Of a DNA stretch of 64,000 bases, positions 1 to 64,000 are shown one piece after another. Source of the stretch: Paragorgia papillata (Eukaryota; Cnidaria; Anthozoa; Scleralcyonacea; Coralliidae); assembly GCA_035771165.1 (NCBI GenBank), contig JAWNZC010000285.1, positions 2,036,501 to 2,100,500 on the forward strand, given 5' to 3'. Made by a program: the position numbers and the translations under genes. A model generated the notes under the pieces. That model had not been told where the DNA came from, ran no database searches, and worked only from the letters and a program-made list of their open reading frames with translations. Within the stretch, counting starts at the first letter, position 1. The number at the start of each line of letters is the position of its first letter.

Positions 1-1
1 T

Positions 2-268
2 AAGGTTTCATTCACAAATAAGGCGCCACAGTCTTGGTCTTTTCGAGGCAATAATTCTTCGTCATTTGATAGCAAGCGTGTCTTTGGTGCTAAGAACCTG
101 TCAAAGGAATATTGAGACAATTTTAATCCTGACGCTAAAAAGTCCAAACCACCCACTGCTAGATTTGAACCACCTTCTCAAGGCAAGCCTTCAAACTCTC
201 CTTTTAACAACATAGTTTGTAGTTATTGTAGAAAGAATGGTCATGTAATATCAGATTGCTACAATTGA
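2..268 (+). pseudogene. gag C-terminus with CCHC zinc knuckle
   Basis: Frame 2 reads a low-complexity Ser/Asn/Lys-rich tail ending in a single CX2CX4HX4C knuckle (CSYCRKNGHVISDC, about 217-258) just before its stop at 266-268. An in-frame TGA at 113-115 interrupts it. The knuckle is the nucleic-acid-binding motif of retroelement nucleocapsid. The pol frame opens in the -1 frame near 240, so gag and pol overlap by about 30 bp. That would fit -1 frameshifting, but no clear slippery heptamer is visible. Confidence 0.7.
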
Positions 269-3200
269 AACGGAGACAACAAGAGCAAGGTGAAGTAAAA
301 CCCAATGGTTGTACTTCAAAACAGTCCATGCGTGACAATGTGCAAGACACGTCTGTCATTAAGCCACTTCCTTCTCTTAACTGTGAGGTTAAGTCCTCTT
401 TTGACCCTATTATGGAAGTCTTTCAACCATTTATTCATAATGGTTTCATATCACTTACAAGTGATCTGTCAAAAACAGTTCCTATTAAAATTTTAAGAGA
501 TACTGGGGCTTCCCAATCTCTTTTGTTGGCAGATACTTTACCATTTTCTCAGGAGTCTTACTCTGGTAAGAATGTTTTGATTAGAGGAGTTAATTCTGAC
601 ACGTTCAGTTCTCAACAATTACACAAAGTCAATTTGTCGTCAGACCTAGTGTCTGGTACCGTTCTATTGGGTATTAAAACGACTTTACCATTCGAGGGAA
701 TTTATCTACTTCTCGGCAATGACCTTGCAGGCGAGAAGGTAGTCGTTAACCCAATTTTGACTGATAAACCATGTGTTAATCAAACTCCTGATCCTATTGC
801 GGGAGAAATTTCAGATTTATATCCCGCATGTGCGGTAACTCGAGCCATGCGTAAGCAGAAGCAATTAGAACATGACGCTAGTGAAGACGTCATCGATATG
901 TCAGACACCTTTCTTGGCCAAGCTCTCGAAGGCGTTAATTCAACATCTGAATTGTCTCAAGCAACCTTTTCAAAGCCAAATCTTATTAATGCACAACAAA
1001 ATGATCCTGAGATCTCTGTCTTATTTCATAAAGCAGTTGACGAGGCCGAAATTGCGAAGAATCCGGTCTGCTACTTTATTAAAAACGATATTTTAATGAG
1101 AAAGTGGAGACCGCCTGATGTTTCGGCAGATGATGAGTGGTCTGTCAGATATCAGATCGTTGTGCCAAAGACCTACCGGTCTGACATACTTAGCCTAGCG
1201 CACGAAACCTCCCTTTCTGGCCATTTAGGTGTTACCAAAACCTATCTTAAAATTCTGAGTCATTTGTACTGGCCTAATCTTAAACGAGATGTAGTGCAAT
1301 TTTGTAAAACTTGCCACACTTGTGAGGTTGTTGGGAATCCAAATCAGGTGAATCCAAAAGCCCATTTACAGCCAATTCCAGCCTTCGAGGAGCCGTTTAG
1401 TAGAGTAATTGTAGATTGTGTTGGCCCATTACCTAAGACTAAGGCAGGCAATCAATATCTGTTGACCATTATGTGCGCTTCTACAAGGTTCCCTGAAGCT
1501 ATACCTTTGAGAAATATTAAGGCAAAAACCATTGTTAAGGCCTTAATTAAATTCTTCACTTTAGTTGGCCTTCCGAAGTCTATTCAGTCGGACCAAGGTT
1601 CAAATTTCATGTCTGGAATTTTTCAACAGGTGATGCACGAGTTAGGCATCAAGCAGTATAAATCTACTGCCTATCATCCTGAAAGTCAGGGTGGTCTCGA
1701 AAGGTTTCACCAAACTTTAAAAAACATGATGAGAACCTATTGCCTCGACACACAAAAAGACTGGGATGACGGCATCCATTTACTTTTATTCGCTGCTCGA
1801 GAGTCAGTTCAAGAATCTCTGGGCTTTAGCCCATTTGAGTTAGTTTTCGGACATACGGTTAGAGGACCACTTAAACTCGTAAAAGAAAAATTCCTTTCGG
1901 AAGATGGCGGCTCGTTAAATCTTTTGCAGTACGTTTCGGACTTTCGCACAAAACTTACGAAAGCATGTGATCTAGCTAGGACAAATCTTCGACCAACACA
2001 GAAAAACATGAAAAATAGGTTTGATCGAAACGCAGTAAACCACAAATTTAAACGCGGTGATAAGGTTCTTGCGTTGCTCCCAGTTCCTGGAAATTCCCTT
2101 CAGGCTAGGTATTTTGGTCCTTATGTTGTAGACAAGAAAGAAAGTGATTTAAATTATGTCCTAATAACTCCAGATAGGCGTAAACAAAAACAGTTGTGCC
2201 ATGTAAATATGTTAAAGCCGTATTACGATAATGATAGGGTAATACATTCGGTAAACGTAGTGAGTACTGAGTCTGATAAAGACAAAGACGATGTAGACCT
2301 AGGAGAACTTTCTAGTCTGTCTGCCACATCAAAACTCAACAACTCTGATGTCCTACATAATCTGGATTCCAAGCTATCTCATCTTCCACCGAATCAACGT
2401 CAAGATCTTCCGAACCTGGTTAAAGAATTCGAACACCTTTTTCCAGATATTCCTACCAGAACATACAAAATTTTCCACGATGTCGACGTTGGTGATGCTA
2501 AACCAGTGAAACAACATCCCTACAGGTTAAACCCAGTGAAGCAGAAATACCTACGTGAGGAGGTTCAATGTCTTTTGGAAAACGACTTCATAGAACCAAG
2601 TCAAAGTAATTGGAGCTCTCCATGTATCCTGGTGCCGAAACCTGATGGAAGCTATCGTATGTGTACCGATTACCGAAAAGTCAATAATGTGACTAAGTCG
2701 GATACATTTCCAATCCCACGAATGGATGATTGTATCGATAAAATTGGAAAAGCCAAGTACATCACCAAGTTTGATTTATTGAAAGGATTTTGGCAAGTTC
2801 CACTTACTGATCGTGCCAAAGAAATCTCAGCCTTTGTTACCCCAGAGGGTTTGTTCCAGTACAAGGTCATGCCATTTGGAATGAGAAATTCGCCAGCCAC
2901 CTTTCAACGTCTCGTTAATATCATCGTTTCCGGCCTGGACGGTTGCGAAGCATACATCGACGATATCATCATTTACAGCAATACGTGGGAAGAACATCTA
3001 AAGATCATCCGAGAGTTCTTCAGGAGGCTCAGCAAGGCAAACTGACCATCAATTTGATCAAAAGTGAGTTTGGGTGTGCACATGTCACCTATTTGGGTCA
3101 TTTTGTTGGTCAGGGTTATGTAAAACCTGTTGATGCCAAAATAAGTTGTATTTCAGAGTCTCCTAGACCTTCGTCAAAGAAACAGTTGATGCGTTTCCTG

Positions 3201-3753
3201 GGTATGGCTGGTTATTACAGAAAGTTCTGTCCAAATTTCTCCACCATCACTGAGCCTTTGACTCAGCTACTTCGCAAGAACGCTAAATATATTTGGACAG
3301 ATCAATGTGAACTGGCGTTTGGAAACCTTAGAGCCATGTTGAAAAGTGCTCCCGTTCTGTCAGCTCCAGATTTCAATGATCCATTTAAGTTAGCTGTGGA
3401 TGCAAGGGATGTAGCTGCTGGTGCTGTTTTGCTCCAAGAAGATGAAGACGGGATTGACCATTCGGTGTGCTATTTTTCCAGAAAGTTCAACAAACACCAG
3501 AGAAACTATTCGACAATCGAAAAGGAATGTTTAGCTCTGGTTTTCGCTTTACAGCATTTCGAAGTTTGTCTCTTCCTCAAGTCTGCCGATCGTTGTATTC
3601 AGTGATCATAATCCTTTGGTATTCCTCCACAAGCTGAAGAACAAGAATCAACGCCTATTGCGATGGAGTCTAGTTTTACAAGAATATAATTTGGAAATCA
3701 GACATATTAAAGGAAAAGACAATTTGATTGCGGACTGTCTTTCTAGGCCATAG
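256..3753 (+). pseudogene. Gmr1-like pol: protease-integrase-RT-RNase H, two frameshifts
   Basis: The polyprotein has an aspartic protease motif (DTGAS, residue about 82), then an integrase HHCC zinc domain (HETSLSGH...CKTCHTC) and a DDE core. Core landmarks are IVDCVGP, SDQGSNF and the Glu of QGGLERFH. RT follows, with FDLLKGFWQVPL and the catalytic YIDDIIIYS, then RNase H (AVDARDVAAGAVLL, STIEKECLALV). Near 3015-3045, inside RT, the reading passes from frame 1 to frame 3. Near 3580-3600, inside RNase H, it returns to frame 1 and ends at TAG 3751-3753 after a DCLSRP-type C-terminus. Both shifts are probably mutations, because they fall inside conserved domains. The first codon used here is TTG; the true pol start depends on how the gag overlap is read. 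Confidence 0.88.
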
Positions 3754-3825
3754 ACATGGTTAAACATTTTATATTCTAAAAAAGAATATTCTATCAAACT
3801 TCTTTTATTTCCTTAAGAGGGAGGG

Positions 3826-4356
3826 TCTTACGGATATGCCTATCCTAAGACAGTTAATTAACTAGACGTTATTTGATCACTGAACACTTAATAAGTACTT
3901 GTAACCAATTAGTAAATACTTGTGACTTGGCATGAGTCAGCTATGATGTCATTTAGTAATTACGTAAATATATTATATATAGAATGAAGTATGTTACTAT
4001 AATTATATACTCTAGAAACTATATAAGCAGCTATCGAACGTATATCAGGCATGCATATGTATGAGAGTGAGCTATATGTATCAAAGTGGTTACGAAGTCA
4101 GTCCTGGAGTTCCTGCCGTTGGTTTTATTATTCCTTCCTTTTCAAGTCCATACGGATTGTTAACCTGTGTCGGAATCCCCTATTGACTGTTTCGTTGTGT
4201 GCAGACGACAGATAAGTTTCTGAACTTTAGTTTAGTTTTAATCTTTATAGACATTTTCAATATCTGTTCTAAGTTTCTTGTTAATTAAATAAATAATTGT
4301 AAAAACCAAACAGCTGAGGTTACACTTTTTGTTGCGTATAGCGGTCACGTAACAGA
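3826..4356 (+). repeat. probable 3' LTR of the Gmr1-like element
   Basis: After the pol stop there is a purine run (AAGAGGGAGGG, about 3815-3825), a plausible polypurine tract. About 530 bp of non-coding DNA follows, with TATATATAG near 3972 and AATAAATAA near 4285. This matches an LTR with promoter and poly(A) signal. Ends are approximate because the partner LTR is outside the window. Confidence 0.5.
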
Positions 4357-4386
4357 CGTCATCTAAACTACTGCAAATACTTTAAA

Positions 4387-6411
4387 ATGGGCATTACATT
4401 AGAACAATATCGATCGATAATCGGCTGTCATAGCATATTTATGGCAGGTAAAGATAACGAACGTCGTTTGAAAGGGTCCTTTTGGAACACAATGTTAATG
4501 ATGTTTTATTTACACGTGTTTTACTTGCCAACATTAAAACGTGTAGTTGAACAATATCAAAGATCAAATGAAGTTATGTCTTGGTTCCATCAAATGATGT
4601 GCTATCATGTATATATACCATTGCTTCTAAGGCTGTCAAATGACGTAGAAGTAAACCCAGGTCCTACAGTGTATGGAATAATTAATGTACTCGAAACTCT
4701 CCGTGCTGATTTTAGTCAAGGAGATCAGTCGAAGTTCCGTGATAATGCAGGTAAACAATGCGTTGCGATGTCATTAACTGCTATAATATTCAGATACATT
4801 AAACCACATATTGACACCTGGGATTCTCCTGATTTAAATAATATTTTGTATCATGGTAACAGTCTATATGATTGTATTAAATGTTCTGTTAAAAAAGACT
4901 TCTTGTTGTTGACTAATGTTCCTGCTATGGTATCACTAAATGAGAAAACATATAATTTAACCTATAGTGGGGAATCGTTAAGTGGTGAGTTATTTATGAC
5001 AGATAATAATGGGCCTTATATCTCCTTAAAAAATTCACTTACAGAGATATTTTTTGGAGGAGAAACAAATTATGAGTGTTCCTTATTAACTATTGATTGT
5101 AACACAGTTGCAGTGTTTAACATGTTGAACAACAGTTATAGAATCTTTGATTCTCACTCAAGGGATATGTGGGGGATGCCAGGTTTTTCTGGAACATGTG
5201 TCTTGCTCATTGTTGATGGCCTTGAAAACTTAGTTGCATTTTTTCAGGCTACTTCTTATCGAGGAACATGTGTGCCTTTTGAAATGAAAGGTGTTTTGGT
5301 CAATGAGGCAGGTATTGGTCATAATCACAACTTTGAGCAATTAGTAAATCAAAATCCTCAAGGTAACTGCTACAAAAAAAGAAAGTGTGCTAATGAAAGT
5401 AATGAGAAATATGAGATAGGAAAGATTGACGAGTGTGAAAGCACGAGAAAAAAACTAAAAATTGAAGATCCAGAAACTAGAAATAGGCGATTGCAAGCTA
5501 AGCGCATGAATTATTTAAAACGAAAAAATACAGAAAGTGCTTTAATGAAAGAAAAGAGGCTACAAACGTGTCGGGAGTATAAACAGCAAAAGAGAGAAAA
5601 TGAATCTGATGAGCACAGACAGAATCGATTGCAGGCACAGCAAGCAAATGATATAAATAGGAGAGCAAATGAATCAGATGAGCACAGACAGAATCGATTG
5701 CAGGTGCAGGAAGCAAATAATACAAATATAAGGGGAGCAAATTAATCTGGTGAGCAGAGACAGAATCGATTGCAGGCACAGCAAGCAAATAATATGAATA
5801 GGAGAGCAAATGAATCTGATGAGTACAGACAGAATCGATTGCAGGCACAGCAAGCAAATAATATAAATAGGAGAGCAAATGAATCTGATGAGCACAGACA
5901 GAATCGATTGCAGGCACAGCTAGTAAATGATATTAATAGGAGAGCAAATGAATCTGATGAGCACAAACAGAATAAACTCTCAAAACAACAAGAATGTGAT
6001 TGAAGAAGGAAAAACTGTGATGCTATTTCAATTTCAGATCTTATTGATAGGTTTCACACAGCAGTATCAAAAGGCCCGGTATATATTTGTACTTGTTGTG
6101 ACCAGTTGTGGTATAGGCATAGTGTTAATTCTGCTGAAAAACTAAAGTTGTCAAATCCCACTATGTCACAACACTTGTTGAATAAACTATCTGTTGATAA
6201 TATTGAGTGGATCTGCAGAACATGTCAAAAACATTTGAAAAAGAATAAAATACCTCCTTTTACTGTAAAAAATGGGATGGTATTTCCAGAAAAGCCAGAA
6301 AGTTTTGATTTAAATCAGTTAGAGTGGAGACTTGTTGCACCAAGATTAGCCTTTCTGAAGCTTATGCAAGCACCAAGGGGTAAGCAATTTAAGATGTTGT
6401 CAATACTGTAA
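4387..6411 (+). pseudogene. Helentron ORF1: 2A motif, herpesvirus-LTP/C76-like cysteine protease, 23-residue repeats, Helitron N-region
   Basis: One frame runs 4387-6411 with two nonsense codons (TAA 5743-5745, TGA 6001-6003). Residues 1-85 are an N-terminal leader. A canonical 2A motif, DVEVNPGP, is at residues 86-93 (4642-4665). A papain-like fold follows, with probable catalytic Cys125 (NAGKQC) and D255/H257 (FDSHSRD). The spacing resembles the herpesvirus large-tegument-protein deubiquitinases (C76-like), an inferred relationship. Next come a basic stretch and six 23-residue repeats. A Cys-rich segment (CRTCQKHL) with downstream FPEKP matches the DUF6570-type region found before Helitron Rep. 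The start is the first ATG of the frame, just downstream of the LTR. Confidence 0.75.
5602..5990 (+). repeat. 69-bp in-frame tandem repeat (about 6 copies)
   Basis: Units begin near 5602, 5671, 5743, 5812, 5881 and 5950 with a period of 69 bp (one copy 72). Each encodes 23 residues rich in Asn, Arg and Gln (ESDEHRQNRLQAQQ...). One copy carries the GAA-to-TAA stop at 5743-5745. Similar charged repeats occur in Helitron-associated proteins; their function is unknown. The antisense frames across this block are open only because of the repeat. Confidence 0.9.
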
Positions 6412-8758
6412 ATACATTACCAAGACTACCACATGAAACAGGGACAATCAAAGTTCAGTTAAAAGGACGACTGCAGTATAAAAGTTCTGCAATGTGTTTA
6501 AATATAAGGTCACATAAAGTCTTTCAGGCAGCATCTTGGCTAGCTGCGAATAGTGCACTTTATCGTGAACAAGGCATTGTTTTTAATGAGCACTGGCATA
6601 AAAACTTTCAGGAACATTTTCACATATCTGATGATAAACTAGGGCATGAAAAAGACAATTTAGACCATCCTAAAAATAGAGATGACAATGATTTAAATGT
6701 TCCCAAAAATCATGAAAATTTCCAGAAGGACGATTGGAATGAAGATGAGGCTGAAATTCCTGCTGGTGTAACTGACAGCATGTTGACTCCTACAGATTTT
6801 CTTGAAGATTGTGAAAGAGAAATAATACATAACATAGCACCAGGAGAAGGTAACAGACCACAGAGTGTATTTCGAGATAAATATTCTGAAGAACTAGCTT
6901 ACCCTGGGATATTTCTTGGGCAAAAAAAGGCCAGAAAATAAAGAACGAGCAGTCAAAGTATTTTATAGTGACATTTGCAAATCAGAGTCAAGGGGATCAG
7001 ACCGAAGAGCTGCAATGTGTGTAGAGAATATATTCTTTAAGACTTAAAACGTTACAGATGAAAATACATTTAGGCAAATCTTAAATTGCACTAAGGAAAT
7101 CTAAGAGAAGTAACAAGGCTTAACAGCTGGACAGTTAAAGCAACATGGTAGTTTAGAAAGAATTGTTCATCACGATGAAGGTTTCAAATTTTTAAGAGCA
7201 CTAAGAGGATCACCCCCGTATTTCGAAAAGGCTAAGAAAGATCTTTTTGCAATGATAAGACAATTGGGCCCTGCAACTTTGTTTTGTAGTTTTTCCTCAG
7301 CTGAAACAAAATGGTTACATCTCCTTAAAATATTAGGGCAACTTGTTGATCATAAAAATGATACTGACAATGAACTGGAAGATTTAAATTGGGAAGAAAA
7401 ATGCAGACTCATCGAAAGTGACCCAGTGACTTGTGCAAGACATTTTTCATGAGCAACATTGCCCCTTTGGGAAAAATACAAGACTGGTTCTATAGAGTTG
7501 AATATCAGCAACGAGGCTCACCTCGTATTCACATGTTAATATGGCTAGAAAATGCTCCAGTATTTGGTATTGCTAAAGATGATGCAGTCACATCTTTTGT
7601 TGATCAGATAATTACTTGCCATCTACCAATGAATAATGAGCATGACCTAATAAATCTTGTTAATCGGCAAACACACATACATTCTCACACCTGTCGTAAA
7701 AAGTCAAAAAAGGAATGTAGATTTAATTATCCTCAACCACCAACTAAAATACTTTATCCACTAGATGATAGTGTTTCTCAAAGTGAAGTTAAACAACTAA
7801 AAGTTTTGTGCAAAAACATAAAGCAGCAGCTAAATGACATGAAAGAAGGTGAAAATATCACATTTGAGCAATTATTAGCTGCTTTGAATGTCTCTGAACA
7901 CGAGTATATCCATGCAATTCGATCATCTCTGAACTGTCCTACAATCATTTTAAAAAGGAATCCCAATGAACTGAGAATAAAGAATTATAACCCTGCATGT
8001 CTGAGTGCCTGAAGAGCAAACATGGACATTCAATTTGTTCTTGATGTCTATGCATGTGCAATGTATATTGTTTCATATATATCCAAAGCACAAAAGGGAA
8101 TGAGTGAACTACTTCGTACTGCTTGTGCTAAAGCAAGAGAAGGAAATGCTAGTATTAAGCAGCAAGTGAGAGATATTGGTAATAAATTTTTGAACAGCGT
8201 TGAAATTAGTGCTCAAGAAGCTGTGTATATAACTCTGCAATTACGAATGAGAAAATCCTCAAGAGAAGTTGTGTTTGTACCGACCCACCACCCAATGAAA
8301 GAGTTCAGTTGTTAAAACCACTAAGTGAAATTGAAAAAATGCCTGATGAATGCGAAGAAATACACTTTGATGGACTCCTAAAGATATACCCAGAACGACC
8401 CACTAGTCTTGAGAATGCGACCTTAGCAGACTGGGCAGCATGGTATGATAGTGTTAATAACAAACCTTACCAAAAGAAAACAACAAAACCAGACATTGAT
8501 GATCTGCCACTTGAAACATCAGATAATGATGACAATAATGATGATGAATTTTATGATGACACAATCACAATTAATTATAAGTCCAAAAAATGCAATAAAA
8601 ATAGTGAACCAAAAAAGCGAAGAAAAGCCAGAATCATAAGGTGTGTCTGGTTTAATAAAGAAGCCTACCCAGAGAAACACTATCGGGAATTAATTATGCT
8701 TTTTACACCATGTAGAAATGAGGAAAGTAATTTAATTGGCAATTATTCATCTTATTAA
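6408..8758 (+). pseudogene. Helentron Rep (Helitron-like N domain and HUH nuclease), decayed
   Basis: The block is read in several frames. 6408-6941 continues the N-terminal Helitron region. 6935-7452 holds the Helitron-like N domain (RALRGSPPYFEKAKKD, LGPATLFCSFSSAE). 7431-8315 holds the HUH segment and the tyrosine segment (YACAMYIVSYISKAQKG). 8309-8758 is the Rep-to-helicase linker. The HUH motif reads SPRIH (7516-7530) where the family has SPHIH, a His-to-Arg change that should abolish metal binding. A TGA at 8010-8012 sits at a normally conserved Trp. Frameshifts lie near 6400, 6935, 7440 and 8300, with several stops between 7045 and 7110. Rep normally nicks and ligates transposon ends during rolling-circle transposition. 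Confidence 0.8.
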
Positions 8759-8802
8759 GAACGTTACGTTATTTAACTTTACAAGACTCAATAAAAGAGC
8801 AA

Positions 8803-11183
8803 ATGAGCCTGCATGCAGTTTGTAATGAAGAATTAAATAATGCGCAAGAACAATTAAATTCAGCTTTTGACAATGATGAAGACCAATTTGATTTAATTGC
8901 ACTAGTAACTCAAGATGCTGAACATAAAGATGAACATGAAGGGGCTATAGATTTACATCCTGATTTGAATGAAAACTATGATCTGTCACACGACATTGGC
9001 ATTCCTCCTGCATCATCAAATAATGAACCACTTATTCTAAATGAAATGCCAGATGACGAATATAGAGAAATGGTGAAAATGTTAAATAAAGAACAAAAGG
9101 AATTTTTCTATCATACTCTTCACCTAATAAAGACCCCAGACAAACCATTTTACTCATTTCTTAGTGGAGGTGGAGGTGTGGGCAAATCACATCTTACAAA
9201 ATCAATCTATCAAGCAACATTGAAATACTATAATACAAGAGTTGGTGATGACTTCAGTCAAGTTAATGTTTTACTTCTAGCTCCTACAGGAAAAGCTGCA
9301 TTTATCATCCAAGGCAATACAATACACAGTGCTCTTGCAGTACCTGCATGTCAGTCATTAAAAAATTATAAACCCCTTGATTCTAACAGATTAAACACTT
9401 TAAGGTGTCAACTAGGAAGTGTAAAACTAATATTACTAGATGAAATATATATGGTTGGAATCAGGTTTAATGTTCAAATAAATAATCGACTGAAAGACAT
9501 TAAAGGTAGCAAGGAAGATTTTGGAGGTGTAAGCATAATTGCAATTGGCGATTTATTTCAATTAAAACCAGTCATGGATGGTTTTATATTCAAAGATTTT
9601 GATAACTCAGAATATGGTGTTCTTACTCCAAATTTATGGCAACAACACTTTAGGATGTTTGAACTACATGAAATAATACGACAAAGAGAGAGTAAAGCAT
9701 TTGCAGAAATTTTAATAGATGAAGAGAAGGAAATCATACTGAGGATGATATTTTGAAGATTAAAGAAAGAATAGTTCCAGAACACAACTGTCCAAACCAA
9801 GCACCTCATTTATTTATACAAAACTTGAATGTTGATGAATTTAATGACAAAGTTTATAAAGCAGCAACAGGGGCAAAATACACAATAAAAGCTCACGACA
9901 GTGTCACAGGCGCTAATTCTGCAGAACTCAGAGACTAAATAATGAAGCAAATTCCAAACGACCCAAGAAAGACTAAACAGCTCACTTCAAAGCTCCAGGA
10001 ACTGAAATTGCCATAAATGTAAGAACTGATGACGGTTTGACAAATGGTGCCAGTAATATTATAAAATTAGTACAGTTACATCAACTTGGAAAACCTTCTG
10101 GTATAATATGGGTTGAGTTTGATCAACAAGAAGTTGGTAAGAAAACAAGACGTAAAAACAGACTGCTTTATCAACAAAATAATATTAATATTCCAAGTAC
10201 ATGGACGCCAATTAATCCTGTCACCACACAATTCGCTGTTGGTAGAAACAGAACAGCTCAAGTTGTTAGAAAGCAATTTCCACTGCGACTACCTGCTGCT
10301 AAGACTGTACATAGATCTCAAGGTGATACTCAAACTGAAATTGTTGTTAACCTTAACACTCGAAGAGCAAATCCCCACATGCATTATGTTGCTTTAAGCC
10401 GAGTAACTACGATTGAAGGATTATATGTCACTGACCTTTGTGAAGACAACATTTCCGTTGATCCTAAAGTTGTAAATGAAATGGAAGAGTTGAGAACAGA
10501 AAGAAGCCTCCAAATTTGTATCTCTCCATTGTACAAAATTAATGATTCAGTTTTGAAATTATGTTATCTAAATGCACGTTCACTCCATAAACACATTGAA
10601 GACGTTCGTAAAGATTTTAATTATCTCTCTAGCGATATAGCAGTATTTACAGAGACAAGGTTCAATCCGACAGAGCCAAATGAAATCTACACCATTGATA
10701 GTTTTGAGTTATTTCGTAATGACACTCACTCTTGTGTAAACAATGGACGACCCTATTATGGTACAGCGGTATACATTGCTGGTTTTCCTTACAGCTGCAA
10801 CATTAATTCTATAGAATTCACTATGATCAAAGTAACAAGTCATCCCAACTTTACAATGGTTGCCGTATATCGTTCGCCAAAAGTTTCTATTAGTCAACTG
10901 TGTTCAGCATTGAGAGAAATTCTTCTTGAAGTATCTGGGGATGAAAGTGTAATAATAGGAGATTTCAATGTAAACTGGCTCAGTGAAACAGATAGAAGGC
11001 CTTTGTACAATGTAATGGTAAGAGACAATAGCTATGTACAATTAATATCAGACTACAGATAATAAAACTGTCATTGATCATATATTCTCCAAAAGCACCT
11101 CTCAAACTGTAAATTCAGGGATTTTAGAAACCTATTTTAGTGATCATAAAACAATTTGGGTATCATTCAATCTAAGGCAGTCT
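8803..11183 (+). pseudogene. Helentron PIF1-like helicase fused to APE-type endonuclease
   Basis: 8803-9756 carries helicase motif I (GGGGVGKS), Ia (LLAPTGKAA), II (ILLDEIYM) and III (IAIGDLFQL). The reading continues through 9753-9938 and about 10000-10510, with motifs V/VI (KTVHRSQGDT, YVALSRVT). The same frame then enters an EEP endonuclease: LNARSL (metal-binding Asn), FTETRF (Glu) and GDFNVNW. After a frameshift near 11060 it ends at SDHK (11139-11150). A helicase with an attached non-LTR-type endonuclease is diagnostic of Helentrons. Lesions include frameshifts near 9720, 9940 and 11060 and a TGA near 9720. Helicase motif II reads DEIYM rather than the commoner DEISM. Confidence 0.85.
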
Positions 11184-11231
11184 AAGTCAGCCTGAGTCAC
11201 CCTAAGTCAGCTTAAGGTAGTCTAAGTCTCT
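11165..11231 (+). repeat. 10-11-bp minisatellite at the Helentron 3' side
   Basis: About six imperfect units of CTAAGTCAGC / CTGAGTCACC follow directly after the endonuclease C-terminus. Helentron termini often abut short tandem repeats, so this may mark the 3' end. Just downstream (11276-11352) is an AT-rich run built from a GAGAATATATAATA motif. Confidence 0.6.
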
Positions 11232-11352
11232 ATTTACTCTAATTCCTACATGTACTACTCAAGAATAGTTATTATGTTGAGAATATATGAGAATATATAA
11301 TATATTATGAGAATATATAATATGAGAATATATAATATATATATATAATATA

Positions 11353-13851
11353 TATTCTATCTTTTAATCGAAGGCTTTCTTTTCCCACTTTTTATAGAAA
11401 ATGACCGGTGTGCAACATCTAAAATGTATATACAAGTCTCAAATTGTCAACCAAAAAAAGATCTCGTGGTCCACAAAAGTATACATCTTCAACATTTTAC
11501 ACCAAGTTTTCACCATTCAAGTCCACTGATGTCTGGAAACTGTTACAGATGTTATGATACCAAATCAGAATATTTCAACACTTCTTCAAGAGACATTATT
11601 TGAAGACAGGACTTTCTCAGGTTATATTAATTCTGCAAAATTATACAGCATGTTGGGATATAGAGAATCATAAAGAAACAGCGTTTAATGAGGAATTCAC
11701 GATGTAATTTTCCTGTTATGGAACAAATTGGAACTTGTCAAACTGAATACACATGAAGATCTATACATATAGTGTACTATCCTGACAATTGCATATTGAC
11801 ATACTATGATTGTGTATTTTTAATGCATCAAAATGCTGAAGAATGCAAAAATTATATGGCTGGTGGATATTTCATTATCAACAAATATTCTCCATTAATT
11901 GTTATTTACTCTCAATGCAAAATACCGATTTTTTATGCACACTTCAGGCAAAATGTCCAGGTGGCATATACATGTAACTACAGTATATGATGCAAAGATT
12001 TGGATTCAGCTACTTCTTTATTGCTACATAGACTTAAATCATATGGTGTAAGTTATATATATGCCTTGTCTTTGTGTGTTTGAATTTTTTTAAAACAAGG
12101 AATAAAATAGCTAGGCCATGTTCAGCTGCAAGAACCAATTGACCTTACGGTGCATGTTTTACCTTCATATGCATTCAATGCACACAGTATGTGCTATGTT
12201 GAAATGAACAATTGAATATAAGACACTCGAAAATTAAAATAAAATATTAATTGATTTCTGTCTGTTCGCTTTTCATATTTTTCTCTTCATACTTTTCAGT
12301 CTTCTCTATCTGTTTTTCAACCCAAAAGCACCAGAGGCCGGGGAAGCTCCTGAAAAGTGGGGGGCACCGCCAAAAAGGGGCACCTTGGTTATTTTCAAAA
12401 TAATTGCATAATTTCTTGGTCAGCGGCATTTCTTTTCGAAATACAATACTTGAAGTAGCCCCAATGTGCTGGAAACTTACATTATATCATATTTTACAAA
12501 TAACTCTTTTACGTCACCCCTCAGGCAATCGCGGCACAGTAACTCTTTTCTATACAGCAAATAGCAATGTCATACTTCTACGAAAAGGGTACATTAATTC
12601 TTCCCAGTATAGGCAATATACCGCAGTTAACCTTAACCACCACGTGCCACATTTATAAAAAGGGCATTTTTTCCAATTTTGAGAAAAGTGGGGGGGAATA
12701 TGCCCCCAGTAGGCAACTTGCCAGGATGGTGTAAGATGGCAACGAATGGCCCTATATTTCGTGCATGCGCATTGCAAAAATGCGGACAAGTTTCACGCGA
12801 GTTGGACTTCTGGTTGTCTGGTTGTATTATTATTTTGTGCCAAAAGTAGCCGCCCCTCAGAAAGTAACCGCTGCCAGAAGTCCGAGTGTGTCGGCACCTT
12901 TCATGTAAGTGTCCTCGCGAATGTTGCCGCGCACACGACAAACGTCGCCATCATCGCCATATCCATTCGATCGCATCAGTCAGGAAGAGTGAAATCGCAG
13001 CAAAAATCGCCTGCGTAAACGAGCCTTAATGCTCATTGAGAAAAAAGGGACACGTTTTCATACGAGTTGAACTTCTGGTTGTTCTTTATTCTGTCCCCAG
13101 AATGTAACCGCTTTTATACGTCAGCATGCAAGAGTTGTATACGTCAGTATAACTTGTTTACATCTTTTTGGACAATGAAACCAGTTAAGTGACTCTAGAA
13201 AAGCGCCACTGTGCCGGCTTTGAAAGGTTTTTGTCCCAAGGTTGCTACAAAGAGACAAACTCATTGTATAAACACGCTTGCTGTGACAGGCTTGTTACAG
13301 TTGTTACTAGTCTGCAATCAAGTCGCTACAAAATTTCCAAGCACATTATCAGAGTTTTGGAAACTTTTTGTGTCGGAGACCAAAATTTTCCGAAACGGAA
13401 GAGTTCTGAACAGTAATCACATAGACAAGTGAGTCTCCAAATTCTGATGATAGACATGAATTAGACTCTGCCTATGACACAATAGTCCTGCGCACAGCCA
13501 CTAGTCCAAATCAATTGAGGCACTATACTTGAGATCTCTGAGTTACCATATACAGCCTAACAGCGAAAGTATGTGAGCTCACTGAACTTACTATTTGTTT
13601 ACTTACGTTGTTCTCAAGTGTTTATTTTAAGGGGTGGTGTGATATGAAGTACCTTATTGACAGTCTGTCTGCAATATTATTAACGTTTGATTAGCTTAAA
13701 ATTTGGTTTCCGACGTAAGAATATGCATTCGGTGCTCCGTATCTGTCGCCCACTAGCCATTGCGTCTTAGCTTTTCTAGGTTTCGTTGCGTAAACAACAC
13801 AAGAATTTTGTGTACTTGCTAATGAAGCGAAAATGCTGTACATTGTATTAA
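11353..13851. other. non-coding, decayed repeat DNA
   Basis: No coding region is supported here; the short open frames show no family motif. At 12790-12885 and 13055-13115 there is a diverged direct repeat (shared GAGTTG-ACTTCTGGTTGT then AGTAACCGCT). At 12340-12390 and 12680-12710 there are G-rich patches. These look like remnants of non-autonomous elements. Nothing else is recognisable. Confidence 0.5.
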
Positions 13852-15018
13852 GTGTCGTTTCACGTTGATTATACATCGCTTGATTTTAGAACATGGGAGA
13901 AACGTGCAGAACTTGATAACGCCAAAGAGGCGTTAGACTGCAGAATAACCCTCGCTCACAGGGTAATTATAAATTCCACATGCACAAGCATAGCTGTGGA
14001 GGCTGTGGAAAGTGAACTGCCAAAGAGAGAATCACTTTGGCAAATGAATTGTCGAATGAGTTTTCGAGTAAATTGCCGAGGAAATTTCCAAGTGAATTGT
14101 CGAGTACATTATAGAGTGAATTGCAAGTTAAATAGCCAATTGAGCGAAATTCGTAATCATGAACTCTCACGCATATTTCTGATGAATTCAGTTTTAAAAG
14201 TACACAGGCAGAGCAAGGTGATTATAGATTACGTGCGATTGTGCATTATCAGTTTTATTTCAACATCTTTAAGACTTACCTGTCGGCTTTCTATATATTA
14301 TAAAAACTATATATTTGAGCATATAACTGCAACAAATGTTTGTTATCATTCAAGGAAAAAGACTGGTTTAACTGCTTGCATTTGCTGTTATATGGCAATA
14401 AATATTCGGTATAAAAGAGATTATGATACACTATTCCAGTTTAATTTTAACGATGTTATGAAGATTGATACTTGCAAAATGAAATACAATATGCAACAGA
14501 GATTTTGTGCGTCTCAGAGAAAACTATTTCTCTCTGCGGACATAGAGTTAAACCCTGGCCCGTCTGATAAAAATAGTAGTAATAATAATTCTATGTTTGT
14601 TTCAATAAATACATCATCAGAATGGGCAAATTCGTACTCATTACTAGTAGCAAGATTAACCAGTGTAGGTTTAAGGTCATTAGATGTATGTGGTGTAGGT
14701 GACTTTTTTTAAAGCTGCCTCTCACCAGCTATACGAGAATCCTATTTACCACTTTCTTGTACGTCATGCAGGTGTGGAGTATCTCAGAACCAACCCAGAA
14801 AGATTTATCCAAAGTAATACTAATTCTTCTTGGATAGAATATCTTAATAACATGTCTCAGCAAGGAACATCGGCTGATGCACTTATCATACAGGGAGTTT
14901 CAGAGTCACTCGACTTAGTAATTCATATCGTAGAATCTAATGAGAATTTTGCTGTAATGAGTGTCATTCAGCCAGTTAACCCACCACGTGAGGCAACTGC
15001 TATTTACATTGGCCATTT

Positions 15019-15022
<4 letters not shown>
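13852..15022 (+). pseudogene. 2A motif plus OTU cysteine protease of a transposable element, truncated
   Basis: Frame 1 (13852-14712) ends in a canonical 2A motif, DIELNPGP (14539-14562), then a Ser/Asn linker and the start of an OTU domain. The OTU active-site motif D-x-G-x-GDC-F is broken. At 14698-14712 the sequence passes from GVGD into a run of seven T and a stop, which fits loss of the two bases that supplied the catalytic Cys codon. The domain resumes in another frame (14703-15018: FFKAASHQLY...ATAIYIGHL). It is cut before the expected catalytic His by the poly(T) of an antisense LINE at 15023. The leader has 15-bp repeats at 14020-14150. The true start may be the ATG near 14393. OTU proteases cleave ubiquitin-like chains; several Helitron-like and LINE-like elements carry one. 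Confidence 0.7.
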
Positions 15023-15055
<33 letters not shown>

Positions 15056-15064
15056 CCCCAACTT

Positions 15065-18000
15065 TTATTTGGACCAAGAGAGAGAAAAAAAAAGTATAAA
15101 ATTACAAGTCCAAATTCGGCGAGCACGAACGACATGACAGGAACAATTCCTGCATATGGAATAGGAACAAGGCGAATCTGGGTCAAAGGTGGTGTTCATG
15201 AGTTCAGTATAAGTTAGGCGTAGATAGGACTTTAACCTAGTTAAAGAAGAAAATACATCAGATGGTGCATGCTTAAGTGAATAGTTCCAGGGATTAACTA
15301 TTCTATTAAAGTAAGATCCTTGAAAGGTACTAGTTTTACATTGTGGGGTTTTAACAAGTGAGGACGAGCCAGATCGGGTGTTACAATTATGTACAGGATT
15401 AAAATAGTCGACGTTTAGATCTATAAGTTTATATTTACATTTGTAGTAAAAGATCAAGTCACGGATTTCACGGTCGTAGGTTAGTGGCACAAGGTTTAAG
15501 ACTTTTAGACGTTCAGAGTACGTCAGTTCTCCTCGTTTCTTCTTCAGAATCCATAACGTAGCTCTCCTTTTAGCACCTTCCACCCTCTTCATCCAGGTAT
15601 TACTTTGAGCCGACCAGATCTCGGAACCATATGATAGTTGGCTTTTGACAAATGGGAGGTATAATGTCCTCCTAACACGAGTATCCGGCAGATAGAAACA
15701 GGTTCGTTTCAAGAGGCAAAGCATCTTGTTACTCTTAGCAATGATGTTCATTATATGGGCGGCCCATTTCAAGTCACTGGAGATTGTAATGCCCAGATCT
15801 AACTCGACATCAGTACAGGAAAGTTCTAAGTCGTACAATGTATAATTATAAATTACTGGACTTGGTCTCCTTGTAATCCTTAGAATCTTACATTTCTCAG
15901 TGTTAAATTTCATTTTGCTTTCGGAGCTCCATAGTTCTAAAGAATATAGATTATCTTGTCGAGTTTGACAGTCGTTCAAGGTTTTTACGTGTCTGTGTAA
16001 CTTTGTGTCGTCGGCATACAGAGCAATGTCAGTGTCAATCGATAGGCTGTCTGAAATATCGTTGACAAAAATAACAGGGCCCAGGATGCTCCCCTGTGGT
16101 ACACCTGAGGTAACGGGTGACCATTCAGACGCCTTCGAAGACTACTCGTTGTCTATTTTCAAAGTAATCTTTAAACCATAATAACAGGGACCCACTTATT
16201 CCATGTAGTTCATGTTTCTTTAGAAGTACCGAGTGGTTAACCGTATCGAAAGCCTTCGAAAAGTCAAGATAAAGTGTGTCAACTTGAGTGTTTACGTCCA
16301 GGTGTTTGCCGATGTTATGAAGGACGCTTAGTAGTGGCGTAACACAAGAACGACTCTTAAGAAAGCCGTGTTGGATTGGGTTAATTACTGGTCGCAAGAA
16401 TGGGTAAATTTGGTTGAATATACATCGTTCCAAAACTTTAGAGATAATCGGTAGTAGTGAGATAGGTCGGTAATTGCGTGCAAGTTCCAGATCACCCTTT
16501 TTGTGAATCGGCGTGACGTTGGCTGTTTTCCATTCACGTGGAACGGTACTAGACGTTAGGGACTTATTCAATAGGATACAAAGACTTGGTGATATTTCGT
16601 CTGCGCACTCCTTAAGTAGGAAAGAAGGTACACCATCAGGACCAGGAGCCTTCTTTGTCTCCAGGCTTTTTAAACACAGGAGTACTTCGTCAACTGAAAT
16701 GCTAATTTCTGGCATTTGCGTGTTTGTTTTTGGCGTGGAATTATTTGAATTGAAATTGTTTGCTTGAGATTTTGGAAGAAAAGTTGACGAGAAATAACTA
16801 TTAAAGATGTCGGCTTTTTCCTTAGATGACTTAGCGGTGAAACCATTATGGAGAACAGTAGAGGGTGAGACCTTCTTGTGCAGCACAGCATTGCTATATG
16901 ACCAAAATATTTTTGGATTATTGGCAAAGGAATCCTGAATTTTTCTCAGATAATCACGATGTTTACCCTTAATTAAGTCCTTTATCTTTATGGTCAGGTC
17001 ACGAAGTACCTTTTTTCTGTGCGGTGTTCTGTTCTTTCGAAAGGAACGGAGTGCAGTATACTTTTTTCTAATAAGATGTTTCACTTCACTGTCAATCCAG
17101 GGTGGGGATGTTTTTTTCGCGCACGAATTTCGTTGGAACAAACTCATCAACCGCTGTTAGAAAAAGGTCCTTCCACTCTTGCCAGCATATATTGATGTTG
17201 CTATTACTTAATGCAGCAAGGTCCAGCGGCGTACGGGATAGACATTCACGAAGTCCTTGGAAGTCTGCGTCATAAACTGTGCGCGAGATCTCTTTTAACT
17301 TTCGAAATCGAAGTATGATGTCAAACTCGATAAGACAGTGATCGGTAGTGAAAACTCCAGAAGGGTGAGTAGTCTCCGTGTTTGAGATTAAATGAGGAGC
17401 GTTTCCAAGAACACAATCCAATTTACTTCCGTGTATGTGAGTCGGGCCGTTGAACGTATGGAACAGAAAAGTGTCGGAGTTAAATCACAAAATAGCTCTT
17501 CCTTGCGGCCGCCGTTGGCAGAAGGGGTCGGGAATTCTCTGGACCAGTTGATATTTGGTAAGTTGAAATCTCCGACGAGTACTAGTTTGCAAGAGTCGTT
17601 CAACATGTTCAAAGAGTTGTGTAACTCACGAAGTGGTGTGATGTCATTATTTGGTGGGCGGTAGAAAACACTCAACATAAATTTCGTTCTGTTTGAAGGG
17701 TAAAGTTCGATCATCAAATTTTCAGCAGTTGGGCCTTCCAAGTTTCTTCTCCTTATCGACTGAAGATTAGATTTAATAGCGATAAGAACACCACCACCAC
17801 GTTTATGAGTTTGGAGATCCCTTCGATGGAGGACATACCCCGGTAAAATTTCGTTGTCAAGGACACATTCGTCAAGCCATGTTTCGCAGACACATACAAT
17901 ATCATAATCCGCTGAGTAAACGAGGCTCTGGAAGATGGCCAACTTACTTGTTTTGGTCCTGGTAGCATCATTACTGTCAACAATGGCTTTAAGACTTCTG

Positions 18001-18311
18001 CTGTTTCGATATAATGTCTTCAAGTTGTTAACACTTAATTCGTAGTTATTGCTTCCTGGGCCGGGGTTTGGATGTATCCCAACGAGGACGAGTTTCGATA
18101 AATTAAAAGTTGCCACATGGTTGGTATACAAGCTCACTTTTGTCTTATAATATCCACGTTCTGCGAAGGGGGGAGTGCACGATAAGTTAATTTTATCAGG
18201 AATATGTATCAGTCGGGCGTTTAGGTACGCACTTCGAGACGAGTGACAACCGCAAACAGCGTGTAACACAAGAGCAGCGATTATACGCGAACGGACCGAC
18301 AATACAACCAT
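15065..18311 (-). pseudogene. LINE polyprotein: 2A-like motif, APE endonuclease, reverse transcriptase
   Basis: The ATG at 18311 opens a short hydrophobic leader. A 2A-like motif, GIHPNPGP, has its NPGP at 18057-18068. The endonuclease follows, with VCETWLD, GDFNLPNINW and TTDHCLIEF (equivalent of SDH, near 17335). RT spans about 17100-15900 with APGPDGVPSF, YLDFSKAFDTVNH, SGVPQGSILGP and the catalytic LYADDTKLH (near 16010). The C-terminal end has a Cys cluster (CSYSICRNCSC). Frameshifts lie near 17400, 17105 (a T run) and 16130. The stop codon overlaps the AATAAA signal only about 10 bp before the poly(A) tail. Clade is inferred from EN/RT motifs and 2A use reported in CR1, L2 and Rex1 groups. 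Confidence 0.85.
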
Positions 18312-18913
18312 GGCTTCGGCGACAGGTCAGATCATCAGATTATGTGTCTCGGCGGAATTTTAAGACTGAAATAACTTGAAAACCACTGATCAGAATGTCA
18401 CTAAATAAACACAGGTACACGAGAAAAGTTCGAGCGATCCAGAAAATATATAAACGAATAACCAAATATGTAAAACCAGTGAGAAAGACGGGAAAATGTT
18501 GTTGCTAGGTGATAATAACACCGCGGAATATTTAAATTTAAGGCAACGGTTTCCAACGGCCGAAATAAAAAACTTGTAATAGTTGAAAAACCAGTGAACG
18601 GATTTACTTGAGATTTGGACAGAATGACAGGAATATCACGGCCAAAATACTAGACGATTAACAGGTCACCAGCTATAATAACCACGAAGAAATTACGGAC
18701 AGTTCTCAGGAAACAAAATACGCCAGTCGATGAAAAAATCTCCAAATAACTTTGACAAAACACAAAATTACTCCAAAATACTTCCACACGATGTTCACGG
18801 GACACTTATCTTTGAGTGAAACTAAATGGAAACGCAAGAAATTGTTGTTGTTGTTGGAAAGATTGTCAAGGCGAAGTTGAAGCTGTTATTTACTGAGTGT
18901 CGGAAGTCCCCCG
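18312..18913 (-). other. LINE 5' UTR / unresolved 5' flank
   Basis: About 600 bp lies between the LINE start codon and the Mag-like element. It has no ORF of note. Imperfect repeats of AAAACCAGTGA appear at about 18380, 18475 and 18587, and a short GTT run at 18843-18857. The right portion may belong to the host or OTU element rather than the LINE. Confidence 0.4.
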
Positions 18914-19076
18914 TGTAATATTCTCAAAGTGCTTATATTCTATAACATGTCTTGCTACTACAAAGGATGGTTAATGTCTGTCTCTCGAGTATTTCATAAT
19001 CCCCTTAGTATTGCGTCAGTGTTACATATGTCATTATAGTATATGATTACTTATTATCTATCACTAGGTTACTACA
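18914..19076 (-). repeat. 3' LTR of Mag-like element
   Basis: 163 bp, TGTAATATTC...TTACTACA on the plus strand. It matches 23121-23289 except for about three substitutions and a missing GGGGA-containing 6-mer. On the minus strand it is preceded by an A/G-rich polypurine tract (19077-19092). Confidence 0.92.
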
Positions 19077-19134
19077 TCACTCTCTTTTTTTTTGTGTGTT
19101 TTTTTTTGTTTTTCTATATGTCTATGATTAATTA

Positions 19135-22100
19135 TTATTTGATTAATGAGGATGGAAGTTCCTGTCCGTATCGTTCTGGTCTTCTGGTATTTCTTTCTGA
19201 TCTTCTAAGTGGTACGTTGTTGTCGCCGCTGTCTCTTGTATTGTCTTCCAGGGTAGATTTATCATAGTTATCTTCGTAGTCGGTATCGGAGTCGATGTCT
19301 TGTTTCTTTATTCGCTTGAAGTGTGATATGTTGCGAGTGATGCTATGCCCTGCTTTGCTACGTGCTGTTATAGTGTTGTAGTTTCGAGAGATGACAACGT
19401 ACGGCGTGTTGTTGAAGTTGGCTGTGAGCTTATCACGCTTCGGTTGTTGTACCAGAACGTGGTCACCGATCTTTATTGGGCTTTTTTTTACCTTATGCTT
19501 CTCATCAGCATATTGCTTGTTATATTGTTGCCTCTCCCCTTCTTTCTTGCGAGCATCTTTGTGTCGATTTACAAGGTTTCGCCGGTGTAGAACTGGAAGT
19601 TTCCCTTGGATTGTTCGGTTAAACAACAGTTCTGCTGGTGCAATACTGGTGGCACAATGAGGGGTGGTACGGTATTGTAGCAGAAAACGACTCAGTTCTT
19701 GTTGCCAGGGACGGCCGTCGAGTTTTGGTGTGGAGAAGAGACCCTTTATCCCGAGGGCTGTCAGATAGCGTTGATATTCTTCGCCGTTGAAAGGTGGACC
19801 GTTGTCACTTTTTATTAGCGTGGGAATGCCATGAACCGCGAAGATTTTGTCAAGCTTTGGTATCACTGCCGCTGCTCGAGTTGAATGGACAATTTCAACC
19901 TCAGGAAACTCGGAATAGCGATCCACAACGACAAGAAGATATTCTCCCGTAGGTAGGGGGCCGTAGAAGTCGATGTGGAGAGTTTCCCAAGGTCTGGCAG
20001 GCATGGTGGTGGTGATGATTGGCTCTGGTGGGCATGGTCGTCCGAGTGCTTGGCAGGTTAGACATTTGTCGATAGTCGTTTTGACCATGGCGTCGATATG
20101 GGGAAACCAAACTTTTTCACGAATCATTGCTTTTGTTTTGGTTAAACCTTGGTGGGACTCGCGGGCAATGTCTATCACGCGTTGTTGTAGTTTGCGAGGG
20201 ACGACGATGCGACTTCCTCGTAGTATAATGCCGTTGGTGGTGGTGGTGGTAGTTAGCTCATCTTTGACGTGTTGGAAAGGCTCCGCGGTGGTCGTATCCT
20301 ACTTGTTCGTCCGTATACAGTTCTTGAGGTCGGTCAGGGCTCCATCTGCCTCTGTGGCTGCAGTGATTTCTTCGAGTGTCATGGCTCGTGGTATGTTGTT
20401 CTGTTCCAGGAAATTGACATATTCTTCGGCCATACGGTCCGGGTGTTTCGTGCGCGATGAGGCAGGGTGTCGGGATAGGTAATCAGCGGGGTTATTGGCG
20501 CCTGCTTTGTACACAACATCAAACGAGTATGGTTGTAAACGCAAAACCCAACGTTCAATCCGTACGGACGGTTTGGATCTCGTGGCGCCATAGATTATTT
20601 CGAGGGGTTTGTGGTCTGTGACAAGCGTAAAACTGTTGCCGTACAAGAATAGGTGGAAATGTTCTACTGCCCACATGATTGCTAGTGCTTCCTTTTCCGT
20701 TTGAGAATAACGTGTCTCGACAGCTGACTTGGCATCATCATGTGACTTCTGTGAAAGGATGGCGGATACACCCACTGGGCTGGCATCGACAATGACCGAC
20801 GTGCTTTTCCTAGTGTCGAAGTACGCCATGCAAGGTGCAGATGTGAGCGCAGTTTTCAGGTTGTCGAATGCTTGCTGATGGATGGCCTTCCATGCGAAGT
20901 ACGTGTTTTTCTTTGTCAAGTTGCGCAGCGGAGTAGTGATGGTGGCGAAGTTGGCGATATACTTGCTGCTGTAATTGGCCATGCCAAGGAGGCTCCGAAC
21001 TTCTTGGATGTTTGTCGGTGTTGAAGCATTTTGAAGATCGATAATACGTTTCGGCTCGGGCCGTGTGCCGTCTGGTGAGAAGATCTGGCCGAAGAATTTT
21101 AACGTGGGAGCTAAGAAATGGCATTTTCTGGCGTTGAGCTTCAGTCCTCTGTGGGCTAGGCGTTGGAGGCACTTGTGGAGGTTCTCATCGTGTTTTGCGC
21201 GTGTTTTTCCATAGATAATGATATCGTCAGCAATGTTCTTGACACCAGTTAAGCCTTGTAACTGCGTCTGAAGTGTGTATTGAAATATTTTGGCAGCTGC
21301 ATTGGTTCCATAGTTCAAACGTTTATAGCGGTACAGCCCGACATGGGTACTAAAGGTAGTGATGTAGCGGCTTTGCGGATCAAGTTCGAGTTGATGGTAA
21401 GCTTGTGAGAGATCCAATTTAGAGAAGTGTTTCGCGCCATTCAGTTCAAAACTAACGTCATCAACTGTGGGTATCGGGTGTCGAACTCGTTTAATTGCCT
21501 CGTTGGCTTGTCGCATATCCACATAAAGTCGCACGTTGCCATCTTTTTTCGGTACTGCGACGACAGGCGAAAGCCAGGGGGTTGGTTCATTTTCTGGTAC
21601 TCGTTCGATGATATCGTCCTGTTCGAGCTTTGGAATGGCTGTGTGGACTTTGTCTCTGATGTGGTAAGGAATGCGCCTCTGTGGTTGTGCTATGGGGATA
21701 GCGTCAGGATCAATGTTAAGCTGAACAGTTTGATCTTTCAGTTTTTCCAATCCCTGAAATACTTGGGCATGATCTGTGAGGATGCGATTAATGTTAGGAT
21801 CATTGGTTTGATTGCTTGTCAAGGTTTGGGAGACAGTGTTGAGGTGTAAGCTGACAAGATTCAGATCTTGCGCTGTTTGTGATGACAACAGGTTTCCGCT
21901 GCATGAACCTTTCGCCACGTAAAAGGTTGCGACGGCTATTGTCTTCTTCGTTTCAACAGTAGCAGTGAATTTTCCAATGAATGGAACTGGCGTGGTAGAA
22001 TTGTAGGCAAAAGCTTTTATCTTGGCCTTTTCAAGTTTGACGGCTTGCAAATTAGCATAGGTGTTTTCATCGATCACGTTAATAGTGGCACCAGTGTCAA

Positions 22101-23097
22101 CGATGGCGTTGAACGAATACCCACACACGGTGACGTTCGTTCTTGGGCTCTTGATGCGATTATGCATTCCGTAGAGATAATCCTCCTCGGACTCACTTTC
22201 GGTATTATGCTCGAGGGGCCGTATCAGATTCCGTTCGCTGTTGTTGGTCTGGAATGTAGTCTGGTTTGAGCGAGTTTGCACGACTGCTCTGCTTCGACAA
22301 ACGCTCTGGAAATGATTGAGTTTGCCACAGTTTCTACACTGCTTTCCTTTCGCAGGACAAGCACCTTTGTGTGGGAATGACCCGCCACAGTTCCGACATT
22401 TCGGTTGTTGATAAAAAGTATCAATTTGGTCTTGTTCGGTCTGCTTGGAAAAGACTGGCGTGTGTTCGGTCGTTTCGATGTCTCTGGCTTGAAACGTGCT
22501 TTGTTCGTCTCTGCCTCCCTCCAAAAGCATCGCAGCTAAGTTAAAACTGGGGTCACGCAGAGCTCTCCAACGGATTTTCGAAGATGACCTGCCGATGATA
22601 ATCTGCTCTTCGATTTCAAATTCCTGGTCCGCGAACTCGCATGTTTGGGCTAGCGTTCTGAGACATGTATGAAATTGGTCAAGAGTTTCTTTTGGTTCTT
22701 GAACAGCTTTTCGAAAGCAATATACCTCGTATCGTCGATTTTTCTGAGGTTCAAAATAGGTCTTCAGTTTGGCTTTAGCGGTGTCATAGTCACTCGAGTC
22801 TCCGGTCTCGGGAAGTTGCTCAAAAATCTCGCGCACTCTGGGTCCGGCTTGGTAAAGAAGTAGTGCGCGTTGTCGTTTGGGATCCGTAATACCACTGGCT
22901 AAGAGAAACATATCAAAGTCTGATATCCAGTTGTTCCAACGAGTAGCGACGCTCGCTCCGACTTCGGCATCTGGGTTAAATTCAGGCATTGGACGAATGG
23001 CTACTGACTGTGCCATTATGTTTGGTGTGTTTTCCGTTTGGACTGGCGCTCCAACAGGTTGGTGTTCAACAAGTTGTTCAGGCTCGCCGCTTTCCAT
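19135..23097 (-). pseudogene. Mag-like gag-pol polyprotein, one nonsense codon and an integrase deletion
   Basis: A single frame of 1,321 codons has one internal TAG at 20299-20301, at a likely Trp codon. Order: gag core, two zinc knuckles (CRNCGGSFPHKGAC, CRNCGKLNHFQSVC), protease (IVDTGATINV), RT (LDLSQAYHQL, catalytic IADDIIIYG), RNase H (VIVDASPVGV, DHKPLEIIYG) and integrase. After the nonsense codon the integrase zinc domain (HQGLTKTKAM...CLTCQALG) and the Asp residues (HIDFYGP, KSDNGPPF) are present. The segment that should hold the catalytic Glu is missing: the reading jumps from STP to the WQQEL region, an in-frame loss of roughly 28 residues. The C-terminus keeps a basic RRSERNTRRPERY tail. 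The start is ATG 23097, 23 bp inside the LTR boundary. The copy cannot integrate itself as read. Confidence 0.9.
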
Positions 23098-23102
23098 AAA
23101 AT

Positions 23103-23120
23103 TTTACTCCTCGTCGCCAA
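23103..23120 (-). other. putative tRNA primer-binding site
   Basis: Directly downstream of the 5' LTR the minus strand reads TTGGCGACGAGGAGTAAA. This position and the TGG start are typical of gypsy primer-binding sites. The matching tRNA was not identified. Confidence 0.5.
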
Positions 23121-23289
23121 TGTAATATTCTCAAAGTGCTTATATTCTATAACATGTCTTGCTACTACAAAGGATGGTTAATGTCTGTCTCTCGAGTATT
23201 TCATAATCCCCTTAGTATGGGGATTGCGTCAGTGTTACATACGTCAGTATAGTATATGATTAATTATTATCTATCACTAGGTTACTACA
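23121..23289 (-). repeat. 5' LTR of Mag-like element
   Basis: 169-bp copy of the LTR at 18914-19076. On the minus strand this is the upstream LTR and holds the promoter. No strong TATA box stands out. Confidence 0.92.
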
Positions 23290-23380
23290 TCCCGGAAGTA
23301 GCTTTTTTTCATTTACATTGAAACACATTTTGCGTGACAATTATTCCATCGTATTGACCCACAAATTTCCTATTTTTATT

Positions 23381-23863
23381 CTTAAAGTGTTTATGAAACG
23401 AAAATTAAGTTTGTCTTATTTGAAAGTACTTTTGAAATGACAAAGTAACATCTTTTGATGTTTTTCGTTTCCTTGCTTCGTTTATGAGATATTTCAGTTT
23501 GTTTTATATGTGAAACTAACCAGTGACATCACAACGTGCATAATGACTTACTGGGAAAGGTTATATATCTTTGCTATTACTAAACGGAATCAGTTGAAAA
23601 TGTATATTTCTGTTGTTGTAAGGGAAAAACGCACACATAATTGCTTTGAAGTGATTCCGTTTGATAACAGAAAAGATATATAACCTTTCCCAGTAAGTCA
23701 TTGTGCACCTTGTGATGTCACTGGTTAGTTTCACATACAAAACAAACTGAAATATCTCATAAACGAAGCAAGGAAACAAAAAACAGCAAAAGATCTTACT
23801 TTGCCATTTCAAAAGTTCTTTCAAATAAGACAAACTTAATTTTCGTTTCATAAACACTTTAAG
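23381..23863. repeat. foldback element with 212-bp arms
   Basis: 23381-23592 and 23652-23863 are near-perfect reverse complements separated by a 59-bp loop. Arms begin CTTAAAGTGTTTATGAAACG. The pair forms one long hairpin, as in foldback MITEs. No coding region. The flanks (23290-23380 and 23864-24155) contain nothing recognisable. Confidence 0.9.
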
Positions 23864-24160
23864 TGACGTGTTTCTACCAATTTGACAAAACCGAACAGTT
23901 TTGACTCTTGACAAAAAATCGCGTGTTTAGGCACACGTTGTGTTACGTGTTACGTACACGATGCGCGATACATAATGGTAAATAATATTTCTAGCATAGG
24001 TAACCAACGGTATATACAACTGTAAAAACTGTTTGCAAGTAATAAAACGATTTAGATCTCATAAAACCTGAACGAAATCTATTTTACAATTGCAGTTGCA
24101 TAGTTTCATCATCTGATAATCAATTTCTCGAATGACTGAGACAACATCTGCATCCGATAT

Positions 24161-25920
24161 CAGGGGCGGATTTAGCGTTAGTCAAATAAGTCATACGACT
24201 AAGGTAAAAAAATCCGCAAGAAAAAAAAATATCGTATCGTTCTTCGCTCGGTCTCGACTCTCGAGATCGCCGAGATAATCGATTAGGTGAGACTGCCGAC
24301 CGGCATTTTAACCCGTGCCGCGCGGTTGACTTTGTTCTTTCTCGACGGATTTGAGCCTATTGTATCAGCCGCTGTGATTGGTTGAATTTATAAATTAGCC
24401 TTTATAGCGACCTGTGATTGGTTTGCCGAGTGTTCGCCAGATTTCTTTGTCTTTCTCGACGGATTTAGACCCCTTGTATCACCCTTTCTGATTGGCTTAA
24501 TTTTTCAATAGTTCTTTATCAAGAGCACGGATTGGTTTAGCGGCGTTTTACTTTGTAGTTCTCGACTGATTTGTGGACTGATCAGTGATCGATTCTGACA
24601 ACTTGCACTAGTATCACTACAAGCGGATTCTTTCGTTTGGAACATGGCTTTGCCCAATACAAACGTGATAGATCTTGATGTATTCGCTTTGGAGGACAAC
24701 GACGAGATGTGTTGCGAGAGATTTATAAAACGGCAAGTTTAATACCGTCGACTCGAGGGTCAACAAGCGAAGGATGCTTTGCGCAAAGGAGCATTTTACC
24801 AAGATTGGCAAGACGCTTCAAAGGAATTTTGGCACTGAGATATACGTGGTAATATACGCAAACAATGACAAGAAGAAACCTCGTGCTGCTCTCAGGTAAG
24901 CAGATTTTTCTGCCTTAATTATTTTCTAGTTTCTAGTGTATAAAGACATATAAATTCTACATGGAATTTTAATAAATACAACAATGACAACCTTCGCCAC
25001 GATTGAGACCTAAAGGTGACCTTTATTATTGTTTAGAATCTTATTTATATATCTACGTGTTTGTAGCGCAAGTAGCTCAAATTCATTCAGGGTTTTCCCT
25101 TCTTGTATTTGTTTATATAAATGGTTTGAAAACTTAATTGAATATTAATGTGATTTTGAGACTAGCATTGTAGCAAGAATAGAAATACAAGCTAAAGGAT
25201 TTTGTCAAGATTGGATAATGTAGACTACTTCATAAATTCATAAAATAGATAGTGAGGTCTGGCAATCATAATTATGTTATTTTATGTGAGAGACCATAGT
25301 TAGGGCCTGATTTCAAGGTAGGGTTACCCCTACCCTGGGTCAACTATATTAGATGTAGTTACCAAACAGGTAAAAAGTTGTCCTGGGTAGGTGAGTTATC
25401 CCTACCAATGCATTTACAAGGACAAAACATAACCCAGCTATAGGGTAACCCTAGCACCCAGGTTACCCTAGTGTCCTCGTAAATACGACAAACAAAAAAA
25501 CAAACAGGAAATGTATGAAAGCTAGGGTAACCAGTGTGCTAGAGTAACGCAGTGGCTAGGATAATACCTCCTTGTAAATAAGCTCTGAATATAGAGACTG
25601 AGTCAGGCCTACAGCATTTTTGAATTTGACATAGTATTTAAATGTTTTAGGTCTGAGGCACCTGGGAATTGCCTGTACAGCTCTGTTTCGAGCTCTTGAG
25701 TGAAATGGTCTAACCTGCTGCATGGTTATCAGTTTCATATAAAATATTTGAAGTCATGAATCTTATTAAATATTTGAAGTAGATGTATTGTATCTGTTGT
25801 TTATTTCTTTGTTAAAATAATTAAATTTCTGGGTTCGGGGAGCATTACCACCACCCCACCCCACCCTATAGAACCCAAATATTTTGGACTAAGGTGACAA
25901 AAATCCTAGATCCGCCCCTG
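24161..25920. mobile_element. hAT-like non-autonomous element with 5-bp TSD
   Basis: Ends are CAGGGGCGGAT and ATCCGCCCCTG, flanked by a perfect GATAT duplication (24156-24160, 25921-25925). CAGGGGCGG termini are typical of hAT-related elements; a 5-bp duplication would place it in a hAT5-type group. Inside, 24644-24742 is a 32-codon ORF and 24894 has a GTAAGC donor-like site, perhaps decayed exons. 25310-25560 is rich in GGTTACCCTA/TAGGGTAACC motifs. No transposase is visible. Confidence 0.75.
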
Positions 25921-25925
25921 GATAT

Positions 25926-26676
25926 TAAATAGTTTTACATTTAAACCGCTATCAATAAGATACAACGGCTGTGTGATGCTGTCGGCTTGGTCTTATTTTT
26001 AAGTGGGTACTATCTTATGCGCAAGCTAGGTGTGAAGTTTTGCAAATCTGAAACTGACCGAAATCCGACAACGTCGCGGTTAACGTTAATTGACTTAGGC
26101 CAGCTTCAAACAACGAAGTTCAATACTCATAGCAAATTGATCCGTTTAGTTCTATGTCCTGGCCAGGCGCCATACTCTAGAAGTAGTTGGCTGCTATAGC
26201 CAAATGCGAAAACCAGACGGCATCCAAATAGTCATTTCCAACAAACAATTTTAGACCACACCAGTTCATGCACCTATACCATTTTGACATACAACGCTAA
26301 ATCCCACACACCTGGAAACATCGCATATAGTAGCTCACAAAACAATGCAAACGCCAAAGCCAAACTCAGGGGGGATTTCCATTAAGACTTACTTCAGTTT
26401 TTTATTCATTACCAATAGCAACAGTAAAAATGATAACAAACAGGTAAACGTGTGCACATTGTGCCACTTTTGGATTCATTTAAAGCCTTAAAGTGTTTAT
26501 GCATCGAAATTTTGAGTTAAACTTCTTTTATACAGTTAGATTGCTGGACTTCTTCCGATCATTTTGAGCTATCGCAAGCAAAATTCTGTAAACTATAAGT
26601 TACTTGTAAAGTGGTTTGAAATTAGCATTTCTTAGCATTTCCGTGCGAAAATTGAACGCTTCCATTTCAATGCGTG
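25926..26676. other. intergenic region before THAP gene
   Basis: No ORF, repeat or element end was recognised. The proximal part is probably the promoter region of the THAP gene. Confidence 0.4.
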
Positions 26677-26684
26677 TGACGTCA
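26677..26684 (+). promoter_or_regulatory. CRE-type palindrome TGACGTCA
   Basis: A perfect 8-bp cAMP-response element lies 35 bp upstream of the THAP gene ATG. An identical site is at 53669-53676 without a gene beside it. Function is inferred from the consensus only. Confidence 0.4.
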
Positions 26685-26718
26685 CAGTGAGGACGGAAGC
26701 TCAGTTACTATTGTCAAC

Positions 26719-27457
26719 ATGGCAACTGAGAATCCCGTAGATAATCCAGATGTTTCCAATTCTACTAAGACTAAGCCTCATGGAGGACGATATTGCGTTG
26801 CCGGATGGCGAAATGGAGAAAGCTGTTCAAACGGCCAACATACTAAAGGAATATCAATGCACAGTTTCCCTAACAAGGACAAAATGAGAGAAATACATCA
26901 AATGTGGGTCAAGTTCGTTCGAAGACATCGTGCAAATTTTGTTCCTTCACCACACTCTCAACTCTGCTCGATGCACTTCGAAGATTCAGCTTTTACTATG
27001 TCAGGGCAAATAGCAAAGTCGTTAGGCATAAGGAGAACATTGAATGCAGATGATGTACCGACGGTAGATACCGCGGGGACCCCATATTCTTCAGAAATGT
27101 CAGATCGTGAACGAAGACAGGTAGGTCAGTGTGGTGAATAATCGAATTTAATTATTTTTTATAATAAATCACTCCTTGGTTAATCGAAAGCCCTTTTCTA
27201 CCAGATTCTTCGTCGCAGTTTAGATAGCAAAGTGAAGCCAGAAGCGAGTAGTTCTGTCGACGTCAGCTCGGGAAATGACATTGAAATAATCGAAGGGAGT
27301 CGAACAAGTACTGGTGCAGCCGGAAATCCCTGAAGTAATAACTCTAGAGTCTTGTACTAATAAGTGTCAAACCCTTCAGAAGCAAGTAATCAAGCTGCAA
27401 AAGAAGGTTAGCTGGCTGAGAAAATCCAAGAATTCCCTGATAGAAAGAATGAAACAG
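26719..27457 (+). CDS. THAP-domain protein, two exons, 3' end lost
   Basis: Exon 1 (26719-27120) starts at an ATG and encodes a C2CH THAP zinc domain. It runs from YCVAGWRNG (residue about 26) through the FVRRHRANFVPSPHS core to LCSMHFEDSAF. THAP domains bind DNA in a sequence-specific way and are shared with P-element transposases. A good donor (CAG/GTAGGT) ends exon 1. Exon 2 starts after CTACCAG at 27205 and ends at CAG/GTTAGA (27457). It encodes an acidic linker and a coiled coil (KCQTLQKQVIKLQKKVSWLR). The frames for the linker and the coiled coil differ, so a 1-nt lesion lies near 27300-27315, or a splice was misread. Further exons would fall in or beyond the PLE/retrozyme cluster and were not found. 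Confidence 0.6.
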
Positions 27458-27603
27458 GTTAGAACTGTAAAACACTGTATTATATATATATATATATATA
27501 TAAGTGAGTTATGGTTCACGAAATGTTAGAGAGTGCTCAATACCATATAGATAGAGCAAAATACAAAGTATAAAGTATAGTTTTACCTTAAAGTCTTCGC
27601 TAC

Positions 27604-27633
27604 CAGAGGTTTCACCCTAAACGGGATCATCAG
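27604..27633 (-). ncRNA. hammerhead-like core in inverted PLE1 tail
   Basis: Exact inverted copy of the core at 29355-29384, with the same CTGATGA...GAAA arrangement on the minus strand. Confidence 0.5.
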
Positions 27634-27931
27634 GCGACTGGAAAATATCGGTTAGTGGGCTGCTTAAATGCGTTAGTTGGGGCGTGGGTGTGGGCGTCGA
27701 AACGTCCGGCGCATTCATTTGGAGCGTGGGTGTGGGCGTCGAAACGTTGCGCGCATTCCTTTGATTGTTTAGGTTGTTGATCCGAAATCTATTTTTGTGC
27801 CGACACGTCGAAACTATTTCTGATCTTTTGTTGAGTAAGAGTTGTTTGTCTGCCTTCATGATGAAAAGTTTTTCGTCCAAACATAAATTGCATCTTTTTG
27901 ATCCTCCCGTGTAAGAAATTGAGCCAGAAAT

Positions 27932-29371
27932 TTGGCTATTATTACCGAAAGTGACATTTCAATTATAAAACACGCTAGAAAATCGCTCCTTTTCAACAAC
28001 GAAAAACCGTGGATAAAAAAAGACAGCAACAGTTTATTTGATGTTACCATGGGTAGCTATGACGGCGCTGAAGTATGCGAACTAGTAGGCCTTTTCATTC
28101 TAAACGACCTAGGGAAAAAGTTTGGCAACCAAAATATTGGCCTATATAGAGACGACGGATTGGCAGTACTAAAAAATAAGACCGCACGATTGGCAGACAA
28201 AACAAGAAAAGATCTTCACAAAAGTTTCGAACAGTTTGGCTTAAAAATCACGGCAGAAGCAAATTTAATTTCAGTAAACTTTTTAGACGTCACTTTCGAC
28301 CTAAGCAATGGAAAATACAAACCTTTTCGAAAGCCCAATGACGATCCATTATACATAAACAAGCAATCAAACCACCCACCAAGCATTTTAAGACAGCTAC
28401 CTACATCAATCAACAAGCGCATTTCCCTCCTCTCGTCTGACGAGCGGACATTCCATCAAACCGCACCAATTTACCAAGATGCATTAAGGCGCAGCAATTT
28501 CAACCATGAGCTAAACTACACACAAGAAGCACCACAGCAAACACGCAGAAATAGACGCCGCAATATCATCTGGTTTAACCCTCCATTTAACAGAAATGTC
28601 AAAACAAACATAGGACGCAACTTTCTTAGCCTTATTGACAAGCACTTTCCACCAGGACACAAGCTTCACAAACTTTTTAACAGAAACACAGTCAAGATTA
28701 GCTATAGTTGCATGAACAACGTCAAGTCTATTATCACGAAACATAATTCACGCACAATCAGGAAAAGCAAACCACGAAGCATAGTTACAAGCAGTTGCAA
28801 TTGCAGGATTAAGGACAATTGCCCCCTACGTGGGCAATGCATGACAAACAACATAGTATACAAGGCATCTATTTCCATAAGCAACACGAACATCACCAAG
28901 CAATACATTGGCATGACAGCAAGTACATTTAAAGAGCGATATCGTAACCATACTAAATCTTTCCAGAATAAAAAGTATTCAAATGAGACGGAACTTTCGA
29001 AATACATTTGGAATCTAAAAGAAAAAAACCAAAGTTTCGACATAACCTGGTCTATACTAAAACACTCAATTTCTTACACGGGAGGATCAAAAAGATGCAA
29101 TTTATGTTTGGACGAAAAACTTTTCATCATGAAGGCAGACAAACAACTCTTACTCAACAAAAGATCAGAAATAGTTTCGACGTGTCGGCACAAAAATAGA
29201 TTTCGGATCAACAACCTAAACAATCAAAGGAATGCGCGCAACGTTTCGACGCCCACACCCACGCTCCAAATGAATGCGCCGGACGTTTCGACGCCCACAC
29301 CCACGCCCCAACTAACGCATTTAAGCAGCCCACTAACCGATATTTTCCAGTCGCCTGATGATCCCGTTTAG
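27932..29371 (+). pseudogene. PLE1 reverse transcriptase (partial) with GIY-YIG endonuclease
   Basis: 479 codons are open. Residues 36-80 hold the PLE RT core, FDVTMGSYDGAEVCELVG and the catalytic YRDDGL (residues 72-77). Everything upstream of this in a full PLE (N-terminal RT) is missing and replaced by the inverted tail. A Cys-rich linker (SSCNCRIKDNCPLRGQC) leads into GIY-YIG: NIVYKAS, YIGMT, KERYRNHTKSF and the ETELSKYI Glu. The C-terminal end contains a repeated PTPTLQ / PTPTPQ segment. The ATG at 27932 lies at the truncation edge and is not the native start. The frame is otherwise undamaged. Confidence 0.88.
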
Positions 29372-29384
29372 GGTGAAACCTCTG
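29355..29384 (+). ncRNA. hammerhead-like core in PLE1 3' tail
   Basis: CTGATGA (29355-29361), a CCC/GGG stem with GTTTA loop, then GAAA (29375-29378) form a hammerhead catalytic core. The RT-nuclease stop codon (TAG 29369-29371) lies in the stem-II loop. Hammerhead motifs in PLE tails are established. A full helix I was not evident, so activity is uncertain. Confidence 0.55.
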
Positions 29385-29418
29385 GTAGCGAAGACTTTAA
29401 GGTAAAACTATACTTTAT

Positions 29419-29462
<44 letters not shown>

Positions 29463-29593
29463 TTTGAGCACTCTGGGCCCATGCGCACTTCACGCTATCT
29501 GAATGTACTTCACCGATGCTGTCCCACATGCGGTGGTCACCGGCCATCGCATGTGTATAAGTAATTGATGAAATTCATTCAGATTGTTCCAAG

Positions 29594-29636
29594 CTACACT
29601 GATGAGCTGTTGTACAGCGAAACACCGTGTCTGTAG
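29594..29636 (+). ncRNA. hammerhead ribozyme, unit 1
   Basis: All elements are visible. Helix I is CTACA (29594-29598) with TGTAG (29632-29636). The core is CTGATGA (29599-29605). Helix II is GCTGT/ACAGC with a TGT loop. GAAA follows at 29619-29622. A short helix III is ACA/TGT around a CCG loop. The cleavage triplet GTC ends at 29631. Helix I is the open end, so this is a type-I arrangement. Cleavage would fall after C29631 and release 277-nt monomers from array transcripts. Confidence 0.88.
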
Positions 29637-29870
29637 ATTGAACTATGTACGCTCCTTCACTTCGGTGTTGTTGAGCACTCTGTGAAGTTGCCGTGGGTAC
29701 CTATTAGCAATAATGCAACACTCACTACCCTTGTGGAAGTTTGAGCACTCTGGGCCCATGCGCACTTCACGCTATCTGAATGTACTTCACCGATGCTGTC
29801 CCACATGCGGTGGTCACCGGCCATCGCATGTGTATAAGTAATTGATGAAATTCATTCAGATTGTTCCAAG

Positions 29871-29913
29871 CTACACTGATGAGCTGTTGTACAGCGAAAC
29901 ACCGTGTCTGTAG
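29871..29913 (+). ncRNA. hammerhead ribozyme, unit 2
   Basis: Same 43-nt fold as unit 1, offset by 277 bp. Confidence 0.87.
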
Positions 29914-30147
29914 ATTGAACTATGTACGCTCCTTCACTTCGGTGTTGTTGAGCACTCTGTGAAGTTGCCGTGGGTACCTATTAGCAATAATGCAACGCTC
30001 ACTACCCTTGTGGAAGTTTGAGCACTCTGGGCCCATGCGCACTTCACGCTATCTGAATGTACTTCACCGATGCTGTCCCACATGCGGTGGTCACCGGCCA
30101 TCGCATGTGTATAAGTAATTGATGAAATTCATTCAGATTGTTCCAAG

Positions 30148-30190
30148 CTACACTGATGAGCTGTTGTACAGCGAAACACCGTGTCTGTAG
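30148..30190 (+). ncRNA. hammerhead ribozyme, unit 3
   Basis: Same 43-nt fold, offset by 277 bp from unit 2. Confidence 0.87.
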
Positions 30191-30424
30191 ATTGAACTAT
30201 GTACGCTCCTTCACTTCGGTGTTGTTGAGCACTCTGTGAAGTTGCCGTGGGTACCTATTAGCAATAATGCAACGCTCACTACCCTTGTGGAAGTTTGAGC
30301 ACTCTGGGCCCATGCGCACTTCACGCTATCTGAATGTACTTCACCGATGCTGTCCCACATGCGGTGGTCACCGGCCATCGCATGTGTATAAGTAATTGAT
30401 GAAATTCATTCAGATTGTTCCAAG

Positions 30425-30467
30425 CTACACTGATGAGCTGTTGTACAGCGAAACACCGTGTCTGTAG
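30425..30467 (+). ncRNA. hammerhead ribozyme, unit 4
   Basis: Same 43-nt fold, offset by 277 bp from unit 3. Confidence 0.87.
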
Positions 30468-30701
30468 ATTGAACTATGTACGCTCCTTCACTTCGGTGTT
30501 GTTGAGCACTCTGTGAAGTTGCCGTGGGTACCTATTAGCAATAATGCAACGCTCACTACCCTTGTGGAAGTTTGAGCACTCTGGGCCCATGCGCACTTCA
30601 CGCTATCTGAATGTACTTCACCGATGCTGTCCCACATGCGGTGGTCACCGGCCATCGCATGTGTATAAGTAATTGATGAAATTCATTCAGATTGTTCCAA
30701 G

Positions 30702-30744
30702 CTACACTGATGAGCTGTTGTACAGCGAAACACCGTGTCTGTAG
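30702..30744 (+). ncRNA. hammerhead ribozyme, unit 5
   Basis: Same 43-nt fold, offset by 277 bp from unit 4. Confidence 0.87.
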
Positions 30745-30978
30745 ATTGAACTATGTACGCTCCTTCACTTCGGTGTTGTTGAGCACTCTGTGAAGTTGCC
30801 GTGGGTACCTATTAGCAATAATGCAACGCTCACTACCCTTGTGGAAGTTTGAGCACTCTGGGCCCATGCGCACTTCACGCTATCTGAATGTACTTCACCG
30901 ATGCTGTCCCACATGCGGTGGTCACCGGCCATCGCATGTGTATAAGTAATTGATGAAATTCATTCAGATTGTTCCAAG

Positions 30979-31021
30979 CTACACTGATGAGCTGTTGTAC
31001 AGCGAAACACCGTGTCTGTAG
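30979..31021 (+). ncRNA. hammerhead ribozyme, unit 6 (last)
   Basis: Same 43-nt fold. The array ends a few bases downstream (GATTGAACTAT then TA repeats), so the terminal partial unit still keeps a whole ribozyme. Confidence 0.87.
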
Positions 31022-31096
31022 ATTGAACTATATATATATATATATATATATAAGTTAAGTTAAGTTAATGTAGACTCCTTCAGGCAAATTTTAAAA

Positions 31097-31153
31097 GATT
31101 TTATTCTTAATTACAGACGTTTCGCCGGTTAAGGCTTCATCAGTGAATAAATC
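31097..31153 (-). ncRNA. hammerhead motif in PLE2 3' tail
   Basis: Minus-strand counterpart of 32916-32972 at the native 3' end, with the same core and helix I. Confidence 0.65.
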
Positions 31154-31346
31154 TAAAATAATATACGTCCTCTTTATATACACGGCTAATTAATTAAAAT
31201 ACATGAATAAATTTATTTATTTTTTTATATATGAATACTACATGATATTAAAATATAACAACCAAATTAATGGAAAGGATTAGATTATATGCCGATAATT
31301 TAAAACTTGATAATAAAATTAAATTACTTATGAATAGGACGTAAAA

Positions 31347-32414
31347 TTAAATGCTAAGAATTCTGCCAACACAACCGTTCATAATGTTTTGTGAATGTTT
31401 ACGAATCTCTAACGCTTCAATTACTTTGCGTTCCCTATGATTTCTTACATTGCTATGAATGATTTCCCAACTAATTGGAGATCCAATCTGTGGGTCAATG
31501 TTATGAGATTTTAGATGTGTATACACTGTCTGTTTTTTCATACGTAGGTGCTCTTTCATACGCGAGCCAGTAGATCTCCCGGTTTCACCAATATAAACAG
31601 AATCGCAATGAAAACAAATTATGCGATAAACGGTATGCTTCACTAGGCAACGGTTTGGTTTCAAGGACAATTTGCATGTACAGCAATCTTTAGGACAGTT
31701 TTGTTTCTCTTTTGACGGCACAAAAGTCCTCGATAGTGGTTGTCCATTCATGAAATGAATCCTGACGTTTTTTATGCCCGATCGCCGTACAACAGCCAAA
31801 GCACGGCGTCTAAAATCTTTGTTTATGAATGGTAATTTTAAATAAACGAATTTATCGGGATCTTCTCTGTATGGTTCGGTTCGCAGTGTTTGTTTTATAA
31901 CCGATTTGACAAACTTTTTTGGATATCCATTACGAGTAAATATAGATGTTATTTTACGAAGCGACTTTGTTCTGGCTGAAGGATCGGTTGATCGGGAGAT
32001 GGCTCTTCTCGTTTCTCCTACCAGAATGGACCTTTTAGATGCTATTGAACCATGGCTATCCCACGAGGTGATGCATTGGCTATGCATAGGTTTCACATAC
32101 AATGTCGTCGTAAATTTATTCGTTTCGAGATCAAGTGATACTAGAGTGTCTAAGTACGGTAATTTATTTTCGTTAGGCAATTCAATGGTAAATTTTATTG
32201 CGTCACTCAAATTGTTCGCCGTAGTCAATAGTTTTTCGTCGTTGATTGAATTCGATGTCCATGCGAGGAAAATATCGTCAATGAGTCTTCTCAGAAAAAT
32301 GGTTCCCTTAAATGTATCTACGAGTTGGGTATCAAGGTCGTTCATATAAATGATTGCCAACATCGGGGCAAGGTTATAATGATTGCTGTACATGCAAATT
32401 GTCCTTGAAACCAA
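31347..32414 (-). pseudogene. PLE2 reverse transcriptase (partial) with GIY-YIG endonuclease
   Basis: Residues about 14-50 hold the end of RT (NLAPMLAIIYMND...RRLIDDIFLAW). The box reads LIDD where most RTs have YxDD, so the catalytic motif is altered or divergent. A thumb region (PYLDTLVSLD), a basic linker with a Cys pair (CPKDCCTCKLS) and GIY-YIG follow: HTVYRIICFHC, VYIGETGRSTGSRMKEHL. Residues before the RT core come from the inverted tail junction and are not native. The frame is open to its stop at 31347. Confidence 0.85.
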
Positions 32415-32722
32415 ACCGTTGCCTAGTGAAGCATACCGTTTATCGCATAATTTGTTTTCATTGCGATTCTGTTTATATTGGTGAAACCGGGAGATCTACT
32501 GGCTCGCGTATGAAAGAGCACCTACGTATGAAAAAACAGACAGTGTATACACATCTAAAATCTCATAACATTGACCCACAGATTGGATCTCCAATTAGTT
32601 GGGAAATCATTCATAGCAATGTAAGAAATCATAGGGAACGCAAAGTAATTGAAGCGTTAGAGATTCGTAAACATTCACAAAACATTATGAACGGTTGTGT
32701 TGGCAGAATTCTTAGCATTTAA
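32381..32722 (+). pseudogene. inverted copy of the PLE2 GIY-YIG C-terminus
   Basis: This plus-strand frame repeats the last roughly 110 residues of the minus-strand PLE2 protein. It exists only because the 3' tail is inverted here; it has no RT and no native start. It keeps the GIY-YIG motifs (VYIGETGRSTGSRMKEHL). Confidence 0.85.
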
Positions 32723-32915
32723 TTTTACGTCCTATTCATAAGTAATTTAATTTTATTATCAAGTTTTAAATTATCGGCATATAATCTAATCCTTTCCATT
32801 AATTTGGTTGTTATATTTTAATATCATGTAGTATTCATATATAAAAAAATAAATAAATTTATTCATGTATTTTAATTAATTAGCCGTGTATATAAAGAGG
32901 ACGTATATTATTTTA

Positions 32916-32972
32916 GATTTATTCACTGATGAAGCCTTAACCGGCGAAACGTCTGTAATTAAGAATAAAATC
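32916..32972 (+). ncRNA. hammerhead motif in inverted PLE2 tail
   Basis: CTGATGA (32926-32932), GCC/GGC helix II, GAAA (32946-32949) and GTC (32951-32953). Distal helix I pairs GATTTATTC (32916-32924) with GAATAAAATC (32963-32972) across an internal loop. Helix III would be just AC/GT, as in PLE hammerheads that work as dimers through the ACGT palindrome. Confidence 0.65.
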
Positions 32973-33009
32973 TTTTAAAATTTGCCTGAAGGAGTCTACA
33001 TTAACTTAA

Positions 33010-33095
33010 CTTATATATATATTCCAGGCATGGCAACCTACACTCTTCCTTCATATATATATATATATATACATACATACATACATACATACCTA
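33010..33095. repeat. TA and TACA microsatellites
   Basis: TA runs at 33010-33021 and 33053-33071 are followed by (CATA)n to about 33092. Confidence 0.8.
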
Positions 33096-33096
33096 C

Positions 33097-34255
33097 GGGG
33101 ACCGGGTTGTGGGAACTAGGTTCGTACACCGGGTTATGGGAACTTGTGTGAAAGAAAACAACATTCAGGGTTATGGGAACTTGTGTAAATATCTTTAACT
33201 TACCGACATATGGGAACCTATATAAAGTCCATATTATTTCTTCCATTTACTGGTATGCAAGGGTATATAGACTTACTTTTGGGGCAATTAAAGATTGCGT
33301 TGCTCGTAGCTAAGACTTTTAACTGTGTCAACTTAACATAAAAATTATCAGACATATTTTTTTGTTTTTAATCTGTTATTATCTGGAAGTTAAAAGACCT
33401 CACTACGGAAACAGGCGCTGTCTTTGGATATTTATTTCACGTACAACTTCAAAACCTCCTAATACAAGAATATACATGCACATATGGGAACCTATATAAA
33501 GTTGCGTCCTATTTCTTTGTGGAAAATGTTCTAACTGACTTGGCCCTTTGTTTGTTTTTTCACTCAGGTTCCAATAACGTGGTTTGATGGGGGTTTTTCA
33601 CACAAGTTCCCATAACACTGTTTGTTTTGTTTTTTTCACACAAGTTCCCATAACACTGTTTGCTTGGTTTTTTTCCACACAAGTTCCCATAACACTGTTT
33701 GTTTGGTTTTTTTCACACAAGTTCCCATAACACTGTTTGTTTGGGTTTTTTTCACACAAGTTCCCATAACACTGTTTGTTTGGGTTTTTTTTTACACAAG
33801 TTCCCATAACACTGTTTGTTTCGGATTTTTTCACACAAGTTCCCATAACACTGTTTGTTTGGGTTTTTCACACAAGTTCCCATAACACTGTTTGCTTGTT
33901 TTTTTCCCACACAAGTTCCCATAACACTGTTTGTTGGGGTTTTTTCACACAAGTTCCCATAACACTGTTTGTTTGGGTTTTTTTCACACAAGTTCCCATA
34001 ACACTGTTTGTTTGGTTTTTTTAACACAAGTTCCCATAACACGGTTTGTTTCGGATTTTTCCACACAAGTTCCCATAACACTGTTTGTTTGGGTTTTTCA
34101 CACAAGTTCCCATAACGTGGTTTGATGAGGATTTTTTTTCACACAAGTTCCCATAACGTGGTTTGCTTGGGTTTTTCCACACAAGTTCCCATAACGGGGT
34201 TCGTTTGGGATTTTTTTCACACAAGTTCCATAACGTGGTTTGTCTTTTTCACAGG
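33097..34255. repeat. 38-bp minisatellite, with inverted upstream copies
   Basis: From about 33560 to 34255 some 17 units of 36-42 bp repeat a CACACAAGTTCCCATAACACTG core followed by T-rich filler. At 33097-33195 two to three units lie in the opposite orientation (GGGTTATGGGAACTTGTGTG). Between them, CATATGGGAACCTATATAAAG occurs twice (33207 and 33480). ORFs on both strands here are artefacts of the repeat. Confidence 0.88.
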
Positions 34256-34298
34256 AGTTCTTATAAGATTGTATGTTTGTTTAAATATGGTCTGATTT

Positions 34299-34476
34299 AA
34301 GAAATACCCAATGGATTTCCATGTTTGGATAGCCTGATCCAAACACGAGGGATGTTGCGAGACTTTCGCAAAGCGTAAAAAACATTAGGCAAGTGTTTTT
34401 TAGCTTTCGAAAGTCGAGCAAAACCCGAGTGTTTGGATCAGGCTATCCAAACATGGAAACCCATTAGGTATTTCTT
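34299..34476. repeat. foldback MITE, about 178 bp
   Basis: Terminal inverted repeats of about 48 bp start AAGAAATACC and include TTTCCATGTTTGGATAGCCT. A short non-coding centre separates them. Exact target duplication not determined. Confidence 0.75.
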
Positions 34477-35029
34477 TTATAAAATGACCGACAATAAAAT
34501 AACAGATTTTCTAAAAAAACGTTTCGTCTACTTTTCCCCAGACTCCTAAACAACAGCCAATCACATTTCGCCTTGAATCTTGATGCCGGACGAGCGAAAC
34601 GAGAAAGAAAGTAATCCGAAAATTGTTTTCCGACAAATTCGACATTAAAGATGGGAATGTCAATAAAGAAGTGAACTCTGACCATCGAAAACAGCGATTA
34701 TTACGAAGACGCTTAAAATTACTAGAATCAACCGCCTCAGCGTCTGGCTCATGGTTTCAGAGCAAATACTTCTAGCGGTAAGTGACTTAGCGGTAAGTGA
34801 CTTACGGCGAGGTTTTTTAGCAACTTAAAATAAATAAGCTCGCGTTTAAGGCTAAAATATAGGTTTTTGTATTTGTTTGCTACGTAATTGTTAAGTTTTT
34901 AACGTTTAACATTGAACTATATATTAGATTAGCTAAGCTTTGTTTAACTCACCTTAAAGCGGCCGCCATTTTGAATATTTACCAAAATGCCGGCGAAGTG
35001 GACGTCATGCTAAAGTCGATCAGTAAGGG
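34477..35029. other. non-coding spacer
   Basis: No supported gene. There is a duplicated TAGCGGTAAGTGACTTA near 34775-34805 and a GCCATTTTG/CAAAATGCCGGC palindrome near 34965. Confidence 0.4.
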
Positions 35030-35530
35030 TTATATACCGAGAACGCGGGATATAAGTCATATATTGACCCGAGGGGCCAGACGACTTATATCACGATTGA
35101 GGAGGTTTTCGAACAAGGTTTCGCCCATTTCGAAGACTTTCGATCAAGATCTTTGGAGTTTTATCCAATTATTTATGCACGGTATATAACTTGTATATAC
35201 ACCGCGGTACATCAAAGAAAATCGACTCGATCGTGATATAAGTAATAGATAAGTCCCGACAACGAGGGATGTATACTATATAAAGACCCGAGAACGTGCA
35301 GCGTCCGAGGGCTTTATATTGCATACATCCCGACATTCGAGGGATTTATCCGACTTAATTTATTATTGAGGAGGTTGTCCAACAAAGTTTTGCCTATTTT
35401 TTCCACCTTGGACAAAGATTTTCCTTGTTTTTTTCTTCATTTCGTATCTCATTATTATTCGAGGGCTTTATGCGATATAAAGCCTTCGGAAGAACAAAGA
35501 AAACCGACTCAATAATAAATTAATGGTTGT
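35030..35530. repeat. cluster of imperfect palindromes (two related stem-loop units)
   Basis: Unit A pairs ACTTATATCACGAT-GAG (about 35088) with its complement near 35240. Unit B pairs TTAATTTATTATTGAG (about 35365) with its complement at about 35505-35522. Both units share inner sequence (GAGGAGGTT-TC-AACAA...; AAGAAAA-CGACTC) but have different, internally complementary outer arms. Smaller GAGGG...CCC palindromes lie between them. Confidence 0.6.
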
Positions 35531-36002
35531 TACGCAAACCGCTAACACTCGGAAGAGTGTTTCATCTGGATTTCCAAACACCGAGACATTTGGTTTGAAC
35601 TCCGCCTCGTGTATGATATATAACATCATACACAGCGTAAACTAAGTTTTCCTTTTTGTTCAACTTTGAAATTTAAATATTGAAACAATTAGCCATTTTA
35701 GTCTTTGTGCATGGGCTTGTCTTTGCCGTGTCTCACTGAGAATGCCATGCAGTCGGACAACTAGAACATGACGCAAGTTATTTTTATCGTTTGTATATCT
35801 TCGAATAAAGATTCGTTTGTTTGTCTTGACAGTCCTGTTTTACTGTACTATATTTACTTACTGTGTTTCAAAAATTATGCAAAAGCGGGCGAGGGATTGT
35901 TGCGTTCATTCTACAACGCACACGACAACTGGGAGTGTGGAGAATCTTGCTGCCTCTTTCTTCCGCAGAGGCTTTGCGCGGATAATGAGGTCTAACAGGA
36001 AG
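35531..36002. other. non-coding spacer before the Maverick
   Basis: Short open frames at 35768-36107 overlap the element end and show no motif. Nothing else was recognised. Confidence 0.4.
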
Positions 36003-36008
36003 TACCTA

Positions 36009-36990
36009 AGTAGTAATAGACCCCCATCGAGGGACCAAAGGGATGCCGCCTCATTAAATATTCAACTTATTATTTATTCATTCTCAGGCTCCTTTGAGAC
36101 CTCCTAACCCTAATCTCATTATTTATGCATACGTCATTATTTCTCAGACTCCTGAAGTTAAAAAGAGTTGCCTTGAATGGTAGCGAATCGTTATTGTAAA
36201 CTTAGAAGAACATTATTCGATAGCATCGTTGACCAAGCACTTTGAAAAATTACAGAGCTTGGTTAAATAATTCGTCGCTATGATTTAGTATGTTATAAGA
36301 TTCTCGCACGTGCAGAACACAAAAGGGAAAAGTCATTAAAGCTACTAATGGCTAAAACATAGCCAGATTTGCATATAAGTAGAATATTTAATTCATTTTA
36401 GGGGATGTCATGAGTTGTGTGTGGATAATAAGGGGTATTAATGTGTGGGCATGTTCAGGCCAAAAGATGATTAGCGGGGGCGTTACCATGGAGAATGTAC
36501 AGCCTCGCGTCGCCTCATAAGACAGAATTCAAAGTACTCAGTTTAAAATATTTATTTAGGCTTTGGTTTAAACTTACACATATCAAAACAAATTACCGTT
36601 ACATATAAATAGTTCACACCGAGCATCTAGTAAGGTCTGCTTCTTAGATTATATTTAGGTGTTTTTATTTTAAAAGTAGAATGATAATCTTTCTTGTCTT
36701 CTGATGATAATTGGGACACGTCTTCTTTTGTCATGGGTAAATATGTTGATCTAGTCATCAATAGATGATGTTCATACTCTTCTCTATCATCCGGAGTCAT
36801 CTTTGCCAAGTCTTTCTCTGTCGGGTCACCCAAACTTTCCCAGTTATGAAAGAAATTATGTTTAAGCGTCGGTTGTTCAACGGTAGGAGGCGGTGTTAGG
36901 AAATAGGTTTTAGGTGTAGCAGGGAAACCCCACGGAATATCGTCAGTTTCTTGCTTTATCTCCGGTGTCAAGTTTGGTGTAGGCTGAGTT
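36009..36990. repeat. left terminal inverted repeat of the Maverick
   Basis: 982 bp, complementary to 40152-41005 plus 41732-41891. It includes the last roughly 120 codons of the ATPase gene in antisense orientation. Confidence 0.85.
36627..36990 (-). pseudogene. antisense-arm copy of ATPase C-terminus
   Basis: The minus strand repeats the ATPase tail from NLTPEIKQETDD to NLRSRPY with few changes (DD-I-P versus DD-L-P) and one 9-bp gap. Upstream residues in this frame are unrelated, so it is a TIR-borne fragment, not a gene. Confidence 0.8.
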
Positions 36991-37008
36991 TCAAGATTAT
37001 CTATTTTT

Positions 37009-37676
37009 TTATTTCGGTTCAAAATTATTTTCATTAACTCCATCGGTAATATAAGCCTTGGGACATGCAGTACAGAAACCAATTGAATGTGAAAAAGATA
37101 AGGGAGATCCTAAGTTACATAATTTACATTGATTGTTATCCTGATAGAAATCTTTCCATGAACATTTAGGACACTGAAGTAAATATACAACATGTACAAT
37201 ACTTTGACAGTGTTCACATTCTCCAGTAAGTTCTTCATTTCCCTCCGAGTCCTCTCCACTCCAATGCTCCGCGTCCGACTCTTCTTGTTTTTCGGAGTCA
37301 GTTTCTTCGTCTTCGTCCTCGCTTTCTTCGTCTTCGCTTTCGGATTCCGGCCCTTGATGTTCATGACGTGCCAGCATGGTCAAAACTTGAACATTTTCAA
37401 TGAGACTTTTATCAATTTTCAAATTTGCTAGTCTTTTAATAAAAATATCTAAACCAAGGGGCTCGGGAATCTTGGCATCGTATTCTGTAAGACAATATTC
37501 TATCAAATCTATAGAATATTATTATATACTATTTCCCCTCTTGAATTCCACGTGAGAAAACTATGAGATATCAGCAAACTGTTTAGCAGAGAAGACACTT
37601 TCTCTTCATCGATTTCGTAGTGTAAATGTGATATTATTTGTTGGACGCGATAATTAGCGAGACTTGTTTCTTCCAT
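37009..37676 (-). pseudogene. acidic Cys-rich Maverick protein, frameshifted
   Basis: A short ORF from ATG 37676 to the stop at 37509 (55 aa) is followed, in another frame, by 37009-37506. The two read naturally as one protein with a lesion near 37507. The second part has an acidic Glu/Asp/Ser stretch (about residues 52-92). After it come two Cys-rich motifs (GECEHCQS...LQCPKCSW and NQCKLCNL...FCTACPK) resembling zinc ribbons. I do not recognise the family. Its place next to the ATPase suggests a Maverick accessory protein. Confidence 0.5.
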
Positions 37677-37720
37677 GATGTTCACGCTTAAACTGACTAT
37701 TGTAGAAACTTTTAGTTCTT

Positions 37721-38038
37721 TTATACCATTTCTGTGAGTCCTTCTAAAACAGGACCAAGCAACAGGCTTAGAAATCCTTTACCGTTTTGAACCAGAGTTT
37801 TCTTTTTTCGTCTAAAACTTCGTCGGGGATCAACCAAAATGTGTAGATCGTCCTGGTAAGGGCTAAGTCTTTCAATCACATGACGAGGTAGTTGGTAGTG
37901 CATTTGCCAAAAATTGTGCGCACACTCGCATATACATCGAACCTGCTCAGGGCTCGCAGACTCCAAAACAGCTCGCTGTTGTATGGGTTTTGAAAGACAC
38001 AAAAACTGAAGAAATGCCCTCTGTTCGTTGGTAAACAT
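37721..38038 (-). CDS. small basic Maverick protein with hydrophobic C-terminus
   Basis: 105 aa, intact, ATG 38038. The N-terminal half is helical with a short Cys motif (QVRCICECAHNFWQM). A basic patch (RRSFRRKKK) precedes a hydrophobic tail (GFLSLLLGPVLEGL). Small proteins of this layout (helical head, KKK patch, GFLxxLLxPVL tail) are common beside Polinton/adintovirus-type genes and may be minor-capsid or membrane-active proteins. That role is inferred, not shown. Confidence 0.55.
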   Translation of the reverse strand: MFTNEQRAFLQFLCLSKPIQQRAVLESASPEQVRCICECAHNFWQMHYQLPRHVIERLSPYQDDLHILVDPRRSFRRKKKTLVQNGKGFLSLLLGPVLEGLTEMV

Positions 38039-38154
38039 CTCTATCTGACAGTCAGTGTCTAAATGAGGAAATCTCTACCAGAACATGTCTATATATTTTG
38101 GATTTGTGACAGATATCCTTGAGGGGTCTGGGACTGAAAATTGGGAAAATAAGG

Positions 38155-39120
38155 CATATAAGCGAAAGAGAAGGAAGAGAAGAGAAAGATAAGGAAGATA
38201 AGAGGAAGATAAGAAAAAGGGAAGATAAGAAAGATAAGGGAAAGATAAGAGGAAGATAAGAGGAAGATAAAGGGAAGATAAAGAAAAGATAAGATAAGGA
38301 AGATAAGGAAAATAAGAGCAAGATAAAGGGAAGATAAAGGGAAGATAAGGGAAAGATAAGAGGAAGATAAGAGGAAGATAAAGGGAAGATAAAGAAAAGA
38401 TAAGGAAGATAAGGAAAATAAGAGCAAGATAAAGGGAAGATAAAGGGAAGATAAGGGAAAGATAAGAGGAAGATAAGAGGAAAATAAAGGGAAGATAAAG
38501 AAAAGATAAAGAAAAGATAAGGAAGATAAGGAAGATAAGAGCAAGATAGATGGAAGATAAAGGGAAGATAAGGGAAAGATAAGAGGAAGATAAGAGGAAG
38601 ATAAAGGGAAGATAAAGAAAAGATAAGAGGAAGGTAAGGAAGAGAAGAGAAAGATAAGGAAGATAAGAGGAAGATAAGGGAAAGATAAAGCGAAGATAAA
38701 TCGAAGATAAGAAAGATAAGGGAAAGATAAGAGGAAGATAAGAGGACGATAAGAGGAAGATAAAGGGAAGATAAAGAAAAGATAAGGAAGATAAGGAAAA
38801 TAAGAGCAAGATAAAGGGAAGATAAAGGGAAGATAAAGGGAAGATAAGGGAAAGATATGAGGTAGATAAGGAAGAGAAAGATAAGAGGAAGATAAGAGGA
38901 AGATAAAGGGAAGATAAAGGAATGATAAGAGGAAGATAAGGAAGAGAAGAGCAAGATAAAGGGAAGATAAAGGGAAGATAAGGAAGATAAGAGAAAGATA
39001 AAGCGAAGATAAATCGAAGGTAAGAGGAAGATAAGGAAGATAAGGGAAAGATAAAGGGAAGATAAAGAAAAGATAAGGAAGATAAGAGCAAGATAAGAGG
39101 AAGATAAAGGGTAGATAAGA
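38155..39120 (+). repeat. purine-rich GATAA/GAAGATAAG satellite block
   Basis: Nearly 1 kb of the plus strand is A/G/T with almost no C, made of shuffled units such as GAAGATAAAGGGAAGATAAG. Higher-order copies of about 100-250 bp are visible (for example 38240-38330, 38350-38440 and 38740-38830). The long Leu/Ser/Tyr/Phe-rich frames on the minus strand (up to 468 codons) are translations of this repeat. Confidence 0.9.
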
Positions 39121-39194
39121 GGGGAAAAATTGATATAAATTGTCCGAATATACTTTGAAACAATCATTTTACTCCTAATCGTCAAAGAGTCAAC

Positions 39195-40532
39195 ATGTCG
39201 TACATCTGTCGCACTTGCGGAAAAACGTTTTCGACAAGAGGCAATCTTCAACGTCATATTAAAAATTTCTATCAGGAAAGTAATACCGTGCATGTTTCCC
39301 CTGTTATCAATGGATCTACAGTCATGCAGCATCCATTTACATGCATTGTTGCAGGGTGTACTCAGAGCGGCAAAACCGTATAGGTGAAGACACTTCTGGA
39401 AAATGCCAAAACTACGATTAATCCTCCTCCCGAACGTATCATTTGGTGCTATGGACAATGGCAGCCCATGTACCTTGAGATGATCAAAACAATATCAGGC
39501 ATCGAATTCTACGACGGTATACCTTCCGACATTGACTCGGATGATTTTCTTGAAGTCTCTCAACGTAACCTGATCGTCCTCGATGATCTTATGGCTCAAT
39601 CAGGGGGAGATAAACGTATTGCTAGTCTATTTACTAAAGGTAGTCATCATCGGAATTTGTCTATCATCTATATTGTTCAAAATATTTTCCATCAAGGCAA
39701 AGAAACCAGAAACATTAGCCTCAACGCACACTATATCTTACTCTTCAAGTCTCCGAGGGATAAACAGCAAATTTCTGTCTTGGCTCGACAGGTGAACCCT
39801 GGTCATGTTCAGGAATTTATGAAGAGTTACGAGAAAGCAAGAAGCCGCCCTCATGGTTATCTTATGCTAGATCTAAAGCCTACAACGGATGACGATCATC
39901 GTCTCAAGACCAATGTTCTACCTGGAGAAAGTAACTCCACCCTGCAGCAGCAACTTGGTAGTTTCATACAAAAGCAATCTTATCAGCAACCTCCGATCAT
40001 TAACGCCATGTACAATACAGCACAAAAAATGCAAGATATTGTACAAGCGCCACAGTTAACAACAGAAGAAAAGAGCATACTCTACTCCAATCAGCTCGGA
40101 CGTTTTCTAACGTTTCAAAATCAACTGCAGAATCAGCTTCAACCTCTAACTAATCCTCAAACTCAGCCTCGGAAAAATACACCAAACTTGACACCGGAGA
40201 TAAAGCAAGAAACTGACGATCTTCCGTGGGGTTTCCCTGCTACACCTAAAACCTATTTCCTAACACCGCCTCCTACCGTTGAACAACCGACGCTTAAACA
40301 TAATTTCTTTCATAACTGGGAAAGTTTGGGCGACCCGACAGAGAAAGACTTGGCAAAGATGACTCCGGATGATAGAGAAGAGTATGAACATCATCTATTG
40401 ATGACTAGATCAACATATTTACCCATGACAAAAGAAGACGTGTCCCAATTATCATCAGAAGACAAGAAAGATTATCATTCTACTTTTAAAATAAAAACAC
40501 CTAAATATAATCTAAGAAGCAGACCTTACTAG
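39195..40532 (+). pseudogene. A32-like packaging ATPase with N-terminal C2H2 finger, one nonsense codon
   Basis: Frame 3 runs from ATG 39195 to TAG 40532 with a single internal TAG at 39381-39383, directly after the P-loop (GCTQSGKT). Residues 1-30 carry a C2H2-type finger (YICRTCGKTFSTRGNLQRH). The Walker B is NLIVLDDLM. LFTKGSHHRNLSIIYIVQN and ISLNAHYILLFKSPRDKQQ are family-typical of FtsK/HerA-type ATPases of Maverick/Polinton elements, which pump DNA into capsids. The C-terminal 120 residues are acidic and proline-rich and lie in the right TIR. The gene is convergent with the two minus-strand Maverick genes. Confidence 0.82.
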
Positions 40533-41891
40533 ATGCTCGGTGTGAACTATTTATATGTAACGGTAATTTGTTTTGATATGTGTAAGTTTAAACCAAAGCC
40601 TAAATAAATATTTTAAACTGAGTACTTTGAATTCTGTCTTATGAGGCGACGCGAGGCTGTACATTCTCCATGGTAACGCCCCCGCTAATCATGTTTTGGC
40701 CTGAACATGCCCACACATTAATACCCCTTATTATCCACACACAACTCATGACATCCCCTAAAATGAATTAAATATTCTACTTATATGCAAATCTGGCTAT
40801 GTTTTAGCCATTAGTAGCTTTAATGACTTTTCCCTTTTGTGTTCTGCACGTGCGAGAATCTTATAACATACTAAATCATAGCGACGAATTATTTAACCAA
40901 GCTCTGTAATTTTTCAAAGTGCTTGGTCAACGATGCTATCGAATAATGTTCTTCTAAGTTTACAATAACGATTCGCTACCATTCAAGGCGACTCTTTTTA
41001 ACTTCATACGGTTCCTATACGTATAAACATCACAAAAGCGAACCAAATATCTAATATAATATTCATATATAAGCTTTTCATTGCTATGTGCCAATACGTT
41101 TTTTCTGAGCTCACGGCTTTTCGGATTGATTCGTACATATCTTAAGTTCAGCTCCTCAAAGTGATTCTTCGTTCTATCTTCCTTCACTTATAAACGAGGG
41201 TTTAGTTAGGAATGATTCTAGGATGATTTATTCTCTTAGGTTCTAACCCTAATATAATATTCATAGCTTATTCAGATAATATTCGAGTTAAGTTATCTCA
41301 GCCGATTCAGATATTTAGGCTGTTCAAAACTCTCTCTATTCCTCCAGACAAGGTTTCAGATAAAAAATATAAAGTGTTTCTATCAATTTCTCTCTCGTTC
41401 CTTGTTAAGAACGTCTATTTCGTTAAAGGTTACTGTACGCATGCTCTTTGTACCTACGTGTCCCACAAGTGTTGACTGACAGTGGGGTAAAGTGTACAAA
41501 TGAAAAGGTAATTACTATTACTTATAAGGAATATAAGTCGAATGCCTTTTGATAATGACGTAACTTCGGAAATCAGTCGGAGAGCGATCGGTTATGACGT
41601 AGTGAATACCGGGGGTTGGATGAAAGCTAGCGATGACGATGCATAAATAATAAGTCTGTATGACGTAGTGAAAACCAGGGGGTTGAGCAACAGCTAGGTT
41701 TAGGGTGGAAGTTAGGGTTACTACGTCCCAAAGGAGTCTGAGAAATAATGACGTATGCATAATAGGGTTAGAGGGTCCCACAGGAGCCTGAGAATGAATA
41801 ATTAAAAATTGAATATTTAATTATTAATTAAAAATTGAATATTTAATGAGGCGGCATCCCTTTGGTCCCTCGATGGGGGTCTATTACTACT
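40152..41891. repeat. right terminal inverted repeat, interrupted
   Basis: Matches the left arm, but 41006-41731 (726 bp) has no counterpart there. Either an insertion entered this arm or the left arm lost the segment. The extra DNA contains no gene. Parts of it repeat GACGTAGTGAATACC / GACGTAGTGAAAACC. Confidence 0.8.
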
Positions 41892-41897
41892 TACCTA

Positions 41898-42835
41898 CGT
41901 GCTACGTTCTCTGGTCACGTCAGACAGCGACGATAGTTTGCACGAAGTACATTGTTTTCTTCAAGATTTAAGTCTAGAATGTACTTCTGGATGTTATTGT
42001 GAATTTTTCTATAAAAATCACCTGCGGAACGGATCGAAATTAAAATTCGAAACGCTGCTAGACTGACAAACGCTTAACGAACGTTGTCAACTGCCTGGAA
42101 GTTTTCCACTTCAGATTAACTTGATAAACAAAGCCGACGAACAGGAAAATTTCTCGGCGCTAAATTTCTATGACATAATGGTAAGATCTATATTTAGAAC
42201 AGTCTGCCCTTTGAGATCAATGATTAACTTTCTCATGTAGCGTTTGTTTTATACTTTTATTTGCATAATTCAACACCGGAAAATCCTGTCCTTGTGTTAC
42301 AATAACATTGTCGAGTTGAGAATCAGACGTCTGGCAGCGATTTAAATGTATCTCGCCATATTGACATCATTATCTGGCAGAGGCTCATTTTCTTTCCCTC
42401 TTCCAATCATTCCCCACGCGCGTCTTCCCTCTCGCCCGCACGCCTTCCCCTCCGAGCCTCTGCGGAGGAGACAGTCTTGCCGCGGTGTCCAGTGTTGGAG
42501 ACGAACAGCTCTTTAATAAAACATTTGATATAAACCTCATGTATGCTTTCATATATATATATTAAACATTTATTACTTTTGAATTTTCTTATTCATTAAG
42601 AAAGTTCAAAACAAAGAAATGTTTGATCAATATCTGTAAATCGCATACAGATTCGTCCTGATTTACATAAACTTTTTCCTCAATTTACTTAGCTATATGA
42701 AATCATTCCAGCTTCAGAAATAGTTTGAAAACATGGCTATTTAGATGCGTCCATTTGATAAGTAAGATAAAGCATTCGCAGCTGATCTGTATGTGATTTA
42801 CTACGGTTCGCTTGCAGCTCACTGTACCCTTGTGA
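41898..42835. other. non-coding; GC-rich hairpin at 42378-42468
   Basis: CAGAGGCTC (42378-42386) pairs with GAGCCTCTG (42454-42462), and CCTCCG/CGGAGG form a tight hairpin at 42449-42468. The block is markedly GC-rich for this window and may be a MITE. No gene. Confidence 0.45.
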
Positions 42836-42955
42836 CAGTTCGAGCACTCTGGCCGTATACCACCTCATGCTCTCTAGATGTGCGCACTATAGATTGTTCC
42901 AAGCTACACTGAGCTGTAGTACAGCGAAACACGTGTCTGGAGATTGAACTATATA
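42836..42955 (+). repeat. solitary decayed retrozyme unit
   Basis: Resembles the 277-bp unit: TTCGAGCACTCTGG, then a gap of about 90 bp, then GATTGTTCCAAGCTACACTG...GATTGAACTAT. The hammerhead core has lost ATG (CTGAGCTG instead of CTGATGAGCTG) and helix I is weakened, so it should be inactive. Confidence 0.75.
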
Positions 42956-43276
42956 CACGAGAGCGGAATTGTCTCAAGGAAAAGAAAACGTGAAATGCAT
43001 GGATCTGAAGATAATATATATTTGTAATATATATATTTAATGTAATATTAATAACCTTTTTAAAATCGCCAATCTACTTGACCTAATCTTTCAAACAATC
43101 AAACTGTCACATGGCCCGCATACTAAAATACTAAAAGGGGAGATGGCCCCTAAATTGATCATCTGGTTTCTGTACCATGTGGTATTTTTTCGTGGAATGT
43201 AGAACCTGTGCTAGAGCCCGCTTTATAAATACTTATTAAATTCTGAAGATCCTTGCAATACCTTTTGAGATATACT

Positions 43277-43356
43277 GGGGACGGACGGACGGACGGACGG
43301 ACGGACCGACGGACCGACGGACCGACCGACCGACCGACCGACCGACAGACAGACAA
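43277..43356. repeat. (GGAC)n/(CGAC)n tetranucleotide microsatellite
   Basis: About 20 units shift from GGAC to CGAC to AGAC. Nearby are (GTT)n at 43486-43512 and (ATA)n at 43543-43569. No genes in this stretch. Confidence 0.9.
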
Positions 43357-44137
43357 CGCTGAAAATATAACATCCCTAATGTTAGTGTAGTCATCGTATA
43401 TTATATTAGTATAAAGTCGTAGTATATATTAGTATAAAGTCTTTATAATATAATGTAATACATATAATAGCTACGTCGTTGCCGCTGTTGTTGTTGTTGT
43501 TGTTGTTGTTGTAGCCGCACGGCAGCTAGCATTCATCCCTTGTTATTATAATAATAATAATAATAATAAAAGCTGATGCCTTCATGGTGATGCTTCATTA
43601 TTGGCTGCCGATTTGACTGCCATGCGGAAAAAGTCTATCCTAGCTGATAATTTTATAAAAATTAAAGTCGTCATTGCAGTCTTGCTGCAATAATTGACTG
43701 TACCGAAAAAGATGGCGACTTGTACATTTAACTAGAATCCGTTGCGTGTAGTAAATATTGTTTCTTGCAAAATTATTGGAAGATATGGTTTTAAAACGAT
43801 CAACTTTGGTAGGAATGAAGTTTTTACTTACTTAATCGATCTTAACGTGATAAACAGTGTTTAGTTGTTATATGAGCGGATTTGAGGTGGCAAAGCATTG
43901 TCGTTAAATGTACCACCGCCATCTTTTTCGGTACCGTCCATTGTTGGTTAGTGTTAGTTGTTCCTCCTTACCTATCAATGTCAAATCCGAGTGGGGAGGG
44001 GGCCTGGAAAGGGTGATGTGACCAGCTTTGCTGTCCTGAACATATGAATTTTGATCGTTTTGACTGCCGCTTGGGAGTCTGGTGACCAATGTTATTGGTC
44101 GGTGTAGTCATAGGAATCATAAATAAAACTAGATGTG

Positions 44138-44393
44138 GCATTGGTGGAAACCTCCAGTCAAATGCGGGTAATCAATAAGGCTGCCATCTTGGATCAAGGG
44201 GGGGGGGGCAAAATTGCAAACCCGGATGTAAAACTACTCGGTCCCAGACCTTTCCTACTATTCGAGAGCTATGGTAGGAAAAGTCTGGGACTACGTGGTT
44301 TTACATCCGGGTTTGCACCCCCCCCCAGTTGATCAAAGATGGTGGCAGCCTTCATTGGTTACCCGCACTTGACTGGAGCTTTACTCCAATGGT
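44138..44393. repeat. foldback MITE, about 256 bp
   Basis: Imperfect inverted repeat through almost its whole length. Outer arms CATTGG...CTCCAGTCAA pair with complementary sequence at 44370-44393; inner arms GCAAACCCGGATGTAAAAC pair near 44300-44330. G and C homopolymers occupy matching positions. No coding region. Confidence 0.78.
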
Positions 44394-45621
44394 CCCTCTT
44401 GTTCTCTTTATGATCTCTATGGGTGTTGTGCCATTGTCGCAAAATTGGCAAAAATGCGTACTTTGGAACAGGTAAAAGCATGTTTCCGAATCATTGAATA
44501 TAGCCTTATTTTTAGCCAACTATCTTCTACTTTACTGTTGTGTTTGAATGTGTCAGTTTTGGACTTGAGTGATTAGCATTACACTAGAATCAACCACATA
44601 TTTTTAATTAAAATTTGTAAATGTGTATTACCTGGAAAGTATTTCTTAAAAAAGTGTTCCCTCAGGCTGGGAAATATTATATTTTGCTAATGGTGTTGTC
44701 CCATAGCTGTGGATTTGGACTTTCCTTAAAGAGAAATGTCAGATCCCCACCCCTCGCCCACCCCCTCCCCTCTCGTACAAAAGAAGGCTGCAAAACTCGG
44801 GTACACGAGGGGTCGTTAAGCCCTTAAACCACATATGCATGGTTTCCCTGCGTAGTGAATAACATATCATAAACATTAATCATTCTCATCCTTGTACATC
44901 CATATTTGGGAACCCTCTAGATTGTAGATCTTGACGTTTTCAGACAAATGTTTCATATGATAAAACCACAAGGTTAACAACACTCGGTGAAATATACAGT
45001 GACAAGAAAAGAAAATTCTGTAAAATACTGTTCCTTTGCCATATATGCTCTATACGCGACAGTTCGACTTGACTATGTCTAGGATAGTGTACAGTTTAAC
45101 AAATGATCACTCAGCAATAGGTTTGGCTTACTTTTTCGCGCAGTAACCATCCAACAGCGATAATTTAACCATATACAGTAGTGTAGTTATTGATGGTATG
45201 TTCAGGATTTGGGTTCCAAAAGGATTTTTCTAAATTGCAAAAGTAGATAAGTTGATTCACAACATGAAATGAAGAACGAACTAATTATAAGGTCTAATAA
45301 GGTTAATTTAAGAATTTGTTCTTCGTCTTCATCAAGTTTTTCAATTAATGCAGAGGCGGGTTAACGGCACACGGGAAAGCTGCTGACATGCATGTGCAGC
45401 CAGGTACATTTTGTTGCAAGTAATATGAAATCAATTACTTTACTTGTAACAACCAGCAGAATTAAATGTGCTCCCTATCCCAGCTACCTGTTTATTGGCT
45501 CATAAGAATGGTAAGAATATCTAGCAAATGCGAAGTCCTTTGACAAGGGCCCCAGGCATTATAAAACCCAAGCAGGCAAATACTAAATATTAAGGAACAT
45601 ATGGATCGCCGATGGTATACT
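44394..45621. other. non-coding spacer
   Basis: No gene or clear element was recognised. Short frames (for example 44621-44827) lack any motif. Confidence 0.4.
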
Positions 45622-45869
45622 AACTATTTAATAACCGAGAGTGAGGTCGTTTGTCTCGCAAGCTGTCGAGTGAAACTAATTAGCCAAGACAAAAGAAAAA
45701 TGTCGAGTCGGTCGACAAATGTCGCCTAGTGGAAAACCGCCTTTACGGTAAAATATTAAACCGAGGTCTTGCTGTGTTGACCGAGCGATAGCGAGGTTAA
45801 TACGTTCAAGACCGAGGTTTAATATTTTACCGTACGTAAAGATCGAACGGTCGAGGTTATTAAGTAGTT
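45622..45869. repeat. foldback element, about 248 bp
   Basis: Outer arms AACTATTTAATAACC and GGTTATTAAGTAGTT. An inner perfect palindrome pairs TACGGTAAAATATTAAACCG (from about 45744) with its complement ending at about 45836. The middle is non-coding. Confidence 0.65.
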
Positions 45870-46061
45870 TATTATATGGCACTTTCAAAATCAATCTTGT
45901 ATTTCTTGGTCTTCGCTTCCTTTAACTTCGTCAAAACACCGAACTAGCGTCATTTTCTGCTGTTTCTTTCTCGTCAGGATACTAGAATTTACTTTTATAA
46001 TGTTCATAATTACTCGGGCAACCTGTGGTCGGGCGAGTCTAGGTTTCAGCTTTTTTTGCTT

Positions 46062-46071
<10 letters not shown>

Positions 46072-46092
<21 letters not shown>
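46072..46092 (+). repeat. 21-G homopolymer after T11
   Basis: A long uninterrupted G run, prone to quadruplex formation and to assembly error. It follows T runs at 46051-46071. The surrounding 45870-47287 region has no supported gene. Confidence 0.85.
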
Positions 46093-47289
46093 TTCCACAA
46101 AATGGCATTATTGCATCATCTCGTCAGGCCTTGCGAAACTGTAAGGCGTGCTCGATTTTCGATTTTTCGAGTTCTTTCTTTTCGACAGCTTTGCCTTTGA
46201 TCGAGTTGGGTTGAGGTGATTTCCGCGGTATTAGTGACTTCATCAGTAGTTGATCAGTAATGTTGCTGACAAGGTTTGTCCATGAAGACAGAATAGATCG
46301 ACGAGTATATTACAGACGGGAGAAAATGTTCAAAATGCCGTGTGTCATCAGTACCTAGGAAGCCTTGACTTGAGGACTAGAGGTACAAGAAAGCGCCACA
46401 TAATATCAAAGAACATATACGTACTGTTTACCTAGTATTAAACGTCTTGCTGCTTGGTCCAACAACTACGAAACACATGTGGTAGGCACCGAATAATGCA
46501 AAAAATATGTTTAGATGCATGTATTAGTCGTCTCCCTATCATGAAGGTGCAATATTACATTCGGAAATGTGTTTCAAAAATGCATGTTTAAATATTTTCT
46601 GTTGGTACGATTTACATGAATTCCATATCGAAACCATCGCTTGAATCTGCCGAATTCAGCACTATAGGTTTTGTGGTTTGGTTTGGTTTGGTCTAGTCTA
46701 CTGAAAATATTAAGATCGTTTAATTATTCGGCTAAACGGGCTTGTTGTTTACACCAAATCGCTTCATAGAACCAAGTACTTCATATAAGACCATATATAG
46801 AGAATTTGTGTCGAGCGCCCTTCTGATCATCAAAGTTTTGTACTTTTTAACAAACACTTAATATGCACACGCTGTTCCTCAGGTTTTCTAGATGTGCGTG
46901 CGAAGACCGCGCCAATATTTGCAGAAATCAGTAGCCCGAGTGAACGCCTAAGCAGGCGTCTTGTTCCCAATAAAACTATATAATGCATACTAGAATTTAC
47001 TTTTATAATCACGCTTGGCAAAAATGATAGCGAAATCGCCAGTCGCCAGTCATTGCGTTCAACGGTATACCCCCAAAAATTAAATAAATGCCGGCGACAT
47101 TGCATTTTGAATTTCAAATTATTGTTTCTTTGTGCAGTAACTGCGTGAAACAAGGATTTGCTCTGTAGTGCGATTGTGTATAAAATGATTTGGTAATACT
47201 TGGGTAGTTTTTGTACGAAGTTTTATTTGATTATAAAGCCATATGTCGCTAATAGCAAGCTTTTTTCAAGCCGAAATAATCCACAACTC

Positions 47290-47590
47290 AAGACCTGTGC
47301 CAAGAGGGTAAATACTGTGAGTTTTGGTATTGTGGCAATCTCTTTGTTTTCACAACATCAACAATGGGACACAAGGTGACTCGTATTTGACCAGAGAAGA
47401 GGTTGTATGGATATAGTGTCAGGGTTCTCAAAAAATAGAAAATGAATGTTTTATATAGCATAACCTGAGAGCCCTGAGGCAAAAACCTTGGCTTCACATA
47501 AACCAAATTCTCTCAATAACTCCATCTTTATGTTTGCTTCAGGCTGTGTAACTATGTGAACATGATCACCCATTTTATATTTCTTACTAA
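47290..47590 (-). other. possible exons of a minus-strand gene
   Basis: Between an acceptor-like TGTTTATTTAG (47591-47601) and a donor-like CTCTCAG/GTTATG (47462-47468) the minus strand reads KYKMGDHVHIVTQPEANIKM and continues for about 20 residues. A second open block at 47298-47420 ends in CACAG/GTCTTG. At 51845-51955 another acceptor-preceded block reads NISVTIKVTTVNDSPSLFSL. Together they could be exons of a gene whose intron hosts the nested hAT elements. No family was recognised and phases were not proven. Confidence 0.25.
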
Positions 47591-48303
47591 ATAAACAGCA
47601 ACCTATTAACATACTCATCCCTGTGATGGAGTAGAGATACAGTAAAGAATTGAAATGACAATTGCCATGAAAATTGATGAAATTCATCTTAAATTTGCTT
47701 TAATTTCAATGTGTAAACACAGGAAATAATTGAGTATTTACACATTCACTACACAAATTCAAACAAATGATACAAAAGAAAGGTATTAAATTTATTATTG
47801 TTTAATTACTATAAAATAACTGTAGTTACATACAGTATACAGTAAGTGATATGTAAATAAAACTCTGATTTAGTGTACTTAAATTCAAGATTAAGCCAGT
47901 GATGGATATATAGGGGTGCACACCCCCTGGCCTTGGCCAAGGGGGTGCAGGGAGTGCCAATTGCCTTGTCAAATCCAAGTACAATAAAGGATGCATTCAT
48001 TCAATATCCGTGTAAACTTAAAAGGACCTAGGTATTAGGTATCATAGCTATCTGCTATCATATGATTCATAGATATATGATTCACATATTAGCTATCATA
48101 TGATTCATAGGTATTAATAGGGTATAAAAAAATTTCCTAGTAGGCTTCGCCCCCCTACCCCCCCCCCCCCCACCAGCTCGGCCCCTTGATCCTGCCAGGG
48201 GCTGTGTCCCCAGACCCCTGCCGTAGCTCCCTCAGTGGTGCTCCACCCTGCCTCGGTCGCGCCCCACAGTGCAGGCCTGATCTCACTTCGCTCACTCAGC
48301 ACC

Positions 48304-51300
48304 CAGTGGCGGATCAAGGGGGGGGGGGGGCAGTATAGGCAGGTGCCAGGGGCCCCGCGGTTTGAGGGGCCCCGCGCTTCGCAAAGCCAATTTTTTTAGT
48401 TCTAAGCAGAGATTTGATAGAGTCATAGAGACTAGAGTATTGCACGTGATAATATACACCTACCTTTAAGATATAAAAACTAATTACGGTCCTACCAATA
48501 CTCTAGTACATGTATGATGTAGCTGAAACGCCATATGGAGCTCTCTAACTCCGAATAATATTTGTATTTAATTCATCCCGCTTTCATAAACTTTGGGAAA
48601 GATAATCTCGATATTATTCAGGCTCTTCGCTCCAATCATATTGATAGTTTCGTGTCACAAACGTCACTGTTGTTCTAATCAAGATGTTTACGACTTTTCA
48701 ACTTACACGTGTCTGGCTTCCTAGAGGTCGTTTGCGAGAAATGTCCGCAAAACGTGTCGGCGCGTTCAATATGTTATATGTAATCCGAGCTGCTGGACGC
48801 GTGCCTTGCACCATAGCGACAAGCGAGTAGGAGCACCGAAAGCAGTTCTCCCCCGAGGCCGAACTGATATGTTTCGCCTCGGGTTGTAGCACAAATACAA
48901 CTCCGGTTGTATTTGTCAATCGCCATTCGCCATGAGTGGTCGCAAAAGAGACAGTGGCCGCACTGGCTATTTGTCTGGCCACCAAAAACGCAAGAAGAAG
49001 AAGGAGCAAGCGCAAATGCGCCGTCTTGATCAATTTTACTTGACAAGCTCTAATCCAGGTAGTGGCGATGCCTTCTCTCCTTCCACTTCCAGAACCAATG
49101 CCATAAATGAAGATCATTCGGACTCGGTCAGTGAAAGCTCCATGGCCGTTGAGGGCATTGTTATGGCTGCTGATGAAGATGTTAGTGAAACCGGAGCCGA
49201 ATGCATTCGGGATGAGGCCAAGGATAACAAAGAGTCGAAAGAACAGTCTGAACAAGCTCCGTTAGCATCTGACTGCCACTGGCACAATTTCGCAAACGAT
49301 CTTGGTGCTTGGCCCGATATATTACCTGATGATATGCGTAAGTTCTGGATTGCACGTGGAAGTGATGACTGTCGACATATTGACAATATTGGTAAATTTC
49401 GCGAGTCAGCCAAAATGTGTGGAAGCGAAAAGATTGATCGCTACTGTCAGCTTTCATATTTCACAAAAATTCCACGCACAGGTGAGAAAATTGATCGCAA
49501 ATGGTTGTGCTACTCGAAGATAACCGGACGGATATACTGTTTTGCATGCAAAGTAATGTCTACGAAATTCAGTTCCCAGTTTGTCGTCGGATACAACGAC
49601 TGGAAACATGCGGGTGAACAGATCTCCAGTCATGAAAAACAGCGCAGGCCATCGCGAAGCTATGATTGCCCTGCGCACACGGAAGTTGAGAGGGGGCACC
49701 GTTGATACAGCATTGGTTAACCAATACGAGGATGAAGTGTCTTATGGTCGAGAGCTGCTGAAGCGACTGGTTAGCGTTATTAAGTTTTTGTGCGAACGTG
49801 GTCTAGCCTTTCGCAGTAAAGATGAGCTGGTTGGCTCGGTACACAACGGCAATTAATTGCGGATTGTTGAGCTTTTGGCTGAATATGACCCCTTTCTGGC
49901 CCAGCACATCCAAATGCATGGCAACCAAGGCAAAGGACATGCTTCCTATTTGTCTTCGTCGATTTGCGAAGAAGTTATAAAACTCATGGGCAAAGAAGTT
50001 CTTTCCACCATTGTAGAAGAGGTCAAATCGTTGATCCACTATTCTATATCTGTTGATTCCACCCCGGATGTAACACGTTGACCAACTAACAGTAACAATC
50101 CGATATGTTAAATCTACTGGTCCTGTCGAGCGATTCCTTACATTTCTACCCATGTATGGTCACACTGGAGCCCAAATTGCCGATCACTTGCTGAAGTTTC
50201 TGGCTGAGTAAGGCATTCCTATTGAACTGTGTCGTGGACAGTCGTACGACAACGCGTCGAACATGAGCGGAAAGTACAATGGAATGCAAGCTGTCGTTCG
50301 AAAAAGTTCACCAAATGCCGAATATGTTCCTTGTTCTGCCCATTCGCTCAATTTGGTTGGAAAACACGCTGCAGAAGCTTGTTCAGAGGGCAGTGAAATG
50401 TTTAACCTGATTCAGAGTCTCTACAATTTCTTTTCCGGATCCACTCATCGCTGGGCAATTCTAAAGAAGCATCTCGAGGGACTGCCTGTCGACAAATCTT
50501 TGTCGGAGACACGCTGGTCAGCACGAGGTGATGCGGTGAAAGCACTGAGCAATGGCTACGAGCAAAACAAGAATGCCTTGGAAGGAATTGGAGCTGACTT
50601 GGAACAATCTGCAGAAACAAGAAACGAAGTGTCCGAGCTTCTCAAACGTCTTGAAAAGCTTGAAACTGCAATTTTACTTGAATTGTGGAATGACATACTG
50701 CAACAGTTCCAGAAAACAAGTTGTTCGCTTCAGAAAGCCGGTTTACCCTTGAATTGTGCTGTAAATTTGCTGGATTCGCTTTTGATATTTGTGGAGCAAC
50801 TCCGGGAGAAATTCAACGATTATGAGAAGAAAGGTGTAGAAAGGTGCGGCCATAGTGAGTACGCAGATGCTTCAAGGCGTACCCGCAAACGAAATCGACG
50901 AATCTTCCAGGGCGACGAAGGTGCAGCGGAGGATACAGTTTTGCAGGGCGGCGTCAAATTTCGTGTGGAAGGGTTTTTCGCAATTATCGACCACGTCTGT
51001 GCTGCTTTGAAACAAAGAATCGCTGGCTACAAGACCGTTTCCGAGAGATTTGGCTTCCTTTCGCAGCTTAGCAGTATGTGCGACGAGGATGTGAAGGCTG
51101 GTGCCCGAAAGCTTGTTGAAGCCTATCCAGACGATTTAGAAGAAACCTTCCCTAACGAACTCGTCCAGTTTGTTTATTACTTCTTTGAGCCGTTGCAACC
51201 TGGAGCAAAAGTTCGGAAGATGAGAGTTCCACAAGAGGAGGACAAGAAGAGGTCCATTGAATTATTGATGTTCCTCAATCTCAAACAGAATGAGCTAAGT

Positions 51301-51703
51301 GAAACCTTCACAAATGTGGAAATTGCTTTGCGTATTTATCTCACCATGATGGTCAGCAATTGCACGGGGGAGCGCTCATTCTCGAAACTGAAACGTGTAA
51401 AGAGTGTTTCGCGTAGCACGATGGGACAGACACGCTTAAGTGCTCTATCACTGATGAGTATGGAATCAGACATTTTACGTTCGCTTGACTTCTCAAAGCT
51501 GGCAAATGATTTTGCTTCTGCAAAGGCCAGAAAAGTTCCTTTTTTGTAAAACATTTTGCAGAAACATTGTTTGTAAATAGTACTATTTTGGTTATAAAAT
51601 TTCTCTGATATCTTCCTGTGCATAGTCTTTTTTTTGGGGGGGGGCATTAATCGGCCAAGTAATGTTTGTGCCAGGGGCCCCGCGCAAGCTTGATCCGCCA
51701 CTG
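48304..51703 (+). mobile_element. inner hAT element, 3.4 kb
   Basis: Terminal inverted repeats CAGTGGCGGATCAAG and CTTGATCCGCCACTG, with a perfect 8-bp duplication TCAGCACC (48296-48303, 51704-51711). It is inserted in the outer hAT. It carries one plus-strand transposase pseudogene. Confidence 0.9.
48932..51549 (+). pseudogene. hAT transposase, ZMYM1-like, with frameshifts and stops
   Basis: 48932-49705 has a basic N-terminus (KRKKKKEQAQMRR), an acidic Ser-rich region and a TTF-type zinc domain (KWLCYSKITGRIYCFACKV). The reading shifts frame near 49630-49640. It then passes a TAA at 49854-49856 and continues to SVDSTPD (a catalytic Asp region, near 50060). It shifts again near 50079, passes a TAA at 50209-50211 and continues through GQSYDNASNMSGKYNG to the C-terminal dimerisation domain. 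There the catalytic Glu is in NCTGERSFSKLKRVKS, and the end is at 51549. Two frameshifts plus two stops mark a dead copy. The family cuts and pastes hAT DNA by a DDE reaction. ATG 48932 is the first Met of the conserved frame. Confidence 0.87.
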
Positions 51704-51750
51704 TCAGCACCCCCCTACCAGATCAAGCTGGATCCATCACTGGATTAAGC

Positions 51751-54700
51751 TTTCATAACATTTATCAGATCCAACAGTTTTCAGAAAGCAATATCATGAA
51801 TAATTGTAGACAGTGTTTGGCATAGCAAAGCTGCATAGCTTTTAAAATACCAGAATCCAGCTCTGCATCCTCTGCAAGAGAGAAAAGAGATGGGCTGTCA
51901 TTCACCGTTGTTACTTTAATAGTAACAGATATATTTCTCTGTAGCACTATAAACAGAGGTAAATTATAATGACTAAAAATAATCCCTGCTCTTAGGTACA
52001 TGTACATGAAACCAACTGTGCATATTTTTAGGTAAATAAAGATAAATAGAGATACAGTACATGTACTGTAAGTATATAGGAGCTACAGGTTACATCTTCA
52101 GAAAGTAATACGTGTGTCGGGAGAGTCCTGTTTCAAAAAGGGCATCACAATAAAGCTTTTGGCTGTTATTTACACCATTGGTTAATAACAAAAACAATAA
52201 ACACAGCTATGTTGTACACTGAATATAGGAGAATTGTCTAAGGCAATAATATAAGAGCTGTGCATCTTTGCAGCAAATATTAAAAACAGCTGTATGTACA
52301 TCACTATAAACTACAAACAGACGTACTGTATTGTAGGAGTTGTTACTGCTTAATATAAAGCTCTACAATACTAGACTGAGATAGCAAATCAAAAGTAAGT
52401 GAACTGAAATCTACATTTTGAGAAAGTAACATGTGTAAACACAGCTCTCGTTAATTGGATTTTAAAAGCTGCATGCAGTGAAATAATACATAAGGTACAT
52501 AAACACAATGCTATATGAAAAATAATAGAACAAATAAGCAATAACTATACTCTGTCATTTACATCTTCATACTTTTCAAAACAATTAAATCCATCAAGTC
52601 TATATACATGCAAACCCATCAACAGCAGTTCAAATGTTTCACTGCCTAATTAGTATAAATACTCGAGATTTCTCTCAGACTACTCTACAAATATATCACT
52701 ATTCTTACCTTATCATTTCTCGTTTCAAGTCATCAAAACACAAACTGGATTTCTGTATTTCTCCTGGTCCTTTGAAATTTATTTTCAATATGCCATTCCA
52801 GGGGTTTTCCCTTCATATATTGCACCAACAAGATAAAATCCTTGAAAAGTAGCATTCTACAAATGGTTCGACATCTCAAACGCACGCATCACTCCGACGC
52901 TTCAAACAAATTTACGAGCAAATTCGATAAACAAAAAACATACGATTCTAAGTTAACAATTTGGCTTTCCGATAGGCGAAAAATAAATATCCGATCTGTC
53001 ACAAACAAAAATTCTATACAAGGGAAAAAGTGAACATTTTCTGGTGTCCGAGCCAAAACGCCATTTTGGTAAAAATGCTCACAAAGATCAACTCACGATC
53101 GCGCGAGAACAGAGATCACCATGGCAAACTTGGTACCATTGTGATCCTCCTGACGTCCCCTACTAACCCCCCAAATATTGAATTAGACATAGGAACCCAA
53201 GCTCTTTAACGTACTTGAAAGACAGCGCATTTTCTCAAATTTAAATTCGTTAGCAGGCTCCCCAAATACGCTGACGCCTGCGAAAAAAATGTGGACACAT
53301 GTAACATGCAATTTCCCGCGCATTTATGCCAAGCGTGAATGTTCATCGTCCTTTATTTAATTTATTTTCGTTGTTTTTCGGCTATAAAAGTTTCTTATTA
53401 TGATTTCTTGTTTGTTTCCAAACGTAGGGCATTAATAATTCCCATAATGCCCGAGAGAAATCTCGTCACGTCAGCAACCAACCACAGGACGTGCCATATA
53501 ATAAAACTATATAATGGATCGTTTTCACTCACGTGGTCGGTGGCCCCATTGGGGTGGTGAAACAATACGAAATATTTGAATAAGAATAGACCTAAATTCC
53601 CATAGGATAAAGATTGTACACCATTATGGCCGCCATTTCATTCTTTCGGTACACCAATATCGCCTCCGTGACGTCACATGAAAACGATCTATATCTGGTA
53701 ATCAATAACATCAAATTCAACGTCGTACTCATGGGCTTTCTCTGCTTTCAAAATGGCGAGAGAAGATCCTGGCAAAGACTGGTCACGTGATTCCAAAATA
53801 CTCCAAGATCTCGCCCGTCCTGGGGGGAGCGGTTGATTCGGTTCTTATAAACGTAGAAGGTTGTTGCAAGTCTTGTAAAGTTACATTCGAGCGGTAAGTC
53901 AGATATATTTCAAAAAACTACGTTGATTTACGACATTTGCTGGATATTTCATATTTGTTACCGTTGTTCACCAGAAATGAAGCCGAAGGCGATGAATGAT
54001 CATAAACAGAAACCCACTATCAATAGAACTACTGTGGTACAGGTACTGCTACATACACTTAATATTCGAATGTTGTTGATTGTTGAAATTTATTTGCCGC
54101 CCAGTATAGCGCATTTATGTTTCTTGTCGACACGTTTGAAATTTGTGGAAATTTAATTGTATCTGTCGATTTGATATTCAAACGGCATATTCGAATCTGC
54201 TGTCCTCGTTGAGGTTGTACTTTAATACAAATATTCAATGAACAACAATACCACGATCGACGAACATAATTAGGTCAGCACTGAAGACTTTGACTTTGTA
54301 TATTTCTAAACTTTTTACATTAAATTCGGAAAGTCCAGAAACAAATAAACACTTCTTGCTTGCATTTAGTATAAAGCAAATATGTTGTAGTATAGACGCT
54401 ACTTACTAACTCAGGTGCGTTAATGCCTGGGTCACTAAAATATTCGCCCCAGTTTTCTTTGCTTAGTAATGCGCGGCCGCGTCGCCGATTTTGCGACATT
54501 TAAACTGAACCAAAATGGCGCTTCCAAGGAGCGAGGATGTTCGTTGTTAATTGTCATCGTGGTTTGTCGAGTTTGTCTATATTTATACAGAACGCAGAAA
54601 TTCACAAGTTCAAGACAACACAGTATTGGAAAGTCATGTTCAACGTACATCTCGTAAGATACTCTGCTACACTTCACGAGCAATTTTAATATACGCACAG

Positions 54701-54963
54701 AGCACTTTTTAAATATTCTTGCATGTAAGGTAAGTCGTAATGCTTATATTTATTATATTTTATTGTACTGCACGACTCTCATCTTCATCAACTCTTGTTT
54801 CTGGCTGCTATTCACAAAATTATCGAAAAAGTAACTCTGAACTTATTTAGTTAATACACATTTAGTATCAATTATCATGATTATAATTCGATTCTAGTTT
54901 ATACTTAATTTAATATTTTGTTTATATGATGCCTGATGGACAGAAATAAGAACAACCACAACA
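51751..54963. other. non-coding region
   Basis: No gene is supported apart from the possible exon at 51845-51955. A CRE palindrome TGACGTCA is at 53669-53676, and CCATTTTG/CAAAATGG motifs recur (53050, 53760, 54510). The ORF at 53923-54156 shows no family motif. Confidence 0.4.
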
Positions 54964-54996
54964 GTGAGGACAAACGCTTATACGGTCTGTCCTCAC
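54964..54996. repeat. short hairpin GTGAGGACA/TGTCCTCAC
   Basis: Perfect 9-bp arms around a 15-nt loop. No T-run follows, so it is not a typical terminator. Confidence 0.5.
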
Positions 54997-55240
54997 CTAG
55001 CATTTGAAACATTTATTTACGAAATTAAAGATTCTTTTCTACTATTACAATCGTGAATGTTCTGATACCTATTCTCGTGGTATTACACTTCCCAGTGAAT
55101 TATGGAATTATTGGAATAATGAGTACTTTTTGTTCTTGGAATTTACTGTTTATTCTTGGAAGTAGATGTGTTGTCTTCAATATATGGTTATGTGTCATAA
55201 CTGCAAGTTTATAAGTTGACTTTAAATTGTACTTTTTGCT

Positions 55241-56300
55241 ACACAGTAAAGCTTTAACTGGCCACCAAAAGATCTATCTTTGCAACCTGCTGCCGAAAGA
55301 CAGCACAAGCATTGCCACCGCTACTGTGCAGTTTACAGTTAATTTTAAATTTTATAGTTACTTGATTTTATTAAATGGTGTAATATACTACACAGTAAAG
55401 CTTTAACTGGCTACCAAAAGACACAATATCTTTGCAACCTACTGCCGAAAGACGATTCATCTTGACAGCACAAGAGTTGCCACCACTACTGTGCAGTTTA
55501 CAGTTAATTTTAAATATAATATTATACAGTTGCAATTTAATGTAATTATTAAATGGTGTATTACACTACACAGTAAAGCTTTAACTGGCTACCAAAAGAC
55601 ACAATATCTTTGCAACCTGCTGCCGAAAGACGATTCATCTTGACAGCACAAGAGTTGCCACCACTACTGTGCAGTTTACAGTTAATTTTAAATATAATAT
55701 TATACAGTTGCAATTTAATGTAATTATTAAATGGTGTATTACACTACACAGTAAAGCTTTAACTGGCTACCAAAAGACACAATATCTTTGCAACCTGCTG
55801 CCGAAAGACGATTCATCTTGACAGCACAAGAGTTGCCACCACTACTGTGCAGTTTACAGTTAATTTTAAATATAATATTATACAGTTGCAATTTAATGTA
55901 ATTATTAAATGGTGTATTACACTACACAGTAAAGCTTTAACTGGCTACCAAAAGACACAATATCTTTGCAACCTGCTGCCGAAAGACGATTCATCTTGAC
56001 AGCACAAGAGTTGCCACCACTACTGTGCAGTTTACAGTTAATTTTAAATATAATATTATACAGTTATTTAATGTAATTATTAAATGGTGTATTACACTAC
56101 ACAGTAAAGCTTTAACTGGCTACCAAAAGACACAATATCTTTGCAACCTGCTGCCGAAAGATGATTCATCTTGACAGCACAAGAGTTGCCACCACTACTG
56201 TGCAGTTTACAGTTAATTAATATTTATTTTTAAATACAATGTATTATACATGTTATTTGATTTTATTAAATGGTGTACTATACTATGCAGTAAAGCTTTA
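55241..56300 (+). repeat. 178-bp satellite, about six units
   Basis: Unit starts (ACACAGTAAAGC) are at 55241, 55390, 55568, 55746, 55924 and 56099, with a variant at 56285. The core period is 178 bp; the first unit is 149 and one is 175. Middle units are nearly identical, edge units diverged. Each unit contains complementary ACAGTAAA and TTTACAGT motifs. No ribozyme core was found. Confidence 0.9.
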
Positions 56301-56352
56301 ACTGGCTGGCAAATGACACAATTATTATTTTTACAACCATATACATGGATAA

Positions 56353-56492
56353 TGTATGTTGTGAGTGATGTATATGGTATAATTGTGCAAGCTTGGATAA
56401 TTACTAAACTAACAGACATTCAGTGACATTCATGAAACTGAATGTCAGTCAGTTTAGCAATTATCCAAGCTTGCACATGTACATCACTCACA
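56353..56492. repeat. palindromic element
   Basis: Arms of about 60 nt, including TGTGCAAGCTTGGATAATT and its complement, flank a short loop at about 56424-56434. Foldback MITE-like. Confidence 0.75.
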
Positions 56493-56590
56493 TGCATTTA
56501 ACTAATAACATCTCATATGCATATCCAAAGGCTGCTGCTTAGGAAGCACATATGATAAAGGACTATGAATTTGTTACATTAGCTCTCTGT

Positions 56591-56662
56591 GAGTCTCAGT
56601 AGCCCAATGGATAGAGTCTAACTGGTTATCAGAAGGTTGCAGGTTTGATTCCTGTGACTGTC
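56591..56662 (+). repeat. tRNA-like sequence (SINE head or tRNA relic)
   Basis: A box TAGCCCAATGG (56600-56610) fits the polymerase III consensus. B box GGTTTGATTCC (56642-56652) differs by one base. The anticodon arm is not clean and a tRNA-unlike tail follows, so a SINE head is likelier than a working tRNA. Confidence 0.55.
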
Positions 56663-56771
56663 TGGGGCTTAGAAACATTTTCTGAGTATTTGAGCTTGAC
56701 GAACATCACTGAATGATTGTTACTTATATATAATTAAGTAAAATGTATAAATTTTGTATCTTAATTTTTAA

Positions 56772-56886
56772 TTAACCCTTTAACTCCATATCAGGAGGTC
56801 TTCCCTTGATGAGTAAAATCATCTGGCATTAGGCAGAGTAAAAAATAAAAAGTGCCAAATGGCACAAATGGGAATGAAAGGGTTAA
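56772..56886. repeat. piggyBac-type MITE 1
   Basis: TTAA-CCCTTTAACTCC ... GGAATGAAAGGG-TTAA. TTAA target sites with CCCTTT-type ends fit piggyBac-derived MITEs. Confidence 0.6.
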
Positions 56887-56892
56887 GGTTTA

Positions 56893-56985
56893 TTAACCCT
56901 TTAACTCCCAGTCCCACCATGTCAGGAAGTCTTCCCTTGATGTGTGAAATTGTCTGGCAATAGACAGAGGGAGTGAAAGGGTTAA
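56893..56985. repeat. piggyBac-type MITE 2
   Basis: Same family as the preceding element (TTAA-CCCTTTAACTCCC ... GGGAGTGAAAGGG-TTAA), only 6 bp away. They share TCTTCCCTTGATG internally. Confidence 0.6.
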
Positions 56986-57048
56986 TAATACATTTTGGAT
57001 CTGATCTGATCAGATTATATTAATTTCTTTTTAGAATGAATATTTCAA

Positions 57049-57944
57049 CTAATCATGAATTTTCTCAGAATGGAAGGTTGTCAATAGTCGCAGCAAAGTT
57101 GGCCGTTGCTTTGGATCGATATTTGTGGCTGTTTTCCCTAACTGGATCAGTACTGTACTATTGACTTCTTTGGCAATGACTTTAAAGATTCTTCCAAGTG
57201 AATATATATCACTCGCTGTGCCAACAGGAGAGCCTTTTAGTACCTCTGGTGCAATATGGCTATAGACTTCTTTGTATTTCTTAGCAGCAGGGTGTGCCAT
57301 CTCGCGTACTTTGCCAAAGTCTATGAGATAGCCTTTCTTTTTGGAAACCAAAACATTGTTTGTTTTTAGGTCACAATGTAGGTAGCCTTTTTGGTGCATG
57401 TGATCTAATGCATCTGTAATGTCATAACAGGTGCAAAGCCAATCTTTTATTGACATACTTAATCTTGTTTGGTCAGCATTTGAGTCAAACAACATTTTAT
57501 GGACTGTCATCGATTGATTGTTCTCCTCAACAAATTCCATTATCAAAGATAGTGGTTTTTTCTCTACCTGTATTCCAAACAAATGGGGTATACATCTGTG
57601 GGAAAATATTTGCATATGCTTTGCTTCTTTATAGAGCATATCAATATCCCCATCAATTAGCTGCTTTTCAACAACATTTATGCCCAGTCATGTAAACTTC
57701 TTCAGAAAGCAATTGCCGAAGACACCACCACCAATAGATTCAGCATTTGCAATCTCTAACTCATCTTGGGAAATTATGTTTATTGATGGATACTTGATGT
57801 CAGCAGCAATAGGATTGGAACATAATTTTTTCTGATTAATCTATTACAAAAGTACAATATGAAAAACAAACAATATCAGTTGGGTGTGTCAGTGTATATA
57901 TAACAAGCTTAATTTATCATATAAGCAGTAGTATTAATTGTCTG

Positions 57945-58013
<69 letters not shown>

Positions 58014-58539
58014 TAAAATATACTATAATAAATATAATATACATATACTAATTGGATGACCCCCTGCAATCAATATGTAAAAATTAAAGTTGTATCCCAA
58101 TTGGCATATAAATTTACATTTTGAGCCGCATTGTCACAGATGAACGACGATCGAAAGGCTATTAATCTTCAAATTTCAAAAATATAAAATTGTCAATTTA
58201 TGATTTCTTAATATACAAGATAATTTTGGCAACAGAGCTTTAACATTTGGTTACTATGCTATTAAACTGTGACAATTACGCATTGTCATGGTTATTGTAT
58301 ACCTTGCTATTCATTCTGCCGTTGTCCAATAGTCGCTTTAACTGACTATTAGTTTCAATACTTTTTTTCCAAAGCCTGTTGTACTTCAACGCTTGACTCC
58401 TATGGTGGTCGGCTTCCGCACGGACGTCACGAACAGCGTTTTCGATTAAGCTTACGCGCTTCATCACAGATTTCTGTTGCCTCTTTCTCTTCTTTCTGGA
58501 ATTGCGCATTTTCCTTCTTTCTTCCTTCGTGTGTCTCAT
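57049..58539 (-). pseudogene. two-exon coiled-coil protein kinase, one nonsense codon
   Basis: Exon 1 (58539-58303; an upstream ATG at 58620 is possible) encodes a very basic coiled coil (MRHTKEERRKMRNSRKKRKR...). Donor AAG/GTATAC. Exon 2 (57831-57049) follows acceptor ATTAATCAG in phase 0. It holds a kinase domain: glycine loop SIGGGVFGNC, Lys region (NVVEKQL), YLHCDLKTNNVLV (HxD loop with Cys for Arg), LIDFGKV, HIAPEVLKG and SDIYSLGRIF. An in-frame TGA at 57688-57690 lies just after the glycine loop. The frame otherwise runs cleanly to TGA near 57049. The kinase class was not determined. The gene lies just downstream of the zinc/SAP gene on the same strand. Confidence 0.72.
57949..58010. 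repeat. (TA)31 microsatellite in the kinase intron
   Basis: Uninterrupted TA run within the intron 57832-58302. The rest of the intron shows nothing. Confidence 0.9.
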
Positions 58540-58848
58540 TCTAGTTCTATTATTAAACAAATGAAGTATATACCGGTCACTACAGTGTCGATAAACCAAA
58601 CGCGGGAAAACTGCGAACATTCGCGCTTTTTAATAGCCACCCTTATTAGGAGAGCTTACCCATATAAAGAAGATATTCGTACCCAGTCTTAATTGTTTTC
58701 GGGGTTGTCCCTGGCAACCGTATTGAGCGTGGAATTTTAAGTGGATTGTTGTTTTACATGTAAAATATGACCGTTTGCGTTTGTTTTCGGTTGGATATAA
58801 TATACTCTGGTTTTGGACATTGTGAATATAATTTCTTTTACTAAAGAA
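58540..58848. promoter_or_regulatory. possible divergent promoter region
   Basis: This 309-bp interval separates the minus-strand kinase start from a plus-strand first exon at 58849. No canonical TATA box stands out. Inferred from layout only. Confidence 0.3.
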
Positions 58849-58895
58849 ATGTCGTCAAGTTCTCGAGATGAAGAATCTCGTAATCTGTTCAAGAG
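58849..58895 (+). CDS. putative first exon of a plus-strand gene
   Basis: ATG at 58849 opens MSSSSRDEESRNLFK and ends at a consensus donor AAGAG/GTAAGT (58896). It is too short for ordinary ORF detection. A later acceptor (GGCTTGCAG near 59326) leads quickly to a stop, so the gene looks truncated, perhaps by the neighbouring insertion. The family is unknown. Confidence 0.4.
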
Positions 58896-59404
58896 GTAAG
58901 TTCGTTACATATATTTTACGACTAATTTTCGCTTTTTGATCGCTAGTTCTTTTGTAGATAAATTTAGTGACTCACTAGAAAGGTTTTATATGCAACTTTG
59001 ATAGGCAATGGCTTCAGTTGCTTTTCTTTAATTCTGGTAACTCTAAAAAGAGCCGTTATTTTAGTAGTTGGTGTTAAACTAAAGTACTAGTAAAACAGAA
59101 CAGCCAAACGAAGAGATATTAAGGCACGACGTTAATTCGAGCGATTCAAGGCCGTTTGTGTGGGCTTGGCGTTCATACATTTGAATAATTTGACGAGCAA
59201 ACATAGTGCTGTGTTTTTCTTTCTGCTGAATTCTTTTCGCTTGGCTGTTCACTTAGAATAATGTTACTGTTTAATAATATAAATTACATGCTATATAAAT
59301 ATTTAACAGTGGTCATTTGGCTTGCAGTGCCCTCGTACTTTGACAAAAGCGCATTGAAGAAATAGTGGCCGTGCTTGAGCAATGTGCCAGAGTGACCCTT
59401 TTAA

Positions 59405-59570
59405 TAAATATAAAATATGTGATTTTCCACCATTGAAGTCATTTTCAGGTTTTGAATTATTTACAAAAAGTTGGTGCATTGTTTTAGGCTTTTCTGCATT
59501 TTCAATAGAATTTCAAAGGCTGAAAATGATGTCAATGGTGGAAAATCCCATATTTTATACTTATATACTG
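59405..59570. repeat. foldback MITE, 166 bp
   Basis: Arms ATATAAAATATG-GATTTTCCACCATTG and complement CAATGGTGGAAAATC...CATATTTTATA, centre about 70 bp. It sits between the plus-strand exon and the 3' end of the zinc/SAP gene. Confidence 0.75.
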
Positions 59571-59584
59571 GCTATAGCTGCATT

Positions 59585-62500
59585 TTATTTTCCTTTCAAT
59601 TTGTTCAACATGGCTTTAGCATACTTTAACTTTTTGATGAGGAGCTTTGCAGCTGGACTTGATGCAATGTCATTTTGAGTTGCAACTTTGCAGTTGTGCT
59701 TCACAAAAAATTCTCGCTCCCATTGGTTGAGCTGGTCTTGATAATGTTGCTGCTGTTTGGACACCCTTGTTTCCATAATTGCTAATATGTTCATGTATTC
59801 ATTGAAGTAATAGCTGTTCTGTGGCCACTGCTTGTGCTGTTGCCTGGCTCTGTCAAACTGCACAACTTCTGCTGTTCTTCCCAAAACAAATTCCACAGAC
59901 TTCCCCATCTTTGTTAAGCAACCACAATTACTACTGACTTGGCTTTTACAGTTGTTCAGTTTGTGGTGATTGCTATCATGGTTGTTGCTTGTGGTCACAG
60001 GCTGACTTCCTTGAACCTCGTGGTCAGGTGGATTTGTACTTTTACCTGAAACAGTAAAAGATAATTTTTCAGGGAAATGTTGACTGTGTTAAACATTACT
60101 GTACATTTATATAATTAGTACAGTATTTGCCATTTTTCTTAACTATAAATTACCCATTAAGACTGAGTGCCATGCTGCCCTCTGTAGAACATAAAAATTA
60201 ATTGCATTGTGGCAGCCAAAATAAAATGCTAAAGTACTGACACCCAAATGTCTGCATTCAATGTGATAATAATACAATGTATATACTAACTGTATACAGT
60301 ACCTTGAACAATGCCAGAATTGTTGTCAATTGCAACACAAGAGCCTAGGGACAAGTGAGTCTGATTTTCTGTTTCACCAACTTCATCGTTATCATCAATT
60401 AATGCATCGGGAGGTAATTCTGATGTGCTGTCAGGGACCAATTGGAAAGAAACAATGTTCTCTTCAGTGGTTTCTGCAGTGTCTTCAACTTCTGGATTCT
60501 GTTTATCAGGATCATTAACATTATTTGCTGTGTCAGTGTTATGTACCGGTATGCTAACTCTGCCGACACATGAATGTATGACATTCATGTTCCCTTGCTC
60601 ATCTTCAATTCGTAGCACTTTTACTGGTAGTGGCACACCCAGACATAAGCATTCCTTCCAGCATTCCTGAAGGTATTTCTCTTCATTATTAAAATTACTA
60701 GAACGAAAATGATGAAGTGAAGGACCCTCAGGATGAAAATCTGGAGAATGTTCACCATCGTGAAATTCAATATCACCATTTTCATGCTCAATCCACCAGT
60801 TTCCCTTGCCAGTGAAGAGGAAATCACTCACTCTTTCAAGGTGAGCTTGCCAAGAGCTGCTGTGCTTCTCAACTATCTCATGTGGGATGATGGTATTGCC
60901 ATATGGTGGAAGAGAAGATGCAAGCTTAGAAACAGATGCTTGTTGCTTGGAAACACAAGAGCTTTGAAAAGCTGCCATCTGTTTCTCAGCTTGCAGTCTA
61001 ACAAAGATGTTACCAATGATGTGACTGGGGTGAAATGAAGATGTTGACTTGGTGATGTTGGTAATAGTACTGAACACCCTCTCTTGCTCTTCAACATTGC
61101 ATGACCTCCCACTGATAAGACGATGTTGCATAGCTGCATGGGATGTTATGTCATGGAAGTAGTTGCCTAGAGCTTCCGGGTTGTCATTTCCTTCAGCTTA
61201 AAAGCAAATACTTCCCTGCATAAAATGCCATGGTACCAAGTCATGTTGTGGAGTCGGAGGACTGATTTGGGGGTTCTTTCGCTTTCTGAGCAGTAGGCGA
61301 TTCTTTGAATTTCCACCAAGGAAGTCAGAAGTTGCTGGACACGGTGTGAAGATATCTTAGAATAAGAATGCTTTGCCAGGATGATCAGTGCACACCGGTA
61401 ATCAAATGTGCGCTTGGTTTCCTTTCCATCCATAGAACGTTTAATGATTTCCTTTACTGCGTTAGCTTCTTCTTCAGGCAAGTGGGCTGGGAGTTCTGTT
61501 AGTACATTCTCTATATGTTTCCCAACATCATGTAGGGGTTCAAATGAAAGTATCTCATAGTTCCCACAGTTAATTGATTCCATTGTCGTTGTTGGTGTTG
61601 TGTAAATCAAAGCTGGCACCCTTTGGACACCATGCATTTCATCTGACAAGAGCTTCTCAAGTTCCTGCTTCTTTTCCCCTTCATAGATTCCTCTTGCATT
61701 CAGTTCCTCAGTCAGCTCCTGCTTTGTCAACTTTTTCAATGGCTTGTAAGCTTTTGCCAGATAATTTTTTCGTCCAAAGGGCCCATTTAGCATCAACTGT
61801 TGTCGTTCTGATAAAGACATGTAATGACAATGGAAGCAATAGTCCAGCTCGTAAACCCGATGTGCATTGGCACCACAGCCAGAGCAGTAATAGTTACCAC
61901 CTTTCTGCTGTCCACATTCAAGTTCACGAGCTGGACTATCGGCATGAAAAAATCGCATAATATCTGTGATATTAGTGCCTGAATTTGTCCTCAGTTTAAT
62001 TGCCATGTCTTCTAGGCATTCTCGGCGTGTGTCTATGTAGGTCAGTTGTTCGACATCTGAGCTTCCTGATCTGGCAACTATGTAGACTTCAGGCATTTCC
62101 ACTCTAGTTTGGATATCTTCAGTGGTGTTGGTAATCTTATGGTATTCATCGTTTGTGTAGTATATGGCTGGATCATACAGACACGAAACCATGAATACCA
62201 GGTGACCATGATTAGCAACAGTCGACAGATCGTGCCAGATTTTAACATGCCTTGTCCTTTCAATTTTCTTCAGCCGGGCCCTGATTTCATCTTCACTTTC
62301 TCCTTCCTTGTATTCATTAAGGTTTGTTAGTGCTGTAATAATTCTTTCTAAAGGCATGTTTTCAAACTCTTCATCTGAAGTATGTCGCATGTATTTTTCT
62401 TGATTTTTCAATGTTCTTTCTCTGATTTCAAGCAGCGGTTGCTTTCGTCCATCCACAAGAAACTCTGTCTTGACAATCTCCCCAGAGTTGTTTAATACCA

Positions 62501-63979
62501 TTTTTTCATACTGAAATTTATAAAAAATCAGCAAATTAGTATTATTAATAATTATTATACATGTATACTGTGAAGTAATTTAACATGATTTAAGAATTAT
62601 ACCAGTAATATTTAATTTGTATATAGTTTTTACATAATATTATTAATTTTTTATTATTAATTTTATTAATATTACAGCAATATATTAATGGTATATACCT
62701 TTCGAGGTGCAATATGCTGTCCAACTGTATATTCGCCTGATATAACCTTCTGTTTCATTTCCTCTTTCACACTACCAATGGTTTGTGGAGTTGCAATGGT
62801 TATCTCTCCTCCTGCGCCCCTTAGCTTTTTTCTTCTGATTCTCTCGTCGGTTTGTTCATGTGGCCTTTTAAATCTGGTAACATTGACACCAACAGATTTT
62901 AACCACTCTTGTGCCATCTGTCCACCATTCTTTGCTATTTCACCCCTGGTGTTCTGTACATTGTACCTCCGTGCCAAATCTGACCAGTTGACCTTTGTAT
63001 CATCTGGATAACTATCAACTTCTTCTTTCATCGCCTCCTTTTCCCAAGTTACATTATCCAGATTTCCCAAGGGGTTTCTTTTTTTTGAAGTGGTTGAAGT
63101 AGATTTTCTTTGTTTAGCACTTTCCTTACTTTCAAAGGCCATGGCAAGTCGTGAACGCTGTGTTGCTGCCAGGGATTGGCGGTTACCATAACACCTGGAA
63201 AATAATTTTAAATTAACAGTACAGGCTATTAGTATAGAACAAACTATTATTACATATACATTTATGTACATACATTATCAGATACATCTGGTTTATAGTC
63301 CTAACACTAACCCAATGCATTTTGTTGATCGACCTGCCGTAGCAGGTTGCCTGATTTTTATTGTGTTTATAGTTAACTTAATAATTGCTATTTGGCGAGG
63401 GACCCCATGGTAATGATAGCAGACATGAATGCGGCCAATTTTACCAGACAAGTACTGTACGATCATTATGGTAATGCTAATTGCTCAGCTTTGTCGGGTC
63501 CTGTCTATTTTGCCCTATTAATCCATTTATTATTTTATTCCATGACTTGTAATATGTAATATATATGGCAGCTATTATGTCAACATCTAATATAGTGTAC
63601 TGTACCTCATCACTGACGTCTTCTTCCAATGTTCTTCTAAATTTTCCTTTGCTTTCCTCAAATAATTCCTCCTTTCTTTTTTTTTATCAGCCTTGGACGT
63701 CTTAGTTTCCATTTTGAATTGATTGAGCGTCGTGAATGCCTTCTCTAAGGGAACATTGTACGTTCTTTCAAAAACTGGGTTAAGTTCGTCGTATATCTCC
63801 TGAGCACCACACTTATATTCTCGTCGAGTGCACTTCACTGGCTTTGCGCGTATCTTCGAAGAAATTTCATGAGCAACAGCCGTTGGATTTTCCTTTAAGC
63901 AAGGTTTGAATTGCTTGGCGGTTACAGGGAAGAAGGACTGAACAACTGAATATCTGTGGAAGCAACCGTGGCAATCCAT
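59585..63979 (-). pseudogene. four-exon zinc/SAP-domain gene, probably transposon-borne, one frameshift
   Basis: Exons on the minus strand are 63979-63606 (runs on past the window), 63194-62699, 62510-60303 and 60045-59585. Consensus acceptors (TTTTCCAG, AATTTCAG, TGTTTCAG) and donors join them in compatible phases (2, 0, 1), strong support for real splicing. Exon 1 has paired Cys/His (MDCHGCFHRY). Exon 3 has a zinc-binding cluster (CGQQKGGNYYCSGCG...CFHCHY) and a SAP-like helix pair (LTKQELTEELNARGIYEGEK). It also has VQRVPALIYT, SFEPLHDVGKHIENVLTELP and LHNMTWYHGI blocks. A 1-nt deletion near 61166 shifts the frame. Exon 4 ends with a coiled region and a stop overlapping AATAAA. I recall similar proteins as abundant in cnidarian genomes but cannot name the family. 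Confidence 0.7.
63195..63605 (-). other. intron 1 of the zinc/SAP gene
   Basis: 411 bp, AT-rich, bounded by GAG/GTACAG and TTTTCCAG/GTGT. It holds a small GACCTGC/GCAGGT hairpin near 63330 and nothing else notable. Confidence 0.6.
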
Positions 63980-64000
63980 TAAGCCGTGCTCAGTTTTTCG

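Follow-up and report, generated by a model that had tools for sequence, protein, structure and literature searches.

The closest described relatives of the element reported here are the metazoan non-LTR retrozymes (Cervera & de la Pena 2020), for which units of 150–450 bp have been published and which, according to the excerpted text of that study (PMC7229834), combine a type I hammerhead and the lack of a long ORF with dispersed copies and co-existing Penelope-like elements (PLEs). What moves animal retrozymes has been left open, with suspicion falling on PLEs (PMC7229834, PMC7761336; both in extract), which the former names only as a strong candidate mobiliser. For PLEs themselves, extracts from work on the anole element Poseidon (Anolis; PMC11167929) describe a protein that begins reverse transcription inside the RNA, at a point that is not homologous to the cut DNA, with AT-rich targets, genomic copies that end at internal starts and a "tail", which is the stretch between two starts. 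The RNA required by the anole protein includes this tail region, and earlier work cited there found the tail to be needed for DNA recognition and cutting by the endonuclease of Drosophila virilis; in vitro, mainly unprocessed RNA was used, with the hammerhead cutting only when protein was present (PMC11167929).

We analysed a window of 64,000 nucleotides from the cnidarian Paragorgia papillata (contig JAWNZC010000285.1, positions 2,036,501 to 2,100,500), in which the following features are central:

27504–29422, + strand: PLE1, 3′ part of a Penelope-like element, with an inverted 3′ copy
27530–27540, − strand: the 11-mer TTGAGCACTCT in the PLE1 tail, between the short and long PLE1 3′ ends
27923–29371, + strand: PLE1 open frame, 482 aa, with the end of a putative reverse transcriptase (YRDDG) and a GIY-YIG-like endonuclease
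29350–29396, + strand: hammerhead-like motif within PLE1, minimal in form (CTGATGA...GAAA) and with helix III nearly absent, read in the sequence
29423–29460: (TA)19 tract, lying between PLE1 and the array and flanking both (TRF and sequence)
29461–31028, + strand: retrozyme array of 5.7 units (277 bp each), which stops 12 nt past the sixth cleavage site (15 with the shared TAT)
29586–29643, + strand: first hammerhead domain, with helix Ib GTTC/GAAC and predicted cleavage after 29631; five more follow at steps of +277
29671–29681, + strand: first copy of TTGAGCACTCT in the unit (also 29948, 30225, 30502, 30779)
29741–29751, + strand: second copy of TTGAGCACTCT in the unit (also 29464, 30018, 30295, 30572, 30849)
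31029–31051: TA-repeat tract, right flank of the array, read in the sequence
31052–33010, − strand: PLE2, a second Penelope-like element, an inverted-repeat copy with TA repeats at both 3′ ends
42810–42956, + strand: old single copy of the retrozyme family, core damaged (GAT lost), 3′ end GATTGAACT followed by ATATA

The preliminary description of this DNA had reported a tandem array of an ORF-less 277-bp unit with six hammerheads, period and ribozyme spacing both being exactly 277 bp, and had proposed a metazoan retrozyme. TRF indeed returned a period of 277 (5.7 copies, 99% matches, 29460–31031), and the 33-nt hammerhead core (CTGATGA, helix II, GAAA, helix III, GTC) occurs in six identical copies at 29599, 29876, 30153, 30430, 30707 and 30984, spaced by exactly 277 and with predicted cleavage after 29631, 29908, 30185, 30462, 30739 and 31016. 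The last unit is incomplete, so that six ribozymes lie in 5.7 units. The units are arranged head-to-tail, with a single variable site among them, and the longest stop-to-stop frame of the circular unit is one of 64 aa on the minus strand. Together with dispersed copies and co-existing PLEs (see below), the tandem unit of 277 bp, its type I hammerhead and the lack of a long ORF bear out the assignment to the metazoan retrozymes.

The ribozyme is of type I, since both of its ends leave via helix I, which consists of CTACA/TGTAG and, beyond an internal loop, GTTC/GAAC; helix II is GCTGT/ACAGC and helix III comprises three pairs closed by three bases. The Rfam covariance search that had been suggested as a check failed to support this: the hammerhead models gave no match in the window at their cut-off (16.1 bits against a cut-off of 48.5 for the type III model), and no family reached its cut-off on four of the loci studied for the retrozyme. 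Identification of the hammerhead therefore rests upon core and helices. In an alignment of seven distinct copies, the drawn pairing holds in 99.2% of cells, compared to 12–54% with one strand slid, and helix I contains one double change from U-A to A-U, carried by a divergent insertion on contigs 239 and 240; as 73 of 500 shuffles pair equally well, covariation by itself is weak. The circular unit folds at −93.8 kcal/mol versus −71.1 (sd 5.0) for 100 shuffles, with the hammerhead helices costing some 7 kcal/mol when forced (−87.1) and 12 kcal/mol when the loops are also kept open (−82.0), in a program that ignores tertiary contacts. The lone hammerhead domain is no more stable than shuffles, and its lowest-energy fold differs from the active one. 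The pattern CTGATGA-N12-GAAA was discarded as a probe for this ribozyme, which it misses (13 nt separate the two blocks), finding other, PLE-type motifs instead. A second kind of ribozyme repeat is present in the same genome, as tandem arrays of 118–122 bp with minimal PLE-type hammerheads (CTGATGAAGG...GAAA; loci L009, about 1132–1636, and L010, about 725–983).

The suggestion that the genomic setting might be new proved fruitful. The array is bounded by TA repeats on both sides and sits between two PLE insertions, PLE1 to the left and PLE2 to the right, with TA repeats separating them; as PLE1, array and PLE2 are all abutted by TA tracts, three elements appear to have entered a single TA tract, a setting that points to the mobilising machinery. 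No repeats besides the units were found at the ends of the arrays that were read. Elsewhere in the window we observed a frame with a THAP domain upstream of this setting (26680–27141), a tandem repeat of period 39 or 77 (ACACAAGTTCCCATAACACTG) beyond PLE2 (33547–34234, related pieces at 33133–33226) and a 178-bp unit in 4.8 copies, 98% alike (55368–56218), for which Rfam gave no match (the same search also missed the retrozyme). Two frames in opposite orientation, 36627–37109 and 39384–40532, have the same long C-terminus, and the latter resembles by eye the packaging-type ATPases of large DNA transposons.

PLE1, the outer ends of which abut TA repeats at 27481–27503 and 29423–29460, includes an inverted copy (27545–27923 versus 29065–29443, 98% identical). 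Pfam detected neither reverse transcriptase nor GIY-YIG in the PLE1 frame and its relatives, and a PDB sequence search with the frame gave no match. Of 7,996 candidates from the protein collection, 4,612 are relatives of PLE1. Comparison of a profile of PLE1 relatives with one of PLE2 relatives, which carry RVT_1 and GIY-YIG domains, gave a probability of 98.8% (E 5e-17) over both domains, which indicates that PLE1 has a putative reverse transcriptase with a GIY-YIG endonuclease. Among 5,216 candidate copies of PLE1 in the genome, the 88 that were scored are 97–100% identical, and 76 of these are free of internal stops, the longest open frames reaching about 760 aa: judged by its copies, the family is young, with many uninterrupted frames. 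Twenty copies were fetched from the 40 fully identical ones listed, and 17 end in ACTCACTT followed by a TA-type tract, with the other three reading on as tandem copies; four further copies have a shorter end, CTTTGTA, followed by TA repeats. Having two 3′ end points at TA repeats, with the stretch between them as the tail, PLE1 resembles the anole PLE, and it displays both inverted copies and an optional tail, as PLEs do. The inverted repeat of PLE2 (31044–31692 versus 32377–33022) is 99.4% identical; its GIY-YIG domain is found in Pfam below the cut-off of the model (E 5e-4), and seven of the eight rows of its relatives that name a species name anthozoans, as would be expected for a cnidarian host.

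The copy number, another check that had been proposed, was determined in a genome of 618 Mb. Exact matches to the segment GTCTGTAGATTGAAC, which spans the cleavage site, number 6,244 compared to one for its reversed control, and the hammerhead repeat is therefore not a product of chance. The segment continues with TATGTA, and thus into the next unit, in 2,684 cases (control 0) and with TATATATA, an end against TA repeats, in 2,879 (control 0); these two classes account for 89% of occurrences, the other 681 (11%) fitting neither exact pattern, and there are about 2.2 segments per exact TA end. These counts may include allelic copies, as some contigs have common flanks (289/86, 428/280, 239/240). 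A search with the whole unit, in which 39 out of 69 candidates were scored, gave at least 78 matches, whilst 200 kb fetched around the window contained three further copies that are absent from the 78. Another array in the genome runs to 7.8 turns. Retrozyme arrays form a dense cluster on contig 1 (about 417000–431800), mostly on one strand. At two loci (L059, L056) the retrozyme 5′ end is fused directly to PLE1 or PLE2 sequence with no TA between, as expected from template switching or nested insertion, and tail-to-tail pairs surround a short TA-rich stretch at L104 (C3:467200–469300) and at the joined loci L061/L101 and L063/L102, as though a single target had been used on each of its strands.

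Most retrozyme insertions share one 3′ end: GAAC-T-A-T followed by TA repeats. This end falls 12–15 nt past the cleavage site and is ambiguous to within those bases, because the unit itself reads TAT there. Among the 78 unit matches we made out 39 separate places by hand; 31 end at this point in the fetched DNA and one more does so according to the TA-end listing, three have a different end (one is joined to an inverted copy, and the others break off at an earlier unit position), two extend beyond the DNA that was fetched and two are the divergent insertion of contigs 239/240. The common end is also found in the three copies near the window and in the decayed copy within it. A 15-mer allowed up to two substitutions matched the fetched DNA 134 times (68 internal, 61 followed by TATATA, 5 other; two more were cut off by the end of the fetch), with the 61 TATATA ends giving no independent estimate as at least 20 had been selected by that end. 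TA repeats of at least six units occur only once per 6.9 kb over 200 kb of the window's contig, which makes chance a very poor explanation for the TA flank at the 3′ ends. An apparent further 3′ end at about unit position 49 was dropped, since longer fetches show arrays continuing past it.

The 5′ ends, by comparison, vary: according to BLAST, 20 copies from the TA-end list begin at 18 different unit positions (88, 240, 18, 144, 255, 15, 113, 219, 58 and 253 for copies 1–10; 16, 15, 252, 137, 247, 252, 262, 70, 213 and 32 for copies 11–20). Seventeen of these copies are shorter than one unit, and TA repeats are also present on the 5′ side in 14 but not in the other six. Starts cluster at 252–255 and at 14–18, with four BLAST-sampled copies in each, and with 17 and 11 respectively of 63 insertions tabulated by hand (a table in which two pairs have common flanks and may be duplicates, and which omits contigs 351, 6, 23, 467, 239 and 240, the array at 3.7 kb on contig 11 and the decayed window copy). 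These clusters are the two edges of the second TTGAGCACTCT element, as if the enzyme were halted by this element or by a protein bound there; starts at 252–255 might also be promoted by microhomology to TA repeats.

A fixed internal 3′ end, an AT-rich target and a variable 5′ end are thus all present, as in Penelope-type target priming, and we read the combination as the signature of target-primed reverse transcription from a fixed internal start. We propose, with a probability of roughly 0.7, that the 277-bp unit represents a metazoan non-LTR retrozyme family that is copied into the genome by a Penelope-like protein of the PLE1 type. As in the published class, multimeric transcripts would self-cleave at the hammerheads and ligate to 277-nt circles; a PLE protein would nick a TA-repeat tract, and reverse transcription would begin at the fixed internal site GAACTAT, 12–15 nt downstream of the cleavage site, and proceed over the joined site, sometimes for more than one turn, to give arrays. 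Recognition would probably depend on the TTGAGCACTCT region, which follows soon after the start and is common to the PLE1 tail. Self-cleavage, circles, protein binding and PLE1 as the actual agent are what we infer within this scheme, and another PLE may be the agent, as PLE2 is also flanked by TA repeats.

Copies cross the joined site even though the start is placed beyond the point of cleavage, which requires a template that is circular or uncleaved; a cleaved linear monomer could give just 12–15 bases, invisible to the searches used. Mean internal identity in the 13 arrays with at least two whole units ranges from 87.6 to 100%, exceeding the between-array mean of 96.45% (153 first-unit pairs) in 11 and reaching at least 99.2% in six. 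Such likeness fits repeated copying of one circle, although multimeric RNA or later homogenisation are also possible. It is thus conceivable, if rather less probable, that an older array supplies the template, in the form of an uncleaved multimeric transcript, and that the ribozyme plays little part in movement, a reading that can be reconciled with mobilisation by a PLE. Circles are not required, since the anole PLE inserts unprocessed RNA without need of hammerhead cleavage, hammerhead mutants being equally good in vitro (extracts of PMC11167929), and array C446 mixes units of two variants; against this stand the six arrays with at least 99.2% internal identity, as predicted for one-circle copying (and producible by later homogenisation), and the abundance of circles of such units in other animals (PMC7229834, in extract).

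The link to PLE1 in particular comes from TTGAGCACTCT, which lies 24–27 nt past the end point in its first retrozyme copy and 20–23 nt past the short end of PLE1. The 11-mer occurs 12,046 times in the genome versus 168 for the reversed sequence, and exact PLE1 tails number 1,937 (control 0). Within 200 kb around the window, all six places are PLE1 or retrozyme; among the first 100 places listed, all of them on contig 1, 79 are next to retrozymes, 12 belong to PLE1 and nine fit neither exact pattern (390184, 426445, 428853, 428930, 429449, 431748, 435466, 469669 and 2526104). When PLE1 ends were shuffled, 26 of 3,000 shared at least 11 bases with the retrozyme (p about 0.009). Similarity beyond TTGAGCACTCT was not upheld, as gapped alignment of retrozyme and PLE1 end (score 14, 41/500 shuffles) is not significant, whilst the PLE2 end also scores 14 (10/500), via the hammerhead itself. 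With a modest match and no significant wider alignment, the argument draws jointly on where TTGAGCACTCT lies, its duplication, its near-exclusivity and its conservation.

Conservation was assessed in one divergent insertion, present in two contigs with a common flank (239/240), which is about 82% identical and joined tail to tail with an inverted copy. Identity is 94% and 92% in the motif regions and 91% in the ribozyme, compared to 73–74% in the long hairpin and 81% in the rest (Fisher p 0.0008), and TTGAGCACTCT is unchanged.

It is against these data that mobilisation by another PLE family, be it PLE2 or one not seen, has to be weighed, with the 11-mer then being coincidental or a common site for a promoter or host factor. 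The PLE2 insertion, too, is bordered by TA repeats at each of its ends, PLE-type cores are abundant (CTGATGA-N12-GAAA: 4,809 versus 132 reversed) and the 11-mer match taken alone has the p value given above; we nevertheless consider this improbable, as TTGAGCACTCT where examined is mostly retrozyme or PLE1, recurs at a similar distance past the start, is present twice per unit, withstood divergence and is lacking from the PLE2 copy in the window, from which a PLE2 tail may be absent. Returning to mobilisation by a PLE1-type protein, a more specific version is about as likely to be right as wrong: the retrozyme would be a parasite of this one PLE family, bearing two copies of its tail recognition element, with a start 12–15 nt past cleavage and arrays made by rolling-circle copying. 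With the start so placed, full copies would come only from RNA that is either uncleaved or ligated into circles.

Mobilisation by a LINE, for which LINE-like reverse transcriptase frames recognised by eye at 15065–17156 of the window could be cited, is very improbable: no poly-A follows the retrozyme 3′ ends that were read, and 3′ ends, targets and tail motif match PLEs. Spread as a satellite through unequal crossing-over, with an incidental ribozyme, would suit tandem arrays and the contig 1 cluster but is scarcely credible given 2,879 exact ends at one common point against TA and the prevalence, among the copies sampled, of lengths below one unit.

Whilst the retrozyme class is already known, what is new is genome-wide evidence on its movement: taken together, the fixed end point, the use of TA repeats as target and the motif in common with a young PLE make PLE-mediated mobilisation the best explanation. 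Among the open-licence papers searched, titles and abstract beginnings gave no earlier report of a common retrozyme 3′ end or PLE motif. Start site, target and candidate recognition motif are all defined in the genome, and with thousands of junctions and recent copies of each partner present, the question of the retrozyme mobiliser is now directly testable. If the proposal is true, animal hammerhead retrozymes are SINE-like partners of PLEs, and the position of the start, immediately beyond the cleavage point, explains why there is a ribozyme at all.

Comparison with known systems reveals both likenesses and differences. With the retrozymes of Acropora millepora, Mytilus and axolotl the Paragorgia papillata element shares a small non-coding tandem unit and a type I hammerhead with short helix III, and with the published metazoan retrozymes generally it shares thousands of copies and PLEs co-resident in the genome; it differs in its unit of 277 bp with a sequence of its own, whilst a common 3′ end, a TA-repeat target and a PLE-shared motif go unreported in the extracts of PMC7229834. 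According to partial texts, Poseidon of Anolis likewise has 3′ ends downstream of a hammerhead, AT-rich targets and an optional tail (PMC11167929), and Penelope of Adineta vaga has inverted copies (PMC3846280). The retrozyme differs from tailed PLEs in having no protein and a fuller hammerhead, and its 3′ end lies 12–15 nt past the cleavage site compared to about 45 or 104 nt in PLE1 (counted on the sequence). In SINE–LINE pairs the two partners share a 3′ end, the non-autonomous RNA bearing the recognition element of the autonomous one; here, a PLE would take the place of the LINE, and the RNA would be a unit processed by a ribozyme.
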